Positions 1-64,000 of a stretch of 64,000 bases of DNA are shown one piece after another (positions within the stretch are counted from its first letter, which is position 1; each line of letters starts with the position of its first letter). A program made the position numbers and the translations under genes. This DNA comes from Mucilaginibacter sp. MD40 (GTDB lineage: Bacteria; Bacteroidota; Bacteroidia; Sphingobacteriales; Sphingobacteriaceae), in the NCBI RefSeq assembly GCF_002288635.1, contig NZ_NRSW01000001.1:4171004-4235003 (forward strand), read 5' to 3'. Below the pieces are notes generated by a model. The model had not been told where the DNA came from, ran no database searches, and was given only the letters and a program-made list of their open reading frames with translations.

Positions 1-1
1 G

Positions 2-727
2 CTGAACAGGTCCAGCCTGATGCTGGCTGTTGCCAATTCGTTATACACTTACCAGGCACAGGCGGAAGTCGCAGAAAAGGAAAGCGATACATGGTACGGG
101 CAAGCCTGGGATTCTGTAACCAGCACCGTTAAGGAGGGGATCAGCTCGGTAGTCTCGCCATTGCTGGAATTAAAAAACCGGCTGACCGTGGGCATGCAAC
201 TGCTATTTACGCAGTTGCTGGAATTGTTAGGGATCTGGATTCTGCGCATAGCCGTTTATATTATCTTTATGATTCAAATCATCTATTCCACCATACTGAT
301 CATTCTCGGGCCTTTCGCCGTTGCCGCGAGTATTTTACCGGCCTTCCGTGATAGCTTCAGTACCTGGATCGCCCGGTTTATTTCCGTTAATCTCTACAGC
401 GGCATCGCTTACCTCATCATGTACCTGTGCGGTTTGATGCAGGAATATGCATTAAAGTCGGAGATCAGTAAATACAAGGAGCTAGTCGGTGAGAACGGCT
501 TGAGCGCCAATTTAGAAAAAATGGCCTGGTTTGCAGGCAATGGTGTCCTGTCCTTTGGTACCGTCATCATTGTATTCCTGATCGGTGCCATCTGTATGTT
601 CACCGTGCCCAGCATCTCCACCTGGATCATCTCAACTTCCGGTATCAGTTCGGCAACATCAACGTTTGGCCGCAGCGCCGGAACAGTGACCAGTATGGCC
701 CGGAAAGCAGCCGGAAGCTTCTTTTAG
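2..727 (+). CDS. traJ: Conjugative transposon protein TraJ (VirB6-like), 5'-truncated
   Basis: C-terminal part of a polytopic inner-membrane protein of the Bacteroidota conjugation channel. The frame is open from base 2, so the gene starts before the window and the ATG at 20 is internal. At least four hydrophobic segments are visible, roughly in residues 65-105, 115-140 and 175-205 of the visible part, with a Gly/Ser/Thr-rich tail. The following gene order, traK-L-M-N, fits the CTnDOT-type transfer operon, in which TraJ is the VirB6-like pore component. The family call rests on membrane topology plus synteny. Confidence 0.8.
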   Translation: MNRSSLMLAVANSLYTYQAQAEVAEKESDTWYGQAWDSVTSTVKEGISSVVSPLLELKNRLTVGMQLLFTQLLELLGIWILRIAVYIIFMIQIIYSTILIILGPFAVAASILPAFRDSFSTWIARFISVNLYSGIAYLIMYLCGLMQEYALKSEISKYKELVGENGLSANLEKMAWFAGNGVLSFGTVIIVFLIGAICMFTVPSISTWIISTSGISSATSTFGRSAGTVTSMARKAAGSFF

Positions 728-804
728 TTCCTTTTTCTTTTCTTCCTTTTTATGTCAGGCTGACCCGTAAATGCGGGCCGGCCATTTTTATTTAATCGAT
801 AACC

Positions 805-1419
805 ATGATCATCAAAAATATTGAAGCAAAGGTCAGGCTGGCAACATTTATCGCGGCCGGTAGCCTGCTGACATCGCTGGTCATCGTAGGCATGAATTGC
901 CTGTATGCTTTTAAGCTGGTATCCAATGCCCAGAAAAACATTTATATCCTGGATAACAATGTTCCCATACTGGCCAGGCAGACGGACGTGCAGATCAACC
1001 GGCCGGCCGAGTACCGGGCCGATGTCAACCTCTTTCATTCACTTTTTTTCTCCCTCACACCCGATGATAATTACATGGAGTATCAGATGAAAAAAGCCAT
1101 GTATCTGGTAGACGAATCGGGCATGCAGCAATATAATAACCTCAAGGAAAATGGCTTTTTTAATTCCATTTTATCCTCCAGTTCTGTGCTAACACTGCAA
1201 ACCGATTCCATTTCGGTAGACGTCCCCAAACATTATTTCCGTTATTACGGAAAACTGAAAATCGACCGGCGTAGCTCAACTGTCGTCCGCTCCCTCATTA
1301 CCGAAGGTTACCTGAAAGACATCCCCCGAAGTGATAATAACCCGCACGGCGTATTAATCTGTGCCTGGAAAACCCTTGAAAATAAAGACCTCCAAGATGT
1401 GGAAAAGAATTCATTCTAA
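805..1419 (+). CDS. traK: Conjugative transposon protein TraK
   Basis: A 204-residue bitopic membrane protein with one transmembrane segment near the N-terminus (about residues 14-38) and a periplasmic remainder. The N-terminal layout, IEAKVRLATF followed by a TM helix and then NIYILDNNVPILAR, is typical of Bacteroidota TraK, regarded as the VirB8-like assembly component of the mating channel. Length matches the family (about 200-210 residues). It lies 77 bases after traJ and its 3' end overlaps the next gene, indicating translational coupling within one transfer operon. Confidence 0.85.
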   Translation: MIIKNIEAKVRLATFIAAGSLLTSLVIVGMNCLYAFKLVSNAQKNIYILDNNVPILARQTDVQINRPAEYRADVNLFHSLFFSLTPDDNYMEYQMKKAMYLVDESGMQQYNNLKENGFFNSILSSSSVLTLQTDSISVDVPKHYFRYYGKLKIDRRSSTVVRSLITEGYLKDIPRSDNNPHGVLICAWKTLENKDLQDVEKNSF

Positions 1420-1810
1420 CAGGGATCCCAGGGATACCCTGTACAGCGAGATACAAAAGGAGTTTAGTAGCTATTTCACTGTTGCCGGTAACGCCTTTAA
1501 GAACCTGGCATCGGCATATCCAAAATTCTTGTTCGGGTGCATGATCTTCTTAATGGCACTTTCGATCGTACTGTCGTTCACCATTTTTCGCCACCCGGAT
1601 AAGAAACAGCCTGCCGAGGTTAAAAAGGTCAGCCCGGTGGAAGATGGCTTCAGCCAAATATTGCAAGCTGCCGGCAATATCCGTGCAACGATGCAACTCA
1701 AACAAATGGTAGACAGCCTCACAGCTAAAAAACAGCTATCAGGCCGGGACAGTATCCTGCTGGACAGCGCGCTCAGTCGCCTAGCGAAAATCCATCAAAC
1801 ATTAAAGTAA
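1397..1810 (+). CDS. TraL-like small membrane protein of the transfer operon
   Basis: Small protein of 137 residues if started at ATG 1397; an ATG at 1361 in the same frame would add 12 residues. I prefer 1397 because it gives a 23-base overlap with traK and removes a basic leader that looks like read-through of the traK frame. A single TM segment (around FGCMIFLMALSIVLSF) is followed by a charged, probably coiled C-terminal part. Its position between traK and traM matches TraL of CTnDOT-type elements. I see no sequence motif that proves the family, so the name is positional. Confidence 0.6.
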   Translation: MWKRIHSNRDPRDTLYSEIQKEFSSYFTVAGNAFKNLASAYPKFLFGCMIFLMALSIVLSFTIFRHPDKKQPAEVKKVSPVEDGFSQILQAAGNIRATMQLKQMVDSLTAKKQLSGRDSILLDSALSRLAKIHQTLK

Positions 1811-1817
1811 ATATGCT

Positions 1818-3002
1818 ATGAAAATTGATTTTAAACAGCCAAAATATGTGCTGCCGGTCATCCTATTGCCGTTTTTGTGCCTGTTCTTTTATGCCTGGCA
1901 AAGCGGGTTTTCTTCCAAGCCAAAGGAAACGGTCAAGGAAACAGTAGGTCTCAATGGTTCGGTTGGGCAGGTTTCCGCCGATGTACGAAAAAAACAGCTT
2001 GTCGATAAGCTGGACGCCTACCGCAATACCTATAAGGAAGCCGATGGTTTAACCGCGGTTAATGTGATCCCGCGCGAGAATTCCAGTAACCCGGCCTTCA
2101 ATAATGATTATTCCGACCCGCAGAAAAAGAAACTGGATTCCATTCGCCAGGCGATGAAGCTGAAATTCTGGACGGGTAATAACCTGGTTATCGGGAAGGG
2201 GCGGACGGCAGGTAAGTCACATGACCAGCAAGTCGCGATGGCCGTTGAAGCGATGAGCCGCCGGCAGGCAAACGCCGTTCGTCAGGTTGAGCCTATGCCA
2301 AAAGAGAAAGACCCCATGGACGTATTCAGACAGCAGATGGCGATCATGGATAGTGTCAGTAAGCAGAACGATCCCAGCTACCGGGAAGAGCTAAAGAAAA
2401 AAGATCTTGCCGACAAAGCTGCCAAGTTGAAGGCCAGCCAGGTTAAACTAATTGTTGAGAAAGCGAATGCCCTTTCTGATGCTTTTAATACCATCCTTCC
2501 CGAAAAGAAACCGGCTTTTATCAGCGCGGTAATAGACGAGAATGTGACGGGTTACGCGGGATCCAGGCTGCGGCTGAAATTGCTGGAGGATATCAATGCT
2601 GGGAATAACCTGGTCAAAAAAGGTACTTATGTATTTGCCCAGATCAGTGGCTTTTCAGAACAACGCGTAACGTTATCCATTACTTCTATCTTATTTGAAG
2701 GGAAGATCCTTCCGGTCAAACTCGATGTGTATGATATGGACGGATTACCGGGCCTTTATGTACCCTCATCTGCCTTCCGGGATTTCACCAAAGATCTGGG
2801 CAGCAATTCAGTTCAGGGCGTAACGATCGACGGCAGTTCAGGCAACAACCAATTTATCATGAGCTCCCTCGATAAAGTTTTTCAATCCACGTCCTCTGCC
2901 ATTGCCTCGCTGATCCGCAAAAACAAGGCAAAGCTTAAATACAACTCTTACCTCTATTTAATCGACACCGATGCGTTGCAAAACGCTCAAAAAAACTATT
3001 AA
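1818..3002 (+). CDS. traM: Conjugative transposon protein TraM (VirB10-like)
   Basis: A 394-residue protein with an N-terminal membrane anchor (about residues 10-28), a long charged, helical periplasmic linker, and a C-terminal domain from about residue 220. That domain carries ISAVIDENVTGYAGSRLRLK and LVKKGTYVFAQISGF, the conserved beta-barrel core of Bacteroidota TraM. The family corresponds to VirB10, which spans the periplasm and couples the inner-membrane ATPases to the outer-membrane pore. It starts 7 bases after the preceding gene and is followed 1 base later by traN, so the genes are very probably co-transcribed. Confidence 0.9.
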   Translation: MKIDFKQPKYVLPVILLPFLCLFFYAWQSGFSSKPKETVKETVGLNGSVGQVSADVRKKQLVDKLDAYRNTYKEADGLTAVNVIPRENSSNPAFNNDYSDPQKKKLDSIRQAMKLKFWTGNNLVIGKGRTAGKSHDQQVAMAVEAMSRRQANAVRQVEPMPKEKDPMDVFRQQMAIMDSVSKQNDPSYREELKKKDLADKAAKLKASQVKLIVEKANALSDAFNTILPEKKPAFISAVIDENVTGYAGSRLRLKLLEDINAGNNLVKKGTYVFAQISGFSEQRVTLSITSILFEGKILPVKLDVYDMDGLPGLYVPSSAFRDFTKDLGSNSVQGVTIDGSSGNNQFIMSSLDKVFQSTSSAIASLIRKNKAKLKYNSYLYLIDTDALQNAQKNY

Positions 3003-3003
3003 C

Positions 3004-3798
3004 ATGAAAACGATTTTTTTCTTTTTATTGGTGCTCTGCGCCCCAAGGCTTTATGCCCAAAAGCCATTACCGGTTGTTTACCTGCCGGAGAATCTGACCA
3101 TACACTTTATTTCACCCGAGCCGATCCAGTACGTGGATATTTCCGCGAAAGAACTGACTGGTGACCTTCCGTTAAAAAACGTACTCCGGTTAAAGTTGCG
3201 GGATTCGCTTCAGTCCTTTAAGGGATCGGTCATCACTGTTGCGGGTGAAAAATTTATTGCACAGTACCGACTGCTTCCGGGTTATACCGGAGTTGCGACA
3301 GAGATCAATATAATGCCGGAGGACATGCACCCGCTTGATATTTCTAATATTGGACTTTCCCAGAACCAGTTGAAGGGCCTGGCACTTAACCTGATCGCCA
3401 AAAGCCCTGATAAACGGATGGAAAAGGTAAAAGCCTTTGGTATAAAAGGGCAATTGAACCATGTTTACACAGTTGGCGACTATATTTTTCTCGATATCAG
3501 CTATCGCAATAAAACCAACCTGAAGTATGATATCGCTGAACTGCGGTTCAGGATAGATGATAAAAAAGTAACCAAAGCCGCCAACAACCAATCCGTGGAG
3601 ATCAAGCCAGAGTTTGTGCTATTTACACCACCAGCATTTACAAAGAACTACCGGAATATTTTCGTCTTTAAAAAGATGTCTTTCCCGGGTAATAAAGTGC
3701 TTCGTATTGAGCTGAGCGAGCAGCAGCTTTCCGGCCGGATCATAACGTTATCGATCTCCTACCAGGATATCCTTGATGCGGATATCCTGCCAAATTAA
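3004..3798 (+). CDS. traN: Conjugative transposon protein TraN (VirB9-like)
   Basis: The start chosen is ATG 3004, right after the traM stop, because it gives a clean signal peptide (MKTIFFFLLVLCAPRLYAQ). An upstream in-frame ATG at 2971 would prepend basic residues inside traM. The mature part is beta-rich with the pattern LPVVYLPENLTIHFISPEPI and later FGIKGQLNHVYTVGDYIFLD, as in TraN, the VirB9-like periplasmic/outer-membrane component that complexes with TraM. At 264 residues it is slightly shorter than some CTnDOT-type TraN proteins. No traO, traP or traQ follows in this window, so the element departs from the CTnDOT order here. Confidence 0.85.
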   Translation: MKTIFFFLLVLCAPRLYAQKPLPVVYLPENLTIHFISPEPIQYVDISAKELTGDLPLKNVLRLKLRDSLQSFKGSVITVAGEKFIAQYRLLPGYTGVATEINIMPEDMHPLDISNIGLSQNQLKGLALNLIAKSPDKRMEKVKAFGIKGQLNHVYTVGDYIFLDISYRNKTNLKYDIAELRFRIDDKKVTKAANNQSVEIKPEFVLFTPPAFTKNYRNIFVFKKMSFPGNKVLRIELSEQQLSGRIITLSISYQDILDADILPN

Positions 3799-3814
3799 TA
3801 CTCAACCCATTTTT

Positions 3815-4030
3815 ATGACTGATTCCATAGCCTATGATTACGTAAAGCTGGTGTTGGAGGAGGAATTCATCCGGGCCTATCTCCGCTTTTCCAATCATGG
3901 GATACTCCACTACGAGCTTACTAATATCCTCGAACTCTGTGCGCCTTTGATCAAGGGACTCGACGAGGACGACCGCTTCCTAAAATACGAAGTGATCGGC
4001 ACCATAGCAGATTATTTACAAGAGGTGTGA
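3815..4030 (+). CDS. Small hypothetical protein in the transfer operon
   Basis: Acidic, largely helical 71-residue protein with no signal peptide or membrane segment. ATG 3815 is preferred over an in-frame ATG at 3773, which would overlap the traN end. It lies between traN and the methylase/helicase gene, whose ATG begins 1 base after this stop codon, so the two are probably translationally coupled. I do not recognise the family. The position suggests a partner of the giant methylase-helicase, but nothing in the sequence proves it. Confidence 0.6.
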
Positions 4031-4031
4031 T

Positions 4032-7000
4032 ATGGCATTTAATCCGGTAAGGAAGATGGCAGATAATATCGCGGCCATCCGGCTCGCCCTGGACTTTAAC
4101 GGGCAAAAGTTTTCCGATGCAGAGCTGCAAAAATTAAAAAAATACGCGGGCTTTGGGGGGCTTAAGGCTGTACTATTCCCGCCCGGGGAATTAGCCTCCT
4201 GGGAAAACTTCGGGGCCTCAAAGGCAGACCTTAAGCTCTATCCCCAGGTAATGGAACTGCATGAACTGTTACAGGAGAAACTGACTGCAAAAGATTATAA
4301 AGCGGCCATCGATGCCTTGAAAAGCAGCTCTCAAACGGCTTATTATACGCCTGATTTTTTACCAAGGGCGATCTATACCGCCATGCTGCAAAGCAACATT
4401 CTGCCAAAACGCCTGTATGAGCCCAGTGCCGGGGCCGGTGTTTTTATTGAAGAAGCCTCGCTCGCTTTTCCGGGATTGGAGCAGGTTACGGCCGTGGAAA
4501 AGGATATTCTAACAGGAAAGGTTCTGACCGCTATCTGTTCAACTTATGATGCGCCGATCGATGTGCAGATCAAAAGGCTGGAAGAAACGGCAGCAACCGA
4601 GAAGGGGCAATCGGATCTTATAATCAGCAATATCCCCTTTGGCAAGATCGCCGTTCATGATCCTGCTTATAACAAAAGCGGAATTTCCGCCAAGGTACAT
4701 ACCTACTTCTTTGCCAAAGGATTGGATAAGATCAAAGACGGCGGAATCCTGGCTTATATTGTTACGGATGCTTTCCTGAACAACCCGTCCAACGCCACCG
4801 CGCGGAAATATTTATTTACCTCTGCCGATCTTTTGACCGTAGCCGTTTTACCTGCTAACCTGATGAAGGAAAATGCCAACGTCGAAGTGGGTATGCACCT
4901 GATCCTGGTACAGAAAAATGATACCAAAGAAACCCTGACCGAAGCAGAAAGCCTGCTGTTGGACACCGTAGAAGTCGAAAACTCATTTGGGAAATATTAT
5001 ATTAATGCCTGGTTGGCCGACAAAAACGAACTGGTTTATGCTGATGAGATCATCGAGGGTACCAATTCACGGGGCAAAGCATCCAGAGTGGCCTGGCAAA
5101 ACGGTGACATGCTGGACATCATTCCCCAACTCAAAGAACAACTGGTTGCCGGATTCGGTAGCTTTGATTATGCGAAGTGGGAAGCTATTTCTTTTGACAA
5201 AAAGGGAAGCCAACTCAGGCAGTTCACTTTTTTACCTGTTCCGGAAAAAGAGAAAGCCACGGAAAAACCCGGCTTAAATTTCGGCCAGTTAGGTTTATTT
5301 GACGCCCCGGTTCAACCCGAATCGGACAATAAGGCGCTGGCTTACCTGGATGATCTCGACCGGCAATTTGTCGATGCGGAAACAGCACGTGTTGTAAGTA
5401 TTATCCGTACTACGCAGCGGCCGTTACATGACAGCGTAGTATTATTGACTGCCCGTGCCAAAGCGAGCAACAGGTTTAGTTATAAACTTTATAGTAACCT
5501 TTCAGAGTTATCTTTCCCCGCTAAATGGATGACCGGCGTAGCCCTTGGCCAGGAATTGGATGCCTTATCTGTTAAGCTGAAACAATATGGACATGATTAC
5601 CGCTATGAAGGCGACAGTACCTTAGAGCCTGCCTTTAGATTAGTAGCCGACCGGCCAAAAGCTTTTACGGACATCAAACCGTTCTACCAAAAAGATACAC
5701 TGGTAATCTTCGAAGGTAAGGTCGGGCTGATCGGTGAGCCACATAATTTTGAGGCGAAATTTGAGCCCCTTGATCCGCAGCCGGAATTGTTCTTTTTCGA
5801 GGACTACCTGACCCTGCGGGATATTTACCTGGAGCTATCCGGCTATGAAAACGAGCACGCTATCCAATTCCCCGAACTGCGCCAATCACTGAACTTTTAT
5901 TACGAGGCCTTTGTCAGTAAATACGGGGAACTGAACAATTCCGTCAACCGTACCCGGATCCTCAGCGATGCGGCATTAGGCTTTAAGGTGCTCTCCTCCC
6001 TGGAGATCAGGGAACTGGATAAATTTGTCCGGTCTGACATCTTTTATGGCCCGCTTTTTCAACAAAAAGAATTGCTGAAGACCGATGATCCTTTAGAAGC
6101 GCTCGCGCGATGCCTTAATGATACAGGTCGGGTCGAACTTTCGGTCATTGCCCAGGTCACCGGTTTAACGGAGGACGAGATCATTATTCAGTTGGATAAA
6201 CAGATCCTGTTAAACCCGCAAACGCTCGGCTGGGAAACTATCGACAATTATTTGTCGGGCAACGTTGTAGAAAAGTTAAAGATCGCGGAAAAGCTTGCCG
6301 TTGACGAACCGAATAATTTGCAATTTGCCAGGAGCCTTGCCGCGATCCGCCGGGTTCAGCCCGAACGGATACCTTTCGAACGGCTGGATTTCAACCTCGG
6401 GGAGCGATGGGTTCCCATCGCATACTATGAGCGGTTTGCCACAGACCTTTTTAAGCTGGATACGAAGATCAACTACCTCGTTTCCGTGGACGACTATAAG
6501 GTAACCTACGCTAAAAAAGGAAACACCATCACCAATGAGGAGTTCGCGGTCGCGCCCAAAGAAAGTAATAAAGTTACCGGCCGTACGCTGCTGGAATATG
6601 CACTGCTCAACACCAACCCACACTTCACCTACCCGGTTGAGCAGTACGGAAAGGTTGTAAGAGTGCCTGATACCGAGGCGATTCAAAATGCGCACCGCAA
6701 GATCGAACACATCAGGACGCGATACCTGCTTTGGTTGCTGGAGTTGCCTAACGAGGAAAAGCAGTACCTGGAAAAATTATACAACGATACCTACAACTGC
6801 TATGCCTTACGCGAGTTTGACGGTAGTCACCTCTCCCTTCCGGGCTTTGATTTTAAAGCATTAAAGATCGAAGATCTCTACCCTTCACAGCGAAATGCTG
6901 CCTGGCGGGTGATTCAAAATAACGGGGGGGTGATCGATCACGAGGTGGGACTGGGCAAAACACTGACGATGATCATTGCCGCCATGGAAATGAAGCGGCT

Positions 7001-9512
7001 CGGTATCGTCCACAAACCAATAATATTGGCGCTAAAAGCTAATGTGCAGCAGATCACCGATACGTTCCGGCTGGCTTATCCCAAAGCAAAGCTGCTGGCA
7101 CCCGGCGAAAATGATTTTGAACCCGCCAAGCGCAAAAGGATCTTCCACGAGATCAAAAACAATAACTGGGACTGTATCATTCTGACGCATGACCAGTTTG
7201 GTAAGATTCCGCAGGCGCCGGAAATTCAACGGCAGATCCTGGAGATCGAGCTGGAGAACACTGAACTGGATTTGTTGACTATCCAGAACGCCGGGGAAGA
7301 AATAAGCCGGGAGATGCTCAAAGGGTTGGAGATCCGAAAGGAAAATCTGGAAGCCAAACTGAAAGGTGTGATCGAAGCGATAGAACAACGCAAGGACACC
7401 GGTATCAATTTTCGCGAGATGAACATTGATCATTTGTTCATTGACGAATCGCATAAATTTAAGAACCTCACTTTTACCACCCGGCATACTAAGGTAGCCG
7501 GCTTGGGTAATATTGCTGGAAGCCAGAAGGCACTCAATATGCTCTTTGCTATCCGCACCTTACAGGATAGGTACAATACCGACCTGTGCGCGACCTTTCT
7601 TTCCGGCACCCCAATTTCAAACAGCCTGACCGAGATGTACCTGATTTTTAAGTACCTCCGTCCGAGGGAACTGGAGCGGCAGCGTATCTCCAACTTTGAT
7701 GCCTGGGCTGCGGTTTATGCACGAAAGACCGTGGATTTTGAATTTACGGTTACTAATGAGATCCGGGCAAAAGAGCGCTTTCGCCACTTTATCAAAGTTC
7801 CTGAACTGGCGCTGTTTTATAATCAGATTACCGATTACAAAACAGCGAAACACATCAACCTGGATAAGCCCGAGATCGATGAAACTCTGGTCAATATTAA
7901 ACCGACACCTGACCAGCAGGATTTTATCAAAAGGTTGATGGCTTTTGCCAAAACAGGGGATGCAACCCTGATAGGCAGGCGTCCGCTGACAAGGGATGAA
8001 GACAAGGGCCGGATGTTGATCGCCACCAATTATGCCAAGAAAATGGCAGTGGACATGCGCTTGGTCAACCCGGAAAAATATGATGACCATCCCGAAAACA
8101 AAGTCAATGTCTGTGCGCGGAACGTAGCATCGATCTATCATGAAAGTACACCGCATAAAGGAACGCAGATCATTTTCAGCGATATCGGCACACCAAAGCC
8201 CGGTGAATTCAACGTTTATGATGCCCTGCGGGATAAGCTGGTAACTGATTTTGATATTCCCGCAAACAAGATCACTTTTATTCATAATTGGGCGACGGAC
8301 AAACAACGCAAGGAACTGTTCAGAAGGATGAATGCCGGAGAAATCCGGATCCTGATCGGCAGTACTGAGAAAGCCGGAACCGGATTAAATGTGCAGGAGC
8401 GCATTGTTGCTATGCATCATTTGGACATTCCCTGGAAACCGTCGGAACTGGAACAACGCGACGGCCGAGGTGCCAGGCAAGGAAACTGGCTTGCCAAAAA
8501 TTTTTACGGCAATAAAGTCAGGAACTTTATTTATGCCGTGGAGCAATCTCTGGATAATTACAAGTTCAACCTGCTCAAAAACAAACAGATCTTTATTAGC
8601 CAGATGAAGAACAATGAGTTGTCCGTGCGTACGCTCGATGAAGGCGCTATCGATGAACAAAGCGGAATGGGCTTTTCTGAATACATCGCGATTTTATCAG
8701 GAGATACTTCATTACTTGAAAAGACCCGTTTGGAAAAAAAGGTGGCCGAACTGGAAGGTTATAAAAGTGCGCATTTCAAGGAAGTGTCCAGGAACCGTTA
8801 CCTATTAGAGGATTTGGAAAAAAAAAGCCGGGAAAACGGACAAACGCTGGAACTGGTGCGTAAGGATGAGCAGGCATATAAAGCTGTCCTAAAAAAAGAC
8901 GCTGATGGCGTTAAACTCAACCCCTTAAAGCTTCCGGATTCCGTTCAGCCACAAGCCATTGCCATTGGGAATTATTTTATCGAACTCTACAAAACCTGGC
9001 AACCTCCTGAACTCAGCAAGCCTGAACTACATTTGGGCGAACTGTACGGCTTTGATCTCTTTATCAGGCGAAAGATACAGTCGGTTGACACCGGGTTTTC
9101 CAGCCGTATCGAACACGTTACCTCTTTGTACGCGGAAAGCCGGACTACTGGAATCAAATACCTGCAAAACGGGGGTGCGCCTAATATCGATAATCCCAAA
9201 CTGGCCGCCCGGTACTTTCTGGAAGCGATCAACCGGGTGGTTGGCATGGCGGAACGTTATGAAAAGGAACTGGCGGGTATCAATCAGCAGATTCCGGAAG
9301 TGCGGGAACTCACCCAACGTCCGTTTGAACAGGAGTATGAACTGGCATCCCTGAAAAAGGATTTGTCAAAGCTGGAAATGGAGATCAGCAATAAAATTGC
9401 TGAACAGGATAAACTGGCGCTGGCGCAGCAGTCGCTTGATGTAGATCCCACACAACAGGAAGAGGTTGTTGAACAGGAGGCGGAGGTTGTGCCTATTATA
9501 GTGAAGCGCTAG
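4032..9512 (+). CDS. N6-adenine methyltransferase / SNF2-type helicase fusion protein (DarB-like)
   Basis: Giant 1826-residue protein. The N-terminal quarter holds a class I methyltransferase: a [13 protein letters not shown]-binding motif around residue 135 and the catalytic motif NIPFG (an NPPY variant) around residue 200. The central and C-terminal parts hold a superfamily 2 helicase: Walker A in HEVGLGKT near residue 972, motif II as DESH near 1137, SGTPISN near 1192, and motif VI with [10 protein letters not shown] near 1480. A coiled-coil tail ends in VKR. The architecture is common on Bacteroidota ICEs and resembles phage P1 DarB, an antirestriction protein. A role in protecting or remodelling transferred DNA is inferred. 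Confidence 0.88.
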
Positions 9513-9554
9513 TAACGTTTAAACCGGATAACTCAATAGTGTTGCCGATTTATC

Positions 9555-9584
9555 AAGCCACCCGCAAAAGCCGGTGGCTTTTTC
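9555..9584 (+). terminator. Probable intrinsic terminator after the methylase-helicase gene
   Basis: Perfect 8-bp stem AAGCCACC / GGTGGCTT with a 10-base loop, followed by TTTT. It sits 42 bases after the stop codon. It also shows that the GTG at 9574 is part of the hairpin and not the start of the coupling-protein gene. It may only partly terminate, since transfer genes continue downstream. Confidence 0.65.
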
Positions 9585-9603
9585 ATTTCAAACATTCCTG
9601 ATT

Positions 9604-11604
9604 ATGGAAGAAACCAGAGAGCAGCAAAAACTCCATGGGTTTCTGCAATGCGCCATCTATATATCCATAGGCTTAGAAGCTGCCATTTTTATTTACCATG
9701 ATGCCCCTTTCTGGGGCATTTTCTTTACCCCACTGGATAAGATCAGCCACCTGGTCATTTACTCCGCCCTGGTCTATAGTAAGCTGGCCACGTTTGGCCT
9801 GATCTGCCTGGTCAGCATCGGTACGCTGGCAAAAAAGAAAACAGACCTCGACCCTAAAAAACATATCATCTATCCGCTTACCATCGGTCTGTTTTTATTT
9901 TTCGGCAGCCTTATTTTTGCGGGTCGTGCCTCCCCGGTAGCATTTGCCTATACCACCTGGTATAACCTGCTTTACCTGGTTTGCTCCTTCGCCGGGGCGC
10001 TTATGGTAAGCGTGTCTATGGATAATATTTCCAAGTTCATCAAATCCGGTTTGGGCAAGGACAAATGGAATACCGAGGCCGAGAGCTTTATGCAGCCGGT
10101 TAAAAGGGTAGATACACCTTATTCGGTCAACATTCCCATGCTTTTCTATTACAAAGGAAAGGTGAGAAATGGGTGGATCAATATCTGCAATGTTTTTCGT
10201 GGTACGATGGTGATCGGTACACCAGGTTCCGGAAAATCGTTTAGTATAGTCAATCCCTTTATCCGTCAGCTGATTGCTAAAGAGTTTGCAGTATGTCTGT
10301 ATGATTTCAAATTCCCGGACCTCGGCCATATCGCTTACTACCATTATTTGCTGGCCAAACAAAACGGCAAATTGAAAGGCTTTGCCTTTCATGTCATCAA
10401 TCTTAATGATATTGAAAGAAGCCGCAGGATCAACCCCTGGAAGGCGGATTATATCCGCTCACTGGCCGATGCGGCAGAAACTGCCGAAGCTTTGGTGGAG
10501 GCATTGAAAAAAGGCGACCGCTCAGGTGGCAGTGACCAGTTCTTTACACAATCTGCTATCAATTTTTTAGCCTCATGCGTTTACTTCATGAGCAAGTACA
10601 AAGGGGGCACCTATTCCAGTTTTCCCCATGTGTTGGCCTTGCTTAACCGCTCTTACGAGGAAATATTTAACGCGCTGACCTCCGAGCCGGAACTGCGTTC
10701 CCTGCTATCACCCTTTATGACCGCGTATAACGCTAAGGCATTCGACCAGTTGGAGGGACAGATCGGCACCCTGAAGATATTTATAAGCAGGCTGGCCACA
10801 AAAGAAACCTATTGGGTCTTTTCCGGCAATGACTTTGACCTGAAAATTTCAGCAAAGGAAAATCCCGGAATGCTGGTATTGGCAAACGACCCGAACACCC
10901 AAAATATCAATTCGGCCTGCTATTCGATCATCATCAACCGCCTGACTAAGCTGATCAACACCAAAGGCAATTTGCCTTCGGCCCTGATCGTGGATGAGGT
11001 GCCCACCTTATTTGTTCACCGGGTGGAGAATCTCATTGCAACTGCCCGTTCAAATAAGGTGGCGGTGTTAATGGGGTTACAGGAATTACCTCAATTCAAT
11101 CAGCAATATGGTAAAGATACCGCTGCCACCATCACGGCCGTAGTAGGTACCGTGCTTTCTGGCTCTGTAAGAAATAAGGACACATTGGAATGGTTGGAGC
11201 GCCTATTTGGTAAATCCAAACAGATCGGTGAAGGCCTGTCTATCGACCGCAATAAAACTTCTACGTCCCTGAATGAAAAACTGGAAGCCCTTATCCCGGC
11301 AGGGAAAATCGCATCACTCAATTCCGGCGAGATGGTTGGCGTAATTGCCGCCGATGCACAGGAAAAGTTTACCGGCCAATTTGAAACTTCCGCCATCAAC
11401 TGCCGGATCAATCTCGATATGGAAGCCATTAAAAGGGAGGAAAAAGGCTATAAAACTTTGCCGTCCTTTTATGATTTTGGCGGGAAGCTCGATGAAAAAC
11501 TCCGGCAGAACTTTAACCATATCAGCCAGGAAATACAGGAAATGGTATTGGCATTCAAGCCACCTACACCGGTTATACCAGTTAAAGCCACCATGAGAAA
11601 ATGA
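9604..11604 (+). CDS. VirD4-like type IV coupling protein (MobC/TraG-type ATPase)
   Basis: A 666-residue inner-membrane ATPase that delivers the relaxase-DNA complex to the mating channel. About four hydrophobic segments occupy roughly residues 15-140. The ATPase domain follows, with Walker A in GTPGSGKSFS (about residue 206) and Walker B in ALIVDEVP (about 460), then the conserved ARSNKVAVLMGLQELPQF segment typical of coupling proteins. ATG 9604 is preferred because the in-frame GTG 9574 lies in a terminator hairpin. In CTnDOT nomenclature the equivalent protein is MobC. The gene overlaps the next one by 4 bases. No relaxase or MobB gene is visible in this window; these should lie to the left. 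Confidence 0.9.
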   Translation: MEETREQQKLHGFLQCAIYISIGLEAAIFIYHDAPFWGIFFTPLDKISHLVIYSALVYSKLATFGLICLVSIGTLAKKKTDLDPKKHIIYPLTIGLFLFFGSLIFAGRASPVAFAYTTWYNLLYLVCSFAGALMVSVSMDNISKFIKSGLGKDKWNTEAESFMQPVKRVDTPYSVNIPMLFYYKGKVRNGWINICNVFRGTMVIGTPGSGKSFSIVNPFIRQLIAKEFAVCLYDFKFPDLGHIAYYHYLLAKQNGKLKGFAFHVINLNDIERSRRINPWKADYIRSLADAAETAEALVEALKKGDRSGGSDQFFTQSAINFLASCVYFMSKYKGGTYSSFPHVLALLNRSYEEIFNALTSEPELRSLLSPFMTAYNAKAFDQLEGQIGTLKIFISRLATKETYWVFSGNDFDLKISAKENPGMLVLANDPNTQNINSACYSIIINRLTKLINTKGNLPSALIVDEVPTLFVHRVENLIATARSNKVAVLMGLQELPQFNQQYGKDTAATITAVVGTVLSGSVRNKDTLEWLERLFGKSKQIGEGLSIDRNKTSTSLNEKLEALIPAGKIASLNSGEMVGVIAADAQEKFTGQFETSAINCRINLDMEAIKREEKGYKTLPSFYDFGGKLDEKLRQNFNHISQEIQEMVLAFKPPTPVIPVKATMRK

Positions 11605-12020
11605 AAGAAGAACCTAATGAAATACAATTACCCCACTATTTGCTGGTACACCCTGATTTGAAAGATGACCCAGTACAAAAACAAGGTGAGATCGGGTTTA
11701 TTACGGCAGCGATCCTGAACACCGATGAGTTTTATGTGGGTTTTGACGACCACCTGATTGGTTTCTATGGTGCTGACGCGCTGCTCACTTTTAAAGAGCC
11801 GAGCGAAATCTATGATTTTATGCATCAAAATGCGCTGACCTTATCCGTGGATGATTTTAAAGACTTGAAAAACATCGCGCTGTTGTTAGATCATGGAACG
11901 CAAAAACATATCCGCACTGCCATGGAATTGGTTAAAAAGAACGGTAACATTCACGATGCGGTAACCATTGGTTTAGACAAGTTTCTTGGAATAGATCAAA
12001 CCAGGGGCTTGAAAAGATAG
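11601..12020 (+). CDS. Paralogous ICE accessory protein, copy 1 of 3
   Basis: A 139-residue soluble protein, ATGA-overlapped with the coupling-protein gene. It shares with the next two genes a pattern of V-x-P-x-L, then G-x-IG, then YVGF or similar, then A-x-x-LL-x-LK, then a helical C-terminal half containing LL-x-x-G. The first half looks like a small beta domain, the second is helical. It ends in LKR. I do not recognise a named family. Tandem triplication inside the transfer operon, directly after the coupling protein, points to a conjugation accessory role. Confidence 0.75.
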   Translation: MKEEPNEIQLPHYLLVHPDLKDDPVQKQGEIGFITAAILNTDEFYVGFDDHLIGFYGADALLTFKEPSEIYDFMHQNALTLSVDDFKDLKNIALLLDHGTQKHIRTAMELVKKNGNIHDAVTIGLDKFLGIDQTRGLKR

Positions 12021-12076
12021 CGACTTACAGGCAGAACGGCCATTTATAAATCAAACAAACATTTAAAGCAATAAAC

Positions 12077-12481
12077 ATGAAACAGGAAGAAACCATGGGA
12101 TTAATGGTCATGGTCAGCCCGGTCCTCTGGACTTCTGACCATTGTGGCAAAATCGGCCTCATTGAATTTACAAACTTTGAGGCTGATAAAATATGGGTAG
12201 GATTTGAGGACGAGGAAGTAGGTTCTTTCAGCGCTAAAACACTGTTTGTCCTGAAAACTACCGAAGAATTAAAGGAATTGGCGGAAAAGTTCAAGTCTGT
12301 GCAATGGCCGCCTGTAGCTCAAAATCTGCAAACCCTGGCTTTGCTACAGGCATCCGGGGCACCCGAGCAACTGAAAAAAGCCTATATACTTATACAGGAT
12401 GACCCGGAACTTCATCGCGAAGCTACCATCCGGTTAAACGAGGTCATGGACTTAACGCCGACACGAAAAGTTGGCAGGTAA
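12077..12481 (+). CDS. Paralogous ICE accessory protein, copy 2 of 3
   Basis: A 134-residue protein with the same two-part layout as its neighbours: VSPVLW, then GKIGLI, IWVGFED, AKTLFVLK, and a helical half with LALLQASGAPEQLKKA. It ends in RKVGR. The three copies have diverged to low identity, so this is an old family expansion and not a recent duplication. Function unknown. ATG 12077 gives the conserved N-terminus. Confidence 0.75.
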   Translation: MKQEETMGLMVMVSPVLWTSDHCGKIGLIEFTNFEADKIWVGFEDEEVGSFSAKTLFVLKTTEELKELAEKFKSVQWPPVAQNLQTLALLQASGAPEQLKKAYILIQDDPELHREATIRLNEVMDLTPTRKVGR

Positions 12482-12501
12482 TCATTAAACAATTAAACAT
12501 C

Positions 12502-12909
12502 ATGGAAAATCAAACTTTAGCCGGTACACTCGTTTTGGTGAAGCCGGATTTAGAAATTGGCCCCGATGCAAAACGGGGCCAGATTGGCGTGTTAACCTAT
12601 GCCAGGTCTGAAACAGAAAACTATGTAAAGTTCCCGGAAGGTGGGGAGGCCTATTATCCTGCGGAGCAGGTGTTGATGCTCAAGGATAAACAGGAGATCT
12701 TTAATGACCTGACCAGCAACGGCTCGTCCATGCCGCTCAATGATTTTAAGGGTATGTATAAGATTATGCTGTTGCAGGACAGGGGCACATCTCAGGCCCT
12801 GTACGCTGCTTTAGCTATCGCCAATGATCATCCCGGTTTACAGGAAAAAGTGTTGGACTCCATCAGTCCAGCACAAAAACAGGAACTGGCCAAAACGTAT
12901 AGCCGATGA
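12502..12909 (+). CDS. Paralogous ICE accessory protein, copy 3 of 3
   Basis: A 135-residue third member of the tandem family: VKPDLEIG, GQIGVLTY, NYVKFPEG, AEQVLMLK, then IMLLQDRGTSQALYAA. It ends in TYSR. The stop codon overlaps the start of the M23 peptidase gene (ATGA), suggesting coupled translation. No catalytic motif or membrane segment is visible. Function unknown. Confidence 0.75.
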   Translation: MENQTLAGTLVLVKPDLEIGPDAKRGQIGVLTYARSETENYVKFPEGGEAYYPAEQVLMLKDKQEIFNDLTSNGSSMPLNDFKGMYKIMLLQDRGTSQALYAALAIANDHPGLQEKVLDSISPAQKQELAKTYSR

Positions 12910-13370
12910 AACTACTGATCAGCTTTTACCTGGTCTGCCTGCCCCTCAAACATCTTAAAATAAATTCAGAATACGGTTGCCGCATCCACCCGCTTACCGG
13001 CAAATATGCCATGCATGCGGGTGTTGATCTCAAAGCCCGCCATGATACCGTCTACGCTATCCTGAGTGGTTTGGTCAGATCCACCGGCTATGATAATGGC
13101 CTGGGTATAAACATTCGGCTGACCCATGGCGCGGTTGAATCCATATACGGTCACCTCAGTCAAATTTTTGTAATACCCACCGATAGCGTAACCGCTGGTG
13201 AGCCTATCGGCATCACCGGGGCTACCGGACACGTGACCGGCGAGCACCTGCACTTCAGCATTTGCTACGGGCATCAATACATCAATCCAATCAAATTTTT
13301 ATATGAACTGCTAATTAAACAAGAACATGAGCAAAAATTTCAAAGCACTTCCCGTTCAGCTTTCAGATAA
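12906..13370 (+). CDS. M23-family peptidoglycan endopeptidase of the transfer operon
   Basis: A 154-residue LytM/M23 zinc peptidase. The metal ligands are visible as H37 and D41 in HAGVDL and H116 in EHLHF, with H114 as the catalytic histidine; the SEYGCRIHPLTGKYAMHAG stretch is typical of the family. A short hydrophobic N-terminus could act as a signal. Such enzymes open the cell wall locally for mating-channel assembly. The gene overlaps the preceding gene by 4 bases and the next by 44 bases, so its last 14 codons are shared with the ArdC-like start in another frame. Confidence 0.85.
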   Translation: MKLLISFYLVCLPLKHLKINSEYGCRIHPLTGKYAMHAGVDLKARHDTVYAILSGLVRSTGYDNGLGINIRLTHGAVESIYGHLSQIFVIPTDSVTAGEPIGITGATGHVTGEHLHFSICYGHQYINPIKFLYELLIKQEHEQKFQSTSRSAFR

Positions 13371-14502
13371 GCTGATCGCGGAGATCAAGGAGGGTAATTC
13401 CCTGTTTCAAAAATCGATTAAAGATAATGGCATGCCCGCTTTTGTCAAGCCGATAAATCCAACCACCGGGAAAGGCTATAGCGCAATGAACGCGCTGATC
13501 CTGGGCATGCAACGTCACGACGACCCGCGCTGGATGTCGGCCGATGCTGCCCGCTATGCAGGTAATTGGGTAAAAAAGGACGAAAAGGGCACCCTAATCG
13601 AGTTCCCGAAAACAAGCGATATTCAGGCCATCCGTACAGCGGAAGGAAAAACGATCAAGGATGATCAAGGCGTCACCCAAACTAAAACAGTAGAATTTGA
13701 CAAGCCACAGCGCGGCCAGGCCTTCCTTTTTAACGCGGAACAGATGAAGGACATCATGCCTTTAGACGAATTTTTTCAGAAACAGGAAGCGGAACAAACG
13801 CTGGACCCGACAGAGCGGGCCATGAAACTTGTTCATGATAGCAAAGTGGAGATCATTCATGGCGGTCAGGAGGCTTATTATGATAAACAACATGATGTGA
13901 TCTTCCTGCCCGAGCCTGAGACTTTTGGCAACGAGGTGAAATATCTGCAAGCCGCTATTCATCAATTAGCCCATGCGACCGGGCATGAAAGCCGTCTGAA
14001 CCGCCCTATGGAAGGCAAGTTCGGTTCAATGGAGTATGCACGCGAAGAATTACGCGCGGCGATTGCCGGCGTTCTGATTGGCGGTGAGTTAAAGATCGGC
14101 CACAATTTCGGACACCAGGCGGCCTACATGAATAGCTTCGCCAAGATCTTAAAAGATGAGCCTTTTGAAATCGCCAAGGCTTCCAGGGATGCGCAAAAGA
14201 TCGCGAATCTCCTGTTAGGTGTAAATCAGAAAAGGGAGCAGAAGCAGGGTGCGGAAGCGGGTTTTAAAAAAGGGGACGAGATCGCCTATATGGATACAAC
14301 CTACAAGGTGCTGGAGACATACAAAACCAAAAGCATCAAAGTGGAAGATGCCGAAGGTACCCGCAAAGTATTAAAACCCGAATATGGTCTTTATAAATCC
14401 TTGCTGGAAGCCAAAACAAATCCGCGCGAACCAGAGATGGTGCTGGAAGAAGAACAGGGCCAGTCCGAGGAGCAGGGTCAGCAACATAAAATAGGCCGTT
14501 AG
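13327..14502 (+). CDS. ArdC-like antirestriction protein with degenerate zincin site
   Basis: A 391-residue protein. The N-terminal ~140 residues match the ArdC ssDNA-binding domain layout (NPTTGKGYSAMNALIL, DDPRWMSADAARYAGNWVKK, then QRGQAFLFN). From about residue 160 follows a zincin-type metallopeptidase domain with HQLAHATGHESRL and the downstream YAREELRAAIAG segment. The family motif is HExxH; here codon CAA gives glutamine in place of the catalytic glutamate, so proteolytic activity is doubtful. A linker and a small KGDEIAYMDTTYKVLE domain follow. It ends in HKIGR. ArdC proteins protect incoming DNA from restriction, and some are transferred to recipients. Confidence 0.82.
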   Translation: MSKNFKALPVQLSDKLIAEIKEGNSLFQKSIKDNGMPAFVKPINPTTGKGYSAMNALILGMQRHDDPRWMSADAARYAGNWVKKDEKGTLIEFPKTSDIQAIRTAEGKTIKDDQGVTQTKTVEFDKPQRGQAFLFNAEQMKDIMPLDEFFQKQEAEQTLDPTERAMKLVHDSKVEIIHGGQEAYYDKQHDVIFLPEPETFGNEVKYLQAAIHQLAHATGHESRLNRPMEGKFGSMEYAREELRAAIAGVLIGGELKIGHNFGHQAAYMNSFAKILKDEPFEIAKASRDAQKIANLLLGVNQKREQKQGAEAGFKKGDEIAYMDTTYKVLETYKTKSIKVEDAEGTRKVLKPEYGLYKSLLEAKTNPREPEMVLEEEQGQSEEQGQQHKIGR

Positions 14503-14503
14503 T

Positions 14504-15274
14504 ATGAATCCGATAATGTTTCAAGAAAATGAACTCCCGGTCAAGGACCTGGAGACTATAGGGCTGGCAACAGGCGGTCAACTCCTGTTAAACGTCGATG
14601 ACCTGAAGGCTTTGCTTTCAGGTCGCCGCACAAGCTTAATGGAACTGCATGACCTGGAAGCCGAAAATGTCAAAATCAAATCGATCAATGCCAAAATATC
14701 ACTGAAGCCAAATGAAAAGGGTCAGCTGGATCTTTTGATCCACCCGATTTACCGGAATGCGGAGATACCTGATCTGTTGACCAATGATGAAGCCCTGCAA
14801 CTGCAAAAGGGTGAAGTTGGCAGCGTGCTGAGAATTGCCCTCGATAACCATGGCAATAAGAAGGAAATGCTGGTCGAATATGACCCGGAAACAAAGGAGT
14901 TTATTGTTTCGGATACAGAGAAGATCTTAGCCCCTGATATGGTCAATAATGAATTCCTGACCCAGGCTCAAAAAGAGAATTACCGGAAGGGCAAGGAAGT
15001 GCAGATACCTGATGGCACCCGCTTCAGCTATTCGGCAACAGATAAGCACGGCATCCGCTCCAATAAACTGGCACTGGTTGCATCCATCCTGATGGATGGC
15101 GGTTTATCCTATATGGTATTTAAGGGGCTGAATGCCTTATTCAACCAGAAGCGTGACCAAAAGGCTGCTGAGAAATTGAGTCCCGGTTATTACCAGGCGA
15201 TCAAGGATATTGAAAACCAGCATGGGTTCAAGCCGCATGAGTTTGAGCGCTCGCAATCCCGAAAAGGACGGTAA
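14504..15274 (+). CDS. DUF4099/DUF3945-like ICE protein
   Basis: A 256-residue soluble protein. The N-terminal ~60 residues (LETIGLATGGQLLLNVDDLK, then LLSGRRTSLMEL) resemble DUF4099. The middle carries the DUF3945-like pattern FLTQAQKENYRKGKEVQI. These domains recur in Bacteroidota conjugative elements; their biochemical role is not established. The start lies 1 base after the ArdC-like stop. The C-terminus is very basic, ending in SRKGR. Family assignment is from remembered pattern, not from a search. Confidence 0.65.
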   Translation: MNPIMFQENELPVKDLETIGLATGGQLLLNVDDLKALLSGRRTSLMELHDLEAENVKIKSINAKISLKPNEKGQLDLLIHPIYRNAEIPDLLTNDEALQLQKGEVGSVLRIALDNHGNKKEMLVEYDPETKEFIVSDTEKILAPDMVNNEFLTQAQKENYRKGKEVQIPDGTRFSYSATDKHGIRSNKLALVASILMDGGLSYMVFKGLNALFNQKRDQKAAEKLSPGYYQAIKDIENQHGFKPHEFERSQSRKGR

Positions 15275-15279
15275 GGTCA

Positions 15280-15876
15280 ATGAATCCACTTTTAACAGGG
15301 CTTGGCATTTCTTTGGAGATCCAGGCTTTTTTTGGGGCAGCAAGTGAAATAACCTTTAGCTATGGCGATCAGTTTGAGCGATATGGCTCAGATTATCATA
15401 TTGTGCCCTCCACCCATAACCTTTGGGTGGCCGGCCTGCCTAATGCAACCCATCTGATCATTACTTATTCAGTTATGGAAGCGATGGCGTTTATCACGCT
15501 TAATCGCCATCGTTTTCCACGGCTGGAGCAACTGGCATTTGTGGCTATCGGCAATAGGCTGCATGTAGAACAGGGAGATTGGCTTAGGGAGAATTTTCCT
15601 GGGCGAAAAGTTACCCTGGTTTTCGGCAAAGACATGATCGGGCATATTACCGATATCAAATTAGCTGCGGCTATCAAGGGTATATTGCTGAGGATAACTT
15701 CTAAGGATAACGAAATCCATATTTACCGTGATAAATGGTTACAGATATTTACGCAGGAGCAAATTTCCCTGCATGCTTTTCAGGAAGCTTTCGGTATTCG
15801 CCCTCGCTTCCGAACCGGCAAGCCGGTTCAATCATTAACTTTTTTAGACCAATTAAAATATGACTCAGAACGATGA
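15280..15876 (+). CDS. ICE protein, possibly a degenerate Toprim-like domain
   Basis: A 198-residue soluble protein, 5 bases after the DUF4099 gene and overlapping the next gene by 17 bases. The order ITYSVMEAMAF, then FVAIGN, then VTLVFGKDMIGHITDIKLAA parallels the Toprim layout (an E motif, a small-residue strand, a DxD helix), but the first aspartate position reads glycine (FGKD). If the fold is right, the catalytic metal site is altered. The homology is tentative; otherwise the protein is unrecognised. It ends in DSER. Confidence 0.5.
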   Translation: MNPLLTGLGISLEIQAFFGAASEITFSYGDQFERYGSDYHIVPSTHNLWVAGLPNATHLIITYSVMEAMAFITLNRHRFPRLEQLAFVAIGNRLHVEQGDWLRENFPGRKVTLVFGKDMIGHITDIKLAAAIKGILLRITSKDNEIHIYRDKWLQIFTQEQISLHAFQEAFGIRPRFRTGKPVQSLTFLDQLKYDSER

Positions 15877-16318
15877 TATTTTATTAAGGCCGGCCATGCT
15901 GTTCGCCTTTTTCAAAGCGTTCCCGCTTATCCTGTTAGCGCTGACTTTTCTACTGCTGGCTTGGTACCTCTCGCCTTATTTTGTTCTATTTAGCCCCGCC
16001 GTATGCGGCGTTGCCTGGTACCGTCTGCTATACATCCGGAGTTTTAAGTATTTGGTTAGCGCGGAGTATATCCTGATCACAAAAGGAATATTCTTTAAAC
16101 GCATTGACCAGGTGGAAATGTTTCGGGTGAAGGATTACATTATCACACAGCCTTTCATTTTACAAATTTGCAGGCTAATGTACCTCACCTTAAAAAGTAC
16201 AGATGAAGAAAACAAGGTTATCCGTTTGGAAGGTATTCCTGAATCCGGCATCCTTGATACCATCCGCGATAGGGTTTTGAGCGCCCGTAAAAACAATAAT
16301 ATTTACGAAATAAATTAA
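15860..16318 (+). CDS. bPH2-domain membrane protein (YdbS-like), copy 1
   Basis: A 152-residue protein with two adjacent transmembrane segments at about residues 15-60, followed by a bacterial PH domain recognised by SAEYILITKGIFFKRIDQVE and the DYIITQPFILQICRLMYLTL stretch. This is the DUF304/bPH2 layout. A second copy with the same layout lies at 16844-17341. PH-like membrane proteins are not a standard part of the conjugation machinery, so their job here is unknown. Confidence 0.75.
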   Translation: MTQNDDILLRPAMLFAFFKAFPLILLALTFLLLAWYLSPYFVLFSPAVCGVAWYRLLYIRSFKYLVSAEYILITKGIFFKRIDQVEMFRVKDYIITQPFILQICRLMYLTLKSTDEENKVIRLEGIPESGILDTIRDRVLSARKNNNIYEIN

Positions 16319-16365
16319 CTAAACGCTTGGATATTGCTAACTTATTTAGTAATTTTAATTAATAA

Positions 16366-16653
16366 ATGAATGTCATGAAAGCGATTGTACGTAACATCTT
16401 ATTAGCCTGTATCATTTCCATGTTTGCCTTTTTTGGGGCAGTTGCACGGAAGCATACCAAGGCTGAAATGACTGAAGCACAAAAGGCAGAGGCGAGAAAG
16501 GAGACTTTAACCTGTTTGGCGGTTGCCTTCATTGCCTGCGGTGCCTGTGCATGGAGGTGTAACGTTCTTTATAAAAGAATTAATGAAGAGCGGGAGTACC
16601 AGCGCAGGTTTAACGATTACATGCGTAATTCTGCGTTTAACAGGCATTATTAA
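16366..16653 (+). CDS. Small hypothetical membrane protein
   Basis: A 95-residue protein with two hydrophobic segments (about residues 8-27 and 47-62) separated by an acidic/basic helix rich in Lys, Glu and Ala. An internal ATG at 16375 is an alternative start. It sits between the two bPH2 proteins, so the three may act together at the membrane. Family not recognised. Confidence 0.55.
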   Translation: MNVMKAIVRNILLACIISMFAFFGAVARKHTKAEMTEAQKAEARKETLTCLAVAFIACGACAWRCNVLYKRINEEREYQRRFNDYMRNSAFNRHY

Positions 16654-16843
16654 ATTTAATTATTAATTTAGCAGCATCTTAAAAGCCGGCATTCCTGCCG
16701 CGCAATTGTGATAAGGTTTAGGTTGAAAGTCTCCGGCAGCGAGTGTTTGGGGACTTTTATTTTTAGCCCAATCCCAATTATCCCGGCCATACAAGTCCCG
16801 GCCAGGACAGTCTATCCCATTAATTGACCCTTTAATTATCGTT

Positions 16844-17341
16844 ATGAGAAATCCATCGATGGGTATCGTGCCGTTAAGGCCGTCTATCCGATATATGTTA
16901 ATTTGTACAGCCCCCTGGCTTATTCTGTTTTATGGACTTCTACTTGCCACTCTTCTGGTAAGTCCTTTTGCCCTGATCGTATGCTGGCTATCATTGCTGG
17001 CCTTCTTTTATCACCTGTTCTTGCTTTGCGCGGAATCTTATGTGATGAGCCCCGATCTTTTTATAGTGAACAAAGGCTTGTTGCAAAAATCGGTAACCTG
17101 CCTGCCGCACCTTCAATTAAAAGATTATCGCGTTCATCAAAGCAGGCTGATGAACTATCTTGACATTGTTACCATTTCCTTTGTTACCAAAGATGATCAG
17201 CAACTGATGATCAAATTAAAAGGTATTGATCGAACCGCTTTACAAAGCGCTTATCGAAATATCATTGATCAACTCGAAAGCAGGCAGGCCGGTTGTAAAT
17301 ATCTCCTTGATTTATTCGAAAAACTCACACATCATCAATAG
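16844..17341 (+). CDS. bPH2-domain membrane protein, copy 2
   Basis: A 165-residue protein with two TM segments (about residues 15-62) and a bPH2-type domain (SPDLFIVNKGLLQKSVTCLP, then DYRVHQSRLMNYLDIVTI). It is clearly paralogous in layout to the protein at 15860-16318. A 190-base gap precedes it, so it may have its own promoter. Its stop lies 4 bases before the next gene. Confidence 0.72.
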   Translation: MRNPSMGIVPLRPSIRYMLICTAPWLILFYGLLLATLLVSPFALIVCWLSLLAFFYHLFLLCAESYVMSPDLFIVNKGLLQKSVTCLPHLQLKDYRVHQSRLMNYLDIVTISFVTKDDQQLMIKLKGIDRTALQSAYRNIIDQLESRQAGCKYLLDLFEKLTHHQ

Positions 17342-17345
17342 CAGT

Positions 17346-18140
17346 ATGGAAACGTTATCAGTGCTATTGGTCATTGGTTCGACTCCCTTTATGATTGAAC
17401 CGGAAAATTTACAGCTGAGGCAATTTAACAAACAGGATAATGTTATCGCCTTCGATAGCCTCACACAGCAGAAAGGGTATTATTCCGCTACGTTTGATAC
17501 AAGCCGCCACAAGGTCATCGTGAAGGAAAAAAAATTTGGCGAACATCATGCGGATACGATCGACGTTGTTCTTCCATCACAAATACTCCATTCACCGAAC
17601 TCTTTAACCGACGATCAGGTGAGTGATTTGAACCTGTTAAGTAAAGGCAAAGAACTCGGATTTTTTCTTGCTGATCGGGATACGGCGCTTAGATTATCGG
17701 GAGTACTTCTGAATATTGACTTGGCAGGTACAGATTTTACCATTGACTGGCGTCTGAAAGAGCTGAGAGAAACGGAATTTCCATGGAAGAACATCAGTTT
17801 ACGGGATATGGAAATGTCGGATAACGGAGAAGAATATCTTTGCTTTTATCACATAGATACCCACGAGCTGTATATACCCGGCGAAGACCTTTTTGAACTT
17901 CCTCAAAACGTAGTGCTGCTGGAAATACCCAACGAAATCAAGCTCGATCCGGTGGCCGTGGCCAGGGAATTTGGTATCGGTGAAACAGACCTTTTACCGG
18001 ATCATCCCTTTCAGATGAACATTGCTGCCAGGGTAACCCCGCTATCTGAAACCGGGTTGTCCGCTTTTATTGCAGAATACATCAAAAGGCGAGACCATTT
18101 AACAGCGGATGATAGTCTTGTTCGCAGACGGGGACGATAA
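17346..18140 (+). CDS. Hypothetical ICE protein of unknown function
   Basis: A 264-residue soluble protein. ATG 17346, just after the bPH2 stop, is preferred over an in-frame ATG at 17226 lying inside the previous gene. There is no signal peptide, membrane segment or recognisable catalytic motif. The sequence is acidic until its last residues, which are a basic tail ending in RRRGR. I do not recognise the family. Confidence 0.65.
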   Translation: METLSVLLVIGSTPFMIEPENLQLRQFNKQDNVIAFDSLTQQKGYYSATFDTSRHKVIVKEKKFGEHHADTIDVVLPSQILHSPNSLTDDQVSDLNLLSKGKELGFFLADRDTALRLSGVLLNIDLAGTDFTIDWRLKELRETEFPWKNISLRDMEMSDNGEEYLCFYHIDTHELYIPGEDLFELPQNVVLLEIPNEIKLDPVAVAREFGIGETDLLPDHPFQMNIAARVTPLSETGLSAFIAEYIKRRDHLTADDSLVRRRGR

Positions 18141-18222
18141 TGCGTCACTTTTGTTAACCGATCTACACGACAGTCGGCTGCCGCATTCGCAGCTGCACAT
18201 CTTTATTAAATCTTACCCAATC

Positions 18223-18489
18223 ATGGCATTACAGGTATTAACCGTTGATGACCTGGAAAAATTCCGGGTACAACTTTTGACCGATATTGAAAACCTGCTC
18301 AACACCAAACAACCTAAAAAATGGCTTAAGACCCAAGACGTCATGGAGTTGCTTGGAATATCAGAAATCACTTTGCAGAATTTAAGAAACCGCGGCCAGA
18401 TACCCTTTAGAAAATTAGGCGGCACCTGCTATTACAGTGCGGAGGAGATTGACGATTACCTGACTAAATCAAAATATACATCTTTGTGA
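18223..18489 (+). CDS. Excisionase-family helix-turn-helix protein
   Basis: An 88-residue DNA-binding protein. ATG 18223 is chosen over an upstream in-frame start at 18109, which overlaps the previous gene. The C-terminal half has the MerR/excisionase-type winged helix (WLKTQDVMELLGISEITLQN, then GQIPFRKLGGTCYYSAEEID). Small proteins of this type near ICE ends usually control excision or transfer genes. It is the last plus-strand gene before the element's terminator. Confidence 0.8.
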   Translation: MALQVLTVDDLEKFRVQLLTDIENLLNTKQPKKWLKTQDVMELLGISEITLQNLRNRGQIPFRKLGGTCYYSAEEIDDYLTKSKYTSL

Positions 18490-18563
18490 GCTACCCGAAT
18501 GCAAAACTGAATGGTAGATCTGCACTTTAACTTGAACCGGACTCAGCTGCTTCAGTTTATAGG

Positions 18564-18597
18564 AAAAAGCCTCAGATCTTTAGGTCTGAGGCTTTTT
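18564..18597 (+). terminator. Bidirectional intrinsic terminator
   Basis: Perfect 13-bp stem AAAAAGCCTCAGA / TCTGAGGCTTTTT with an 8-base loop. It lies between the convergent HTH gene (plus) and XRE gene (minus), and has A and T runs on the two arms, so it can serve both strands. Confidence 0.9.
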
Positions 18598-18603
18598 CCG
18601 TCA

Positions 18604-19134
18604 TCAAGCTATTTGCAATTGCTTTTCATAATCATATTTGTTGTATTTCTCATCAGCTTCTTTCTCTCTTTGTAACGTCAGCAATTCATTCTTGATCTGT
18701 ATTTTTAACCACAAGTCGGCCGAAGTATGGAAGAAATGCGCAAACTTTAAAGCCAGTTCAGTATTAAACCGCCGGTCACTACGATAATACTTATTTAAGT
18801 TTGCTCCGTCCACTTCTATAAACCGCGCAAAAGCTGTCTTATTGATTCCCAGTACTTTAAGAAAATCATTTGCGAATTGTTCGATCGTACAAATATTTTC
18901 AAATGAAACGAGATCGTCCTGTAGATAATGATCCATGCGGTATTGCACAGCCAACATGGCATTTTTCAGTAAACGCCCGGGCGAGCGTTTACTGTGATGT
19001 AATTTGGCTAATTCAGCCATTTCTGCCTTCTTCTTCGGATCCCTGTTATACCCGTCATTAGGCCCTATAGTCAGCTCTGCTGACAACGTGCCCCGGCGTT
19101 CCCTAAGTTGTTTAACTACTTTTGTCCTGTCCAT
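18604..19134 (-). CDS. XRE/HigA-like helix-turn-helix protein
   Basis: A 176-residue protein when started at ATG 19134; an in-frame start at 19197 would overlap the upstream reading frame much more. The C-terminal third holds an XRE-type helix-turn-helix: FANDFLKVLGINKTAFARFI, then NLNKYYRSDRRFNTELALKF and LWLKIQ, a pattern close to HigA antitoxins. It overlaps by 23 bases the upstream, broken GNAT-like gene, so the two form a two-gene unit of toxin-antitoxin shape. Whether it is an antitoxin or just an element regulator cannot be decided from sequence. Confidence 0.7.
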   Translation of the reverse strand: MDRTKVVKQLRERRGTLSAELTIGPNDGYNRDPKKKAEMAELAKLHHSKRSPGRLLKNAMLAVQYRMDHYLQDDLVSFENICTIEQFANDFLKVLGINKTAFARFIEVDGANLNKYYRSDRRFNTELALKFAHFFHTSADLWLKIQIKNELLTLQREKEADEKYNKYDYEKQLQIA

Positions 19135-19660
19135 CTTTACTATCTTTTGGTGGTGTAAGGTATTCCGCAATAAGTGCGTCCCCGTCTTCATCTGCAATTA
19201 CCATGGTCGTATCTCCAAAGCGCTTCGCATAATATTTGGATGAATAAACACTCATCAATTTCTTCTCATCTTCTTTCTTCTCTTCCATGACATCAAATTG
19301 AAGGTAGCCTTTAAAATGTCCCACCCCTTAAATAAGGCTGAGCTGATAGGCATAGGCTATCAGGCAACCCGCCACCCGGTCATATTTCTTTTTATCTTTT
19401 CTATTATGAGGGGCAACCTCAACAAAAGCCATATACGGCTCTTTTTTATCTATCAACTGGAAAATCATACATCCTTCGATAACCGAAGGAGTCTCTTCCG
19501 TTATTAAAAGGTAACCTGTTGCATTCGGTAGCCTTTTTAACTCTTTATCGAAATTAAATCTCCAGCCCTGTTGTATGGAGGGCAACTCTGCAACCTTGCC
19601 TTTTTTAATCAGGGCAGCCACTTCTTCCATAGTAGCAGCCTTTATTATTTTAACCTTCAT
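19112..19660 (-). pseudogene. GNAT-like acetyltransferase gene interrupted by an in-frame stop
   Basis: Two open stretches, 19660-19328 (110 codons) and 19327-19112, lie in the same reading frame and are separated by a single TAA at 19330-19328. Joined, they give about 182 residues. The first part carries a GNAT-like motif (FVEVAPHNRKDKKKYDRVAG, then CLIAYAYQLSL). The second (GHFKGYLQFDV, then LMSVYSSKYYAKRFGDTTM) is the expected C-terminal half. GTG 19324 and ATG 19288 just after the stop could allow reinitiation and a split protein. The simplest reading is one nonsense mutation; sequencing error is possible. Confidence 0.75.
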
Positions 19661-19771
19661 GCTACCGCATATACTTCATATCGTTCCGATTTTATGATCT
19701 TTAATAAAGATACGAAAATTATTTTATTGGTACAAATCGTACCAGCTCTCGTTTTTTAATGTTAGCTCTAA

Positions 19772-21103
19772 CTAAGCAACCTCTTTATTTATGGCATTGA
19801 ATTTGGTCACAGGCTGATCTGCCGGCTCTTTCTTTTTGCCACCCCGCGTAATAAGCGCCCCGTTTATAGCATTGGTGATGATACTATCCTCTAAGTCTGC
19901 TAAATATATACGGGTATCAGCCTGTGTTTCGTGCCCCATAGCTTCCTGGATGATCTTGATATCGACATCCGCCTCATTTAAATGGCTGGCGAATCCATGA
20001 CGCAAGGCATTTGATGTAAACTGTTTATTCCATCCCACAGCCTCCGCCATAGCTTTTGCATCTTCGTTGAAATCCTTTAACGCGGAATCGATTCTCACAT
20101 CAATTTTCTTTGCCGAATCATGTTCTTTCATGACGAACGGAAAGATGTAACCCGCATCTGACTGCTCGTGAAAGTCTTCAAATAAATTAATGATCCGTAC
20201 AGCCTCCGGGTGCAATTCGAAATCATAATTTCGTTTGTTCTTGGAACGTTTATAAACAATGCCGTTATTGACAAACTGTTCTTTTTTCAGCTTGATCATG
20301 TCATTGAAGTTCATTCCCCTTGCATAATACATAAATTGCATAAGCAGGTGGGAGCGGTAAATCCGCGTATCCTTGGCAGGCTTGAGGTTAAGCAACCGTT
20401 CCCAATAATCCGATTTGATCGACCTCTTTTTTGTTCTGATCCTTTTATAGGCTTTAAATTTAATATACTTTTTGGGATGGTGATCCTTGCTGCACAATCC
20501 ATCCTCAATGGCTAGGTTCCAAACCCGGTAATAAGTTCTTAGATAATGACTTCTGGTCGATTCGCTTGTTCCGGAGATCTGCCGTTCATAAGCTTCGTGA
20601 TCTGCTTTCGTAAAAGCAAGAAACATCTTATCCTTATCCTTCAGCAATTTTTTTACGGTGAGTTTGTTGTTATAAAACACATTTGCATATCCCGGATTGT
20701 CAATGGCGTCATAATGATCAACAAGGGACTGGATATAAGCCAGTATCCTATTTGGCTTTTCAGCAGCAGGGGTTAAGCTTACATTGGAAGTAAGGGCGGC
20801 TTTAATCTCTACATGGGTGATCAAACGACCAGCCTTTTCAGCGGTTTTAATCTCATAATGTATATCATCCTCCATCTTTTTGATCTTGGAAACTAAGGCT
20901 TTGTACTTAGGATGAGACGATCTTGGGCTATTGTTTTCGCTATTCCAATTTGCAATAGAACTACTATAACCCGTAGACATGTATTTAGTATCACGGTTCT
21001 GCGTCATTCTGATCCTAACTTCATGCTCACCCATGACGTAGTTATTTTCAGTGTCTAAAATTGTCCGATACGTCCATAGTACCGCTTTAACTGCAATTTC
21101 CAT
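19772..21103 (-). CDS. int: Tyrosine recombinase (ICE integrase)
   Basis: A 443-residue site-specific recombinase. The N-terminal part carries the Bacteroidota arm-binding region, the middle the SAM-like core-binding domain (YANVFYNNKLTVKKLLK), and the C-terminal part the catalytic domain: an arginine in YARGMNFNDMIKL near residue 262, ALRHGFASHL near 368, GHETQADTRIYL with the nucleophile tyrosine near 399. The HxxR histidine position reads asparagine, as often seen in Bacteroidota integrases. It is transcribed away from the att site about 210 bases to its right. Confidence 0.92.
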   Translation of the reverse strand: MEIAVKAVLWTYRTILDTENNYVMGEHEVRIRMTQNRDTKYMSTGYSSSIANWNSENNSPRSSHPKYKALVSKIKKMEDDIHYEIKTAEKAGRLITHVEIKAALTSNVSLTPAAEKPNRILAYIQSLVDHYDAIDNPGYANVFYNNKLTVKKLLKDKDKMFLAFTKADHEAYERQISGTSESTRSHYLRTYYRVWNLAIEDGLCSKDHHPKKYIKFKAYKRIRTKKRSIKSDYWERLLNLKPAKDTRIYRSHLLMQFMYYARGMNFNDMIKLKKEQFVNNGIVYKRSKNKRNYDFELHPEAVRIINLFEDFHEQSDAGYIFPFVMKEHDSAKKIDVRIDSALKDFNEDAKAMAEAVGWNKQFTSNALRHGFASHLNEADVDIKIIQEAMGHETQADTRIYLADLEDSIITNAINGALITRGGKKKEPADQPVTKFNAINKEVA

Positions 21104-21146
21104 AGCAATGTATTAGATATATTATCTTTAAAATGCATGCTACCCT

Positions 21147-21161
21147 GCATGCAAGTGGTCA
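21147..21161 (+). repeat. Core-like copy of the attachment sequence
   Basis: GCATGCAAGTGGTCA matches 14 of 15 bases of GCATGCAAGAGGTCA at 21319-21333 in the tRNA-Ala fragment. It lies just upstream of the integrase start, where arm or accessory recombinase sites are expected. It may be a second core-type site or a trace of an earlier insertion. Confidence 0.55.
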
Positions 21162-21175
21162 GTTAAATTCACAGC

Positions 21176-21195
21176 TGTGATAAACCTGTGATAAA
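21176..21195 (+). repeat. Direct repeat TGTGATAAA x2, candidate integrase/excisionase binding sites
   Basis: TGTGATAAA occurs at 21176-21184 and 21187-21195, an 11-base step of about one helical turn. Placement between int and the att core suits arm-type sites for the integrase or excisionase. This is inference from spacing and position. Confidence 0.4.
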
Positions 21196-21283
21196 ACAAA
21201 TGTAGTGATATCGGGTCTAAAATACCAAATAAATTAGTAAATAAATTTTGATAAAATGTTTATTATCAGACATTTGATTGAAA

Positions 21284-21303
21284 TGTATAATTATGTATAA
21301 TTA
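21284..21303 (+). repeat. Tandem repeat TGTATAATTA x2 beside the att core
   Basis: Two exact adjacent copies of a 10-base unit end 12 bases before the tRNA-Ala fragment. They are AT-rich and in phase with the helix. They could be protein-binding sites of the excision complex or simply AT-rich filler. Confidence 0.35.
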
Positions 21304-21315
21304 GTAAAAAGCCGT

Positions 21316-21357
21316 ATGGCATGCAAGAGGTCATCGGTTCGACTCCGATATTCTCCA
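21316..21357 (+). other. ICE attachment site: 3' fragment of tRNA-Ala(GGC)
   Basis: The fragment starts in an anticodon loop reading ATGGCAT (anticodon GGC), continues with the 3' anticodon stem GCAAG, variable loop, a perfect T-arm (ATCGG, loop TTCGACT, CCGAT), the acceptor 3' strand ATTCTCC and discriminator A; no CCA is encoded. The 5' half of the tRNA is missing: the sequence upstream of ATGGCAT is unrelated AT-rich DNA. This is the footprint of an element integrated into a tRNA gene. The intact tRNA should be rebuilt at the other end of the element, left of this window. Confidence 0.85.
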
Positions 21358-21360
21358 CTT

Positions 21361-21392
21361 AAAAAACCGTTTACTGTAGTAAACGGTTTTTT
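21361..21392 (+). terminator. Intrinsic terminator of the disrupted tRNA-Ala gene
   Basis: Perfect 14-bp stem AAAAAACCGTTTAC / GTAAACGGTTTTTT with a 4-base loop, three bases after the tRNA 3' end. It marks the return to host chromosome. Confidence 0.9.
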
Positions 21393-21688
21393 GCTTTTCC
21401 GGCACCCAACAAGCATCAATTAAAGCAGGTTTTGTATTAATACTAATGATACGTATTAGCTAAATTAATTGATACCGTTACTCAGTATTCGCTTGCATCT
21501 TAAAAAAATGTAATACACAATAATACAATGTTTTACATCATAAAAATTTATATTACCGGGCTGCATAAACAGTATAAAATTCTTGTTTAAGCAATTTATG
21601 TGTACTAAATTTATCTTAATAATTTTTTACCCGATACCTGCTTAAAACTGGTGTTGGGAAATTAAATATTCATCTAAACCACACACAC
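21393..21688. other. AT-rich intergenic region before the phospholipase D-like gene
   Basis: About 300 bases of AT-rich DNA with no ORF or RNA gene that I can support. It should contain the promoter of the downstream gene, but I cannot identify a convincing pair of promoter boxes. Confidence 0.4.
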
Positions 21689-23461
21689 ATGAAACCTTTT
21701 GCAAAAGCCTACGCAAACAACGACGTAGCAATTATCAGTTGGAAGTATTTTTCAAAAATTGAATCATGCCTCGGTTTTGGAATTCAACGGGAAGACCAAC
21801 AGACCGGAGAAAAAATAAACCTCCCTGCATGGGTAGGTTTTGAAGGACAACAAAACCCCGACTGGGAAATGAAGGACACCTTTATCTGGCCTATTCAAAA
21901 ATTTAGCTGGAAAGACCTTACCGCCCCTAAAAATAAATCTTATTTGTATCACATCATTCCACTTATTGGCACCGTGGACAATCTGGCCCCTACCCAGGAT
22001 ACTTCCCTCCACCTAAAAACCAACGCCGTGCAGATTTCGCCGGGAACAAGACCAATAAAAGTGTATTTTAACAGGGGTATTCTTTCTACCCAATTTATAG
22101 CAAGGCAATTACCACATAATAGCGCCGAAAGCCCTCAATTAGGTACGCTTAAAGACCACATCGCTACTCCCGGCGACGCTTTGAGAAACGCACTGTCGGG
22201 AGATATTAGAACAGCCTTACCCTCATTGTTAAGAAAAGCAGTTGCTAAAAACGGCAAATGCTACCTGGCTTTATACGAACTTACCGACCCTGAACTCATA
22301 AATGAGTTAAAATTAGCCAGGAACAACATCGAAATAATATTATCCAATGCCGACGGATCTAAAACTACGACCGATGCAGACGGGAAGAAACATACCACTA
22401 AACTTCTTGATGACGAGAATAAGCAGTTCCGCAAAGAGCTAAAAAATGCCGGGGTTATTGTTCATGACCGTTTTGTTCCGGCAACACATATTGGCCACAA
22501 CAAATTTGTATTGTATGCAGACCATACAGATAAGCCGCTAATTGTACTCACGGGCAGTACCAACTGGACTTCGACCGGATTATGTGCACAATCTAACAAC
22601 ACAATTATACTGGAAGATGCTGCCCTGGCACAATCATACAAAGATTACTGGAACCGTTTATTAAAAGACACTAACGATAACAATAGCCAACAAGGTAAGG
22701 AACTCAGGCAATCCAATCAGAAACGCTTCCCATCAGCCGATGCCAATCCCGGGGTATGGTTTTCACCAAATACAAACAGTGCAACCAAACCACCTGCAGG
22801 TACAATAAATGTAAACAACGACCCTACCCAACCATTGGACCTAAAAGAAATGTTTGATGCGATAGAAACAGCTGAGAAAAGTATTTTATTCCTGGAGTTT
22901 CAGCCGGGCTCGCCAAGCGTACTGGACAAAATCCTTAGTGTTCAACAACGCAAACCCCATTTATATATTCGCGGCGCAGCTACAGATTCTAAAGCTATAG
23001 AAGACTATAATACAACGTTATATAGCGGTAGATCTGCCGAACCAGACTTTTATAGCGTTGTTGCCGCATCGGCAATAAAAGATCAGTTTTCCTACTGGGA
23101 AGCTGAATTATTGAGTGCCGGTCACGCTATTATCCATAACAAGATCGTAGTAATAGATCCTTTCACTGATAATTGCAAAGTGTTTACAGGCAGTCACAAC
23201 CACGGTTATCGCGCATCAGCATTTAACGATGAAAACCTGCTTTGCATTAAGGGAGACAAGCAGGTTGCAGCTGCTTATGCGGCGCACGTTATTGATCTGT
23301 ACGACCATTACAGGTGGCGATACACGATCATCGCTCAAGGTAAAGACGATGGAGGGAACAGGGCTTTTCGGGGTTTAAAAACCACTGACGTATGGCAAGA
23401 CAAATACTTTGATAAAGCTACAGGGCAGGCGTTTGAACATATTACCGTGCCGCACCCTTAA
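21689..23461 (+). CDS. Phospholipase D-like protein with two HKD motifs
   Basis: A 590-residue protein of the PLD superfamily. The first HKD half-site is GHNKFVLYAD with H270, followed by LTGSTNWTSTG. The second is HNKIVVIDPF with H483, followed by FTGSHNHG. Both halves are intact, so an active phosphodiesterase (lipase or nuclease) is expected. There is no signal peptide, so it is probably cytoplasmic. The N-terminal ~130 residues form an unrecognised domain. It lies directly beside the att site, isolated by terminators on both sides, which suits an acquired cargo or defence gene; the substrate is unknown. Confidence 0.85.
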   Translation: MKPFAKAYANNDVAIISWKYFSKIESCLGFGIQREDQQTGEKINLPAWVGFEGQQNPDWEMKDTFIWPIQKFSWKDLTAPKNKSYLYHIIPLIGTVDNLAPTQDTSLHLKTNAVQISPGTRPIKVYFNRGILSTQFIARQLPHNSAESPQLGTLKDHIATPGDALRNALSGDIRTALPSLLRKAVAKNGKCYLALYELTDPELINELKLARNNIEIILSNADGSKTTTDADGKKHTTKLLDDENKQFRKELKNAGVIVHDRFVPATHIGHNKFVLYADHTDKPLIVLTGSTNWTSTGLCAQSNNTIILEDAALAQSYKDYWNRLLKDTNDNNSQQGKELRQSNQKRFPSADANPGVWFSPNTNSATKPPAGTINVNNDPTQPLDLKEMFDAIETAEKSILFLEFQPGSPSVLDKILSVQQRKPHLYIRGAATDSKAIEDYNTTLYSGRSAEPDFYSVVAASAIKDQFSYWEAELLSAGHAIIHNKIVVIDPFTDNCKVFTGSHNHGYRASAFNDENLLCIKGDKQVAAAYAAHVIDLYDHYRWRYTIIAQGKDDGGNRAFRGLKTTDVWQDKYFDKATGQAFEHITVPHP

Positions 23462-23492
23462 AACACTGAAGATTAAAGAGCAGATAGAAGCA

Positions 23493-23520
23493 AAACCGCT
23501 TATCTTCAAGTAAGCGGTTT
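23493..23520 (+). terminator. Intrinsic terminator after the PLD-like gene
   Basis: 10-bp stem AAACCGCTTA / TAAGCGGTTT with an 8-base loop, followed by CCTTTTTATT. It begins about 30 bases after the stop codon. Confidence 0.8.
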
Positions 23521-23617
23521 CCTTTTTATTCCATCTTGAAGCATTATTTTCATCTCGCAAATGTCAACTTCAGTTTTTATTTAGAATTGATACTTTATTT
23601 CGCATAAAAAATAGAGG

Positions 23618-24634
23618 ATGTTGTACGCGCTTTTTTTTATAGTTGCTATAGTGGCTTTTGGCCTTAGCGCCGTATGCGGTGGCGGCGCCAGCTTTATATT
23701 GCTACCTTTTCTGGGCATTATTTTACCTGCGGCCCAGGTGCCGGCTGCTATGTCTGTAGGGTCGGCGGCAAGCAGCGTTTCGCGGCTTTTGATCTTTAAA
23801 AAGCACATCCGGTGGGATATTGTTATGCGTTTTGTACCGCCTGCATTACCCGCTGTTTGGTTAGGGGCCAAATTGTTAAGCAGCATTAACCCCGCTTGGA
23901 TGGAATTTGTGATCGGGCTGTTTTTGGTCATCAACATTCCGTTTATATTTAAAAAAGACGCCCCATCCCAAAAAAAGCGATCTAAGTGGATACTGCCTGT
24001 AATTGGTTTAGCCACAGGTTTTATTTCAGGATTAACTGGCGCTGTCGGTCTATTATTTAATCGCTTTTATCTTAATTACGGCCTCAGTAAGGAACAAATT
24101 GTTGCTACACGCGCGGCAAATGAATTATTACTGCATTTGGTTAAAATTATATTGTATGGAGCTTTTGGCCTGCTCACCCCGCAATCGGCCTGGGCAGGCT
24201 TGCTCATTTCTGTTGCAGCGGTAGTTTCGGCATGGTGCACAAAAAAACTCTTGCTGCTGTTTACTGAACAAAGTTTCAGGCGTACAGGCTTTACAGCCAT
24301 GGTACTATCTGGTGTATTGATGCTTGGCAGTTCGGTAAAAACTTTGCGCACCAAAGAAAATGTAAAACTGGGGTTTACCTGGATTGAACATGGGATGGAG
24401 GCCCAATTGGCTACAAAACAGCAGCGCTACGCTGTTGAACTGGGCCTTGATGAAGGGATAGAACTGGAACGTGCTGTTAAACTTACAGACTTGCCTTACA
24501 CAAGGCAATTACATATTTCGCGACTCGCACAAAACGCGCACATACTTCTTATAGAAGAAGTTTTGGGCTGGGGCAGCCGCTCCTATGAGCTATATGTAAA
24601 GAGAAACGGACGATTGCTCAAATATGAGTTTTAA
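23618..24634 (+). CDS. TSUP (TauE/SafE) family permease with C-terminal soluble domain
   Basis: A 338-residue protein. The first ~245 residues have about eight TM segments in two repeats, each with the family's glycine-rich loop (SAVCGGGASFILLPFLGI and GFISGLTGAVGLLFNRFYL). TSUP proteins export or import sulfite, sulfonates or other organic anions. The last ~90 residues form a soluble extension (TWIEHGMEAQLATKQQRYAV onwards) that typical TSUP permeases lack. The substrate cannot be inferred. Confidence 0.8.
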   Translation: MLYALFFIVAIVAFGLSAVCGGGASFILLPFLGIILPAAQVPAAMSVGSAASSVSRLLIFKKHIRWDIVMRFVPPALPAVWLGAKLLSSINPAWMEFVIGLFLVINIPFIFKKDAPSQKKRSKWILPVIGLATGFISGLTGAVGLLFNRFYLNYGLSKEQIVATRAANELLLHLVKIILYGAFGLLTPQSAWAGLLISVAAVVSAWCTKKLLLLFTEQSFRRTGFTAMVLSGVLMLGSSVKTLRTKENVKLGFTWIEHGMEAQLATKQQRYAVELGLDEGIELERAVKLTDLPYTRQLHISRLAQNAHILLIEEVLGWGSRSYELYVKRNGRLLKYEF

Positions 24635-24660
24635 TAACCAATCTTTTGAAAAAGAAGTGC

Positions 24661-24948
24661 TTAGTTTAGCATAATCTTTTCGAAATAAATTTCGGGCAGC
24701 ATTAGGATGCCTTTCTCCCCGCAGTCTGTTTCAATAATATGGATGTACTGATAATTATTACATAACTGGTCATAAATCTGGTCAACCAGTTTAACGGTAA
24801 AGGAAGTTTTGTCGGCAATGGCGTTGCTTTGTAAACACATTACTGTGTTTTTACCTTTAAGGGCAAAATCATAAATATAGCCCTCAGAATGCAATTGGGT
24901 AAGCCTGCTGGTGAGCATACCACTCACTCTTTTCTTTGTACTGTTCAT
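24661..24948 (-). CDS. Hypothetical protein
   Basis: A 95-residue soluble protein convergent with the TSUP gene, whose stop lies only 26 bases away. There is no signal peptide, membrane segment or catalytic motif. Middle strands (DFALKGKNTVMCLQSN, YQYIHIIETDCGEKGILML) suggest a small alpha/beta fold. Family not recognised. Confidence 0.5.
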   Translation of the reverse strand: MNSTKKRVSGMLTSRLTQLHSEGYIYDFALKGKNTVMCLQSNAIADKTSFTVKLVDQIYDQLCNNYQYIHIIETDCGEKGILMLPEIYFEKIMLN

Positions 24949-25075
24949 GATGTAAAACGGATTTATTAAGTATCAGCAAATATCAATCCAATAATACATT
25001 AACGAGCTAACAATCAAACTATTGCCGTATCTTCCAAAAAGCCCCTATTTTTTATTTTCTCTGTTTTATAAAAAA

Positions 25076-25097
25076 AGCCATCCCTGCTTGGATGGCT
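25076..25097 (-). terminator. Intrinsic terminator for the GG-leader peptide gene
   Basis: 8-bp stem AGCCATCC / GGATGGCT with a 6-base loop. On the minus strand it is followed by a T run (the A run at 25070-25076 on plus). It lies about 55 bases downstream of the peptide stop codon. Confidence 0.75.
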
Positions 25098-25150
25098 AAG
25101 AAAAATTATAATTTATATTTCAAATGGACTAATGACAATTCAATATATAA

Positions 25151-25327
25151 TTACATATTGCAAAACTTAACACCGCCATTTTCATCGCAAACATGCGACG
25201 CCGGGTCACATGCAGGAGATTTCATTTCAATTGTCGTCCCGTCATTACAGGTATAAATAACTGTATGAAAGGCACCGCCTGTTACATTTTTCATTTCTTC
25301 CCTGGTAAGTTTTTTTAAGTCTTTCAT
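25151..25327 (-). CDS. Double-glycine leader peptide precursor (bacteriocin-like)
   Basis: A 58-residue peptide read directly from the minus strand. The leader MKDLKKLTREEMKNVTGG ends in a GG cleavage motif, as in precursors processed by C39-peptidase ABC exporters. The 40-residue mature part begins AFHTVIYTCND and contains four cysteines (C27, C40, C47 and C56 of the precursor), enough for two disulfides or thioether-type modification. It has its own terminator downstream. No processing transporter or modification enzyme lies in the neighbourhood, so export would depend on a distant locus. Bacteroidota genomes carry many such orphan GG-leader peptides. Confidence 0.75.
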   Translation of the reverse strand: MKDLKKLTREEMKNVTGGAFHTVIYTCNDGTTIEMKSPACDPASHVCDENGGVKFCNM

Positions 25328-25410
25328 GTTTTTAGTTTTATTTTTAACTGAAGTTAAATGTATTTATCAAGAAACGCAAATGTTTATTTTCGCATAACTA
25401 CATCTTTACC

Positions 25411-25445
25411 AACAAGAAAGGGCGCTAAAAGCGCCCTTTCTTGTT
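25411..25445 (-). terminator. Intrinsic terminator after the alpha/beta hydrolase gene
   Basis: Perfect 15-bp stem AACAAGAAAGGGCGC / GCGCCCTTTCTTGTT with a 5-base loop, beginning 15 bases downstream of the hydrolase stop on the minus strand. Confidence 0.85.
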
Positions 25446-25460
25446 ACTTAAATATTAGCA

Positions 25461-26279
25461 TCAGGATTGTATAAACGCTAAAATATCAGCGTTAATAGTA
25501 GCAGCCTCCGTAGTAGGCATGCCATGCGGAAAACCCGGATAAGTGATGAGCTTACCGTTTTGTAATAATTTGATCGCTTTTTTTGCCGAGTTATCAATAG
25601 GCACTATCTGGTCGTCTTCGCCGTGTAATACTAATACCGGGATATCTACGCTTTTAAGGTCTTCGGTAAAATCAGTTTCGGAAAATGCCTTGACGCCATC
25701 ATGATGAGCAAGCACGCTGCCCATCATACCCTGTCTCCACCAGTTTTTACGGATACCTTCAGAAACCTTTGCTCCTTCGCGGTTATAGCCATAGAACGGG
25801 ATGGTAAAGTCTTCAAAATACTGCGGTCTGTTAAACGCGGTACCCTGGCGTATCTCATCAAAAACCGACATCGGTACACCATCCGGATTGGCTTCCGTTT
25901 GCAGCATCAGCGGGGTAACCGCGCTGATCAATACAGCTTTACTTACAATGCCTTTACCGTATTTGGCTACATACCTGATCACCTCGCCCCCACCTGTTGA
26001 GTGGCCTACATGTATGGCATCCTTAACGCCCAAAAAATCATAAAGCTCGGCCGCGTCATTCACATAAGTTTCCATATCGTTACCGGTTGCCGTTTGTGTT
26101 GAACGGCCGTGACCGCGGCGGTCATGCGCTATTACCCGGTAACCTTTTTGTGAGAAGAACATCATTTGCGCGTCCCAGTCATCGCTGGATAATGGCCAGC
26201 CGTGGTGAAAAACAATAGGTTGCCCTTTGCCCCAGTCTTTGTAATAGATCTCGGTGCCGTCTTTAGTTGTAAATTTCAT
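25461..26279 (-). CDS. Alpha/beta hydrolase (non-heme chloroperoxidase/arylesterase type)
   Basis: A 272-residue cytoplasmic hydrolase. The catalytic triad is visible: the nucleophile serine in GHSTGG (about residue 94), an aspartate in VLHGEDDQIVP, and a histidine in PGFPHGMP. The oxyanion region HHGWPLSSDDW and HDRRGHGRS match the cofactor-free haloperoxidase/arylesterase subgroup. The physiological substrate is likely an ester; halogenation is a side activity of such enzymes. It is monocistronic, with a strong terminator downstream. Confidence 0.9.
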   Translation of the reverse strand: MKFTTKDGTEIYYKDWGKGQPIVFHHGWPLSSDDWDAQMMFFSQKGYRVIAHDRRGHGRSTQTATGNDMETYVNDAAELYDFLGVKDAIHVGHSTGGGEVIRYVAKYGKGIVSKAVLISAVTPLMLQTEANPDGVPMSVFDEIRQGTAFNRPQYFEDFTIPFYGYNREGAKVSEGIRKNWWRQGMMGSVLAHHDGVKAFSETDFTEDLKSVDIPVLVLHGEDDQIVPIDNSAKKAIKLLQNGKLITYPGFPHGMPTTEAATINADILAFIQS

Positions 26280-26409
26280 AGTTTTTTGTAGTAAGTGAGT
26301 GGAAAAATAAACTGATTGAGGTGATAGATAAAGTTTAAAACTTCTGGCAGCAACATATAGTATACATGCTTACCTCCTTTAACTATCCCTTAAAGGTTCT
26401 AATTTAGCG

Positions 26410-26436
26410 AAAAAAAAGAAAGGCCTTACGACCTTT
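26410..26436 (-). terminator. Probable terminator after csbD-like gene
   Basis: On the minus strand, AAAGG / CCTTT forms a short 5-bp stem with an 8-base loop followed by a long T run. The stem is weak, so this is a moderate call. Confidence 0.5.
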
Positions 26437-26447
26437 ACATTATTAAA

Positions 26448-26633
26448 TTATAAACTTTTTAACCAGTCTATTAATCCCTCACGGGTTTTGCCGGTTTTTT
26501 GCTGCAGGCGCCCAAGCGTTTCGTCGTCCTTACCTTCTTCCCATTTCAGATCATCATCAGTAAGATCTGCATACGCTTGTTTAACTTTTCCTTTCAGCTC
26601 ATTCCAGCTGCCTTTTAATTCTAATTTATCCAT
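26448..26633 (-). CDS. CsbD-family stress protein
   Basis: A 61-residue hydrophilic protein with the CsbD signature: [20 protein letters not shown], then [20 protein letters not shown], ending in LIDWLKSL. CsbD proteins are small, abundant and induced by general stress in many bacteria; their molecular role is unknown. Probably monocistronic. Confidence 0.9.
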
Positions 26634-26732
26634 GGCTTGTTTCTCCTTAATTTAGATGTATAAAAGGAACGCTAAATGGGCTATTTGGTTTGAAGGTAAT
26701 AAATAAGAGAGGTACTAAATCCTGATTCTTTT

Positions 26733-28634
26733 CTACAGTGCCCCCTCTTTTATTTCATCTACCACTCCTGGGTCAAGCAAGGTTGAAGTATCGCCCAAGT
26801 TAGACGTATCGCCCTCGGCTATTTTCCTTAATATACGGCGCATGATTTTACCTGAGCGCGTTTTAGGCAGCCCGCTTACAAACTGGATCTTGTCCGGCTT
26901 GGCAATTGGGCCAATAATACGCGACACCGTCATGATGATATCCTTACGTGTTAAATCCTCATTGCCATGTTTATCCGGGCTCACCACAAAGGCATAAACG
27001 CCCTGACCCTTAATATCATGCGGATAACCCACCACAGCGCTTTCTACCACAGAGCTGTGCATGTTTATAGCATTTTCTACCTCGGCAGTACCTATACGAT
27101 GGCCCGATACATTCAACACATCATCTACACGGCCGGTTATGCGGTAGTAACCATCCTCATCGCGCAGGCAGCCGTCGCCGGTGAAATATAGGTTTTCATA
27201 AGTAGCGAAGTAAGTTTGTCGGCAGCGCTCATGATCGCCATAGGTGGTACGCAACATGCCCGGCCATGGGAATTTGATACACAGGTTACCGCTAACGCCA
27301 TTACCTTCAATCTCTTTACCGTTCTCGTCTACCAAAATTGGTTGTACGCCCGGTAATGGCAGTGTGGCATAACCCGGTTTAGTTGGTGTAACACCTGCGA
27401 TTGGTGATATCATAAAGCCACCCGTTTCGGTTTGCCACCAGGTATCCACAATAGGGCAATTACCGTGACCAATCTTTTCATCAAACCAGTGCCAAGCTTC
27501 CTCGTTAATGGGCTCACCTACCGAGCCTAATTTAGTTAACGAGCTCAGGTCCTTACCCGCAACTACTTCATCGCCAAAACTCATTAGCGAGCGGATGGCT
27601 GTAGGTGCTGTGTATAATATATTTACTTTGTATTTCTCAACAATGTCCCAGAAACGGCCGGCATTAGGCCATGTGGGTATACCCTCAAACATTAGCGTAG
27701 TAGCACCCTGGCTTAGCGGACCATACACAATGTAAGAGTGACCGGTTATCCAGCCAATATCGGCCGTACAGAAATAAACCTCTCCCGGCTGGTATTGGAA
27801 AGCATTGCTAAAGGTATATCCGGTGTACACCATATAGCCTCCGCAAGTGTGTACCACACCTTTCGGCTTACCGGTTGAGCCCGAGGTATATAAAATGAAC
27901 AGCATATCCTCTGCATCCATCTCCTCCGCAGGGCACTCAGGGTTGCCTTGCGTTTCTACTTTCTTCACTTCATCTTCCCACCAAACATCACGACCTTTTA
28001 TCATGGATACCGGGGTATGGCTACGGGTGAGTACAATTACGCGTTTAACTGAAGGGCACTGTACCAGGGCATCGTCAATGGTTGATTTTAGTGGCACCTC
28101 TTTAGTACCACGGTAACTGCCATCGGCCGTAACGATGATATTGCAATCAGCATCTTTTATACGATCAGCAATGGATTGCGCTGAAAAGCCCCCGAACACC
28201 ACCGAGTGGATGGCACCTATACGGGCACAAGCCAATACAGCTATGGCCAACTCCGGCACCATAGGCATATATATACATATGCGATCGCCACGTTTAGCGC
28301 CATTATTTTTCAGCACATGAGCAAATTGGCAAACCTTGTCATGCAACTGCCGATAGGTTAAAATACGATGATCTTCTGTAGGATCATTAGGCTCCCAGAT
28401 AATGGCAGGCACATCGCCATTTTTCTCCAGATGGCGGTCTAAACAGTTCTCGGTTATATTCAGTTTGGCGCCTTTGAACCATTCAATTTTAGGTTCCTTA
28501 AAATTCCAGTCCAACACGCTATCCCACTTTTTGCGCCATTGAAAGTTGCCGGCTATTTCTGCCCAAAACTGCTCAGGCTGCTCCACGCTTTTGCGCCAGG
28601 CCTGCTGGTACTCCTCAAATGATTTAACTTGCAT
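26733..28634 (-). CDS. acs: Acetyl-coenzyme A synthetase
   Basis: A 633-residue AMP-forming acetate-CoA ligase that makes acetyl-CoA from acetate, ATP and CoA via acetyl-AMP. Visible motifs are the P-loop-like YTSGSTGKPKGVVH, the acetate-pocket WWQTETGG, the hinge region GYYRITGRVDDVLNVSGHR, and the C-terminal KTRSGKIMRR with the catalytic lysine that is acetylated in the regulated enzyme. Length is typical (630-650). It is divergent from the ribosomal protein operon across a 239-base gap. Confidence 0.97.
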   Translation of the reverse strand: MQVKSFEEYQQAWRKSVEQPEQFWAEIAGNFQWRKKWDSVLDWNFKEPKIEWFKGAKLNITENCLDRHLEKNGDVPAIIWEPNDPTEDHRILTYRQLHDKVCQFAHVLKNNGAKRGDRICIYMPMVPELAIAVLACARIGAIHSVVFGGFSAQSIADRIKDADCNIIVTADGSYRGTKEVPLKSTIDDALVQCPSVKRVIVLTRSHTPVSMIKGRDVWWEDEVKKVETQGNPECPAEEMDAEDMLFILYTSGSTGKPKGVVHTCGGYMVYTGYTFSNAFQYQPGEVYFCTADIGWITGHSYIVYGPLSQGATTLMFEGIPTWPNAGRFWDIVEKYKVNILYTAPTAIRSLMSFGDEVVAGKDLSSLTKLGSVGEPINEEAWHWFDEKIGHGNCPIVDTWWQTETGGFMISPIAGVTPTKPGYATLPLPGVQPILVDENGKEIEGNGVSGNLCIKFPWPGMLRTTYGDHERCRQTYFATYENLYFTGDGCLRDEDGYYRITGRVDDVLNVSGHRIGTAEVENAINMHSSVVESAVVGYPHDIKGQGVYAFVVSPDKHGNEDLTRKDIIMTVSRIIGPIAKPDKIQFVSGLPKTRSGKIMRRILRKIAEGDTSNLGDTSTLLDPGVVDEIKEGAL

Positions 28635-28801
28635 AATATGGTTATAATGGTGGCGTAAATTAATTATTTTTGATAGATGATACTACCCTTAACTAAACTT
28701 TTAAAAAAAATTTAATAAGTATATTCAACCAGATGCCCATACTCACGCAGGGCCGTGTATAAATTATGTTGATAATATTTTTAAATATTTTATTTACACT
28801 A

Positions 28802-28832
28802 TTGCCTTTTTCACTTAAAAGCCTGATATTTG
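28802..28832 (+). promoter_or_regulatory. Candidate Bacteroidota-type promoter for rpmB
   Basis: TTG at 28802-28804 and GATATTTG at 28825-28832 are separated by 20 bases, close to the Bacteroidota consensus TTTG-N19/21-TAnnTTTG (the -7 box differs at one base). Transcription would start near 28839, giving a leader of about 35 bases before the rpmB ATG. Confidence 0.45.
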
Positions 28833-28873
28833 CAAACTCTTTTTAGAAGAAGGGTAAATAAAAAATATTTGTC

Positions 28874-29107
28874 ATGTCAAGAATTTGTGATTTAACAGGA
28901 AAAGGCTACATGAACGGTCATAACGTTTCTAACTCAAACGTTAAAACCAAACGCAAGTTTTATCCTAACTTAAAACTTAAGAAGTTTTATATACCTGAAG
29001 AAGATAAATGGATCACTTTAAAAGTATCTACTTCTGCTATTAAAACAATCAGCAAAAACGGTATAACTGCTTGTATCAACAAGTTTGTAAAAAAAGGTTC
29101 AATATAA
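28874..29107 (+). CDS. rpmB: 50S ribosomal protein L28
   Basis: A 77-residue basic ribosomal protein. The N-terminus [20 protein letters not shown] with downstream [10 protein letters not shown] is diagnostic of L28. It is the first gene of the trio rpmB-rpmG-DUF4295 that is conserved in Bacteroidota. Confidence 0.96.
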
Positions 29108-29176
29108 TTGCAGCCAGCGATTCGGAGAGCAGTGATGTTCACCCCGAGACCTGTAGCAGATTAAAAATACATCAAG

Positions 29177-29359
29177 ATGGCTAAGAAAGGTAACAGAGTT
29201 CAGGTAATTTTAGAGTGCACAGAGCACAAAACCAGCGGCATGCCAGGTATGTCTCGCTACATTACCACCAAGAACAAAAAAAATACAACTGAGCGTTTAG
29301 AGTTGAAAAAATTCAACCCTGTATTACGTAAAGTAACAGTTCACAAAGAGATTAAGTAA
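29177..29359 (+). CDS. rpmG: 50S ribosomal protein L33
   Basis: A 60-residue protein with the L33 pattern [18 protein letters not shown], then [12 protein letters not shown] and [11 protein letters not shown]. The usual zinc cysteine pairs are missing, so this is the C-minus form that does not need zinc. It sits 69 bases after rpmB. Confidence 0.95.
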
Positions 29360-29427
29360 TTTGATTGAAGTATAAACGTTATAGATTTACTATTTCGATT
29401 TACACTCCAACATAAAAACATAATAAC

Positions 29428-29586
29428 ATGGCAAAGAAAGTAGTTGCAACCCTGAAAACAGGTAAAGGAAAAGAATTTTCAAAAGTTATTACAATGGTTA
29501 AGTCGCCACGTACAGGTGCTTACTCATTCAAAGAGCAGATCGTTCCAAACGATAACATTAAAGATGCTATTGCAGGTAAACTGTAA
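29428..29586 (+). CDS. DUF4295 small basic protein
   Basis: A 52-residue basic protein starting MAKKVVATLKTGKGKEFSKV and ending IKDAIAGKL. In Bacteroidota this small protein follows rpmG almost invariably, so a ribosome-linked role is likely, though none is established. Its start lies 68 bases after rpmG, and a terminator follows it, closing the operon. Confidence 0.88.
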   Translation: MAKKVVATLKTGKGKEFSKVITMVKSPRTGAYSFKEQIVPNDNIKDAIAGKL

Positions 29587-29605
29587 TCACTTTTGATAAA
29601 AATAT

Positions 29606-29641
29606 AAAAGCCGTCTTGTTTAAAACGAGAGGGCTTTTTTT
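29606..29641 (+). terminator. Terminator of the rpmB-rpmG-DUF4295 operon
   Basis: Imperfect stem beginning AAAAGCC and ending GGGCTTTTTTT, with an internal GTCTTG/CGAGA pairing. The T run and its position 20 bases after the last stop support termination. Confidence 0.7.
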
Positions 29642-29663
29642 GTTACAGGCAGATTGGTGTGCG

Positions 29664-29751
29664 AATATGCAGATGTGCAAATGTGCAGATGCTTTTTTTC
29701 GGGTATTAGGACAACAATCTGCACATTTGCATATATACACATCTGCATATT
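29664..29751. repeat. Long imperfect inverted repeat abutting ftsY
   Basis: The left arm (29664-29690) begins AATATGCAGATGTG and continues CAAATGTGCAGAT. The right arm (29717-29751) is its reverse complement with an 8-base insertion. The right arm ends only 3 bases before the ftsY ATG, so a folded transcript would place the start codon at the foot of a hairpin. Confidence 0.75.
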
Positions 29752-29754
29752 AAC

Positions 29755-30717
29755 ATGGGATTATTTGATTTTTTTAAAAAGAAAGAAACCACTCAGGAAG
29801 AGAAGCAGGTATTGGATGCCGGCCTCGAAAAAACCAAAGACAGTTTCTTTTCTAAAATAACCAAAGCTGTTGCAGGCCGCTCTACCGTTGATGATGACGT
29901 ATTGGACGATCTTGAAGAAGTGCTGGTAACGTCAGACGTAGGTGTAACCACTACTCTAAAGATCATTGAGCGTATACAGGCACGTGTAGCACGCGATAAG
30001 TATGTAAGTACTTCGGAGCTTAATTCGCTGTTAAAAGACGAAATACAAAAACTGCTTGCCGAAAACAACAGTAACGACTTCCGCACCCTTGAGTACGGCG
30101 ACCACAAGCCTTACGTAATTATGGTGGTGGGCGTAAATGGTGTAGGTAAAACCACTACTATTGGCAAACTGGCGCACAAGCTTAAACAGGCAGGCAACCA
30201 GGTGGTGTTAGGCGCGGCGGATACCTTCCGTGCGGCAGCTGTTGACCAGATCAAACTTTGGGGCGAGCGAGTTGGTGTTAAGGTTGTAGCCCAGGCTATG
30301 GGCAACGACCCTGCTTCGGTAGCTTATGATACCCTTCGCTCCGCAGTAGCCAATGGCGACGATGTGGCAATTATTGACACCGCCGGCCGTTTACATAATA
30401 AGGTAGGCCTCATGAACGAACTCACCAAGATCAAAAACGTGATGCAAAAGGTAATACCTGGCGCACCTCACGAGATATTACTGGTACTGGATGCATCAAC
30501 AGGGCAAAACGCCATTGAGCAATGCAAACAGTTCACAGAAGCTACCGCGGTAAATGCCCTGGCTTTAACCAAACTGGACGGCACAGCGAAAGGCGGCGTG
30601 GTAATAGGTATATCAGACCAGTTTAAGATACCGGTAAAATACATCGGCGTTGGTGAAGGTATAGATCATTTACAGCTGTTCGACAGGCAGGAATTCGTCA
30701 ACAGTTTGTTTAATTGA
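29755..30717 (+). CDS. ftsY: Signal recognition particle receptor FtsY
   Basis: A 320-residue SRP-type GTPase that docks ribosome-SRP complexes at the membrane. The N-terminus [11 protein letters not shown] and the helical N domain precede the G domain with [10 protein letters not shown] (G1), DTFRAAA, DTAGR (G3) and [10 protein letters not shown] (G4/closing loop). The acidic A domain is almost absent, as usual in this phylum. The start codon is set by the conserved MGLF N-terminus. Confidence 0.96.
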
Positions 30718-30733
30718 TATAAAATATAAGGTT

Positions 30734-30819
30734 GTCATCGCGAGGAGGTACGACGAAGCAATCTCGTCGCTTGTAGATAATAAACGCGAGGAGATTGCCA
30801 CGCTATCGCTCGCAATGAC
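30734..30819. repeat. Dispersed palindromic repeat, copy A
   Basis: Begins GTCATCGCGAGG and ends CTCGCAATGAC, with AAGCAATCTC / GAGATTGCC inside, so the two ends pair. The same element recurs at 45472, 51853 and, truncated, at 53854. It sits between ftsY and rimO. Confidence 0.8.
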
Positions 30820-30832
30820 ATAGTGAGATATA

Positions 30833-32170
30833 ATGAGGACTAAGGAAATAAGTAAGCAAGTAAAGCCAACAGCAAAACCAAGAGTAAACGTTGTCACTTT
30901 AGGTTGCTCAAAAAATATTTACGACAGCGAAGTACTGATGGGCCAGCTTAAGGGCAATGCCTTTGATGTGGTACACGAGGCTGATAAAGTTGGCCAGAAC
31001 GACATCGTAGTGATCAATACATGCGGGTTTATCGATAACGCCAAGCAGGAATCTATTGATACCATACTTCAATATAGCGAGCTTAAAGAACAGGGTAAGG
31101 TAGGTAAGGTGATTGTTACCGGCTGCCTTAGCGAACGTTACAAGCCCGAGCTGGAAGCTGAGATCACCAACGTTGATGCTTATTTTGGCACTAACGATCT
31201 CCAGAATATCCTGCAAAACATTGGCGCCGATTATCGCCACGAGTTGATCGGCGAACGCTTACTAACCACTCCTTCACACTTTGCTTATTTTAAAATTGCC
31301 GAGGGCTGTAATCGTCCCTGCTCTTTCTGCGCTATTCCTTTAATGCGCGGCAAACACGTAAGCACACCAATAGATCAACTGGTTAAAAATGCCCAAAGCC
31401 TGGTTGCTAACGGCACCAAAGAATTAATATTAATTGCGCAAGACCTCACCTACTACGGTTTAGACCTATACGGCAAACGTAATTTGGATGAGCTGCTTCG
31501 TCGCCTGAGTGATGTGAACGGTGTGGAATGGATAAGACTACAATACGCCTACCCTGCAGGCTTCCCGATGGAAGTTTTGGACGTGATGAACGAGCGTGAT
31601 AACATCTGCAAGTACCTGGATATGCCCTTACAGCACATTACTGATAACATGCTGAGATCTATGCGCCGTGGTACTACCAAGCAAAAAACTATCGACCTGG
31701 TAAATGAGATAAGGGATCGTGTGCCGAACATCGCTATGCGTACCACGCTGATAACCGGTTACCCCGGCGAAACCCAGCAGGACTTTGAAGAGATGGCACA
31801 ATGGGTGGAAGATACCCGGTTTGACCGTTTGGGTTGTTTCACTTACTCGCACGAGGAAAAAACCCACGCCCATACTTTAGTTGACGATGTACCTGAAGAA
31901 GTAAAGCAGGAGCGCGCCGATGCTATTATGGAGATTCAGCAGGGCATATCTTATGAAAAAAACCAGGAAAAGATCGGCAACACCTATAAAGTATTGATCG
32001 ACAAGAAAGACGGAGGCTATTTCGTAGGTCGTACCGAGTATGACTCCCCCGAAGTAGATAATGAGGTTTTGATAGATGCCAGCGTGAATTATGCGGCAAC
32101 GGGTACGTTTGTTAATGTAAAGATCAACAGCGCGGAAGACTTTGACCTTTATGGACAAATTGTAAAATAA
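30833..32170 (+). CDS. rimO: Ribosomal protein S12 methylthiotransferase RimO
   Basis: A 445-residue radical SAM methylthiotransferase that modifies an aspartate of ribosomal protein S12. The N-terminal domain holds the auxiliary cluster cysteines (TLGCSKN, NTCGF, TGCLSERY). The radical SAM motif CxxxCxxC appears as CNRPCSFC near residue 160, and a TRAM domain closes the protein (residues about 375-445). RimO rather than MiaB is supported by TLGCSKN and GCLSERY. Confidence 0.95.
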   Translation: MRTKEISKQVKPTAKPRVNVVTLGCSKNIYDSEVLMGQLKGNAFDVVHEADKVGQNDIVVINTCGFIDNAKQESIDTILQYSELKEQGKVGKVIVTGCLSERYKPELEAEITNVDAYFGTNDLQNILQNIGADYRHELIGERLLTTPSHFAYFKIAEGCNRPCSFCAIPLMRGKHVSTPIDQLVKNAQSLVANGTKELILIAQDLTYYGLDLYGKRNLDELLRRLSDVNGVEWIRLQYAYPAGFPMEVLDVMNERDNICKYLDMPLQHITDNMLRSMRRGTTKQKTIDLVNEIRDRVPNIAMRTTLITGYPGETQQDFEEMAQWVEDTRFDRLGCFTYSHEEKTHAHTLVDDVPEEVKQERADAIMEIQQGISYEKNQEKIGNTYKVLIDKKDGGYFVGRTEYDSPEVDNEVLIDASVNYAATGTFVNVKINSAEDFDLYGQIVK

Positions 32171-32290
32171 AACCGTTTGCAGCGGCTCCGTGTTGCTATT
32201 CAAATATTAAAATCTAATTTCGACATTGTTATTTTAGAAATTTCGATGTTCGTTATTCGAAATTCAATGTTCGATATTACTCAACAATAA

Positions 32291-33898
32291 ATGGAAGCTG
32301 CCTGTATTGACTATAAAGACACGGGATTCTTTTCCCAAACGGTGATCGATTACCTGGAAGATGTTCCGGAATTACGTTCCTTTTACTGTTACAGGCCAAC
32401 GCTTCAAGGCTTCGCTGAGTTTTTCAATAATAAAAAGATTGTAGCAAACCGCCCTCTCCTTACTCAAGTTTTAACCGAACAATACTTTGGCAAAGGCGCT
32501 GATTTCCCGCAATTAGAATCGCAGGAGTTTGTTAAAGCGCAAATAGAGCTGCTGAAAAACGACAACACCTTTACCATCACTACCGGCCATCAGCTAAACA
32601 TTTTTACAGGGCCTCTTTACTTTATTTATAAGATAGTAACCGCCATAAAGCTTTGCAGGCAGCTTAAAGAAGCCTTCCCTGATAAAGACTTTGTACCGGT
32701 ATACTGGATGGCCTCTGAGGACCATGATTTTGCCGAGATCAACTACACCAATATCGGTGGTAAAAAAGTGCATTGGTGGTATGAAGCTGCCGGTGCTACA
32801 GGCCGTATTAATCCCGATACTATGCGCCAGGCGATTAACCAATACAAAGGTGTTTTGGGTATTGATGGGCACTCGTCTGAACTGGGCGAAATGGTGGAGA
32901 CTGCTTATACCAAATTTGATAAACTGGCTGATGCCACCCGTTACCTGGTAAATGCCTTATTCGCGCAGTATGGTTTGGTGATCATAGATGCAGACGACCG
33001 CAGGCTAAAAGCCGAATTTGCACCAATTATAGAACGCGACATTATTGAGCAAAACAGCTTTAAAAACATCAGCGAAGCCAATTCCAAATTGCAGCAGTTG
33101 GGCGTACACATACAGGTTAATCCGCGGGAGATCAACTTTTTTTACCTGAAAGATCAGCTTCGTGAACGTATTGTGTTTGAAAACGGCCGCTACGCCGTGA
33201 TGAATACTGACATATCGTTCACCGAAGATGAGCTAAAACAGGAGATACAAGCAGCGCCCGAACGCTTTAGCCCCAACGTAGTGATGCGCCCTTTATACCA
33301 GGAATGTATCCTACCCAATGCGGCTTATATTGGTGGTGGTGCCGAGGTAGTTTACTGGCTGGAGCTAAAATCTAACTTCGACTTTTACGGCATTGATTTT
33401 CCGGTGCTGATACTGCGCAACTCCGGTTTAGTGGTCCGCAAGGAAACCGCTGCCAAGATCAAAAGCATGGAGCTTTCTCCGGCTATGTTGTTTAAAAGCA
33501 CCGATGAGATCAAGAACGACTGGGTGAAAAAACATAGCAACCATGATTTGAGCCTTACCGAAGAATGGCGCGAATTTGAGCGTACGTTTGAAAAAATAAA
33601 ACTCGCTTCGCATAAGATAGACCCTACCCTGCCACCATCGGCAGCAGCCATACAGGCAAGGTTAAAACATGCCGTAGATAATTTTCAAAAGAAACTGGTA
33701 AAAGCCGAAAAGCGCAATTATCAAACCCGTCTTGAGCAGATAGAACATATTAAAGAAGACCTTTTCCCCAAAAACAGCCTGCAGGAACGTAATGAAAATT
33801 TTGGCCTCAGCTACGTAAAATGGGGACAGTTATTTATTGACGAACTGATACGTAATTTTGAACCGCTGGATTTTAAATTCACGGTATTAACAGAATAG
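32291..33898 (+). CDS. bshC: Putative cysteine ligase BshC (bacillithiol biosynthesis)
   Basis: A 535-residue protein of the BshC family. Family features are the ITTGHQLNIFTGPLYFIYK segment near residue 98, PVYWMASEDHDFAEIN near residue 137 and the C-terminal coiled coil. BshC joins cysteine to glucosamine-malate in bacillithiol synthesis. No bshA or bshB lies beside it; the PIG-L domain fused to NagB at 36744-38663 is the nearest BshB-like fold. It is followed by msrA, another thiol-related gene. Confidence 0.93.
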   Translation: MEAACIDYKDTGFFSQTVIDYLEDVPELRSFYCYRPTLQGFAEFFNNKKIVANRPLLTQVLTEQYFGKGADFPQLESQEFVKAQIELLKNDNTFTITTGHQLNIFTGPLYFIYKIVTAIKLCRQLKEAFPDKDFVPVYWMASEDHDFAEINYTNIGGKKVHWWYEAAGATGRINPDTMRQAINQYKGVLGIDGHSSELGEMVETAYTKFDKLADATRYLVNALFAQYGLVIIDADDRRLKAEFAPIIERDIIEQNSFKNISEANSKLQQLGVHIQVNPREINFFYLKDQLRERIVFENGRYAVMNTDISFTEDELKQEIQAAPERFSPNVVMRPLYQECILPNAAYIGGGAEVVYWLELKSNFDFYGIDFPVLILRNSGLVVRKETAAKIKSMELSPAMLFKSTDEIKNDWVKKHSNHDLSLTEEWREFERTFEKIKLASHKIDPTLPPSAAAIQARLKHAVDNFQKKLVKAEKRNYQTRLEQIEHIKEDLFPKNSLQERNENFGLSYVKWGQLFIDELIRNFEPLDFKFTVLTE

Positions 33899-33921
33899 AT
33901 ATTTGCAAGAAATCTAATCTT

Positions 33922-34467
33922 ATGCATACTCAAAAAATCACCTTCGGCAGTGGTTGCTTCTGGTGTACCGAAGCCATTTTCCAAAGTGTTAAAGGAGTAC
34001 TCTCGGTAACATCGGGCTACATGGGCGGTACGGTTCAAAACCCTACCTATATGGAAATTTCCAACGGCCAAACCGGTCATGCCGAAGTGGTTGAGATAGA
34101 ATTTGATGCCGATATAGTTTCGTTGGATGAGCTGTTGCTCTTTTTCTTTAAAACTCACAATCCAACCAGCCTTAACCGCCAGGGCGGCGATATCGGCACC
34201 CAATACCGTTCCGTTATCTTTTACCATACCGATGAACAAAAACAAAAAGCGGAGGCTATGATCAAACGGCTTACCGATGAAAAACTTTTTGATAAACCCA
34301 TCCTGACCGAACTCAGCCCTGCATCAGCATTTTATAAAGCTGAGGACCATCATCAAAATTATTACAGCACCAACCCGCTAAAGCCATACTGTAACGTTGT
34401 TATTCATCCCAAATTGAATAAGTTTGTGAAGGAGTTTACAGACAAAATAAAGCCCGAATTATTGTAA
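33922..34467 (+). CDS. msrA: Peptide-methionine (S)-S-oxide reductase MsrA
   Basis: A 181-residue cytoplasmic enzyme that repairs oxidised methionine. The catalytic GCFWCTEA motif is at residues 11-18, followed by VTSGYMGG and GHAEVVEIEFD, as expected. It begins 23 bases after bshC, so both are probably co-transcribed. Confidence 0.96.
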   Translation: MHTQKITFGSGCFWCTEAIFQSVKGVLSVTSGYMGGTVQNPTYMEISNGQTGHAEVVEIEFDADIVSLDELLLFFFKTHNPTSLNRQGGDIGTQYRSVIFYHTDEQKQKAEAMIKRLTDEKLFDKPILTELSPASAFYKAEDHHQNYYSTNPLKPYCNVVIHPKLNKFVKEFTDKIKPELL

Positions 34468-34486
34468 GGGCTAATTAGCTTTCCTT

Positions 34487-35299
34487 ATGAAAAAAATCAT
34501 CGGTATCATATTCGCAGGCACCGCTTTATTGGCTGCCTGCTCTGCGCCAAAACAAACGCAGCAAAGTGTTTCATTAGCAAACGGTGGCAAGGTATGGGCC
34601 TCGCTGTGGCAGCAGCGCGCGGCAGAATATAAAGCGCTTTGTTTCCAGGCATATAATTTGGCTAAGTTAAGATTGGATGAAGCACTGGCTAAACCATCAG
34701 CAGATGCCAAACCCATGGCCGTAGTGACTGATATTGACGAAACCCTGCTCGATAACAGCCCTTACGATGCTATGCGTGCTTTAAATAATCACGAATACAC
34801 CTTAGATACCTGGAAGGCCTGGACGCAAAAGGCCGAAGCGGATACCGTACCCGGCGCGCCTGCGTTTTTTAAATATGCGGCATCAAAAGGAGTACAAGTC
34901 TACTATATTACCAACCGCGACGAAAGTGAACGCGAAGGCACCACTAAAAACCTGCAGAGATACGGCCTGCCATTTACCGACGCGGCACATATCTTTTTAA
35001 AGAATGGCCCATCGAGCAAGGAATCCCGCCGCCAGCAGGTATTGGCCAAATGTAATATTGTTTTGCTATGCGGAGATAACCTACCCGATTTTGACAAGGC
35101 TTACGATAATAAACCATCCGAAGCAGACCGCACAGCTGCAACCGAGCGTTTGAAAAAGGAGTTCGGGAGCAGGTACATTGTAATACCTAACCCCTCCTAC
35201 GGAGATTTTGAAGCCGCACTTTTCAAGTACAATTACAAACTTAGCGGCGCTCAAAAGGATTCCGTGATCAAAGCGAACATTAAGACAGATAAACAATAA
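34487..35299 (+). CDS. Acid phosphatase lipoprotein, 5'-nucleotidase e(P4) family
   Basis: A 270-residue lipoprotein: signal peptide and lipobox LLAAC (cysteine at residue 19), then a class IIIB HAD phosphatase. Motif I is VTDIDETLLDN with the nucleophile and general-acid aspartates, motif II is YITNRDE, and motif III is CGDNLPDFD. Family members dephosphorylate nucleotides outside the inner membrane. It starts 19 bases after msrA. Confidence 0.92.
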   Translation: MKKIIGIIFAGTALLAACSAPKQTQQSVSLANGGKVWASLWQQRAAEYKALCFQAYNLAKLRLDEALAKPSADAKPMAVVTDIDETLLDNSPYDAMRALNNHEYTLDTWKAWTQKAEADTVPGAPAFFKYAASKGVQVYYITNRDESEREGTTKNLQRYGLPFTDAAHIFLKNGPSSKESRRQQVLAKCNIVLLCGDNLPDFDKAYDNKPSEADRTAATERLKKEFGSRYIVIPNPSYGDFEAALFKYNYKLSGAQKDSVIKANIKTDKQ

Positions 35300-35389
35300 T
35301 TCCTTTTTTAATATAGCCTCGGGCGATTTCAGCAAATTGAAACCGCGCGAGGCCTTATTTGTTAATAGCTCTTAAACGCTCATACCAAC

Positions 35390-36256
35390 ATGACCATTCT
35401 TGAAAATGAATACCTAAAGGCAACCATAGATGCCAGGGGTGCACAATTAACGTCAATTATAAATAAGCAAACCGGCGTTGAACACCTATGGCAGGCCAAC
35501 CCGGATATTTGGGCTTATCATGCACCTAACCTTTTCCCTATTGTTGGTGGTTTACTAAATAATGAGTTGCATGTAGATGGCAAAACCTACAACATGAACA
35601 GGCATGGCTTTGCCCGCCAATCTGAGTTTTTGGTATTGGAAGGCGATAACGAGCATGCCGGATTTTCTCTGCCATATTCAGACCATACTTTGGAGGTTTA
35701 CCCTTATAAATTTGATTTCCAGGTACTGTACACGCTGATCGAAAATGCCCTGCGTATTACTTATAAATTGATCAACCGCGACACCCAAACTGTATATTTT
35801 TCGGTAGGCGGCCATCCTGCTTTCAACGTTCCGTTTAACAGTGGCGAAGCCTACGAAGATTACTACCTTGAGTTTGAAGGCCAGGAAGACCTGCACTCAC
35901 ACTTACTGAACAGCGACGGCCAGTTTACCGGTGAAACTACACTTATCCCGTTAAATAATAAACAACTGCATTTAAACCGTGATTTGTTTGCGAATGATGC
36001 TTTGGTATTTAAAAATCTAAAATCGAGATTGGTGACCATTAAAAGCACTAAGCACGACCAGACATTAGCCGTAGAATTTCCGCATTTTAATTACCTGGGT
36101 ATATGGTCAAAACCCGGTGCCGATTTTGTTTGCATAGAGCCCTGGCTGGGTTGCGCCGACAAAGCCGGTGAGCCTGTAGACATTAAAGAGAAAGAGGCTA
36201 TACAAAAAGTAGCCGTTGGTCACGTGTTTGAAGCATCGTACTACGTAAGTATCTGA
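35390..36256 (+). CDS. Aldose 1-epimerase family protein (LacX-like)
   Basis: A 288-residue cytoplasmic sugar-binding protein of the galactose mutarotase fold. Visible features are ARGAQLTSIINKQTG, PNLFPIVGG, the RHGFAR motif and SVGGHPAFNVPF, with the catalytic-type glutamate in VCIEPWLG. The RHGFAR/GGHPAFN pair marks the LacX/YeaD-like branch; the exact sugar is unknown. Confidence 0.88.
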   Translation: MTILENEYLKATIDARGAQLTSIINKQTGVEHLWQANPDIWAYHAPNLFPIVGGLLNNELHVDGKTYNMNRHGFARQSEFLVLEGDNEHAGFSLPYSDHTLEVYPYKFDFQVLYTLIENALRITYKLINRDTQTVYFSVGGHPAFNVPFNSGEAYEDYYLEFEGQEDLHSHLLNSDGQFTGETTLIPLNNKQLHLNRDLFANDALVFKNLKSRLVTIKSTKHDQTLAVEFPHFNYLGIWSKPGADFVCIEPWLGCADKAGEPVDIKEKEAIQKVAVGHVFEASYYVSI

Positions 36257-36332
36257 TTAGGATTTTTTTAATATTTAGAAAACATTTACATCACTTTGGC
36301 ACTTTAATACATACTCAACAATAATTAAAGCT

Positions 36333-36671
36333 ATGAAAAACAAATTTTATCTATTCGCCATCGCTCTTTTACTAACTGTGTTTTCTTTTAACGCCAATGC
36401 AGCTACCGTTATCGACACTAAAGATATGTACAAAGAGGCGGCTGCCAATATGACCAAAGAACAGCGCATTGCCCGTTGCGAGGAAATTAAAGAACGCGTT
36501 GAAGAAATTAAAGCGATGGACAAATCTCAGCTTAACAAAGCCGAGAAAAAAGAGCTTAAATCTGAGCTTAAAGAATTGAAAAAAGAAGCTCAGGCTATGG
36601 GTAGCGGTGGTATTTACCTTTCATTAGGTGCTATCATCATTATTATCCTGGTTCTTATCCTGATCCTGTAA
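36333..36671 (+). CDS. Small secreted or membrane protein with Lys/Glu-rich helix
   Basis: A 112-residue protein with a cleavable signal peptide (ending SFNANA), a highly charged helical middle rich in Lys and Glu, and a hydrophobic C-terminal segment of about 18 residues made mainly of Ile, Leu and Val. It is probably anchored by the C-terminus with the charged part in the periplasm. Family function unknown. A very strong terminator follows. Confidence 0.7.
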   Translation: MKNKFYLFAIALLLTVFSFNANAATVIDTKDMYKEAAANMTKEQRIARCEEIKERVEEIKAMDKSQLNKAEKKELKSELKELKKEAQAMGSGGIYLSLGAIIIIILVLILIL

Positions 36672-36685
36672 TCAGCGATAACACC

Positions 36686-36729
36686 AAAAAGTAAAGCCTC
36701 CTCATGTACATGAGGAGGCTTTACTTTTT
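36686..36729. terminator. Strong bidirectional terminator
   Basis: Perfect 44-base palindrome, arm AAAAAGTAAAGCCTCCTCAT and two further bases, between convergent genes. A and T runs flank the stem on both strands. Confidence 0.9.
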
Positions 36730-36743
36730 AAGGCTGTACCATA

Positions 36744-38663
36744 TTAGTAATGGTAACGTACAAAAGCCTCCATAGCGGCATATTCGGCCATACCTAATTT
36801 ATCGTAGGCCTGTGCTGTTTCGCGGTTGCGGTCTTCGGCACGTACCCAAAACTCGCGCGCGTCGTCACCAGGGAAAACAGGGCGGTCTTTTTGCGATTGA
36901 TGTTTAAAGATAGCGTTGCGTTTGCGTAACACCTCTGCCGGTGATAGCGGAACCGCCATCTCAATTTCGTGCGTTGGGAATTCCTGCCATGCACCACGGT
37001 ACATCCATACCCAGCAATCCTTTACCCAGTCTTCTGTCTGGCGCAAGCGGCGCAACGATTCAATGATGATATTGAAACATACTACGTGTGTGCCATGCGG
37101 ATCGGCAAAGTCACCTGCGGTAAATACCTGGTGCGGTTTCACTTTTTGCAGCAACTCCATTGTCAGCCTGATATCTTCCTCGCCAACCGAATTTTTTTGC
37201 GTTTTACCGGTTTCGTAAAAAGGCAGCGCCTGAAAATGTATATTACTATCAGGTACCCCCGCGTAACGCGCACCGGCAATCGCTTCGGTTTTACGTATAA
37301 AGCCCTTTACATCACGTATCTCCGGCGTATCTATCTGGTTAGGCTTTTTGGTGACCATAAATTTGCGCATATCTTCATATATGCCTTTCATTTTAGCAGT
37401 GTCCTCTCCTACGCTTTCTTTAAAGTCTATAGCAAATTCCATAAAGCGTAACACATCATCGTCCCAAACAGCAGTATTGCCTGATGTTTGATATGCCACA
37501 TGCACATCATGCCCTTGGTCAACCAGGCGGATAAACGTACCACCCATTGAGATCACATCATCATCGGGGTGCGGAGAAAATACAATAGAGCGTTTGCGTG
37601 CAGGTTCTGCGCGTTCCGGGCGCTGGCTATCGTCAGATCCTGGTTTACCACCCGGCCAACCGGTAATAGTATGCTGTACCTGGTTAAATATATCAATATT
37701 GATCTGGTAAACCGGGCCCTTTTCTACCGCCAGTTGGGCCATACCATTGTTGTTATAATCCTCTTCGGTAAGTTTAAGAATAGGCTTACCTACCGCGGTT
37801 GATAACCATATCACCGCTTTCTTGATCAGTGTTTCATCCCAAACACAGTCTTTAACCAACCATGGCGTATCAAAACGGGTTAAGCCCGACGCGGCATCAA
37901 CATCCAGCACAAACTCTACGTTGTCTGATAGCTGCAGGTAAGTAGCAGGCACATCACCTGATATTTCGCCCTCCACAGCCTGACGAATAATAGGCGCTTT
38001 TTTAGCGCTCCAGGCCATCAGGATAATTTCGCGCGCTTTAAAGATGGTGCCTACCCCCATTGTAATGGCCTTAGTAGGCACATTTTGCTTACCACCAAAA
38101 TCACGCGAGGCATCGCGGCGGGTAAGGTCGTCAAGGGTTACCAGGCGTGTACCCGAGTTTGGCGCTGAGCCCGGTTCGTTAAAACCGATGTGACCGGTAC
38201 GACCTATACCTAATATTTGCAGGTCAAGCCCGCCCAGTTCTTCTATCTGTCTTTCATACTCCAAACAAAACGCGGCTACATCATCAGCCGCGAGTGTACC
38301 ATCAGGTATGTGTACATTGGCCTTGTCAATATCTACATGGTTAAACAGGTTCTCATTCATGAAGGTCACGTAGCTCTGGTCGGCATCCGGCTTCATGGGA
38401 TAATACTCATCAAGATTAAAGGTGATCACATTTTTAAAAGATAACCCCTCCTGTTTGTGCAGCCTTACCAGTTCGGCATACACCTGTATAGGGGTAACAC
38501 CTGTAGCCAGGCCCAACACTGCCTGCTGTCCTGCTGCCTGTTTGCTGCGTATCAGATCGGCTATGCGCTTAGCAACAGCCACCGAAGCCGCTTTCTGGTC
38601 TGAGTAGACCGTTACCGGCAGCTTCTCATACCGGGTTTCTTCTAATAAATTTAATCGTGCCAT
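36744..38663 (-). CDS. nagB: Glucosamine-6-phosphate deaminase fused to a PIG-L deacetylase domain
   Basis: A 639-residue two-domain protein. Residues about 1-270 are NagB, which converts glucosamine-6-phosphate to fructose-6-phosphate and ammonia: VITFNLDEYYPM and GIGRTGHIGFNEPGS are diagnostic. From about residue 360, RSIVFSPHPDDDVISMGG opens a PIG-L/LmbE zinc deacetylase domain whose HPDD supplies the metal ligands. Such fusions are widespread in Bacteroidota. The second domain might deacetylate N-acetylglucosamine derivatives, feeding the first, or act in bacillithiol synthesis as BshB does; neither is proven. Confidence 0.93.
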   Translation of the reverse strand: MARLNLLEETRYEKLPVTVYSDQKAASVAVAKRIADLIRSKQAAGQQAVLGLATGVTPIQVYAELVRLHKQEGLSFKNVITFNLDEYYPMKPDADQSYVTFMNENLFNHVDIDKANVHIPDGTLAADDVAAFCLEYERQIEELGGLDLQILGIGRTGHIGFNEPGSAPNSGTRLVTLDDLTRRDASRDFGGKQNVPTKAITMGVGTIFKAREIILMAWSAKKAPIIRQAVEGEISGDVPATYLQLSDNVEFVLDVDAASGLTRFDTPWLVKDCVWDETLIKKAVIWLSTAVGKPILKLTEEDYNNNGMAQLAVEKGPVYQINIDIFNQVQHTITGWPGGKPGSDDSQRPERAEPARKRSIVFSPHPDDDVISMGGTFIRLVDQGHDVHVAYQTSGNTAVWDDDVLRFMEFAIDFKESVGEDTAKMKGIYEDMRKFMVTKKPNQIDTPEIRDVKGFIRKTEAIAGARYAGVPDSNIHFQALPFYETGKTQKNSVGEEDIRLTMELLQKVKPHQVFTAGDFADPHGTHVVCFNIIIESLRRLRQTEDWVKDCWVWMYRGAWQEFPTHEIEMAVPLSPAEVLRKRNAIFKHQSQKDRPVFPGDDAREFWVRAEDRNRETAQAYDKLGMAEYAAMEAFVRYHY

Positions 38664-38709
38664 AAAAGGTTATTTAATTGTTCAATATCTAAAAAAATCA
38701 GGGCAAAAA

Positions 38710-38735
38710 AAATCCCCACCTAAAAAGTGAGGATT
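38710..38735 (-). terminator. Probable terminator of the permease-PLP enzyme operon
   Basis: Stem AAATCCCCAC / GTGAGGATTT with one bulge; on the minus strand it is followed by a T run. It lies 130 bases after the PLP enzyme stop and before the nagB start. Confidence 0.6.
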
Positions 38736-38864
38736 TACAACCAATTAACTAAATAAATTAACTCCCTATGCAGGAGCAAGTTTGATTTTATATCTGATGT
38801 ACCTAAAATCATTACACAAACTTAGTAAATAATTATTCAGTAGCAAAATACTTTTTAAAATTAT

Positions 38865-40031
38865 TTAAAAAGATAATTTATCAAGTGCCTGCTTAATATC
38901 GTCTGTCAGGTAACCGGCATCCTCCAGCCCAATGTACATCCTTATCAGTTGTTGGCGTTCATTTGAAGTTTCATAATCAGACGGCTTAACACCGGCAATA
39001 GCCGGGATAACCAAACTCTCGTGCCCGCCCCATGATACGGCCATTAAAATATGTTTCAGGCTATCACAAAAGCTTTCTATACGCTGCCATGTGGAGTTTT
39101 TTAGTGTAAAACTGAATAGCCCCCCGCAGCCACTCATTTGCCGCCGGGCTAACTCTGATTGTTTAAAATCTGCATCAAAAGGCCATAAAACCTTATCAAC
39201 CTGCGGTTGCTGTTTTAACCACGCTACCACCTGTTTGGTTGTTTCAAAACTCCTGCCCAGGCGTAATGGTAAGGTACGTAAACCGCGTATGAGCAACCAC
39301 GCCGAATGTGGCGACAATGCCGCGCCGATATTGAGGAATTCCTGTTCGAATATGCGTTTAATAAGCGATTTACTACCTGTTACTACCCCGGCTACCACGT
39401 CAGAATGACCACCTATGTATTTAGTGGCTGATTGCGCCACCAGGTCTATCCCCAGTTGAATAGGCTGCTGGTAAAGCGGTGTACAATAGCTATTATCAAT
39501 CATGGTAATGATACCGTGTTGCCCGGCTATAGCTGCTACAGCAGCCAGGTCCTGCAACTCGTAGCTAAAGGTGTTGGGGCTTTCAAGGTATATCAGTTTG
39601 GTGTGGGGCTGTATAGCTTTCGCTATATGCTCAGCATCCGTACCATCGACAAAAGTAGTGCTGATGCCGTATTTAGGCAGCAGGTGGTCAAATAACTTCA
39701 CTGTCCAGCTGTAGGGGTTACGTACCGATATTACATGGTCACCCTGCTTAAGCAAAGCCAGTACCGGTATAGTTATGGCGGCTATACCGCTGCTAAAAAC
39801 CAAAGCGTCTTCTGCACCATCAAGGGCGGCCAATTTTTGCCGTAAAATGTTAAGCGTTGGGTTTTGCCCCCGCGAATAAAGTGTAGCTTCAAACTCATCA
39901 CTGAGCGCCTCGCGAAAATCATTTACCGTATTAAAGGTAAAATTGCTGCTTTGCATAATTGGCGGCGATACCGAGTTAAAATATTGGTCGCGCTCTTCGC
40001 CAAGTTCGTTCAGGATGTAAGATAAGTCCAT
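38865..40031 (-). CDS. Cys/Met metabolism PLP-dependent enzyme (transsulfuration family)
   Basis: A 388-residue cytoplasmic enzyme of the cystathionine gamma-synthase/lyase superfamily. The PLP lysine lies in SATKYIGGHSD, the PLP-binding aspartate in MIDNSYCTPLYQ, and the substrate loop in VFSSGIAAI near residue 80. N-terminal SPPIMQSSNFTF fits the family. Whether it is a gamma-lyase or a synthase cannot be read from sequence alone. It starts 3 bases after the amino-acid permease stop, so the pair probably imports and degrades a sulfur amino acid. Confidence 0.9.
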   Translation of the reverse strand: MDLSYILNELGEERDQYFNSVSPPIMQSSNFTFNTVNDFREALSDEFEATLYSRGQNPTLNILRQKLAALDGAEDALVFSSGIAAITIPVLALLKQGDHVISVRNPYSWTVKLFDHLLPKYGISTTFVDGTDAEHIAKAIQPHTKLIYLESPNTFSYELQDLAAVAAIAGQHGIITMIDNSYCTPLYQQPIQLGIDLVAQSATKYIGGHSDVVAGVVTGSKSLIKRIFEQEFLNIGAALSPHSAWLLIRGLRTLPLRLGRSFETTKQVVAWLKQQPQVDKVLWPFDADFKQSELARRQMSGCGGLFSFTLKNSTWQRIESFCDSLKHILMAVSWGGHESLVIPAIAGVKPSDYETSNERQQLIRMYIGLEDAGYLTDDIKQALDKLSF

Positions 40032-40034
40032 TGT

Positions 40035-41375
40035 TTACTCAGGTTGTATAGTTTTGGGTTTACGCGCACCGAGATAATAAATACCTAAACCCAAAGCGTA
40101 AGCCGCAAGGCACCAAAAGGCGGCAAAAGGATCTTCCTTAAAAGTTATAAAGATGTTAACGGTAACAAACCAGTAAGCCAGTATAAAAATCACCGGGATA
40201 AGCGGGAACCATTTAATGACATAGATGCCACTGGTGTCCAGGTCTTTTGTACGCTTTCGCAAAATAAAAATGGTTAAAGCGCAAAGCGAAAGCCCGATAG
40301 TATCAAAAAACATTACGTACTTAAGCATCTGGCTAAAAGAATCTACAAAGAACAAAATGATAAGTGCGGCCGCCACAAACACCGTCATCCCGAGTTCCTG
40401 TACCTGCGTTTTGGGGTTTACACGTTTAAATATCGGTGGCAATATACCGTCTTCGGCCATGGCATAGTATACCCGCGGGTTAGCCAGGATGTTCACGTTT
40501 ACATATCCCAGTACCGATACAAACATGAGTATTGAAGTTACCTTGTAACCCGTAGGACCAAAAATTACACCTGCCAGTTTTGCCGCCAGTGTGTGGGTTT
40601 GCTGTATGCCCCCTATGCCTAAGACCGCGTAGTACGCGTAATTAATGGCCAGGTAAAGCGCAATAACGGTGCTTATGCCAAATACGATGGCTTTAGGAAT
40701 ATTAGCTTTGGCATTAATAATATCGCCGCCAAAGTTGATGGTTTGCTGATAACCGCCGTAAGTAAAAAATACCGCCACCAGGCTAAGGCCGAAAGCTGAT
40801 ATCATGTTACCACCCTGTGCAGGAACCGCGGTAGCTACATGGGCTGTAGCATCGCTTTTAAATATAGCCGTACACAAAACCAGTATGGCCACTACTTTAA
40901 ATATAGTGAGTACGTTTTGGGCGCGTGCACTCAATTTTATGCCTAAAAAGTTAATTACATATAAGATAAGCACGGTTAAAATGGTGGTAATTTTAGTACC
41001 CGCCTGGTTTTGCAAACTTGCAGGCAGCAATATGGGGTTAATGTACTCGGCACCCAGCAGGGCAACAGCCGCAACTGATGAGGCGTTACTGATCACCAGC
41101 ACCCAGTTGATCATGAATGCGAAAGCAGGGTGATAGCAATACGAGAAAACTTTATAAAAGCCACCTGTAGTTGGGTAACGCGCGCCTATCTCGGCAAAAG
41201 TTAGTGCACCGCACAAAGTAACCAATCCGCCAAATATCCATGCGCCAAAAAACACCCACGTGTTACCGGCCTTAACTGCTACATCGCTTGGGCTGCCAAA
41301 TATGCCCATGCCTATAACCAGGCTAATCACGATCATGCTGAGGTCGAAGCGGTTTAGGCGGGGCTGTATACTCAT
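40035..41375 (-). CDS. APC-family amino acid permease
   Basis: A 446-residue integral membrane protein with about 12 TM segments. The first helix carries the APC motif GMGIFGSPSDV, and the segments TFAEIGARYPTTGGFYKVFS and FFTYGGYQQTINFGGDI are typical of the LAT-like subgroup. It transports amino acids, probably by exchange or proton symport. It forms an operon with the downstream PLP enzyme (3-base gap). Confidence 0.9.
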   Translation of the reverse strand: MSIQPRLNRFDLSMIVISLVIGMGIFGSPSDVAVKAGNTWVFFGAWIFGGLVTLCGALTFAEIGARYPTTGGFYKVFSYCYHPAFAFMINWVLVISNASSVAAVALLGAEYINPILLPASLQNQAGTKITTILTVLILYVINFLGIKLSARAQNVLTIFKVVAILVLCTAIFKSDATAHVATAVPAQGGNMISAFGLSLVAVFFTYGGYQQTINFGGDIINAKANIPKAIVFGISTVIALYLAINYAYYAVLGIGGIQQTHTLAAKLAGVIFGPTGYKVTSILMFVSVLGYVNVNILANPRVYYAMAEDGILPPIFKRVNPKTQVQELGMTVFVAAALIILFFVDSFSQMLKYVMFFDTIGLSLCALTIFILRKRTKDLDTSGIYVIKWFPLIPVIFILAYWFVTVNIFITFKEDPFAAFWCLAAYALGLGIYYLGARKPKTIQPE

Positions 41376-41475
41376 GTTATATTTTTAAATAAAAATTGTA
41401 TTTTAAACTTGTTGTAATTGAAATAGAAAAGTGTTTAATTCGTTTGGAAAACTAAACCGCCCTATTAAAATTATT

Positions 41476-42156
41476 TTGAAGCAATTTAAACAAATATTAC
41501 TTACAGGTATATGGATGTTTGCTTTTGTACCGGCTCTGTTTGCGCAAAGCGGTAAAGAGCACAAAGCTTCGTTAAAAACCCGTAAAGTAAAATTTGCTTC
41601 CGCGCAGAAAAACCTTATAACAAGCCAGCAGCTTAAAAATTTTTTACAACTGGTAGCTGATGCCAATGCCACATTCAGCTTTCCCAAAGGCTTTAAAGAA
41701 ATAAAGGCGCCCAATAACGAGGATGTTTCTTTCGATTATGCCATGGAGATGCCTGGTAAAGATTTTGAGTTATGGCTGCAGGTACGCTCACAAAAAGAGA
41801 ACTGGGCAGCCTATGAAAAAACGCTTAACGATAAGGCTAACCAGCAGGCTAATCCCGATTCATTATACTACGAAATAGGAAAAGCGCAGGCGCTGGCCTT
41901 CTCGGGTGATAACGCTCCGCTTGAGCGGGTACTACCCGCCAGCATAGCCGACCGATACAACGCCGATGCCGGCCGTTCCTTTATGATTAACCTGCCCGAC
42001 GAGAAAATAACCAAGCATTACCGCTATGCATTGCTTATAACGCTGCAAAAATTCCACACAGGTACCATAATGGCTGTTTGCTTTTCTAACCAAAAAGGAC
42101 CCGAGTTTTTCCGGAATATTGTTGGCGCCAGCAATTGCATAAAGTTTAAGCCCTGA
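41476..42156 (+). CDS. Secreted hypothetical protein
   Basis: A 226-residue protein if it starts at TTG 41476, which gives a good signal peptide (KQFKQILLTGIWMFAFVPAL followed by FAQS). The in-frame GTG at 41431 would place 15 residues before it. The mature part is alpha/beta with no recognised catalytic motif. It contains AFSFPKGFKEIK-like and ITLQKFHTGTIMAVCF-like stretches but no family I can name. It lies alone upstream of parE. Confidence 0.6.
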   Translation: MKQFKQILLTGIWMFAFVPALFAQSGKEHKASLKTRKVKFASAQKNLITSQQLKNFLQLVADANATFSFPKGFKEIKAPNNEDVSFDYAMEMPGKDFELWLQVRSQKENWAAYEKTLNDKANQQANPDSLYYEIGKAQALAFSGDNAPLERVLPASIADRYNADAGRSFMINLPDEKITKHYRYALLITLQKFHTGTIMAVCFSNQKGPEFFRNIVGASNCIKFKP

Positions 42157-42214
42157 TAATAAGTGGTGTGGATATGTTAAGATTTTTAAATGCTCATTTA
42201 AAAATCAGTATGTT

Positions 42215-42222
42215 TATTTTTG
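42215..42222 (+). promoter_or_regulatory. Candidate -7 box upstream of parE
   Basis: TATTTTTG matches the Bacteroidota TAnnTTTG box exactly and lies 41 bases before the parE ATG. No convincing TTTG box sits about 20 bases upstream, so the assignment is tentative. Confidence 0.4.
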
Positions 42223-42263
42223 CAAATAGGGCCTTCCGCGCCCGTAAGTACTACTGAGAAATT

Positions 42264-44159
42264 ATGGCAGAGAATATAAATTACAACGACGATAGTATCC
42301 GTTCGCTCGACTGGAAAGAACACATCCGTTTAAGGCCGGGTATGTACATTGGTAAGCTGGGTGATGGCTCGGCTTATGACGATGGTGTATACGTGCTGTT
42401 AAAGGAGATAGTAGATAACTCTATTGACGAGTTTGTAATGGGATCGGGCCGTACCATTGATATCAACATGAGCGACCATAAGGTTTCTGTACGCGATTAC
42501 GGCCGTGGTATACCTTTGGGAAAGGTGATCGATTGTGTATCAAAAATTAACACTGGTGGTAAATATGATAGCAAAGCCTTCCAGAAATCTGTTGGTTTAA
42601 ATGGTGTGGGTACCAAGGCAGTTAATGCTTTGTCGACCTCTTTCACGGTGCAAAGCTACCGCGATAACCGCACTAAAATTGCCGAATTTGAGAAAGGCGA
42701 ACTGGTACGCGAAGAACCTGAGAAAGATACTACTCAGCGTAATGGTACAGCCATCAACTTCACGCCCGATAACAGCATTTTCCGTAACTACCGTTTTATA
42801 CCGGAGTTTGTGGAGAATATGATCTGGAACTACGTGTTCCTCAACTCGGGGCTTACCATCAATTTTAATAACCAGAAATATTTTTCGGAGCGCGGCCTTT
42901 ATGACCTGCTTACCCGTAACGCTGATGCCGAAAACCTGCGCTACCCTATCATCCATCTCAAAGGCGAGGATATTGAAATAGCCATGACACACGGCCAGTC
43001 ATACGGCGAAGAATATTACTCATTTGTAAACGGGCAGCACACTACCCAGGGCGGTACGCACCAGGCGGCCTTTCGCGAAGCAGTGGTTAAAACCATAAGG
43101 GAATTTTATAAAAAGGAGTTTGACGCTGCTGATATCCGGGCATCTATTGTGGCCGCCATCGCAGTAAAAGTGCAGGAACCGGTTTTTGAATCGCAAACTA
43201 AAACCAAATTAGGATCACAAAATATCGGGCCTGATGGGCCGTCGGTACGTGGGTTTATCAACGATTTCCTGAAGAAAGAGCTGGATAATTACCTGCACAA
43301 GAATCCCGCTACCGCTGACGCCCTGCTGAAACGCATCCTGCAATCGGAACGCGAACGTAAAGATATTGCCGGCATTAAAAAGCTGGCTAATGATCGCGCC
43401 AAAAAAGCATCTTTACACAACCGTAAACTGCGCGATTGCAAGCTGCATTTTGATGATAACCACGAACGTAAACAGGAAACCACGTTATTTATTACCGAGG
43501 GCGATTCGGCCAGTGGTTCTATCACCAAATCGCGAGATGTAATGACCCAGGCTGTATTCAGCTTAAAGGGTAAACCGCTTAACTGCTTTGGCTTAACCAA
43601 AAAGGTGGTTTACGAGAATGAAGAGTTTAACCTGCTGCAACACGCCCTGAACATTGAGGATGGCATTGATACGCTACGATACAACAATATTGTGATAGCT
43701 ACTGATGCCGATGTGGATGGTATGCACATTCGCCTGCTGCTCATGACCTTCTTCCTGCAGTTCTTCCCTGACCTGGTAAAGGCCGGTCACGTATCTATAC
43801 TGCAAACACCATTGTTCCGTGTGCGTAATAAAAAGGAAACCATTTACTGCTACAGCGACGAGGAACGCCGCAACGCCATAGCCAAACTGGGTAACAAGCC
43901 CGAGATAACCCGCTTTAAAGGTTTAGGTGAGATATCTCCGGAAGAGTTTGGTTTGTTCATTGGCAAGGATATGCGACTTGACCCGGTGATATTAAAGAAC
44001 GCCGACATAAAATCATTACTGGAATATTTTATGGGCAAGAATACGCCAACCCGTCAGCAACATATTGTAAACAACCTGCGCGTAGAGAAGGACGACGAAA
44101 GCGTTAACCCGCTGGTTGCCGAAAAACTTGATGATGTAGAGCTCCCGGTAGCTGTGTAA
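42264..44159 (+). CDS. parE: DNA topoisomerase IV subunit B
   Basis: A 631-residue type IIA topoisomerase ATPase subunit. The GHKL ATPase domain shows [23 protein letters not shown] and [14 protein letters not shown]. The Toprim domain shows [14 protein letters not shown] and [13 protein letters not shown], and the C-terminus [14 protein letters not shown]. ParE rather than GyrB is favoured by the length and by pairing with a ParC-type gene 3 kb downstream at 47206. Confidence 0.9.
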
Positions 44160-44224
44160 CAGAAATGATAGTAGCTTGAACCCGTAGTAACTATTGTTTT
44201 TTAATAAATTAAACTTACCTTGTA

Positions 44225-44255
44225 TCCCCCGTTCTAAAAAGTGCGGGGGATTTTT
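44225..44255 (+). terminator. Intrinsic terminator after parE
   Basis: 7-bp GC-rich stem TCCCCCG / CGGGGGA with a 12-base loop, followed by TTTTT, about 65 bases after the parE stop. Confidence 0.85.
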
Positions 44256-44307
44256 GTTTATTACTAAAATAATACCCTCTCATTTGGAGAGGGTTGGGAG
44301 AGGCTTT

Positions 44308-44808
44308 ATGACAAACCACGAGATCAACATATCCTTCAAAGAATATAATACTGTTGAAGATTTAAATATATCGGATAAACTGCTTTGCGAAGAAGCCGTT
44401 AAGGCTCTTGAATCATCACATTCGCCCTATTCAAAATTCAAGGTTGGTACCGCAGTATTACTGCAAAGCGGAACCATTTTACATGCCAGCAACCAGGAAA
44501 ATGTGGCCTACCCATCCGGGCTTTGTGCCGAGCGGGTGGCGCTGTTCCATTGGGGAACGGCACATGCCAACGACCCTATTGTGGCTATGGCTGTTACCGC
44601 CCATACCAACGAATTTGAGTTAACAAAGCCCATTACCTCGTGCGGGGCCTGCCTGCAGGTAATGGCCGAATGTGAGAAAAGGCAACATCAACCTTTCAGA
44701 ATATTGTTACATTGCAGTAATGGTCCAATTTGGGAGGTTAATGGTGTACAAAGCTTTTTGCCTTTCATGTTTTTTGAGGACCGACTTATACAACAACCAT
44801 TACTATGA
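44308..44808 (+). CDS. cdd: Cytidine deaminase
   Basis: A 166-residue zinc deaminase. The zinc/catalytic motif CAERVALF (C ligand and catalytic E) and the CGACLQVMAE cysteine pair are intact, and SPYSKFKVGTAVL matches the family's substrate-binding N-terminus. ATG 44308 is preferred; an in-frame start at 44194 would run through the parE terminator. The stop overlaps the next gene's ATG by 4 bases. Confidence 0.93.
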   Translation: MTNHEINISFKEYNTVEDLNISDKLLCEEAVKALESSHSPYSKFKVGTAVLLQSGTILHASNQENVAYPSGLCAERVALFHWGTAHANDPIVAMAVTAHTNEFELTKPITSCGACLQVMAECEKRQHQPFRILLHCSNGPIWEVNGVQSFLPFMFFEDRLIQQPLL

Positions 44809-45461
44809 AAAAATTAATTCTGCTTTTTGTACTTGCACTGGCAAGCTTAGGTGCCTACGCCCAGAAAGGCTTTCCGTTTGATAACGAGATCCGCGATTTT
44901 AAACACGAGGATAGCCTAAAATTTCCACCTAAAAACGGCATTCTTTTTATCGGCAGTTCATCCATCCGGAAATGGACGGACCTGGAACAACGCTTCGCCG
45001 ACAAACCCATCATTCGCCGTGGCGTTGGCGGTTGTACTATTGAACAACTGGTTAACTATTACATGCCTTACATTATGTACCCATACCACCCGCGTAAAAT
45101 ATTTATTTACGCCGGCGAAAATGATATAGCCGCAGGCAAAAGCGGGGAGTTTACAGCACGTGAGTTTTACCAGCTATGGGCCATGATCAAACAAAACCTG
45201 CCCAATGCCGAGATTTATTACCTATCTATAAAACAAAGCCCCAGCCGTGCTAAGTTCCTGCCTGAGGTACTTAGAGCTAACAGCCTTATTAAAGCGTTCA
45301 TCAAAGGCAAACGCAAAACCCATTTTGTGGATGTAACTACAGTAATACTTGACCCCAACACGCAAAAACCTGATGCCAGCCTCTTTGAAAGCGATATGCT
45401 GCATTTGAACAGTAAAGGCTATGACAAGTGGCAGGCGGTACTTACGCCTTTGGTTAAATAA
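44805..45461 (+). CDS. SGNH/GDSL-family esterase, secreted
   Basis: A 218-residue exported hydrolase with signal peptide ending GAYAQ. Family blocks are visible: FIGSSSIRKW (catalytic serine), GVGGCTIEQL (oxyanion glycine), YAGENDIAAGKSG (asparagine) and DMLHLNSKGYDKW (Asp/His of the triad). It probably deacylates a carbohydrate or lipid substrate. It is translationally coupled to cdd (ATGA overlap). Confidence 0.9.
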   Translation: MKKLILLFVLALASLGAYAQKGFPFDNEIRDFKHEDSLKFPPKNGILFIGSSSIRKWTDLEQRFADKPIIRRGVGGCTIEQLVNYYMPYIMYPYHPRKIFIYAGENDIAAGKSGEFTAREFYQLWAMIKQNLPNAEIYYLSIKQSPSRAKFLPEVLRANSLIKAFIKGKRKTHFVDVTTVILDPNTQKPDASLFESDMLHLNSKGYDKWQAVLTPLVK

Positions 45462-45471
45462 ACTAATTGAT

Positions 45472-45556
45472 GTCATTGCGAGGTACGAAGCAATCTTACA
45501 CTACAAGCATTCATGCAACACGCCTGTGAGATTGCCACACTATCCCTCGCAATGAC
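45472..45556. repeat. Dispersed palindromic repeat, copy B
   Basis: Starts GTCATTGCGAGG and ends CCTCGCAATGAC with AAGCAATCT / AGATTGCCAC inside, the same element as at 30734 and 51853. It lies just after the SGNH hydrolase gene. Confidence 0.8.
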
Positions 45557-45576
45557 ACTATATTTCCCTAAAACAG

Positions 45577-45596
45577 AAAAGCCCCTTTACAGGGGC
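45577..45596 (-). terminator. Terminator after the NTF2-like gene
   Basis: GCCCC / GGGGC stem with a 6-base loop, followed on the minus strand by TTTT. It lies 28 bases after the minus-strand stop. Confidence 0.65.
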
Positions 45597-45624
45597 CCAT
45601 CTCACACTAAACACTAAAATAAAA

Positions 45625-46050
45625 CTATTTGAAAACGCTGTAAACGTTGGTTATTTTCCAGCCTTTGCCGGTGTTGGCTATGGTTACGTAATTGCTGCGT
45701 GTAAAGTCGTGATATTTCATATCAACTTTTACTACCGCTATATTCAGGTTGCTTTCAACCACCTCTGTGTTAGTGGTGCAGGTCTGTTCAACGTTTTTTT
45801 CTGCTTTTAAAAAGTCGGTCATTTGCTTTTTATCAAAGCTCATTATAGTGTTGCCGCGCAACATGTTAAACTTGGCCGAAGGATCAACCACCTGGTTTAG
45901 TCCGTCAACTTTGCCGCGCGTCATGGCATCAAGATATACGTTTATGGCATGTACACGTGTAAGGTTTGCGGTAGGTTCATCGGCGGCTTTTGCAAAGCTG
46001 CAGGTAATTAACAAGGCTAATGCTATGGTTACTGATTTTAAGGTTTTCAT
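45625..46050 (-). CDS. Secreted NTF2-like (lumazine-binding-like) protein
   Basis: A 141-residue exported protein: signal peptide ending AKA, then a single NTF2-like fold (LTRVHAINVYLDAMTRGKVD, then DMKYHDFTRSNYVTIANTG and WKITNVYSVFK). Such small periplasmic proteins are common in Bacteroidota and have no agreed function. Confidence 0.78.
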   Translation of the reverse strand: MKTLKSVTIALALLITCSFAKAADEPTANLTRVHAINVYLDAMTRGKVDGLNQVVDPSAKFNMLRGNTIMSFDKKQMTDFLKAEKNVEQTCTTNTEVVESNLNIAVVKVDMKYHDFTRSNYVTIANTGKGWKITNVYSVFK

Positions 46051-46190
46051 GGTATTGATTTTTTTGATTTGAAGATTGTTTATTTATCTATAAGATGCAA
46101 TAACCATATCGCGCGTTACAGCCTGAAATGTTAAAACGGCTCATTTAACAAACATTTAACATTTGGCGCTTCAAAAGATATCTTTGATAC

Positions 46191-46706
46191 ATGATCGATT
46201 ACACCACCATTATACACCAATACGGAGAAAACGGTGAGAAGACCGGTTGGACGTATGTAATGGTTCCGTTTGATGTGGCGCAGGAGATATTACCCGGCAA
46301 CAAGAAGGCCATGCGTGTGTGCGGATGGCTTGATGATCTGCCTGTTTCAGGCATGGCCTTACTCCCTGCCGGCGAGGGCGATTTTATACTGGCGTTACGT
46401 GCAGAAATACGAAAAGCTCTGCGTAAAGAAAAAGGTGCTATGCTCCGTTTAAGGCTGGAACATGACAAGGACTTTAAACTGGAAATGCCGGCCGACCTGC
46501 AGGAATGTTTTGAGTATGAACAACCTGAAGCACTTGCTTGGTTTTATAGCCTGTCTAAATCGCACCAGGGTTATTTCTTTAAGTGGATAAATGGTGCCAA
46601 AACCGAACAAACACGCGCTAACCGCATAGCGGCTACCATTAACGCAGCTAACCAGCGTATGGATTACGGGGCAATGATAAGGGAATTGAAAAAATTGAGG
46701 GAGTGA
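46191..46706 (+). CDS. DUF1905 / YdeI (OmpD-associated) family protein
   Basis: A 171-residue cytoplasmic protein. The first ~95 residues match DUF1905 (TYVMVPFDVA, VCGWLDDLPVSG, then ALRKEKGAMLRLRLEHD). The rest matches the YdeI/OmpD-associated domain (FYSLSKSHQGYFFKWINGAK, then RANRIAATI). The family's function is not defined. Confidence 0.8.
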   Translation: MIDYTTIIHQYGENGEKTGWTYVMVPFDVAQEILPGNKKAMRVCGWLDDLPVSGMALLPAGEGDFILALRAEIRKALRKEKGAMLRLRLEHDKDFKLEMPADLQECFEYEQPEALAWFYSLSKSHQGYFFKWINGAKTEQTRANRIAATINAANQRMDYGAMIRELKKLRE

Positions 46707-46716
46707 CAATTTAAAT

Positions 46717-47064
46717 CATTGCCATCACTTACAAATACCGTTGCCTAAAGGCATCGGCAATGATAAAGCAATCCCAAAAGAACAAGTTAGATTATATTAA
46801 TATCATTAATTTCTGTCAATGGGTTACAGGCAATCCTATGGAACCAAGATAGGAACATACCCAATCATTGCTGTTGACTTCAGTCAACGGATTACAAAGC
46901 AGTACTGAAAAGATCAAGTTAGCATATCCCAATCATTGCCGTTGGCATCAGCCAACGGATCACAAAGCAGTACTAAGGAAACTCAATTACAACAAGCCCA
47001 ATCATTACCGTTGGCTTCAGCCAACGGATCACTTACAAACACCGTTGCCTGAAGGCAACGGCAA
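46717..47064. repeat. Intergenic array of hairpin-containing repeats
   Basis: Three units of 68-70 bases start at 46862, 46930 and 46999. Each begins CAATCATT, continues with a hairpin such as CCGTTGGCTTCAGCCAACGG and, in the first two, with ACAAAGCAGTACT. Both array ends (near 46733 and 47041) hold a related hairpin, CCGTTGCCTGAAGGCAACGG in its cleanest form. It fills most of the 499-base gap before parC. Confidence 0.8.
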
Positions 47065-47205
47065 TGAGAAATCAGCCTGTAAAAAGTCGAAGCCTTGCAA
47101 ATCAATAAAGTGTTAAAATGTGCATAAAATATGCTAATTCGCACCTTATCATATCTGCACATTCTCTTATCTTTACCCATCCGCATTAATTTTATAGCTG
47201 TATAA

Positions 47206-49947
47206 ATGAGCGAAGATATTAGCCACACTGATACTCCCGAAAACAACGAAGATAACGTACTTCATAATGTAACCTCACTCAACGGGTTATACGAAAATTG
47301 GTTCCTGGATTATGCCTCTTATGTAATTCTTGACCGTGCCGTGCCGCACATTAACGACGGCCTAAAACCCGTGCAGCGCCGTATATTACACTCGCTGAAA
47401 GAGATGGACGATGGCCGCTATAACAAAGCCGCCAACGTTATTGGTAACACTATGAAGTACCACCCGCATGGCGATGCCTCCATTGGCGATGCCATGGTAC
47501 AGATAGGACAGAAAAACCTGCTGATAGATTGCCAGGGTAACTGGGGTGACCCCATAACCGGCGACTCCGCAGCGGCACCGCGTTATATTGAGGCCAGGCT
47601 TTCAAAATTTGCACTGGATGTAGTGTTCAATCCTGACACTACGGTTTGGCAGGCCAGTTATGATGGCCGTAACCGCGAGCCTATTACCCTTCCGGTTAAG
47701 TTCCCTTTATTGTTGGCGCAGGGTGCCGAAGGTATTGCCGTAGGCTTGGCTACCAAGATTTTGCCACATAATTTTGTGGAACTACTGGATGCTTCGGTCG
47801 GCGTATTGCGTGGCGAACGCCCGAATTTATTTCCGGATTTCCCTACTGGTGGCATGGCTGACGTATCTGCTTACAATGACGGGCAGCGCGGCGGCAAAGT
47901 GCGTGTACGCGCCAAAATTATCGAGCGTGACAAAAAAACACTGATCATTAATGAGATACCTTTTAGTACTACCACCGGCAGCTTAATTGATAGCGTAATA
48001 TCGGCTAACGACAAGGGTAAGATCAAGATCAAGAAAATAGAAGATAACACCGCCAAGGATGTAGAGATTGTAGTGCACCTCGCGCCGGGTATTTCTCCCG
48101 ATGTTACCATCGATGCTCTTTACGCATTTACCGACTGTGAGGTTTCCATATCGCCCAACACCTGCGTAATACAGGACGATAAGCCACGCTTTATGAGCGT
48201 GAACGATATGCTTACCGAAAGCACACACTTTACCAAGGACCTGCTGAAACAGGAGCTGGAGATAAAGCTGAAAGAGCTGATGGAAAAGATATTCTTTAGC
48301 TCACTGTTAAAGATATTTATACAGGAAGGGATGTATAAACACCCCGACTATGAAAGCTCTACAGATTTTGAAACGGTGGTTGGTGTGCTTAATCGCTTAT
48401 TCGAGCCGTTTTTCCCTCAATTCTATCGCCCCATTACGCCTGAGGATTATAAAAAGCTCATTGATAAGCCAATGAGCAGCATCACCCGCTTTGACGTAAA
48501 GAAAACGGATGAACAGATCAAAAATCTCGAGGCGGAAATAAAAACAGTTAAGCACCATCTTAAGCACCTGGTTGATTATACCATTGCCTGGTTTGAAAAA
48601 CTGAAAGAGAAATACGGTAAAGGCCGAGAACGTAAAACCGAACTACGCACTTTTGACCGTGTTGAAGCGGCGCAGGTTGCGTTGGCAAATGTTAAGCTTT
48701 ATGTAAACAGAGTCGACGGCTTTATCGGCTCCGGCTTAAAGAAAGACGAGAATGTAGAACTCATTGGCGAATGCTCTGATATTGACGACATTATCGTGTT
48801 CCGTAATGATGGCCGCTTTATTGTAACCAGAATGCAGGATAAAGTTTTCGTAGGTAAGGATATTGTACACGTAGCCGTTTTCAAGAAAAACGACGAGCGC
48901 ACCGTATACAACATGATCTACAAGGATGGGCAAAGCGGTGTAGCTTATATTAAACGTTTCTCGGTTACCGGTATCACGCGTGATAAGGAGTATGACCTCA
49001 CCAAAGGCTCAAAAGGCTCCAAAGTATTGTACTTCACTGCCAACCCTAACGGTGAGGCCGAAGTAGTGAACGTGCAGCTGAAACCTCATTCCAAACTTAA
49101 AAAGCTCCAGTTTGATGAAGATTTCGCGCAGATAGCTATCAAGGGCCGCGCCTCAATGGGTAATATCGTTACCAAATATCCTATCAAAAAGGTTTTACTG
49201 AAAAGCAAGGGTATTTCTACCCTTGCCGGCAGAAAAATATGGTACGATGATATCCTGAAACGCCTCAATGCCGATGGGCGCGGCAAATACCTGGGCGAGT
49301 TTGATGGCGACGATCGCATCCTTACCGTGATGGCTAACGGCGTTTACGAGCTTACCAGTTTCGATCTCAATAACCACTTTGATGATAAGATGATCCTGAT
49401 CGAGAAATATGACCCTGCTAAAGTATTCGCGGTGGTACATTATGACGGGAAATCTAAGAATTACATGGTAAAACGCTTTGTGTTCGAGGCAATAGCTATA
49501 GGTAAACAATCCGGCATCATCAGTGATGAGAGTGGTTCTAAACTGGTCATTATATCCGGCGCGGCACAGCCGGTGGTTAAGGTAGAGCAATTAAAGGGCA
49601 AAACCGCAGTAGAAGAAACGGTAGAGCTTAACCTTACCGATCTGATAGATGTTAAAGGGATGAAAGCGATGGGTAACCGCCTGTCGGTACACCAGGTAAA
49701 AGCTGTTGAGCTGATTGCCGAACATGATGATGAGGAAGACGTACCCGACCCTGCACCCGATTCTGTTGAAGATACCGAGATCATCATTACCCCTGAAGAA
49801 AAAGAGGTAAAAGACGCGGCTCCCGTAACTGAGGAGACCGAAAGTAGTCCTGAGCCGGCAGAGCAGCCCAAGAAAAAAATAGACCTGGAAATCACCAATC
49901 CGGACGATATAGATATAGATGATAAAGGCCAGTTAGGATTATTTTAA
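47206..49947 (+). CDS. parC: DNA topoisomerase IV subunit A
   Basis: A 913-residue type IIA topoisomerase cleavage subunit. LKPVQRRILHSLKEMDDGRY, KYHPHGDASIGDAMV and DSAAAPRYIEARLS mark the winged-helix core with the catalytic tyrosine in PRYIEAR. The C-terminal domain follows, with a very acidic tail after about residue 845, ending in DIDDKGQLGLF. The counterpart ParE is at 42264. Quinolone-resistance determining residues cannot be judged without alignment. Confidence 0.92.
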   Translation: MSEDISHTDTPENNEDNVLHNVTSLNGLYENWFLDYASYVILDRAVPHINDGLKPVQRRILHSLKEMDDGRYNKAANVIGNTMKYHPHGDASIGDAMVQIGQKNLLIDCQGNWGDPITGDSAAAPRYIEARLSKFALDVVFNPDTTVWQASYDGRNREPITLPVKFPLLLAQGAEGIAVGLATKILPHNFVELLDASVGVLRGERPNLFPDFPTGGMADVSAYNDGQRGGKVRVRAKIIERDKKTLIINEIPFSTTTGSLIDSVISANDKGKIKIKKIEDNTAKDVEIVVHLAPGISPDVTIDALYAFTDCEVSISPNTCVIQDDKPRFMSVNDMLTESTHFTKDLLKQELEIKLKELMEKIFFSSLLKIFIQEGMYKHPDYESSTDFETVVGVLNRLFEPFFPQFYRPITPEDYKKLIDKPMSSITRFDVKKTDEQIKNLEAEIKTVKHHLKHLVDYTIAWFEKLKEKYGKGRERKTELRTFDRVEAAQVALANVKLYVNRVDGFIGSGLKKDENVELIGECSDIDDIIVFRNDGRFIVTRMQDKVFVGKDIVHVAVFKKNDERTVYNMIYKDGQSGVAYIKRFSVTGITRDKEYDLTKGSKGSKVLYFTANPNGEAEVVNVQLKPHSKLKKLQFDEDFAQIAIKGRASMGNIVTKYPIKKVLLKSKGISTLAGRKIWYDDILKRLNADGRGKYLGEFDGDDRILTVMANGVYELTSFDLNNHFDDKMILIEKYDPAKVFAVVHYDGKSKNYMVKRFVFEAIAIGKQSGIISDESGSKLVIISGAAQPVVKVEQLKGKTAVEETVELNLTDLIDVKGMKAMGNRLSVHQVKAVELIAEHDDEEDVPDPAPDSVEDTEIIITPEEKEVKDAAPVTEETESSPEPAEQPKKKIDLEITNPDDIDIDDKGQLGLF

Positions 49948-49959
49948 ACTAAATTATAT

Positions 49960-51798
49960 ATGCTGAAACGTATTGTACTATGTGCCATGCTTGCTTTTGC
50001 CGGCAGCGTCACTTCTATCGCTCAAACTGCTACTCACACATTCGCCCTGGGTGATAAAGACTTTTTACTGGATGGAAAACCGCTGCAAATGATATCCGGC
50101 GAAATGCATTATGAGCGCATTCCGCGCGAATACTGGCGCGAGCGTATCAAAATGGCCAAAGCAATGGGGCTTAATACTATTGGCACCTATGTTTTTTGGA
50201 ACGCTCATGAGCCTTTACAGGGGCATTATGATTTTACCGGTAACAATGATGTGGCCGAATTTGTACGCATATGCAAGGAAGAAGGTATGTGGGTAATTAT
50301 GCGCCCCAGCCCTTATGCCTGTGCGGAATGGGAATTTGGCGGCTACCCATGGTGGCTGCTTAAAGACCGGAACATGAAGGTCCGCAGCAAAGAGCCCTCT
50401 TTTATCAATGCTTATCGTGCTTATATGATGGAGGTGGGTAAACAATTAGCCGCACTCCAGGTGAACCACGGTGGTAATATCCTGATGGTGCAGATAGAAA
50501 ACGAGTACGGCTCATACAGTAACGACAAAGAATACCTGGCACAAAACGAAAAGATCTTTAGGGATGCCGGTTTTGATGGTTTGCTGTTTACCTGCGATGG
50601 ACCAAGCCAGATGCCTGCCGGCTACCTACCCGGTTTTTTACCTGCCGTAAACGGCGAGGATAACCCGGCCAAGGTTAAAGAACTCATCAACAAGTATCAT
50701 AATGGTAAAGGGCCTTATTACATAGCTGAATGGTACCCGGGCTGGTTTGATAGCTGGGGCAAACCGCACAGCGGGAGTAATGCCGATGAGGATGCTAAAA
50801 AGCTGGATGAGGTATTAGCGGCAGGTATATCTATTAACATGTATATGTTTCATGGCGGTACCACGCGCGATTTTATGAATGGTGCCAATATGAGCCGTAA
50901 CGAGCCCTATTCGCCGCAAACCTCCAGCTATGATTATGACGCACCATTGAACGAAGCAGGCGACCCTACACCAAAATTCTACAAGCTGCGCGATGTAATT
51001 GCCAAACATTTACCGGCAGGGCAAACCTTACCGGAGATACCGCAAAAACGCCGTCGCACCTATGCGCTGGAAGTAACAAAGGTTTCGGGCGTGGCTAATT
51101 TGTTCAATAACCTTGGCCTGCCTACAGAAAGCGAACACCCTAGGAGCTTTGAGGATCTTGACCAGGGCTATGGCCTGGTGCTTTACCGTACTACTTTAGC
51201 GAATGCTTCAAACGGCCTGCTTAAAATTAAACAATTGAGAGATTACGCTACTGTTTATGTGAATGGTAAACGCTTAGCCGTTTTAGACAGACGCCTGGGC
51301 CAGGATTCGGTACAATTAGCGGGTGTTAGCCCCAACAGTACCCTGGATATTTTGGTAGAGAACAATGGCCGTATTAACTATGGTCCTTATTTAACCGATA
51401 ACCGCAAAGGTATAACCGAAGCGGTAATCCTTAACGGGCAGGAATTGCTGGGCTGGAAGATGTATAAATTCCCGCTTAACAGCACATCGGGCTTTAAATA
51501 TATCACATCACATGGAGAGGCTATACAACAACCGGTATTATACCGGGGTACTTTTTCGTTACGCGGTGTGGGTGATACCTACCTGGATATGCGCGCGTTT
51601 GGTAAAGGTATAGCATTTGTTAACGGACATAACTTAGGCAAATACTGGTATATCGGCCCCCAGCAAACCTTGTTTGTACCGGCTGCATGGCTCAAAAAAG
51701 GCACCAATGAGATCGTGATATTTGATGAGCTGCATAATACAGATGTCAAAGAGATCACCACCATTGACCACCCAATATTGAACGAATTACATAAATAA
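49960..51798 (+). CDS. Beta-galactosidase, glycoside hydrolase family 35
   Basis: A 612-residue secreted enzyme with signal peptide ending SIAQ. The GH35 TIM barrel shows GEMHYERIPREYWRERI, FWNAHEP, QIENEYGSY (acid/base glutamate) and YIAEWYPGWFDSWG (nucleophile glutamate). Two jelly-roll domains follow; YVNGKRLAVLDR and VNGHNLGKYWYIGPQ are typical. It removes terminal galactose from oligo- or polysaccharides. It lies 12 bases after parC; this may reflect compaction and not shared function. Confidence 0.94.
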   Translation: MLKRIVLCAMLAFAGSVTSIAQTATHTFALGDKDFLLDGKPLQMISGEMHYERIPREYWRERIKMAKAMGLNTIGTYVFWNAHEPLQGHYDFTGNNDVAEFVRICKEEGMWVIMRPSPYACAEWEFGGYPWWLLKDRNMKVRSKEPSFINAYRAYMMEVGKQLAALQVNHGGNILMVQIENEYGSYSNDKEYLAQNEKIFRDAGFDGLLFTCDGPSQMPAGYLPGFLPAVNGEDNPAKVKELINKYHNGKGPYYIAEWYPGWFDSWGKPHSGSNADEDAKKLDEVLAAGISINMYMFHGGTTRDFMNGANMSRNEPYSPQTSSYDYDAPLNEAGDPTPKFYKLRDVIAKHLPAGQTLPEIPQKRRRTYALEVTKVSGVANLFNNLGLPTESEHPRSFEDLDQGYGLVLYRTTLANASNGLLKIKQLRDYATVYVNGKRLAVLDRRLGQDSVQLAGVSPNSTLDILVENNGRINYGPYLTDNRKGITEAVILNGQELLGWKMYKFPLNSTSGFKYITSHGEAIQQPVLYRGTFSLRGVGDTYLDMRAFGKGIAFVNGHNLGKYWYIGPQQTLFVPAAWLKKGTNEIVIFDELHNTDVKEITTIDHPILNELHK

Positions 51799-51805
51799 AC
51801 ACTTA

Positions 51806-51843
51806 AAAACAAGAAGAGCCGCATATGCGGCTCTTCTTGTTTT
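51806..51843. terminator. Bidirectional intrinsic terminator
   Basis: Perfect 38-base palindrome with 19-base arms (AAAACAAGAAGAGCCGCAT and its complement), just after the GH35 gene and before the convergent DUF4142 gene. Confidence 0.9.
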
Positions 51844-51852
51844 GCTCTCTGT

Positions 51853-51940
51853 GTCATTGCGAGGAGGAACGGCGAAGCAATCTCATAAGCATGTTAAGGT
51901 GCTTGTTCTGTTAGATTGCCACGCTATCGCTCGCAATGAC
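51853..51940. repeat. Dispersed palindromic repeat, copy C
   Basis: Starts GTCATTGCGAGGAGG and ends ATCGCTCGCAATGAC, the same element as copies A and B. It ends 5 bases before the stop of the DUF4142 gene. Confidence 0.8.
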
Positions 51941-51945
51941 ATATA

Positions 51946-52557
51946 TTATTTTTTCACTGCAGCCTGTGCTTTTTCAGCAGCTTCTAAGTGATGTTGCAGT
52001 ATAGGTACATGTTTGGCGGCAAAGGCTTTAATTTCCGCGTCCTTGCCATCCTGCGCTTCCTTCTTAAACTCTTCGATATCCTCTTTATGGTCTTTAACCA
52101 TGTATTCGGTGTATTTTTTATCGAACTCTGCACCGCTTAGTTTAGCCATATCGTCAACGTCTTTTTGCTTATCGTTTGACAGAATGGCCGGCAGGGTGAT
52201 CACTTTAGTACCTGCCAGCGTTTTTAATTCAGCGTTGGCCTTTGAGTGGTCGTTAACCATCATCATACCAAACTCTTTCACTTGCGGCGATGAAGCTTTT
52301 TGCTGAGCCAGTTTGCCCAACGTAACTTCCAGCATGCCACCATTTGCGGCGTTCACCATAAACTTAGCATCATCCTTGAGTTCAGTAGAATCTTTAGATG
52401 CCAGTTCCTTTTTGTTGCTGTCAATAGCGGCATCGGTACTATTGCTCATTACGCTTTTTGAGCTGTCGGTATCCGCACCGCCTTTGCTTCCATTGCCGCT
52501 ACATGCCGCGGCGGCAATCATAATTGTTCCTAATAGTAATTTTGTTACGTTTTTCAT
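51946..52557 (-). CDS. DUF4142 lipoprotein
   Basis: A 203-residue lipoprotein: lipobox AAAAC with cysteine at residue 19, a Ser/Asp/Gly-rich linker, then a helical DUF4142 domain (FGMMMVNDHSKANAELKTLA, DMAKLSGAEFDKKYTEYMVK, ending HVPILQHHLEAAEKAQ). This ferritin-like helical fold has no proven activity; many members are stress-induced outer-layer proteins. Confidence 0.9.
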   Translation of the reverse strand: MKNVTKLLLGTIMIAAAACSGNGSKGGADTDSSKSVMSNSTDAAIDSNKKELASKDSTELKDDAKFMVNAANGGMLEVTLGKLAQQKASSPQVKEFGMMMVNDHSKANAELKTLAGTKVITLPAILSNDKQKDVDDMAKLSGAEFDKKYTEYMVKDHKEDIEEFKKEAQDGKDAEIKAFAAKHVPILQHHLEAAEKAQAAVKK

Positions 52558-52750
52558 GATAGATTTTTTACTTATTAGTTAACCAACAATTATGCCACGG
52601 AGTTTGCTTAAGTATCAATTTATCAGTCACGCAAATATTTGAATTTAGACTTTATCCCTTTGAGGATAATCTTCTCATTTGCCATGTATACAATCTATTG
52701 TACGCTTCAATTGATGTTGCATGATACCAGACCTTCTCTTATTCGTAAAA

Positions 52751-53827
52751 TCACACATTAAAAGACCTGGTATCAGCTTTATTCTTTAACAAATATTCAA
52801 TAATCCTTTCATGCGGATTAAAGGGCGCCAGCTCATCTAACCCCATGGATTTAATGGCAATTTTAATTAACTCACTTTCGCTTACGCCTACCGATCTCTT
52901 TTGCTTACGCAGAAAGTATTTACCTGCCTCCAGCATTGCTTTTAAGGGTATCAACCCTATCAGTTCGCTGCCGGTGACACGGATGCCGCGTTCATTGGCT
53001 TTCTTGCAAACCTCGTCGAAGGCCACATGTACCGGCGTAACTTCAATGTTGGTTATATTCATGGACACCTGGGCAATGCCGTATTCCTTAATAAACCAGC
53101 CTATCGCCTTAACACTTTTGAGTGAACCGGCGATTCTCTTTAATTTACTGTTATTATCGGTTAGTACTTTACCTGTTATGGGGTCGTTTTCGCGTAAGCT
53201 GCGGCCGCTTTCGCGTACATCAAATGCTATAGCATTGGCTAGTTGGGTAGAGGTGGTATTTAGATTAATATTGTAAGCAACTAAAAAATCGCGTGCACCA
53301 ATAACGGTAGCCCCACGCTTAACGTCATTCTCCGCCGGGCCAAAATCAGGTACCCATTCCGGCTGTTTTATTTTCTTAAAGAAACCTTCGTACTCACCTG
53401 CGCGGATTACAGATAAATTGCTGCGGCTTTTATTAGGCTGTGCATGTTCGTACAAGTAAGCGGGTATCTGCAATTCTTCCCCAACGCGCCTGGCCAGCTT
53501 TACGGCAAATTCTGCTGTTTCTTCCATACTGATATTGGCAATCGGTATCAGCGGACAAACATCTGTAGCGCCCATGCGTGGATGTTCGCCTTTTTGCTTA
53601 CTCATATCAATCAACTCTCCGGCTTTTTTTATGGCCCGAAAAGCGGCCTCTATCACCTGCTCCGGTTCGCCCACAAAGGTTACCACTGTACGGTTGGTGG
53701 CCTTGCCGGGGTCAACATTTAACAAACGTACACCATCCACAGCTTCCACCACATCAGTGATCTGCTTGATAATACCCATGTTTACCCCTTCGCTGAAGTT
53801 GGGTACGCATTCAATTAACTTCTTCAT
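52751..53827 (-). CDS. ftcD: Glutamate formimidoyltransferase
   Basis: A 358-residue enzyme of histidine degradation that moves the formimino group from formiminoglutamate to tetrahydrofolate. LIECVPNFSEGVNMGIIKQI, HPRMGATDVCPLIPI and the catalytic-region AYNINLNTTSTQLANAIA are diagnostic of the FTCD N/C subdomains. The cyclodeaminase domain of the bifunctional form is absent. It lies 195 bases from hutH on the same strand, so the two probably act in one pathway. Confidence 0.95.
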   Translation of the reverse strand: MKKLIECVPNFSEGVNMGIIKQITDVVEAVDGVRLLNVDPGKATNRTVVTFVGEPEQVIEAAFRAIKKAGELIDMSKQKGEHPRMGATDVCPLIPIANISMEETAEFAVKLARRVGEELQIPAYLYEHAQPNKSRSNLSVIRAGEYEGFFKKIKQPEWVPDFGPAENDVKRGATVIGARDFLVAYNINLNTTSTQLANAIAFDVRESGRSLRENDPITGKVLTDNNSKLKRIAGSLKSVKAIGWFIKEYGIAQVSMNITNIEVTPVHVAFDEVCKKANERGIRVTGSELIGLIPLKAMLEAGKYFLRKQKRSVGVSESELIKIAIKSMGLDELAPFNPHERIIEYLLKNKADTRSFNV

Positions 53828-53853
53828 ATTTTGATTCCATTGAGTCAGCTTAT

Positions 53854-53916
53854 GTCATTGCGAGAACGACAAAGCAATCTCATATACATCAATACCTGAC
53901 CATTAAGATTGCTGCC
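53854..53916. repeat. Dispersed palindromic repeat, copy D (truncated)
   Basis: Starts GTCATTGCGAGAACGAC with AAGCAATCTC and later AAGATTGC, but the terminal CTCGCAATGAC is lost. It looks like a decayed copy of the element at 30734, 45472 and 51853. Confidence 0.65.
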
Positions 53917-54022
53917 GCTGCTAATATAACACGGTTACAAAGTTTTCAGAGCTTATAATAAGGGTATATTAAATTAATAGTAGCAAAGGCAGCTTATTGA
54001 ATGCAGTTAATTACCGCAGGTA

Positions 54023-55582
54023 TCAATATATCCCGAACTGGCCATCGTTATTTAAATTGATGTTGTGGTTTTGGGCGGTTTGGTTAGCTAAGGCTAAAAA
54101 CTGCCCGCTGGTGATCAGTTTATGCAGGGCATTTATATCCGTAGCAAATATCCTGTCTTCCTTTATGGCTGGGACATGCTCGCGTACCAATTGATAGCAA
54201 GCCTCTATCATACCGGTAGATTGTAAAGGCCTGCGGAACTCCAAAGCTTGTGTGGCATATAGCAATTCAATCGCCTGTATGTATTCAATGTTATTGATGA
54301 TCTGGTGAAGTTTTCGCCCGCTGATAGATCCCATGGAAACATGATCTTCCTGGCCTAATGATGTTGGCACACTATCGGCACTCGCCGGGAAACAAAGCGT
54401 TTTGTTCTCGGTAACCAATGCCGCTGTGGTATATTGCGGTATCATGAGGCCGGAGTTCAGGCCTGCATCGCTGGTCAATAATTTAGGCAATCCGTAACGC
54501 CCTTCACTCATCAGGTAGCAACGCCTGTCGGCAATGTTGCCCAGTTCTGCTGCCGCTATGGCTGCATAATCGAGCGGGATGGCCATTGGTTGCCCGTGAA
54601 AGTTACCACCGCTAATAGTATCATCAGCGTTAAAAACAATAGGGTTATCAGTAACAGAATTAAGTTCGATCTCCGTCATTTCCTTTAAATGTAGCCAGGC
54701 ATTGCGAGAAGCGCCGTGCACCTGCGGCATGCAACGTAACGAGTATGGATCCTGCACTCGGTCGCAGTCGGCATGTGAGCTGCCTATCTCCGATCCCTGC
54801 AACATAGCTGCCAGGCGTTTGGCTACATGTTTAGTGCCTTTATACGGACGAATCGTATGCAAACGCTCATCAAATGGTTTCGCGGAACCCATCAGCCCTT
54901 CTAAGGATACCGCACCGATAATATCAGCTGTATCCAAAATATTTTTGAACCGCTCCACACCATTTACGGCGAAGGCAAGTATGAATTGCGTTCCATTAAT
55001 TAAAGCCAAACCTTCTTTTGGTCCCAGCGTAAGTGGTTTAAGGTTATTGTCTTTTAATACCACATCAGCGGGGTGGTGTTGCCCATTAACTGATACCTCG
55101 CCCAAACCTATCAACGGCAGGAACAAGTGCGACAGCGGCGCCAGATCGCCCGATGCACCTACGGAGCCTTTCTCCGGCACAACCGGTATCACATTATTTT
55201 CGATATGCCAGATAATACGCTCTAAAGTTTGTAACGCGATACCGGAGAAGCCCTGCGCCAAAGCGTGCACTTTGGTGATGAGCATCAGTTTGGCAATTTC
55301 TTCTGGAATAGGGTTACCTATGCCCACGCTATGGCTTTTCAGGATGTTACTTTGCAACATGCTGGTATCCTGTTCAGATATACGCGTATCGCACAGCGGA
55401 CCAAACCCGGTATTGATGCCATAAACAGCTTCAGTTCCATGCGCTATCTTCCCCACTTCGCGCCATGAGGTATCAACACGATTTTTGGCCTCTTCATTAA
55501 TAATTCCTTTTACTTTACCCGCAGCTATGTCAAGGCATAGGCCAACACTTAAATGATCTGTACCGTAATTAAATGTTTTCAT
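54023..55582 (-). CDS. hutH: Histidine ammonia-lyase
   Basis: A 519-residue MIO-dependent lyase that converts histidine to urocanate. The MIO-forming triad ASG lies in GSVGASGDLAPLSH, and YGINTGFGPL supplies the catalytic tyrosine. The selectivity motif reads SH in ILKSHSVG, as in histidine-specific enzymes and unlike the H-L or F-L of tyrosine and phenylalanine lyases. hutU and hutI are not in the window. The start overlaps the MarR gene by 14 bases, indicating coupled translation. Confidence 0.94.
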   Translation of the reverse strand: MKTFNYGTDHLSVGLCLDIAAGKVKGIINEEAKNRVDTSWREVGKIAHGTEAVYGINTGFGPLCDTRISEQDTSMLQSNILKSHSVGIGNPIPEEIAKLMLITKVHALAQGFSGIALQTLERIIWHIENNVIPVVPEKGSVGASGDLAPLSHLFLPLIGLGEVSVNGQHHPADVVLKDNNLKPLTLGPKEGLALINGTQFILAFAVNGVERFKNILDTADIIGAVSLEGLMGSAKPFDERLHTIRPYKGTKHVAKRLAAMLQGSEIGSSHADCDRVQDPYSLRCMPQVHGASRNAWLHLKEMTEIELNSVTDNPIVFNADDTISGGNFHGQPMAIPLDYAAIAAAELGNIADRRCYLMSEGRYGLPKLLTSDAGLNSGLMIPQYTTAALVTENKTLCFPASADSVPTSLGQEDHVSMGSISGRKLHQIINNIEYIQAIELLYATQALEFRRPLQSTGMIEACYQLVREHVPAIKEDRIFATDINALHKLITSGQFLALANQTAQNHNINLNNDGQFGIY

Positions 55583-56075
55583 TAGAGGTGGCGGCTTTAA
55601 GTTTATCTCCTACACGTCCAGACAGGTTGTAAGCGCGGAAAGTATCTTCCATAGCGGTAATGGCAGGCAGTAATTGCTGTAACTGTTCATTACCGCCGGC
55701 AAGCTCAGTCATGCTGGTGCTGATAGCATCCCAAATAGGCAGTATTTGTTGCAGCAAGGCTTTGCCCTTCTCTGTGAATTGTACCATTTGGCGACGGCCG
55801 TCATCTGCACTTACGGTAGTCTCTACCAGGTTGCGGTTCTTTAAATTAGTGATCAACTGACTGGCGGCAGGGTGCGATACTTCTGTTTTATCGCTCAACT
55901 CTTTTATGGATAGTGAGTCGTTCTGCGAAAGCAGGTAAAATACCGGGAACCAACTGGCATCAAATTCGATCCCCTCATTCTGATAAATGCGGTTGATCTC
56001 ACTCAGGAAAGCTTCACTTAATCGCCTTAACCGACTACCTAATACCAGATAGCCTAAATTTTGATACAAATTCAT
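55569..56075 (-). CDS. MarR-family transcriptional regulator
   Basis: A 168-residue winged-helix regulator: LSIKELSDKTEVSHPAASQL is the HTH and SADDGRRQMVQFTEKGKALL is the wing with its DxR element. It lies upstream of hutH and overlaps it, so it is probably the local regulator of the histidine-degradation genes, responding to an aromatic or acidic ligand. MarR control of hut genes is unusual; HutC (GntR type) or HutP is the common regulator. Confidence 0.9.
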   Translation of the reverse strand: MNLYQNLGYLVLGSRLRRLSEAFLSEINRIYQNEGIEFDASWFPVFYLLSQNDSLSIKELSDKTEVSHPAASQLITNLKNRNLVETTVSADDGRRQMVQFTEKGKALLQQILPIWDAISTSMTELAGGNEQLQQLLPAITAMEDTFRAYNLSGRVGDKLKAATSNENI

Positions 56076-56204
56076 GTATGCAATTTATATAAGTGCTTAT
56101 ATAAATGCAAGTCACATTTTTTCTGGTTAATTTCTCAATGTAAATGTATCAGCCTTTTTACGCAGTTCGGAAGCATTTATACCTGTATCTTTTACATTTG
56201 CGAT

Positions 56205-56870
56205 ATGAAAAAACTATCATTACTATTTCTAATAAGCCTTATCTGCGGTACAAGCTTTGCATCTGCGCCGGATACAATTAAACGTGCCGGCTATACACTT
56301 ATCATATCCGGTAACGATGAGCACTTTGATAAGGCTATCACTGATAAACTGATCAGCACCTTTTTTACGGTTTATCCTAAAATTGTGAACGAATACAACA
56401 AGAAAAGCCTAAAAACGGTTAACTTTTTTATTGATACCGCTTACCATGGCGTTGCTGCTACTGATAATGGCCGTGTAGTATTCAGCCCCGCTTACATGAC
56501 TACTCATCCTGATGATATCGACGTAGTGACCCATGAGGTGATGCACATTGCCCAGGATTACGGCGACTTTGATGGCCCCGGATGGTTAACCGAAGGTATT
56601 GCTGACTATGTACGTAACGAGCATGGCGTAGCAAACGCCGCTGCCAAATGGAATCTGCCGGATTTTAAACCAACACAAAACTATAATAATGCTTACCGCG
56701 TTACCGCCCGCTTTTTAGTTTGGGTAGAAAAAAAGGTAAAAAAAGGAACTGTTAAAAAGCTTGACAGCCAAATGCGTGGCCGCACCTACACTGCTGCATC
56801 CTGGAACAAACTCACCGGTAAATCTGTAGATGACCTGTGGAGAGAATATGCGGCTAATCCCGCGCTGTAA
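56205..56870 (+). CDS. Secreted basic-secretory-protein-family metallopeptidase
   Basis: A 221-residue protein starting at ATG 56205, which gives a signal peptide ending SFASA. An in-frame upstream start at 56061 would overlap the divergent MarR gene. The zinc motif HEVMHIAQDYG (HExxH) is followed by GWLTEGIADYVRNEHG, characteristic of the plant BSP-like peptidase family. Substrate unknown. Confidence 0.88.
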   Translation: MKKLSLLFLISLICGTSFASAPDTIKRAGYTLIISGNDEHFDKAITDKLISTFFTVYPKIVNEYNKKSLKTVNFFIDTAYHGVAATDNGRVVFSPAYMTTHPDDIDVVTHEVMHIAQDYGDFDGPGWLTEGIADYVRNEHGVANAAAKWNLPDFKPTQNYNNAYRVTARFLVWVEKKVKKGTVKKLDSQMRGRTYTAASWNKLTGKSVDDLWREYAANPAL

Positions 56871-56890
56871 GTTTCAAAGCAATTGCCATA

Positions 56891-56928
56891 AACAAGAAAG
56901 GCTTGCCAATTGGCAAGCCTTTCTTGTT
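56891..56928. terminator. Bidirectional terminator between the BSP peptidase and atpG
   Basis: Perfect 38-base palindrome, arm AACAAGAAAGGCTTGCCAA. It lies between convergent genes and probably ends the atp operon as well. Confidence 0.9.
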
Positions 56929-56944
56929 ATTATATTTGAACAGA

Positions 56945-57850
56945 TTACGAGCCGCTTAATGCTGCCGCACCGCTTACAATCTCGGTTAATTCTGTTGTAA
57001 TGGCTGCCTGGCGCGCCTGGTTATATGAAAGCTTAAGTGATTTCAATAACTCACCAGCGTTTTCAGTCGCCTTATCCATGGCGGTCATACGTGCACCGTG
57101 CTCAGAAGCGTTTGAATCTAACACTGCGCGGTATAACTGTATTTTAATATTCTTAGGGATCAGTTGCTCTACTATCTCTTCCTTTGAAGGTTCAAGAATA
57201 TAATCCACCTGGCTTTCCGGAGTAGCGTCTTTTTTAGCAGCTTCTTTCTCGTTCTTTTCAGGTTTTGGCACAGGTAGCAGCTGCTCAGTGATCAGGAACT
57301 GCATTGCCGCGTTCTTGAAGTGGTTGTACACCAGTTCAACACGGTCATACTGGCCATTAACAAAACCTTTCATTATCTCATCAGTAATTTTTGATGCGTT
57401 AATGAAGTTAAGGTCAAGGTAAAGATCATTATGGTTACCTACCACATTAAACTTGCGGCGGGTGTAAAAGTCATGACCTTTTTTACCAATAGCTACGATA
57501 GATACATTACCCGCTTTCATTTGGGCGCTGTATTTTTCACTAATGAGGTTATTGGCAGCTTTTATAGCATTGGTGTTAAATGCACCGGCCAAACCACGGT
57601 TTGAGGTTACTACAACTACCAGTACACGCACGGGCTCACGCTCCTGCAGGTAAGGTGATGCACCATCCTCAAGGCTTGCAGAAAGGTTAGCCAACAAGTC
57701 CTTCAATTTACTGGCGTAAGGGCGCAATTGTACAATAGCATCAGTAGCTCTGCGCAACTTTGCCGCCGAAACCATTTTCATGGCCTTGGTGATCTGTTGC
57801 GTTGAGTTCACAGACGCTATCCTGTTTCTTACTTCTTTTAAATTAGCCAT
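56945..57850 (-). CDS. atpG: ATP synthase F1 subunit gamma
   Basis: A 301-residue central stalk subunit. ANLKEVRNRIASVNSTQQIT and KAMKMVSAAKLRRA at the N-terminus, and ARMTAMDKATENAGELLKSL with YNQARQAAITTELTEI at the C-terminus, are diagnostic. An insertion around residues 195-225 is rich in Lys and Glu. Last gene of the atp operon; atpD and atpC do not follow, as is usual in this phylum. Confidence 0.96.
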   Translation of the reverse strand: MANLKEVRNRIASVNSTQQITKAMKMVSAAKLRRATDAIVQLRPYASKLKDLLANLSASLEDGASPYLQEREPVRVLVVVVTSNRGLAGAFNTNAIKAANNLISEKYSAQMKAGNVSIVAIGKKGHDFYTRRKFNVVGNHNDLYLDLNFINASKITDEIMKGFVNGQYDRVELVYNHFKNAAMQFLITEQLLPVPKPEKNEKEAAKKDATPESQVDYILEPSKEEIVEQLIPKNIKIQLYRAVLDSNASEHGARMTAMDKATENAGELLKSLKLSYNQARQAAITTELTEIVSGAAALSGS

Positions 57851-57860
57851 TCGTTGTTTT

Positions 57861-57978
57861 GAGTATCAAGTCTCGAGTATCAAGTATCAAGATTTTTGCC
57901 TTGCTGCTACCCTACTTTCAAAAAGTTTATTTGTATCAGGTATCAAAAACGGGTCTTGATACCTGATACTTGCTACTA
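57861..57978. repeat. Inverted repeat within the atp operon
   Basis: GTATCAAG-type motifs (AGTATCAAG, GAGTATCAAGTATCAAGA) on the left pair with TCTTGATACCTGATACTT on the right, filling the 136-base gap between atpA and atpG. Confidence 0.65.
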
Positions 57979-57986
57979 AGTACTAA

Positions 57987-59561
57987 TTAATAGTTCGCTG
58001 ATATTTCTTTAGCTACGGTTTCTAACACACCGGTTAGCTGATCGTCAAACTTACCTGCTTTAAGGGCTGCAAGCACCTCAGGGTGGCGCACCTCTAACTG
58101 GCTGGTAAATTCTTCTTCAAACTGGCGTACTTTGTTAACCGGTACGTTACGCATTAAGTTCTTGGTACCAATGTAAATGATAGCAACCTGCTTTTCTACT
58201 GATACCGGAGAGAACTGACCTTGTTTAAGGATCTCAACGTTACGTGCACCTTTATCAATTACTGATTTGGTTGAAGCGTCAAGGTCCGAACCGAATTTAG
58301 AGAAAGCCTCTAACTCGCGGTACTGTGCCTGGTCAAGCTTTAAGGTACCTGCTACTTTCTTCATTGATTTGATCTGCGCGTTACCACCTACACGAGATAC
58401 CGAGATACCTACGTTGATGGCCGGGCGGATACCGGCAAGGAACAAGTTAGACTCCAGGAATATCTGACCATCGGTAATGGAGATTACGTTCGTTGGGATA
58501 TATGCTGATACGTCACCTGCCTGTGTTTCAATAATAGGCAGCGCGGTTAATGAACCGCCACCTTTTACGATGCCTTTGATAGACTCCGGCAGATCGTTCA
58601 TTTGCTGAGCGATGCTGTCGTTAGAGTTGATCTTAGCGGCACGCTCTAATAAACGGCTGTGCAAGTAAAATACGTCACCAGGGTAAGCCTCGCGGCCTGG
58701 TGGGCGACGAAGTAACAATGATACTTCGCGATAAGCAACAGCCTGTTTTGAAAGGTCATCATAGATAATCAAAGCAGGGCGGCCGGTATCACGGAAGTAC
58801 TCACCGATAGCTGCACCCGCAAACGGAGCAAAGAACTGCATGGTAGCAGAGTCTGAAGCGTTTGCAGCAACTACGATAGAGTATGGCATAGCGCCGTTCT
58901 CTTCTAATGTACGTACGATGTTAGCTACGGTAGAAGCTTTCTGGCCGCAGGCAACATATATACAGATCACAGGTTTACCTGCGTCATAAAATTCTTTCTG
59001 GTTGATGATGGTATCGATACAAACCGCAGTTTTACCTGTTTGGCGGTCACCGATAACCAACTCACGCTGGCCACGGCCGATAGGGATCATCGCGTCGATA
59101 GCTTTGATACCGGTTTGTAATGGCTCGGTAACCGGCTGGCGGTAGATAACGCCGGGTGCTTTACGTTCCAAAGGCATCTCGTAAGTTTGACCGGTGATTG
59201 GGCCTTTACCATCAATAGGAGTTCCTAAAGTATCAACAACACGGCCAAGCATACCTTCGCCTACGTTGATAGATGCAATACGGTTGGTACGTTTAACGGT
59301 GTCGCCTTCTTTAATATCGTCTGATTTACCTAACAATACCACACCCACGTTATCTTCTTCAAGGTTAAGTACGATACCCTGTAAACCGTTACCAAACTCA
59401 ACCAGCTCACCTGATTGTACTTTGCTTAAACCGTAAACACGTGCAATACCGTCACCCACCTGGAGTACAGTACCCACTTCTTCTAATTCAGATTCTGACT
59501 TAAAGCCGGCTAATTGCTGACGCAGGATAGCTGATACTTCGTCCGGTCTTACCTCTACCAT
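57987..59561 (-). CDS. atpA: ATP synthase F1 subunit alpha
   Basis: A 524-residue regulatory nucleotide-binding subunit. Walker A is [10 protein letters not shown] near residue 171, and [40 protein letters not shown] and the arginine-finger segment [11 protein letters not shown] are present. It lies between atpH (upstream) and atpG. No anomalies seen. Confidence 0.98.
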
Positions 59562-59593
59562 TTTAAATTTATTTAGAGTTTATTTTTCTGTTA

Positions 59594-60139
59594 TTAAACT
59601 GCCTTAGCGGCAAAATCTTTTCTTAATTTATTGAGGGCGCTTTGTACGCTGGTATCCAGTTGTCTGTCGCCAACGGTAAGTACAAAACCACCTATTAAAG
59701 CTGCATCAACCTTAGCGTTAAGCTGTATGGTACCGCCAATGGCTTTCTGCAACTCATCAGTAATAACCTGTTTATTAGCGGCAGATAGCGGTGTTGCTGA
59801 TACCACGGTAGCCTTAGTGATGTGTTTAGCTATATTGTACAAATTGATATACTCTTTAGCCGTTACATACAAAACATCGCCGCGGCCTTTATTCACCATC
59901 AACTTAAAAAAGGCAATGGTTAATTTATCAACCTTACCGCCAAATACGCCATCCAGTATCTGCACTTTTTTGTGTTGCGGAACAATTGGGTTGCTCAATA
60001 CCGCTTTAAGTTCAGATGATGCCTTAACTGTTGCAATAAAGGTATCCATATCTGCTTTAATGGCATCAACAATATTTTGTTCCTGCGCAAGCTCTATAAG
60101 CGATTTGGCGTACCTGATCCCTATGGTTACTTCTGACAT
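59594..60139 (-). CDS. atpH: ATP synthase F1 subunit delta
   Basis: A 181-residue peripheral stalk subunit (OSCP-like). IGIRYAKSLIELAQEQNIVD at the N-terminus and IGGFVLTVGDRQLDTSVQSA at the C-terminus match the family. It lies 32 bases before atpA and 77 bases after atpF; the latter gap holds short imperfect repeats. Confidence 0.94.
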   Translation of the reverse strand: MSEVTIGIRYAKSLIELAQEQNIVDAIKADMDTFIATVKASSELKAVLSNPIVPQHKKVQILDGVFGGKVDKLTIAFFKLMVNKGRGDVLYVTAKEYINLYNIAKHITKATVVSATPLSAANKQVITDELQKAIGGTIQLNAKVDAALIGGFVLTVGDRQLDTSVQSALNKLRKDFAAKAV

Positions 60140-60216
60140 AGTATTTTAGTAGTGAGTGGTGAACAGCGAGTGATGATCAGTTAACTAATCTCTAAACTCT
60201 GATCACTAATCTCTAA

Positions 60217-60708
60217 TTATAATTTCACTTCTTTTAACAGTTGCGATACAAGCTCGTCCTGCTTTTGCTGATCTTGCAGCTGGTTTTGTAAGATCTTTTC
60301 GGCAACCTGTATAGATAGCGTAGCCACCTGGTTTTTAACATCAGCCATCGCTATAGCTTTCTGGTTGTTTATTTCAACACGTGCAAGCTCAATCTGGCGC
60401 GCGCCTTCTTTATGGGCAGCATCTTTAGCATCAGCAATGATCTGCTCTTTTATTTTCTTGGCTTCAGAAAGGATCAGGTCGCGCTCGGCACGGGCTTGTT
60501 TTAACAAGCTTTCGTTCTCGTTGGTAAGGCGGCTCATTTCCTCTTTAGCTGCTTCAGCTTTCAGCAAAGCATCTTCGATAGAACGCTCACGATCATCAAT
60601 AGCGCCCATGATGGGTTTCCATGCAAATTTAGCAAGCAGGAAAAACAGCACTAAGAACGATACGGTGGTCCAAAAAACTAAACCAATCTCAGGAGTTACT
60701 AATTCCAT
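60217..60708 (-). CDS. atpF: ATP synthase F0 subunit b
   Basis: A 163-residue peripheral stalk subunit: one N-terminal TM helix (VFWTTVSFLVLFFLLAKFAW), then a long charged coiled coil (IMGAIDDRERSIEDALLKAE onwards). The gene is separated from atpE by a strong hairpin. Confidence 0.95.
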   Translation of the reverse strand: MELVTPEIGLVFWTTVSFLVLFFLLAKFAWKPIMGAIDDRERSIEDALLKAEAAKEEMSRLTNENESLLKQARAERDLILSEAKKIKEQIIADAKDAAHKEGARQIELARVEINNQKAIAMADVKNQVATLSIQVAEKILQNQLQDQQKQDELVSQLLKEVKL

Positions 60709-60737
60709 GTTTTGTTTTATATATGAGTTTAAATGTC

Positions 60738-60789
60738 AAATTTTAATAACCTTACCTGCCGCCAACCGCTGCAGGTAAGGTTAAAATTT
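60738..60789 (-). promoter_or_regulatory. Strong intercistronic hairpin between atpE and atpF
   Basis: Arms AAATTTTAA(TA)ACCTTACCTGC and GCAGGTAAGGTTAAAATTT with an 11-base loop. The stem is about 19 bp and interrupted only by two extra bases. It could stabilise the atpE message end or partly terminate transcription, favouring production of the multi-copy c subunit. Confidence 0.6.
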
Positions 60790-60804
60790 TTCTCCGGGTT
60801 GAGA

Positions 60805-61041
<237 letters not shown>

Positions 61042-61062
61042 TTATATGGTTATTTACAATTA

Positions 61063-62223
61063 TTAATGGTGATGCTCTTCAATAGCAGTACCAATGAACA
61101 GGGCGGTCAACAACGTAAAGATAAAGGCCTGCAACGCGGCAACCAGCAACTCTAACACATCCATAAACACTACGAACGCTACCGATACAGGTGCAATAGC
61201 TACGCTCTTGAACACAAATATCAATGATATTAAGCTCAGTACGATAATGTGACCTGCGGTGATGTTAGCAAACAAACGGATCATTAACGCGAAAGGCTTG
61301 GAGATGATACCCACCAGCTCTACCGGCCACATAATTGGATACAACCAAACCGGTACATCCGGCGCGAAAATGTGTTTCCAATAGTATTTATTACCGTTTA
61401 CATTTACAATGATCAGGGTGATAACTGATAGTACAAAAGTTACCGCGATGTTACCGGTTAAGTTTGAACCACCCGGAAAGAACGGAACCAAACCTATAAG
61501 GTTGTTGATCCAGATAAAGAAAAACACGGTTAACAGCAACGGCATAAAGCGCTGGTATTTGTAACCAATGTTTGGGCGGGCAATATCATCACGTACAAAC
61601 AGGATGATAGGCTCCATAAAAGACTGCAAGCCTTTTGGCGCTTTACCTACACGCTTTTTGTAAGCGGCAGAAACGCTAAAGAAGATGATGATCAACAACA
61701 AAAAGGAGATCCACATACTTACCACGTTCTTGGTGATAGAGAAGTCGATCAGTTTTTTGTGCATATTAAGCATATTAGCGCCTGCAGTAAGCTCCTCACC
61801 CGGGCCTACAATACTAATTTTGTCCTTTACCAGGCGATAAGTATAATATTTACCGGTATAATCGGCATGGCCGTGCTCAAAATGAGCCGAAGAGAATACT
61901 TCAAAACCTTTGTCGGTATATAAAATAACCGGCAGCGGGAAAGTGGTAGTACCCCACAGATGCCAGCTATGCGAATCGGCAATGTGTTCAAGTATTACCT
62001 CACTTGGGCTAAACTCCTCCTTATTGTGGCTTTCTGCACCGGTAGCGGCATGTTCCTCATGTTGTATAGCAAAACTTTTACAAGTGAAAAACGTGAGAAA
62101 AACGCCTAAAATGAGGCTTAAAGCTATTTTTTTGAATTCAAAATATGGCTTAAATACATTGAATGGGTGTTTTTTGCTTTTAATTTTGGTTGCGCAAGTT
62201 ACACAACAAAACGTAAACTTCAA
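61063..62223 (-). CDS. atpB: ATP synthase F0 subunit a
   Basis: A 386-residue a subunit. Conserved helices include PVELVGIISKPFALMIRLFA with the essential arginine in MIRLFANITAGH. A long N-terminal extension of about 150 residues, with a signal-like segment at about 32-50 and His/Glu-rich periplasmic part, is usual in Bacteroidota. The only canonical start in this frame upstream of the signal is TTG at 62223, which overlaps the AtpI-like gene by 44 bases. Confidence 0.93.
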   Translation of the reverse strand: MKFTFCCVTCATKIKSKKHPFNVFKPYFEFKKIALSLILGVFLTFFTCKSFAIQHEEHAATGAESHNKEEFSPSEVILEHIADSHSWHLWGTTTFPLPVILYTDKGFEVFSSAHFEHGHADYTGKYYTYRLVKDKISIVGPGEELTAGANMLNMHKKLIDFSITKNVVSMWISFLLLIIIFFSVSAAYKKRVGKAPKGLQSFMEPIILFVRDDIARPNIGYKYQRFMPLLLTVFFFIWINNLIGLVPFFPGGSNLTGNIAVTFVLSVITLIIVNVNGNKYYWKHIFAPDVPVWLYPIMWPVELVGIISKPFALMIRLFANITAGHIIVLSLISLIFVFKSVAIAPVSVAFVVFMDVLELLVAALQAFIFTLLTALFIGTAIEEHHH

Positions 62224-62560
62224 AGGCGGTATTTAAGAAATATAAATAACAGAAATTGGCTAAAAAAACGCCGTGATCCGGGTGTATTTTTGACACAAAA
62301 ACCAAGGCGAAAGCCATGCATCCAAGCATCTTTACCACGGTTGTGGCCAGGAAGGTTTGGGCATATAAACCGGGTTTAATGCGCTGTATGACCCCTAACG
62401 CGGCAATTACCATAAAAGTGAACAGGGTGATCAGGAAAAAAAGCGCCCAGAATTTTGGCACCAGCCACGCGGTTTTTCCAATACTTTGCAGCACATAAGG
62501 TGGCGCGGCCAGCAGTAAAATAAATACTACAAAACGCAGGTATACAGTTATTTTTTTCAA
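62180..62560 (-). CDS. AtpI-like four-helix membrane protein
   Basis: A 126-residue protein with four TM segments starting from a TTG at 62560, which overlaps the atpZ stop in the pattern TTGA. An in-frame ATG at 62632 would prepend residues read from the atpZ gene. Position between atpZ and atpB and topology suit an ATP synthase assembly factor of the AtpI type; the sequence itself is too divergent to be certain. Confidence 0.65.
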   Translation of the reverse strand: MKKITVYLRFVVFILLLAAPPYVLQSIGKTAWLVPKFWALFFLITLFTFMVIAALGVIQRIKPGLYAQTFLATTVVKMLGCMAFALVFVSKIHPDHGVFLANFCYLYFLNTAFEVYVLLCNLRNQN

Positions 62561-62787
62561 TTTCTTACCGCCCTTATCACCAGATATAATGAAACAAAAA
62601 CACCAATTAATGATAAAACGGCAGTCACCCACTTAGTGGCATGGCCCGCAGTTTCATCAATTTTGTAACCGGCAAAGGCAAATACACCTATAACCACAAT
62701 CATCTGGAAGGCCACGCCGGTATACTTAGCATAGGCGTTTACTTCAGTTTTACCACTGGTATTTTCCTTTTGTTCATTTTGTGCCAT
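62557..62787 (-). CDS. atpZ: AtpZ-like F0F1 ATP synthase assembly protein
   Basis: A 76-residue protein with two TM helices (about residues 26-43 and 52-70) and a short polar N-terminus; YAKYTGVAFQMIVVIGVFAF then GYKIDETAGHATKWVTAVLS is the AtpZ/ATPase_gene1 pattern. First gene of the operon; a promoter is expected in the gap at 62788-62858. Confidence 0.85.
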   Translation of the reverse strand: MAQNEQKENTSGKTEVNAYAKYTGVAFQMIVVIGVFAFAGYKIDETAGHATKWVTAVLSLIGVFVSLYLVIRAVRN

Positions 62788-62858
62788 GGGGCAAATTTAT
62801 TAAACCTATTGCATTATGTTTAGTATTTTAGCGAGGCATTTATAAACAGCCTGCAACC

Positions 62859-64000
62859 TTGTCTAAACCATTAACGAATAACCGCCAATTGAGGGATATT
62901 TTCACTTTAAACAGATGGGTATCGGCCCAGTATACGGTACTTGCCACTATTTTAATAATGGCAGGATGCTCGCTTGAAAAAAAAGCACCCTTAACCGGGG
63001 GCTGCAAAACCTTACCGCTAAATATAATATCCTGTTTAATGCTAACGAGCTATTGCGGCAAAAGCAACAGGCATATGAGCAAGCCTATGTAGACGATTAC
63101 AGCGAATTGTTGAGTGTTTACCGCGATACTATTGCCGGTATGGTAGACCAGCCAGACAAAGACCTTGACGCCGTTAAGGCACGTGCTAACACCATCATCA
63201 GCGTTAAGGAGCAAAGCCACTATCTGGGTGATGCTTACCTGCTGCTATGCAAAGCCGATTTTTATGATGGTGATTATTTTGATGCGATTGAATATGCCAA
63301 TTATGTGGCACGTTCTTACGGCGATAAGCAACCCGATCTAAAACAGGAAGCACTGGTATACAAAGCCCGCGCGCTATTGTACATTAAACAACCCGCGGAT
63401 GCCAAAGTAACCTTAGACACCGCGCTGCAAAACATCAACCCAAAAAAAAGTATAACCGCCGATGTGTATGCCAGCAAACTGCAATATGACATTAATGTAC
63501 AGGATTACGCCGATGCCGAAAACATGGCCAAGCTGGCCATACAGTATGCCAATAGCACCGAGCGAAAAATAAGATGGACGTTTATACTTGGGCAGTTGCA
63601 GGAACTTAACAACAAGCCCGTTGATGCCATACAAAGTTATAGCCGGGTGGCCAAAAGCAACGCGTTGTTTGATATGGCTTTTAATGCCAACCTTAACCGC
63701 ATACGTATTGAGGAAGGCCGCAATGGTGTTAAACTTACCCGCCTGGCCCGGCTGCGATCGTTATTAAAGAACCAGAATAACCGTGAATTTAATGACCAGA
63801 TCTATTACCAGATCGCGGAGCTGCAGTACACCGGCGGCGATATAGACGATGCTTTAAAGAGTTACCGGCAGTCTGCAAGAGCGACTACGCGTAACCAAAC
63901 GCAGAAAGGCCTTGCTTACCTGCGCATGGCCGATATTTATTTTAAAGATAAAGCGGACTATATAAAGGCCAGTAACTTTTACGACAGCACGCTCGCTAAC
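62859..64000 (+). CDS. SprE/PorW-like type IX secretion lipoprotein, frameshifted, 3'-truncated
   Basis: TTG 62859 begins a lipoprotein signal with lipobox IMAGC, and this frame fails at 63092. From about 62981 the adjacent frame continues open to the window end with RGLQNLTAKYNILFNANELL, then YVDDYSELLSVYRDTIAGMV, then TPR-like helices. The frames switch at an A8 tract (62977-62984): nine A's would give one continuous protein with the mature start CSLEKKSTLNRGLQ. The N-terminal pattern matches SprE/PorW, which links the type IX secretion ring to its motor. Sequencing error or a true frameshift are both possible. Confidence 0.65.

Follow-up and report, generated by a model that had tools for sequence, protein, structure and literature searches.

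A C-terminal arginine shared by accessory proteins of a conjugative element in Mucilaginibacter sp. MD40 is real and selected and is probably, judging from comparative sequence evidence, a conjugative delivery tag. In the reading that we favour, at a probability of roughly 0.7, it would mark proteins at the C-terminus for sorting into conjugative translocation, with the coupling protein or the type IV secretion system (T4SS) as its reader. The window, that is the whole stretch of 64,000 nucleotides analysed (G000:C1:4171004-4235003, within a 4.29-Mb genome), holds much of an element that starts before the window and reaches approximately the integrase gene at 19772-21103. The ten operon genes at 4032-18140, with Pfam domains where matched, are (positions within the window):

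4032..9512, + strand: methylase-SNF2 helicase, 1826 aa (Pfam Eco57I MTase, SNF2 and Helicase_C); ends IIVKR, Arg codon CGC at 9507-9509
9574..11604, + strand: type IV coupling protein (T4CP; TrwB_AAD_bind, TraG-D_C); ends MRK, untagged, the proposed reader
11601..12020, + strand: small paralog A; ends GLKR, Arg codon AGA at 12015-12017
12077..12481, + strand: small paralog B; ends KVGR, Arg codon AGG at 12476-12478
12502..12909, + strand: small paralog C; ends TYSR, Arg codon CGA at 12904-12906
12906..13370, + strand: M23 peptidase; ends SAFR, a coincidental R outside the tagged set
13327..14502, + strand: ArdC-like protein (ArdcN and the zincin metallopeptidase MPTase-PolyVal); ends HKIGR, Arg codon CGT at 14497-14499
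14504..15274, + strand: DUF4099 protein; ends SRKGR, Arg codon CGG at 15269-15271
15280..15876, + strand: 15280 protein, 198 aa; ends DSER, a coincidental R outside the tagged set
17346..18140, + strand: 17346 protein, 264 aa, without known domain; ends RRRGR, Arg codon CGA at 18135-18137

The ArdC-like protein (ArdcN 1.8e-15, MPTase-PolyVal 4e-36), encoded beside the T4CP and tra genes, places the ArdC-N plus zincin metallopeptidase architecture in a conjugative element. The coupling protein matches MobC NF041326 at E 7e-169 with 563 bits, under the curated cut-off of 900 bits, so that its identification as a CTnDOT-type MobC was rejected; by this score it is a member of a related but distinct clade. 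The 15280 protein, called Toprim-like in the first-pass annotation, had no match in a Pfam search, and the small paralogs and the 17346 protein gave no family in Pfam, PHROGs or PADLOC. Foldseek on a small paralog returned weak SH3/Tudor-like matches only (best E 0.25), and AlphaFold2 modelled the 17346 protein poorly (pLDDT 44).

The tails reported in the first-pass annotation (VKR, LKR, KVGR, YSR, AFR, KIGR, RKGR, SER, RRGR and MRK) are all present in the genes named, and nine of the ten proteins end in arginine, the exception being the coupling protein. In a host background of 359 predicted genes, taken from 19 stretches of 20 kb in the same genome and from 21.3-64 kb of the window, 19 (5.3%) end in arginine and 14.8% in lysine. 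Naive binomial probabilities are ~3e-11 for nine arginine ends in ten and ~1e-7 for seven in ten, and as the gene set was picked post hoc, the real test lies in the homologs.

These were sampled at loci centred on ArdC homologs, about 45 elements from Mucilaginibacter and other Sphingobacteriaceae, with representatives defined by clustering at 70% identity. The small paralogs are arginine-final without exception (70/70 matches, 65/65 of those above 100 aa and 38/38 representatives; A 39/39, B 8/8, C 23/23), as are 57 of 60 DUF4099 homologs (27/28 representatives), 17 of 19 methylase-helicases (5/5 representatives), 56 of 66 ArdC homologs (26/34 representatives) and 10 of 12 homologs, and likewise representatives, of the 17346 protein. 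All ten intact methylase-helicases of the same clade, the window copy included, end in R, and in related clades the end is [KR]-hydrophobic or RGVL. ArdC linked to the operon has the R end with few exceptions; the non-R cases are mostly distant paralogs, which share 24-30% identity and have Q, H, I or G as last residue. Several exceptions to the R end are broken genes: one of the two for the 17346 protein, in locus L036, is a split copy whose downstream fragment ends KRGR, and the methylase-helicase of L033/L086 is split, its downstream piece ending IKR. Among control representatives, R ends number 0/21 for T4CP, 0/18 for bPH2, 0/10 for ParA, 0/3 for TraK, 1/18 for TraM, 2/24 for TraN (3/45 for the three Tra families pooled) and 4/25 for the NikA-like protein; pooled over loci, the R end occurs in 118/124 tagged-family and 14/221 control-family sequences. 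The HTH regulator also lacks a terminal R.

Two of the nine arginine ends first listed do not belong with the rest. The M23 and 15280 families were rejected as tagged, with R in only 4/33 and 6/32 representatives, respectively, the latter with codon CGA every time; the M23 gene end overlaps the ArdC start, and that of 15280 overlaps the bPH2 gene. The annotation had itself judged M23 the weaker case on account of this overlap, and had named homologs with unrelated ends as evidence against a signal: such variable ends are found in M23 and 15280, and the other seven proteins keep R in their homologs. Unbiased clustering of 917 predicted genes from the homolog loci gave a two-humped distribution in which the five clusters with tagged proteins are 61-100% R, the lowest because overlap merged ArdC and M23, the 16366 and 15280 families lie at ~30% R, and every other cluster with at least 6 loci is at 10% R or less.

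Purifying selection acts strongly on the terminal arginine, as an amino acid and at precisely the C-terminal position. Codon and amino-acid changes were counted per position on gene trees that left out the final 20 residues, and at the last position of the small paralogs there were 25 codon changes and no amino-acid change, each neighbouring preceding position having 20-35 amino-acid changes. The last position had 29 codon against 3 amino-acid changes in the DUF4099 protein and 8 against 1 in the methylase-helicase; the corresponding counts for ArdC (30/8), relaxase (25/9) and primase (20/8) come from sets that include other element types, and the T4CP had 38 against 35. Such codon changes without amino-acid change make chance and a nucleotide-level cause very unlikely, and, together with the retention of Arg in homologs, strongly support the selected terminal signal that the annotation had proposed. 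That translational coupling or stop-codon context forces an Arg codon is scarcely credible and was rejected as the cause: several genes do overlap or abut the next one, which may account for the R of M23 and 15280, but all six Arg codons are used, all three stop codons follow, the families are non-homologous, and the relaxase and primase genes, also R-ended, lie in a separate cluster.

What is conserved is narrower than the annotation had supposed. Among 70% representatives, the pairwise identity of the last residue is 0.93-1.00 in the small paralogs, DUF4099 protein and methylase-helicase, and that of the ten residues preceding the end is 0.10-0.21 in most tagged families. The [KR]-x-G-R pattern of the annotation reduces to the last Arg, position -2 in tagged tails being G in 31%, S in 25%, K in 15% and others, including T and R, in the rest. 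Nor is a net basic tail the rule, an idea that was dropped: over the last 20 residues the net charge averages +5.7 in the relaxase, +1.5 in the DUF4099 protein and +0.7 in the small paralogs, but -1.4 in ArdC and -4.0 in the methylase-helicase (two 60%-identity representatives). Arg139 of small paralog A is one among six invariant columns in the paralog alignment, and AlphaFold2 modelled a small paralog at a mean pLDDT of 86, with its final six residues below 50. Because only the last residue is fixed, charge is variable and these six residues are modelled with such low confidence, the signal would seem to be an arginine with a free carboxyl end, carried on a flexible tail.

Among the proteins moved by conjugation the relaxase is the obligate one, and primases of other conjugative systems are reported to be transferred as well. 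Both genes of this element lie in a separate cluster 9-12 kb upstream of the window:

G000:C1:4161007-4162011: relaxase (Pfam Relaxase, E 7e-17); ends KKARTNTR
G000:C1:4158972-4159913: primase (CHC2 and Toprim); ends PFER

Over 30 fetched loci the relaxase is arginine-final at 27, usually as RTNTR, and the primase at 24; the primases of three clade-1 elements end GFSY, GRSV and GFSI. A C-terminal determinant is common, then, to the non-homologous relaxase, primase, methylase-helicase, ArdC, DUF4099 protein, small paralogs and 17346 protein; it is on the relaxase and absent from the T4CP, Tra machine components, ParA and the NikA-like accessory protein. Antirestriction proteins, the cargo class envisaged in the first-pass annotation, do carry the tag, within a broader set that takes in relaxase and primase. 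Because these two are tagged and the control proteins are not, export of antirestriction cargo is the best-supported explanation. The element coupling protein or T4SS gate would bind the C-terminal Arg, and the tagged proteins would enter the recipient together with the strand bound by the relaxase, or beside it; there, primase, ArdC and methylase-helicase may start complementary-strand synthesis and shield the incoming DNA from restriction, the putative DNA-protection cargo being the methylase-helicase, ArdC, the DUF4099 protein, the small paralogs and the 17346 protein. An F-type T4SS moves several plasmid proteins besides the relaxase (PMC8406263), and passages of PMC5512222 describe ArdC-N proteins, notably ArdC and TraC1, as transferred with DNA.

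The main rival, which we consider rather unlikely, is that the arginine docks proteins on a shared donor-side partner (relaxosome, T4CP or chaperone) in a DNA-processing complex from which the accessory proteins are not exported. It would produce the same comparative pattern, the tag is element-specific, and relaxase and primase do belong to DNA processing, but the NikA-like relaxosome accessory protein and ParA are untagged, and the role of ArdC is described, in passages of PMC5512222, as protecting DNA that enters the recipient. Nor does it seem other than highly improbable that the arginine marks soluble mobile-element proteins generally, with no common function: all tagged proteins appear soluble and element-encoded, but so are ParA, the NikA-like protein, the 15280 protein and the HTH regulator soluble, and these are without the tag.

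A different shared end occurs in a second, related element type, which has a CTnDOT-like coupling protein. There the methylase-helicase ends in [KR]-hydrophobic in 11/13 (RMRL, GVKI, RIRI and KLKL among others) and an adjoining protein of 264-410 aa in 8/8 (GPKL, RPRF and RRKL among others), both sets having been selected after the pattern had been seen; such ends make up 4.2% of the host background. Similarly, three consecutive proteins of pBF9343-type Bacteroides plasmids end KFKL, TMKL and SIKL, and Phocaeicola salanitronis has protein ends KLKF, KMKM and TFRL. One genome of the genus Mucilaginibacter, G213, holds methylase-helicases of both codes, LAR (L271) and GVRL (L307). C-terminal residues are common protease determinants, and the operon itself encodes a zincin domain, so the arginine might be a proteolysis or processing signal (a C-degron, a carboxypeptidase site or a mark of ArdC zincin substrates). 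This is improbable: a host protease should give one end code per host and G213 has two, ArdC is itself tagged, and on Pontibacter plasmids relaxase and DUF4099 protein are R-ended with ArdC encoded elsewhere and not R-ended. Two shared ends within one genome make an element-encoded reader likelier than a host protease, and the tag reader is probably, on these sequence comparisons, encoded by the element. We regard it as an even bet that conjugative elements of Bacteroidota have a short C-terminal cargo code that would be read by the cognate coupling protein, one clade using R-COOH and another [KR]-hydrophobic-COOH; in that case the whole recipient-bound set of an element, unknown proteins included, would be readable from sequence.

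A universal terminal Arg was rejected, as CTnDOT-type relaxases and DUF4099 proteins end otherwise, for example SNNL, SLNL and KGRKM. On a Bacteroides ovatus plasmid the zincin, DUF3945 and toprim proteins are each R-ended, and some plasmid-borne ArdCs end KRKF or KRKI next to an R-ended relaxase and DUF4099 protein. These ArdCs count against the export reading, as do the three non-R primases, the CTnDOT-type relaxases, which are without the [KR]-hydrophobic end of their neighbours, and the methylase-helicase, at 1826 aa a very large substrate. By the end rule, further candidate cargo includes a 284-292 aa family, of no known family, ending TIGR, KVGR or TRGR at loci L091, L092, L095 and L101, and single no-known-family proteins in L056, L094 and L095.

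Signals for protein transfer in conjugation are reported to vary and to be difficult to recognise, even inside a single system. If the delivery tag holds, a one-residue rule on relaxase, primase and a putative anti-restriction set would make the delivery proposal directly testable, new cargo families could be identified by their last residue, and the specificity of coupling proteins would become easier to approach in a phylum that abounds in the gut and in many soils. A literature search found no terminal-Arg conjugation signal, which is not proof of absence, and a search of a 2025 T4SS review gave no mention of Bacteroidota.

Work by Vergunst in 2005 is said to have found positive charge in the C-terminal transport signals of Agrobacterium Vir proteins. 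Substrates of VirB/D4-type T4SSs resemble the tagged set in having a C-terminal signal, positive residues, several substrates and a coupling protein as the expected reader; they differ in that here one last residue is invariant and the tail is often acidic (ArdC, methylase-helicase). Phage P1 DarB is a methylase-helicase, and the Dar system is alike by described role, DarB being a large protein said to protect entering DNA, but its delivery is by the phage particle and here would be by a T4SS. The ArdC-like protein finds its counterpart in the polyvalent proteins treated in PMC5512222, passages of which concern ArdC-N and zincin domains in conjugative elements and propose delivery with DNA; there the N-terminal ArdC-N domain is proposed as the delivery header, whereas here the tag is C-terminal, and the searched passages make no mention of a shared C-terminal signal. 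In the F plasmid conjutome, too, many proteins are delivered by a conjugation system in addition to the relaxase; C-terminal signals there are enriched in positive or hydrophobic residues, and the signals vary within the system and can be internal (PMC11288057), whereas here one last residue is common to almost all predicted substrates of an element. C-terminal T4SS signals are already known; a single terminal Arg would be a new form of them.

The window's genome holds a second related element (G000:C1:3771000-3805000; loci L059, L169 and L224). Four proteins encoded by this second element likewise end in R: a relaxase (KARTNTR), a primase (PFVR), a methylase-helicase (FGGR) and an ArdC (GRKR). 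In L033 and L086, from the Mucilaginibacter sp. 44-25 MAG, two open frames make up a split methylase-helicase gene, with the IKR end retained on the downstream piece. An R end also occurs in all four members of a family of 284-292 aa with no match to a known family, which is a candidate for further cargo, that is, protein that would travel into the recipient:

L091, 13110-13988
L092, 13076-13954
L095, 3870-4742
L101, 4530-5384

The small protein predicted at window positions 16366-16653, with a terminal R in 9 of 29 homologs, belongs to an intermediate family, outside both the R-keeping and the control groups. The three tandem small paralogs (window 11601-12909) share 25-30% identity, are without known family, and have a predicted fold, with weak structural matches only, of an SH3/Tudor-like barrel followed by helices.

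Shared tails of other kinds occur on two sorts of protein row, the first ending hydrophobic-[KR]-hydrophobic on each of three consecutive proteins and the second in RRGHKPG, RKGYKPG, RRGQKPG and similar ends:

L201, 12760-16154, and L258, 5370-8701: DUF4099, DUF3945 and toprim, pBF9343-type Bacteroidales plasmids
G130:C10, 37325-44437 of the joined stretch L295-L297: second row, directly upstream of primase and relaxase

In a second, CTnDOT-like element type (L273-L284, L292-L301, L307, L311-L317), both the methylase-helicase and an adjoining protein of 264-410 aa end in [KR]-hydrophobic in place of R, and the two kinds of end may possibly represent a clade-specific code.
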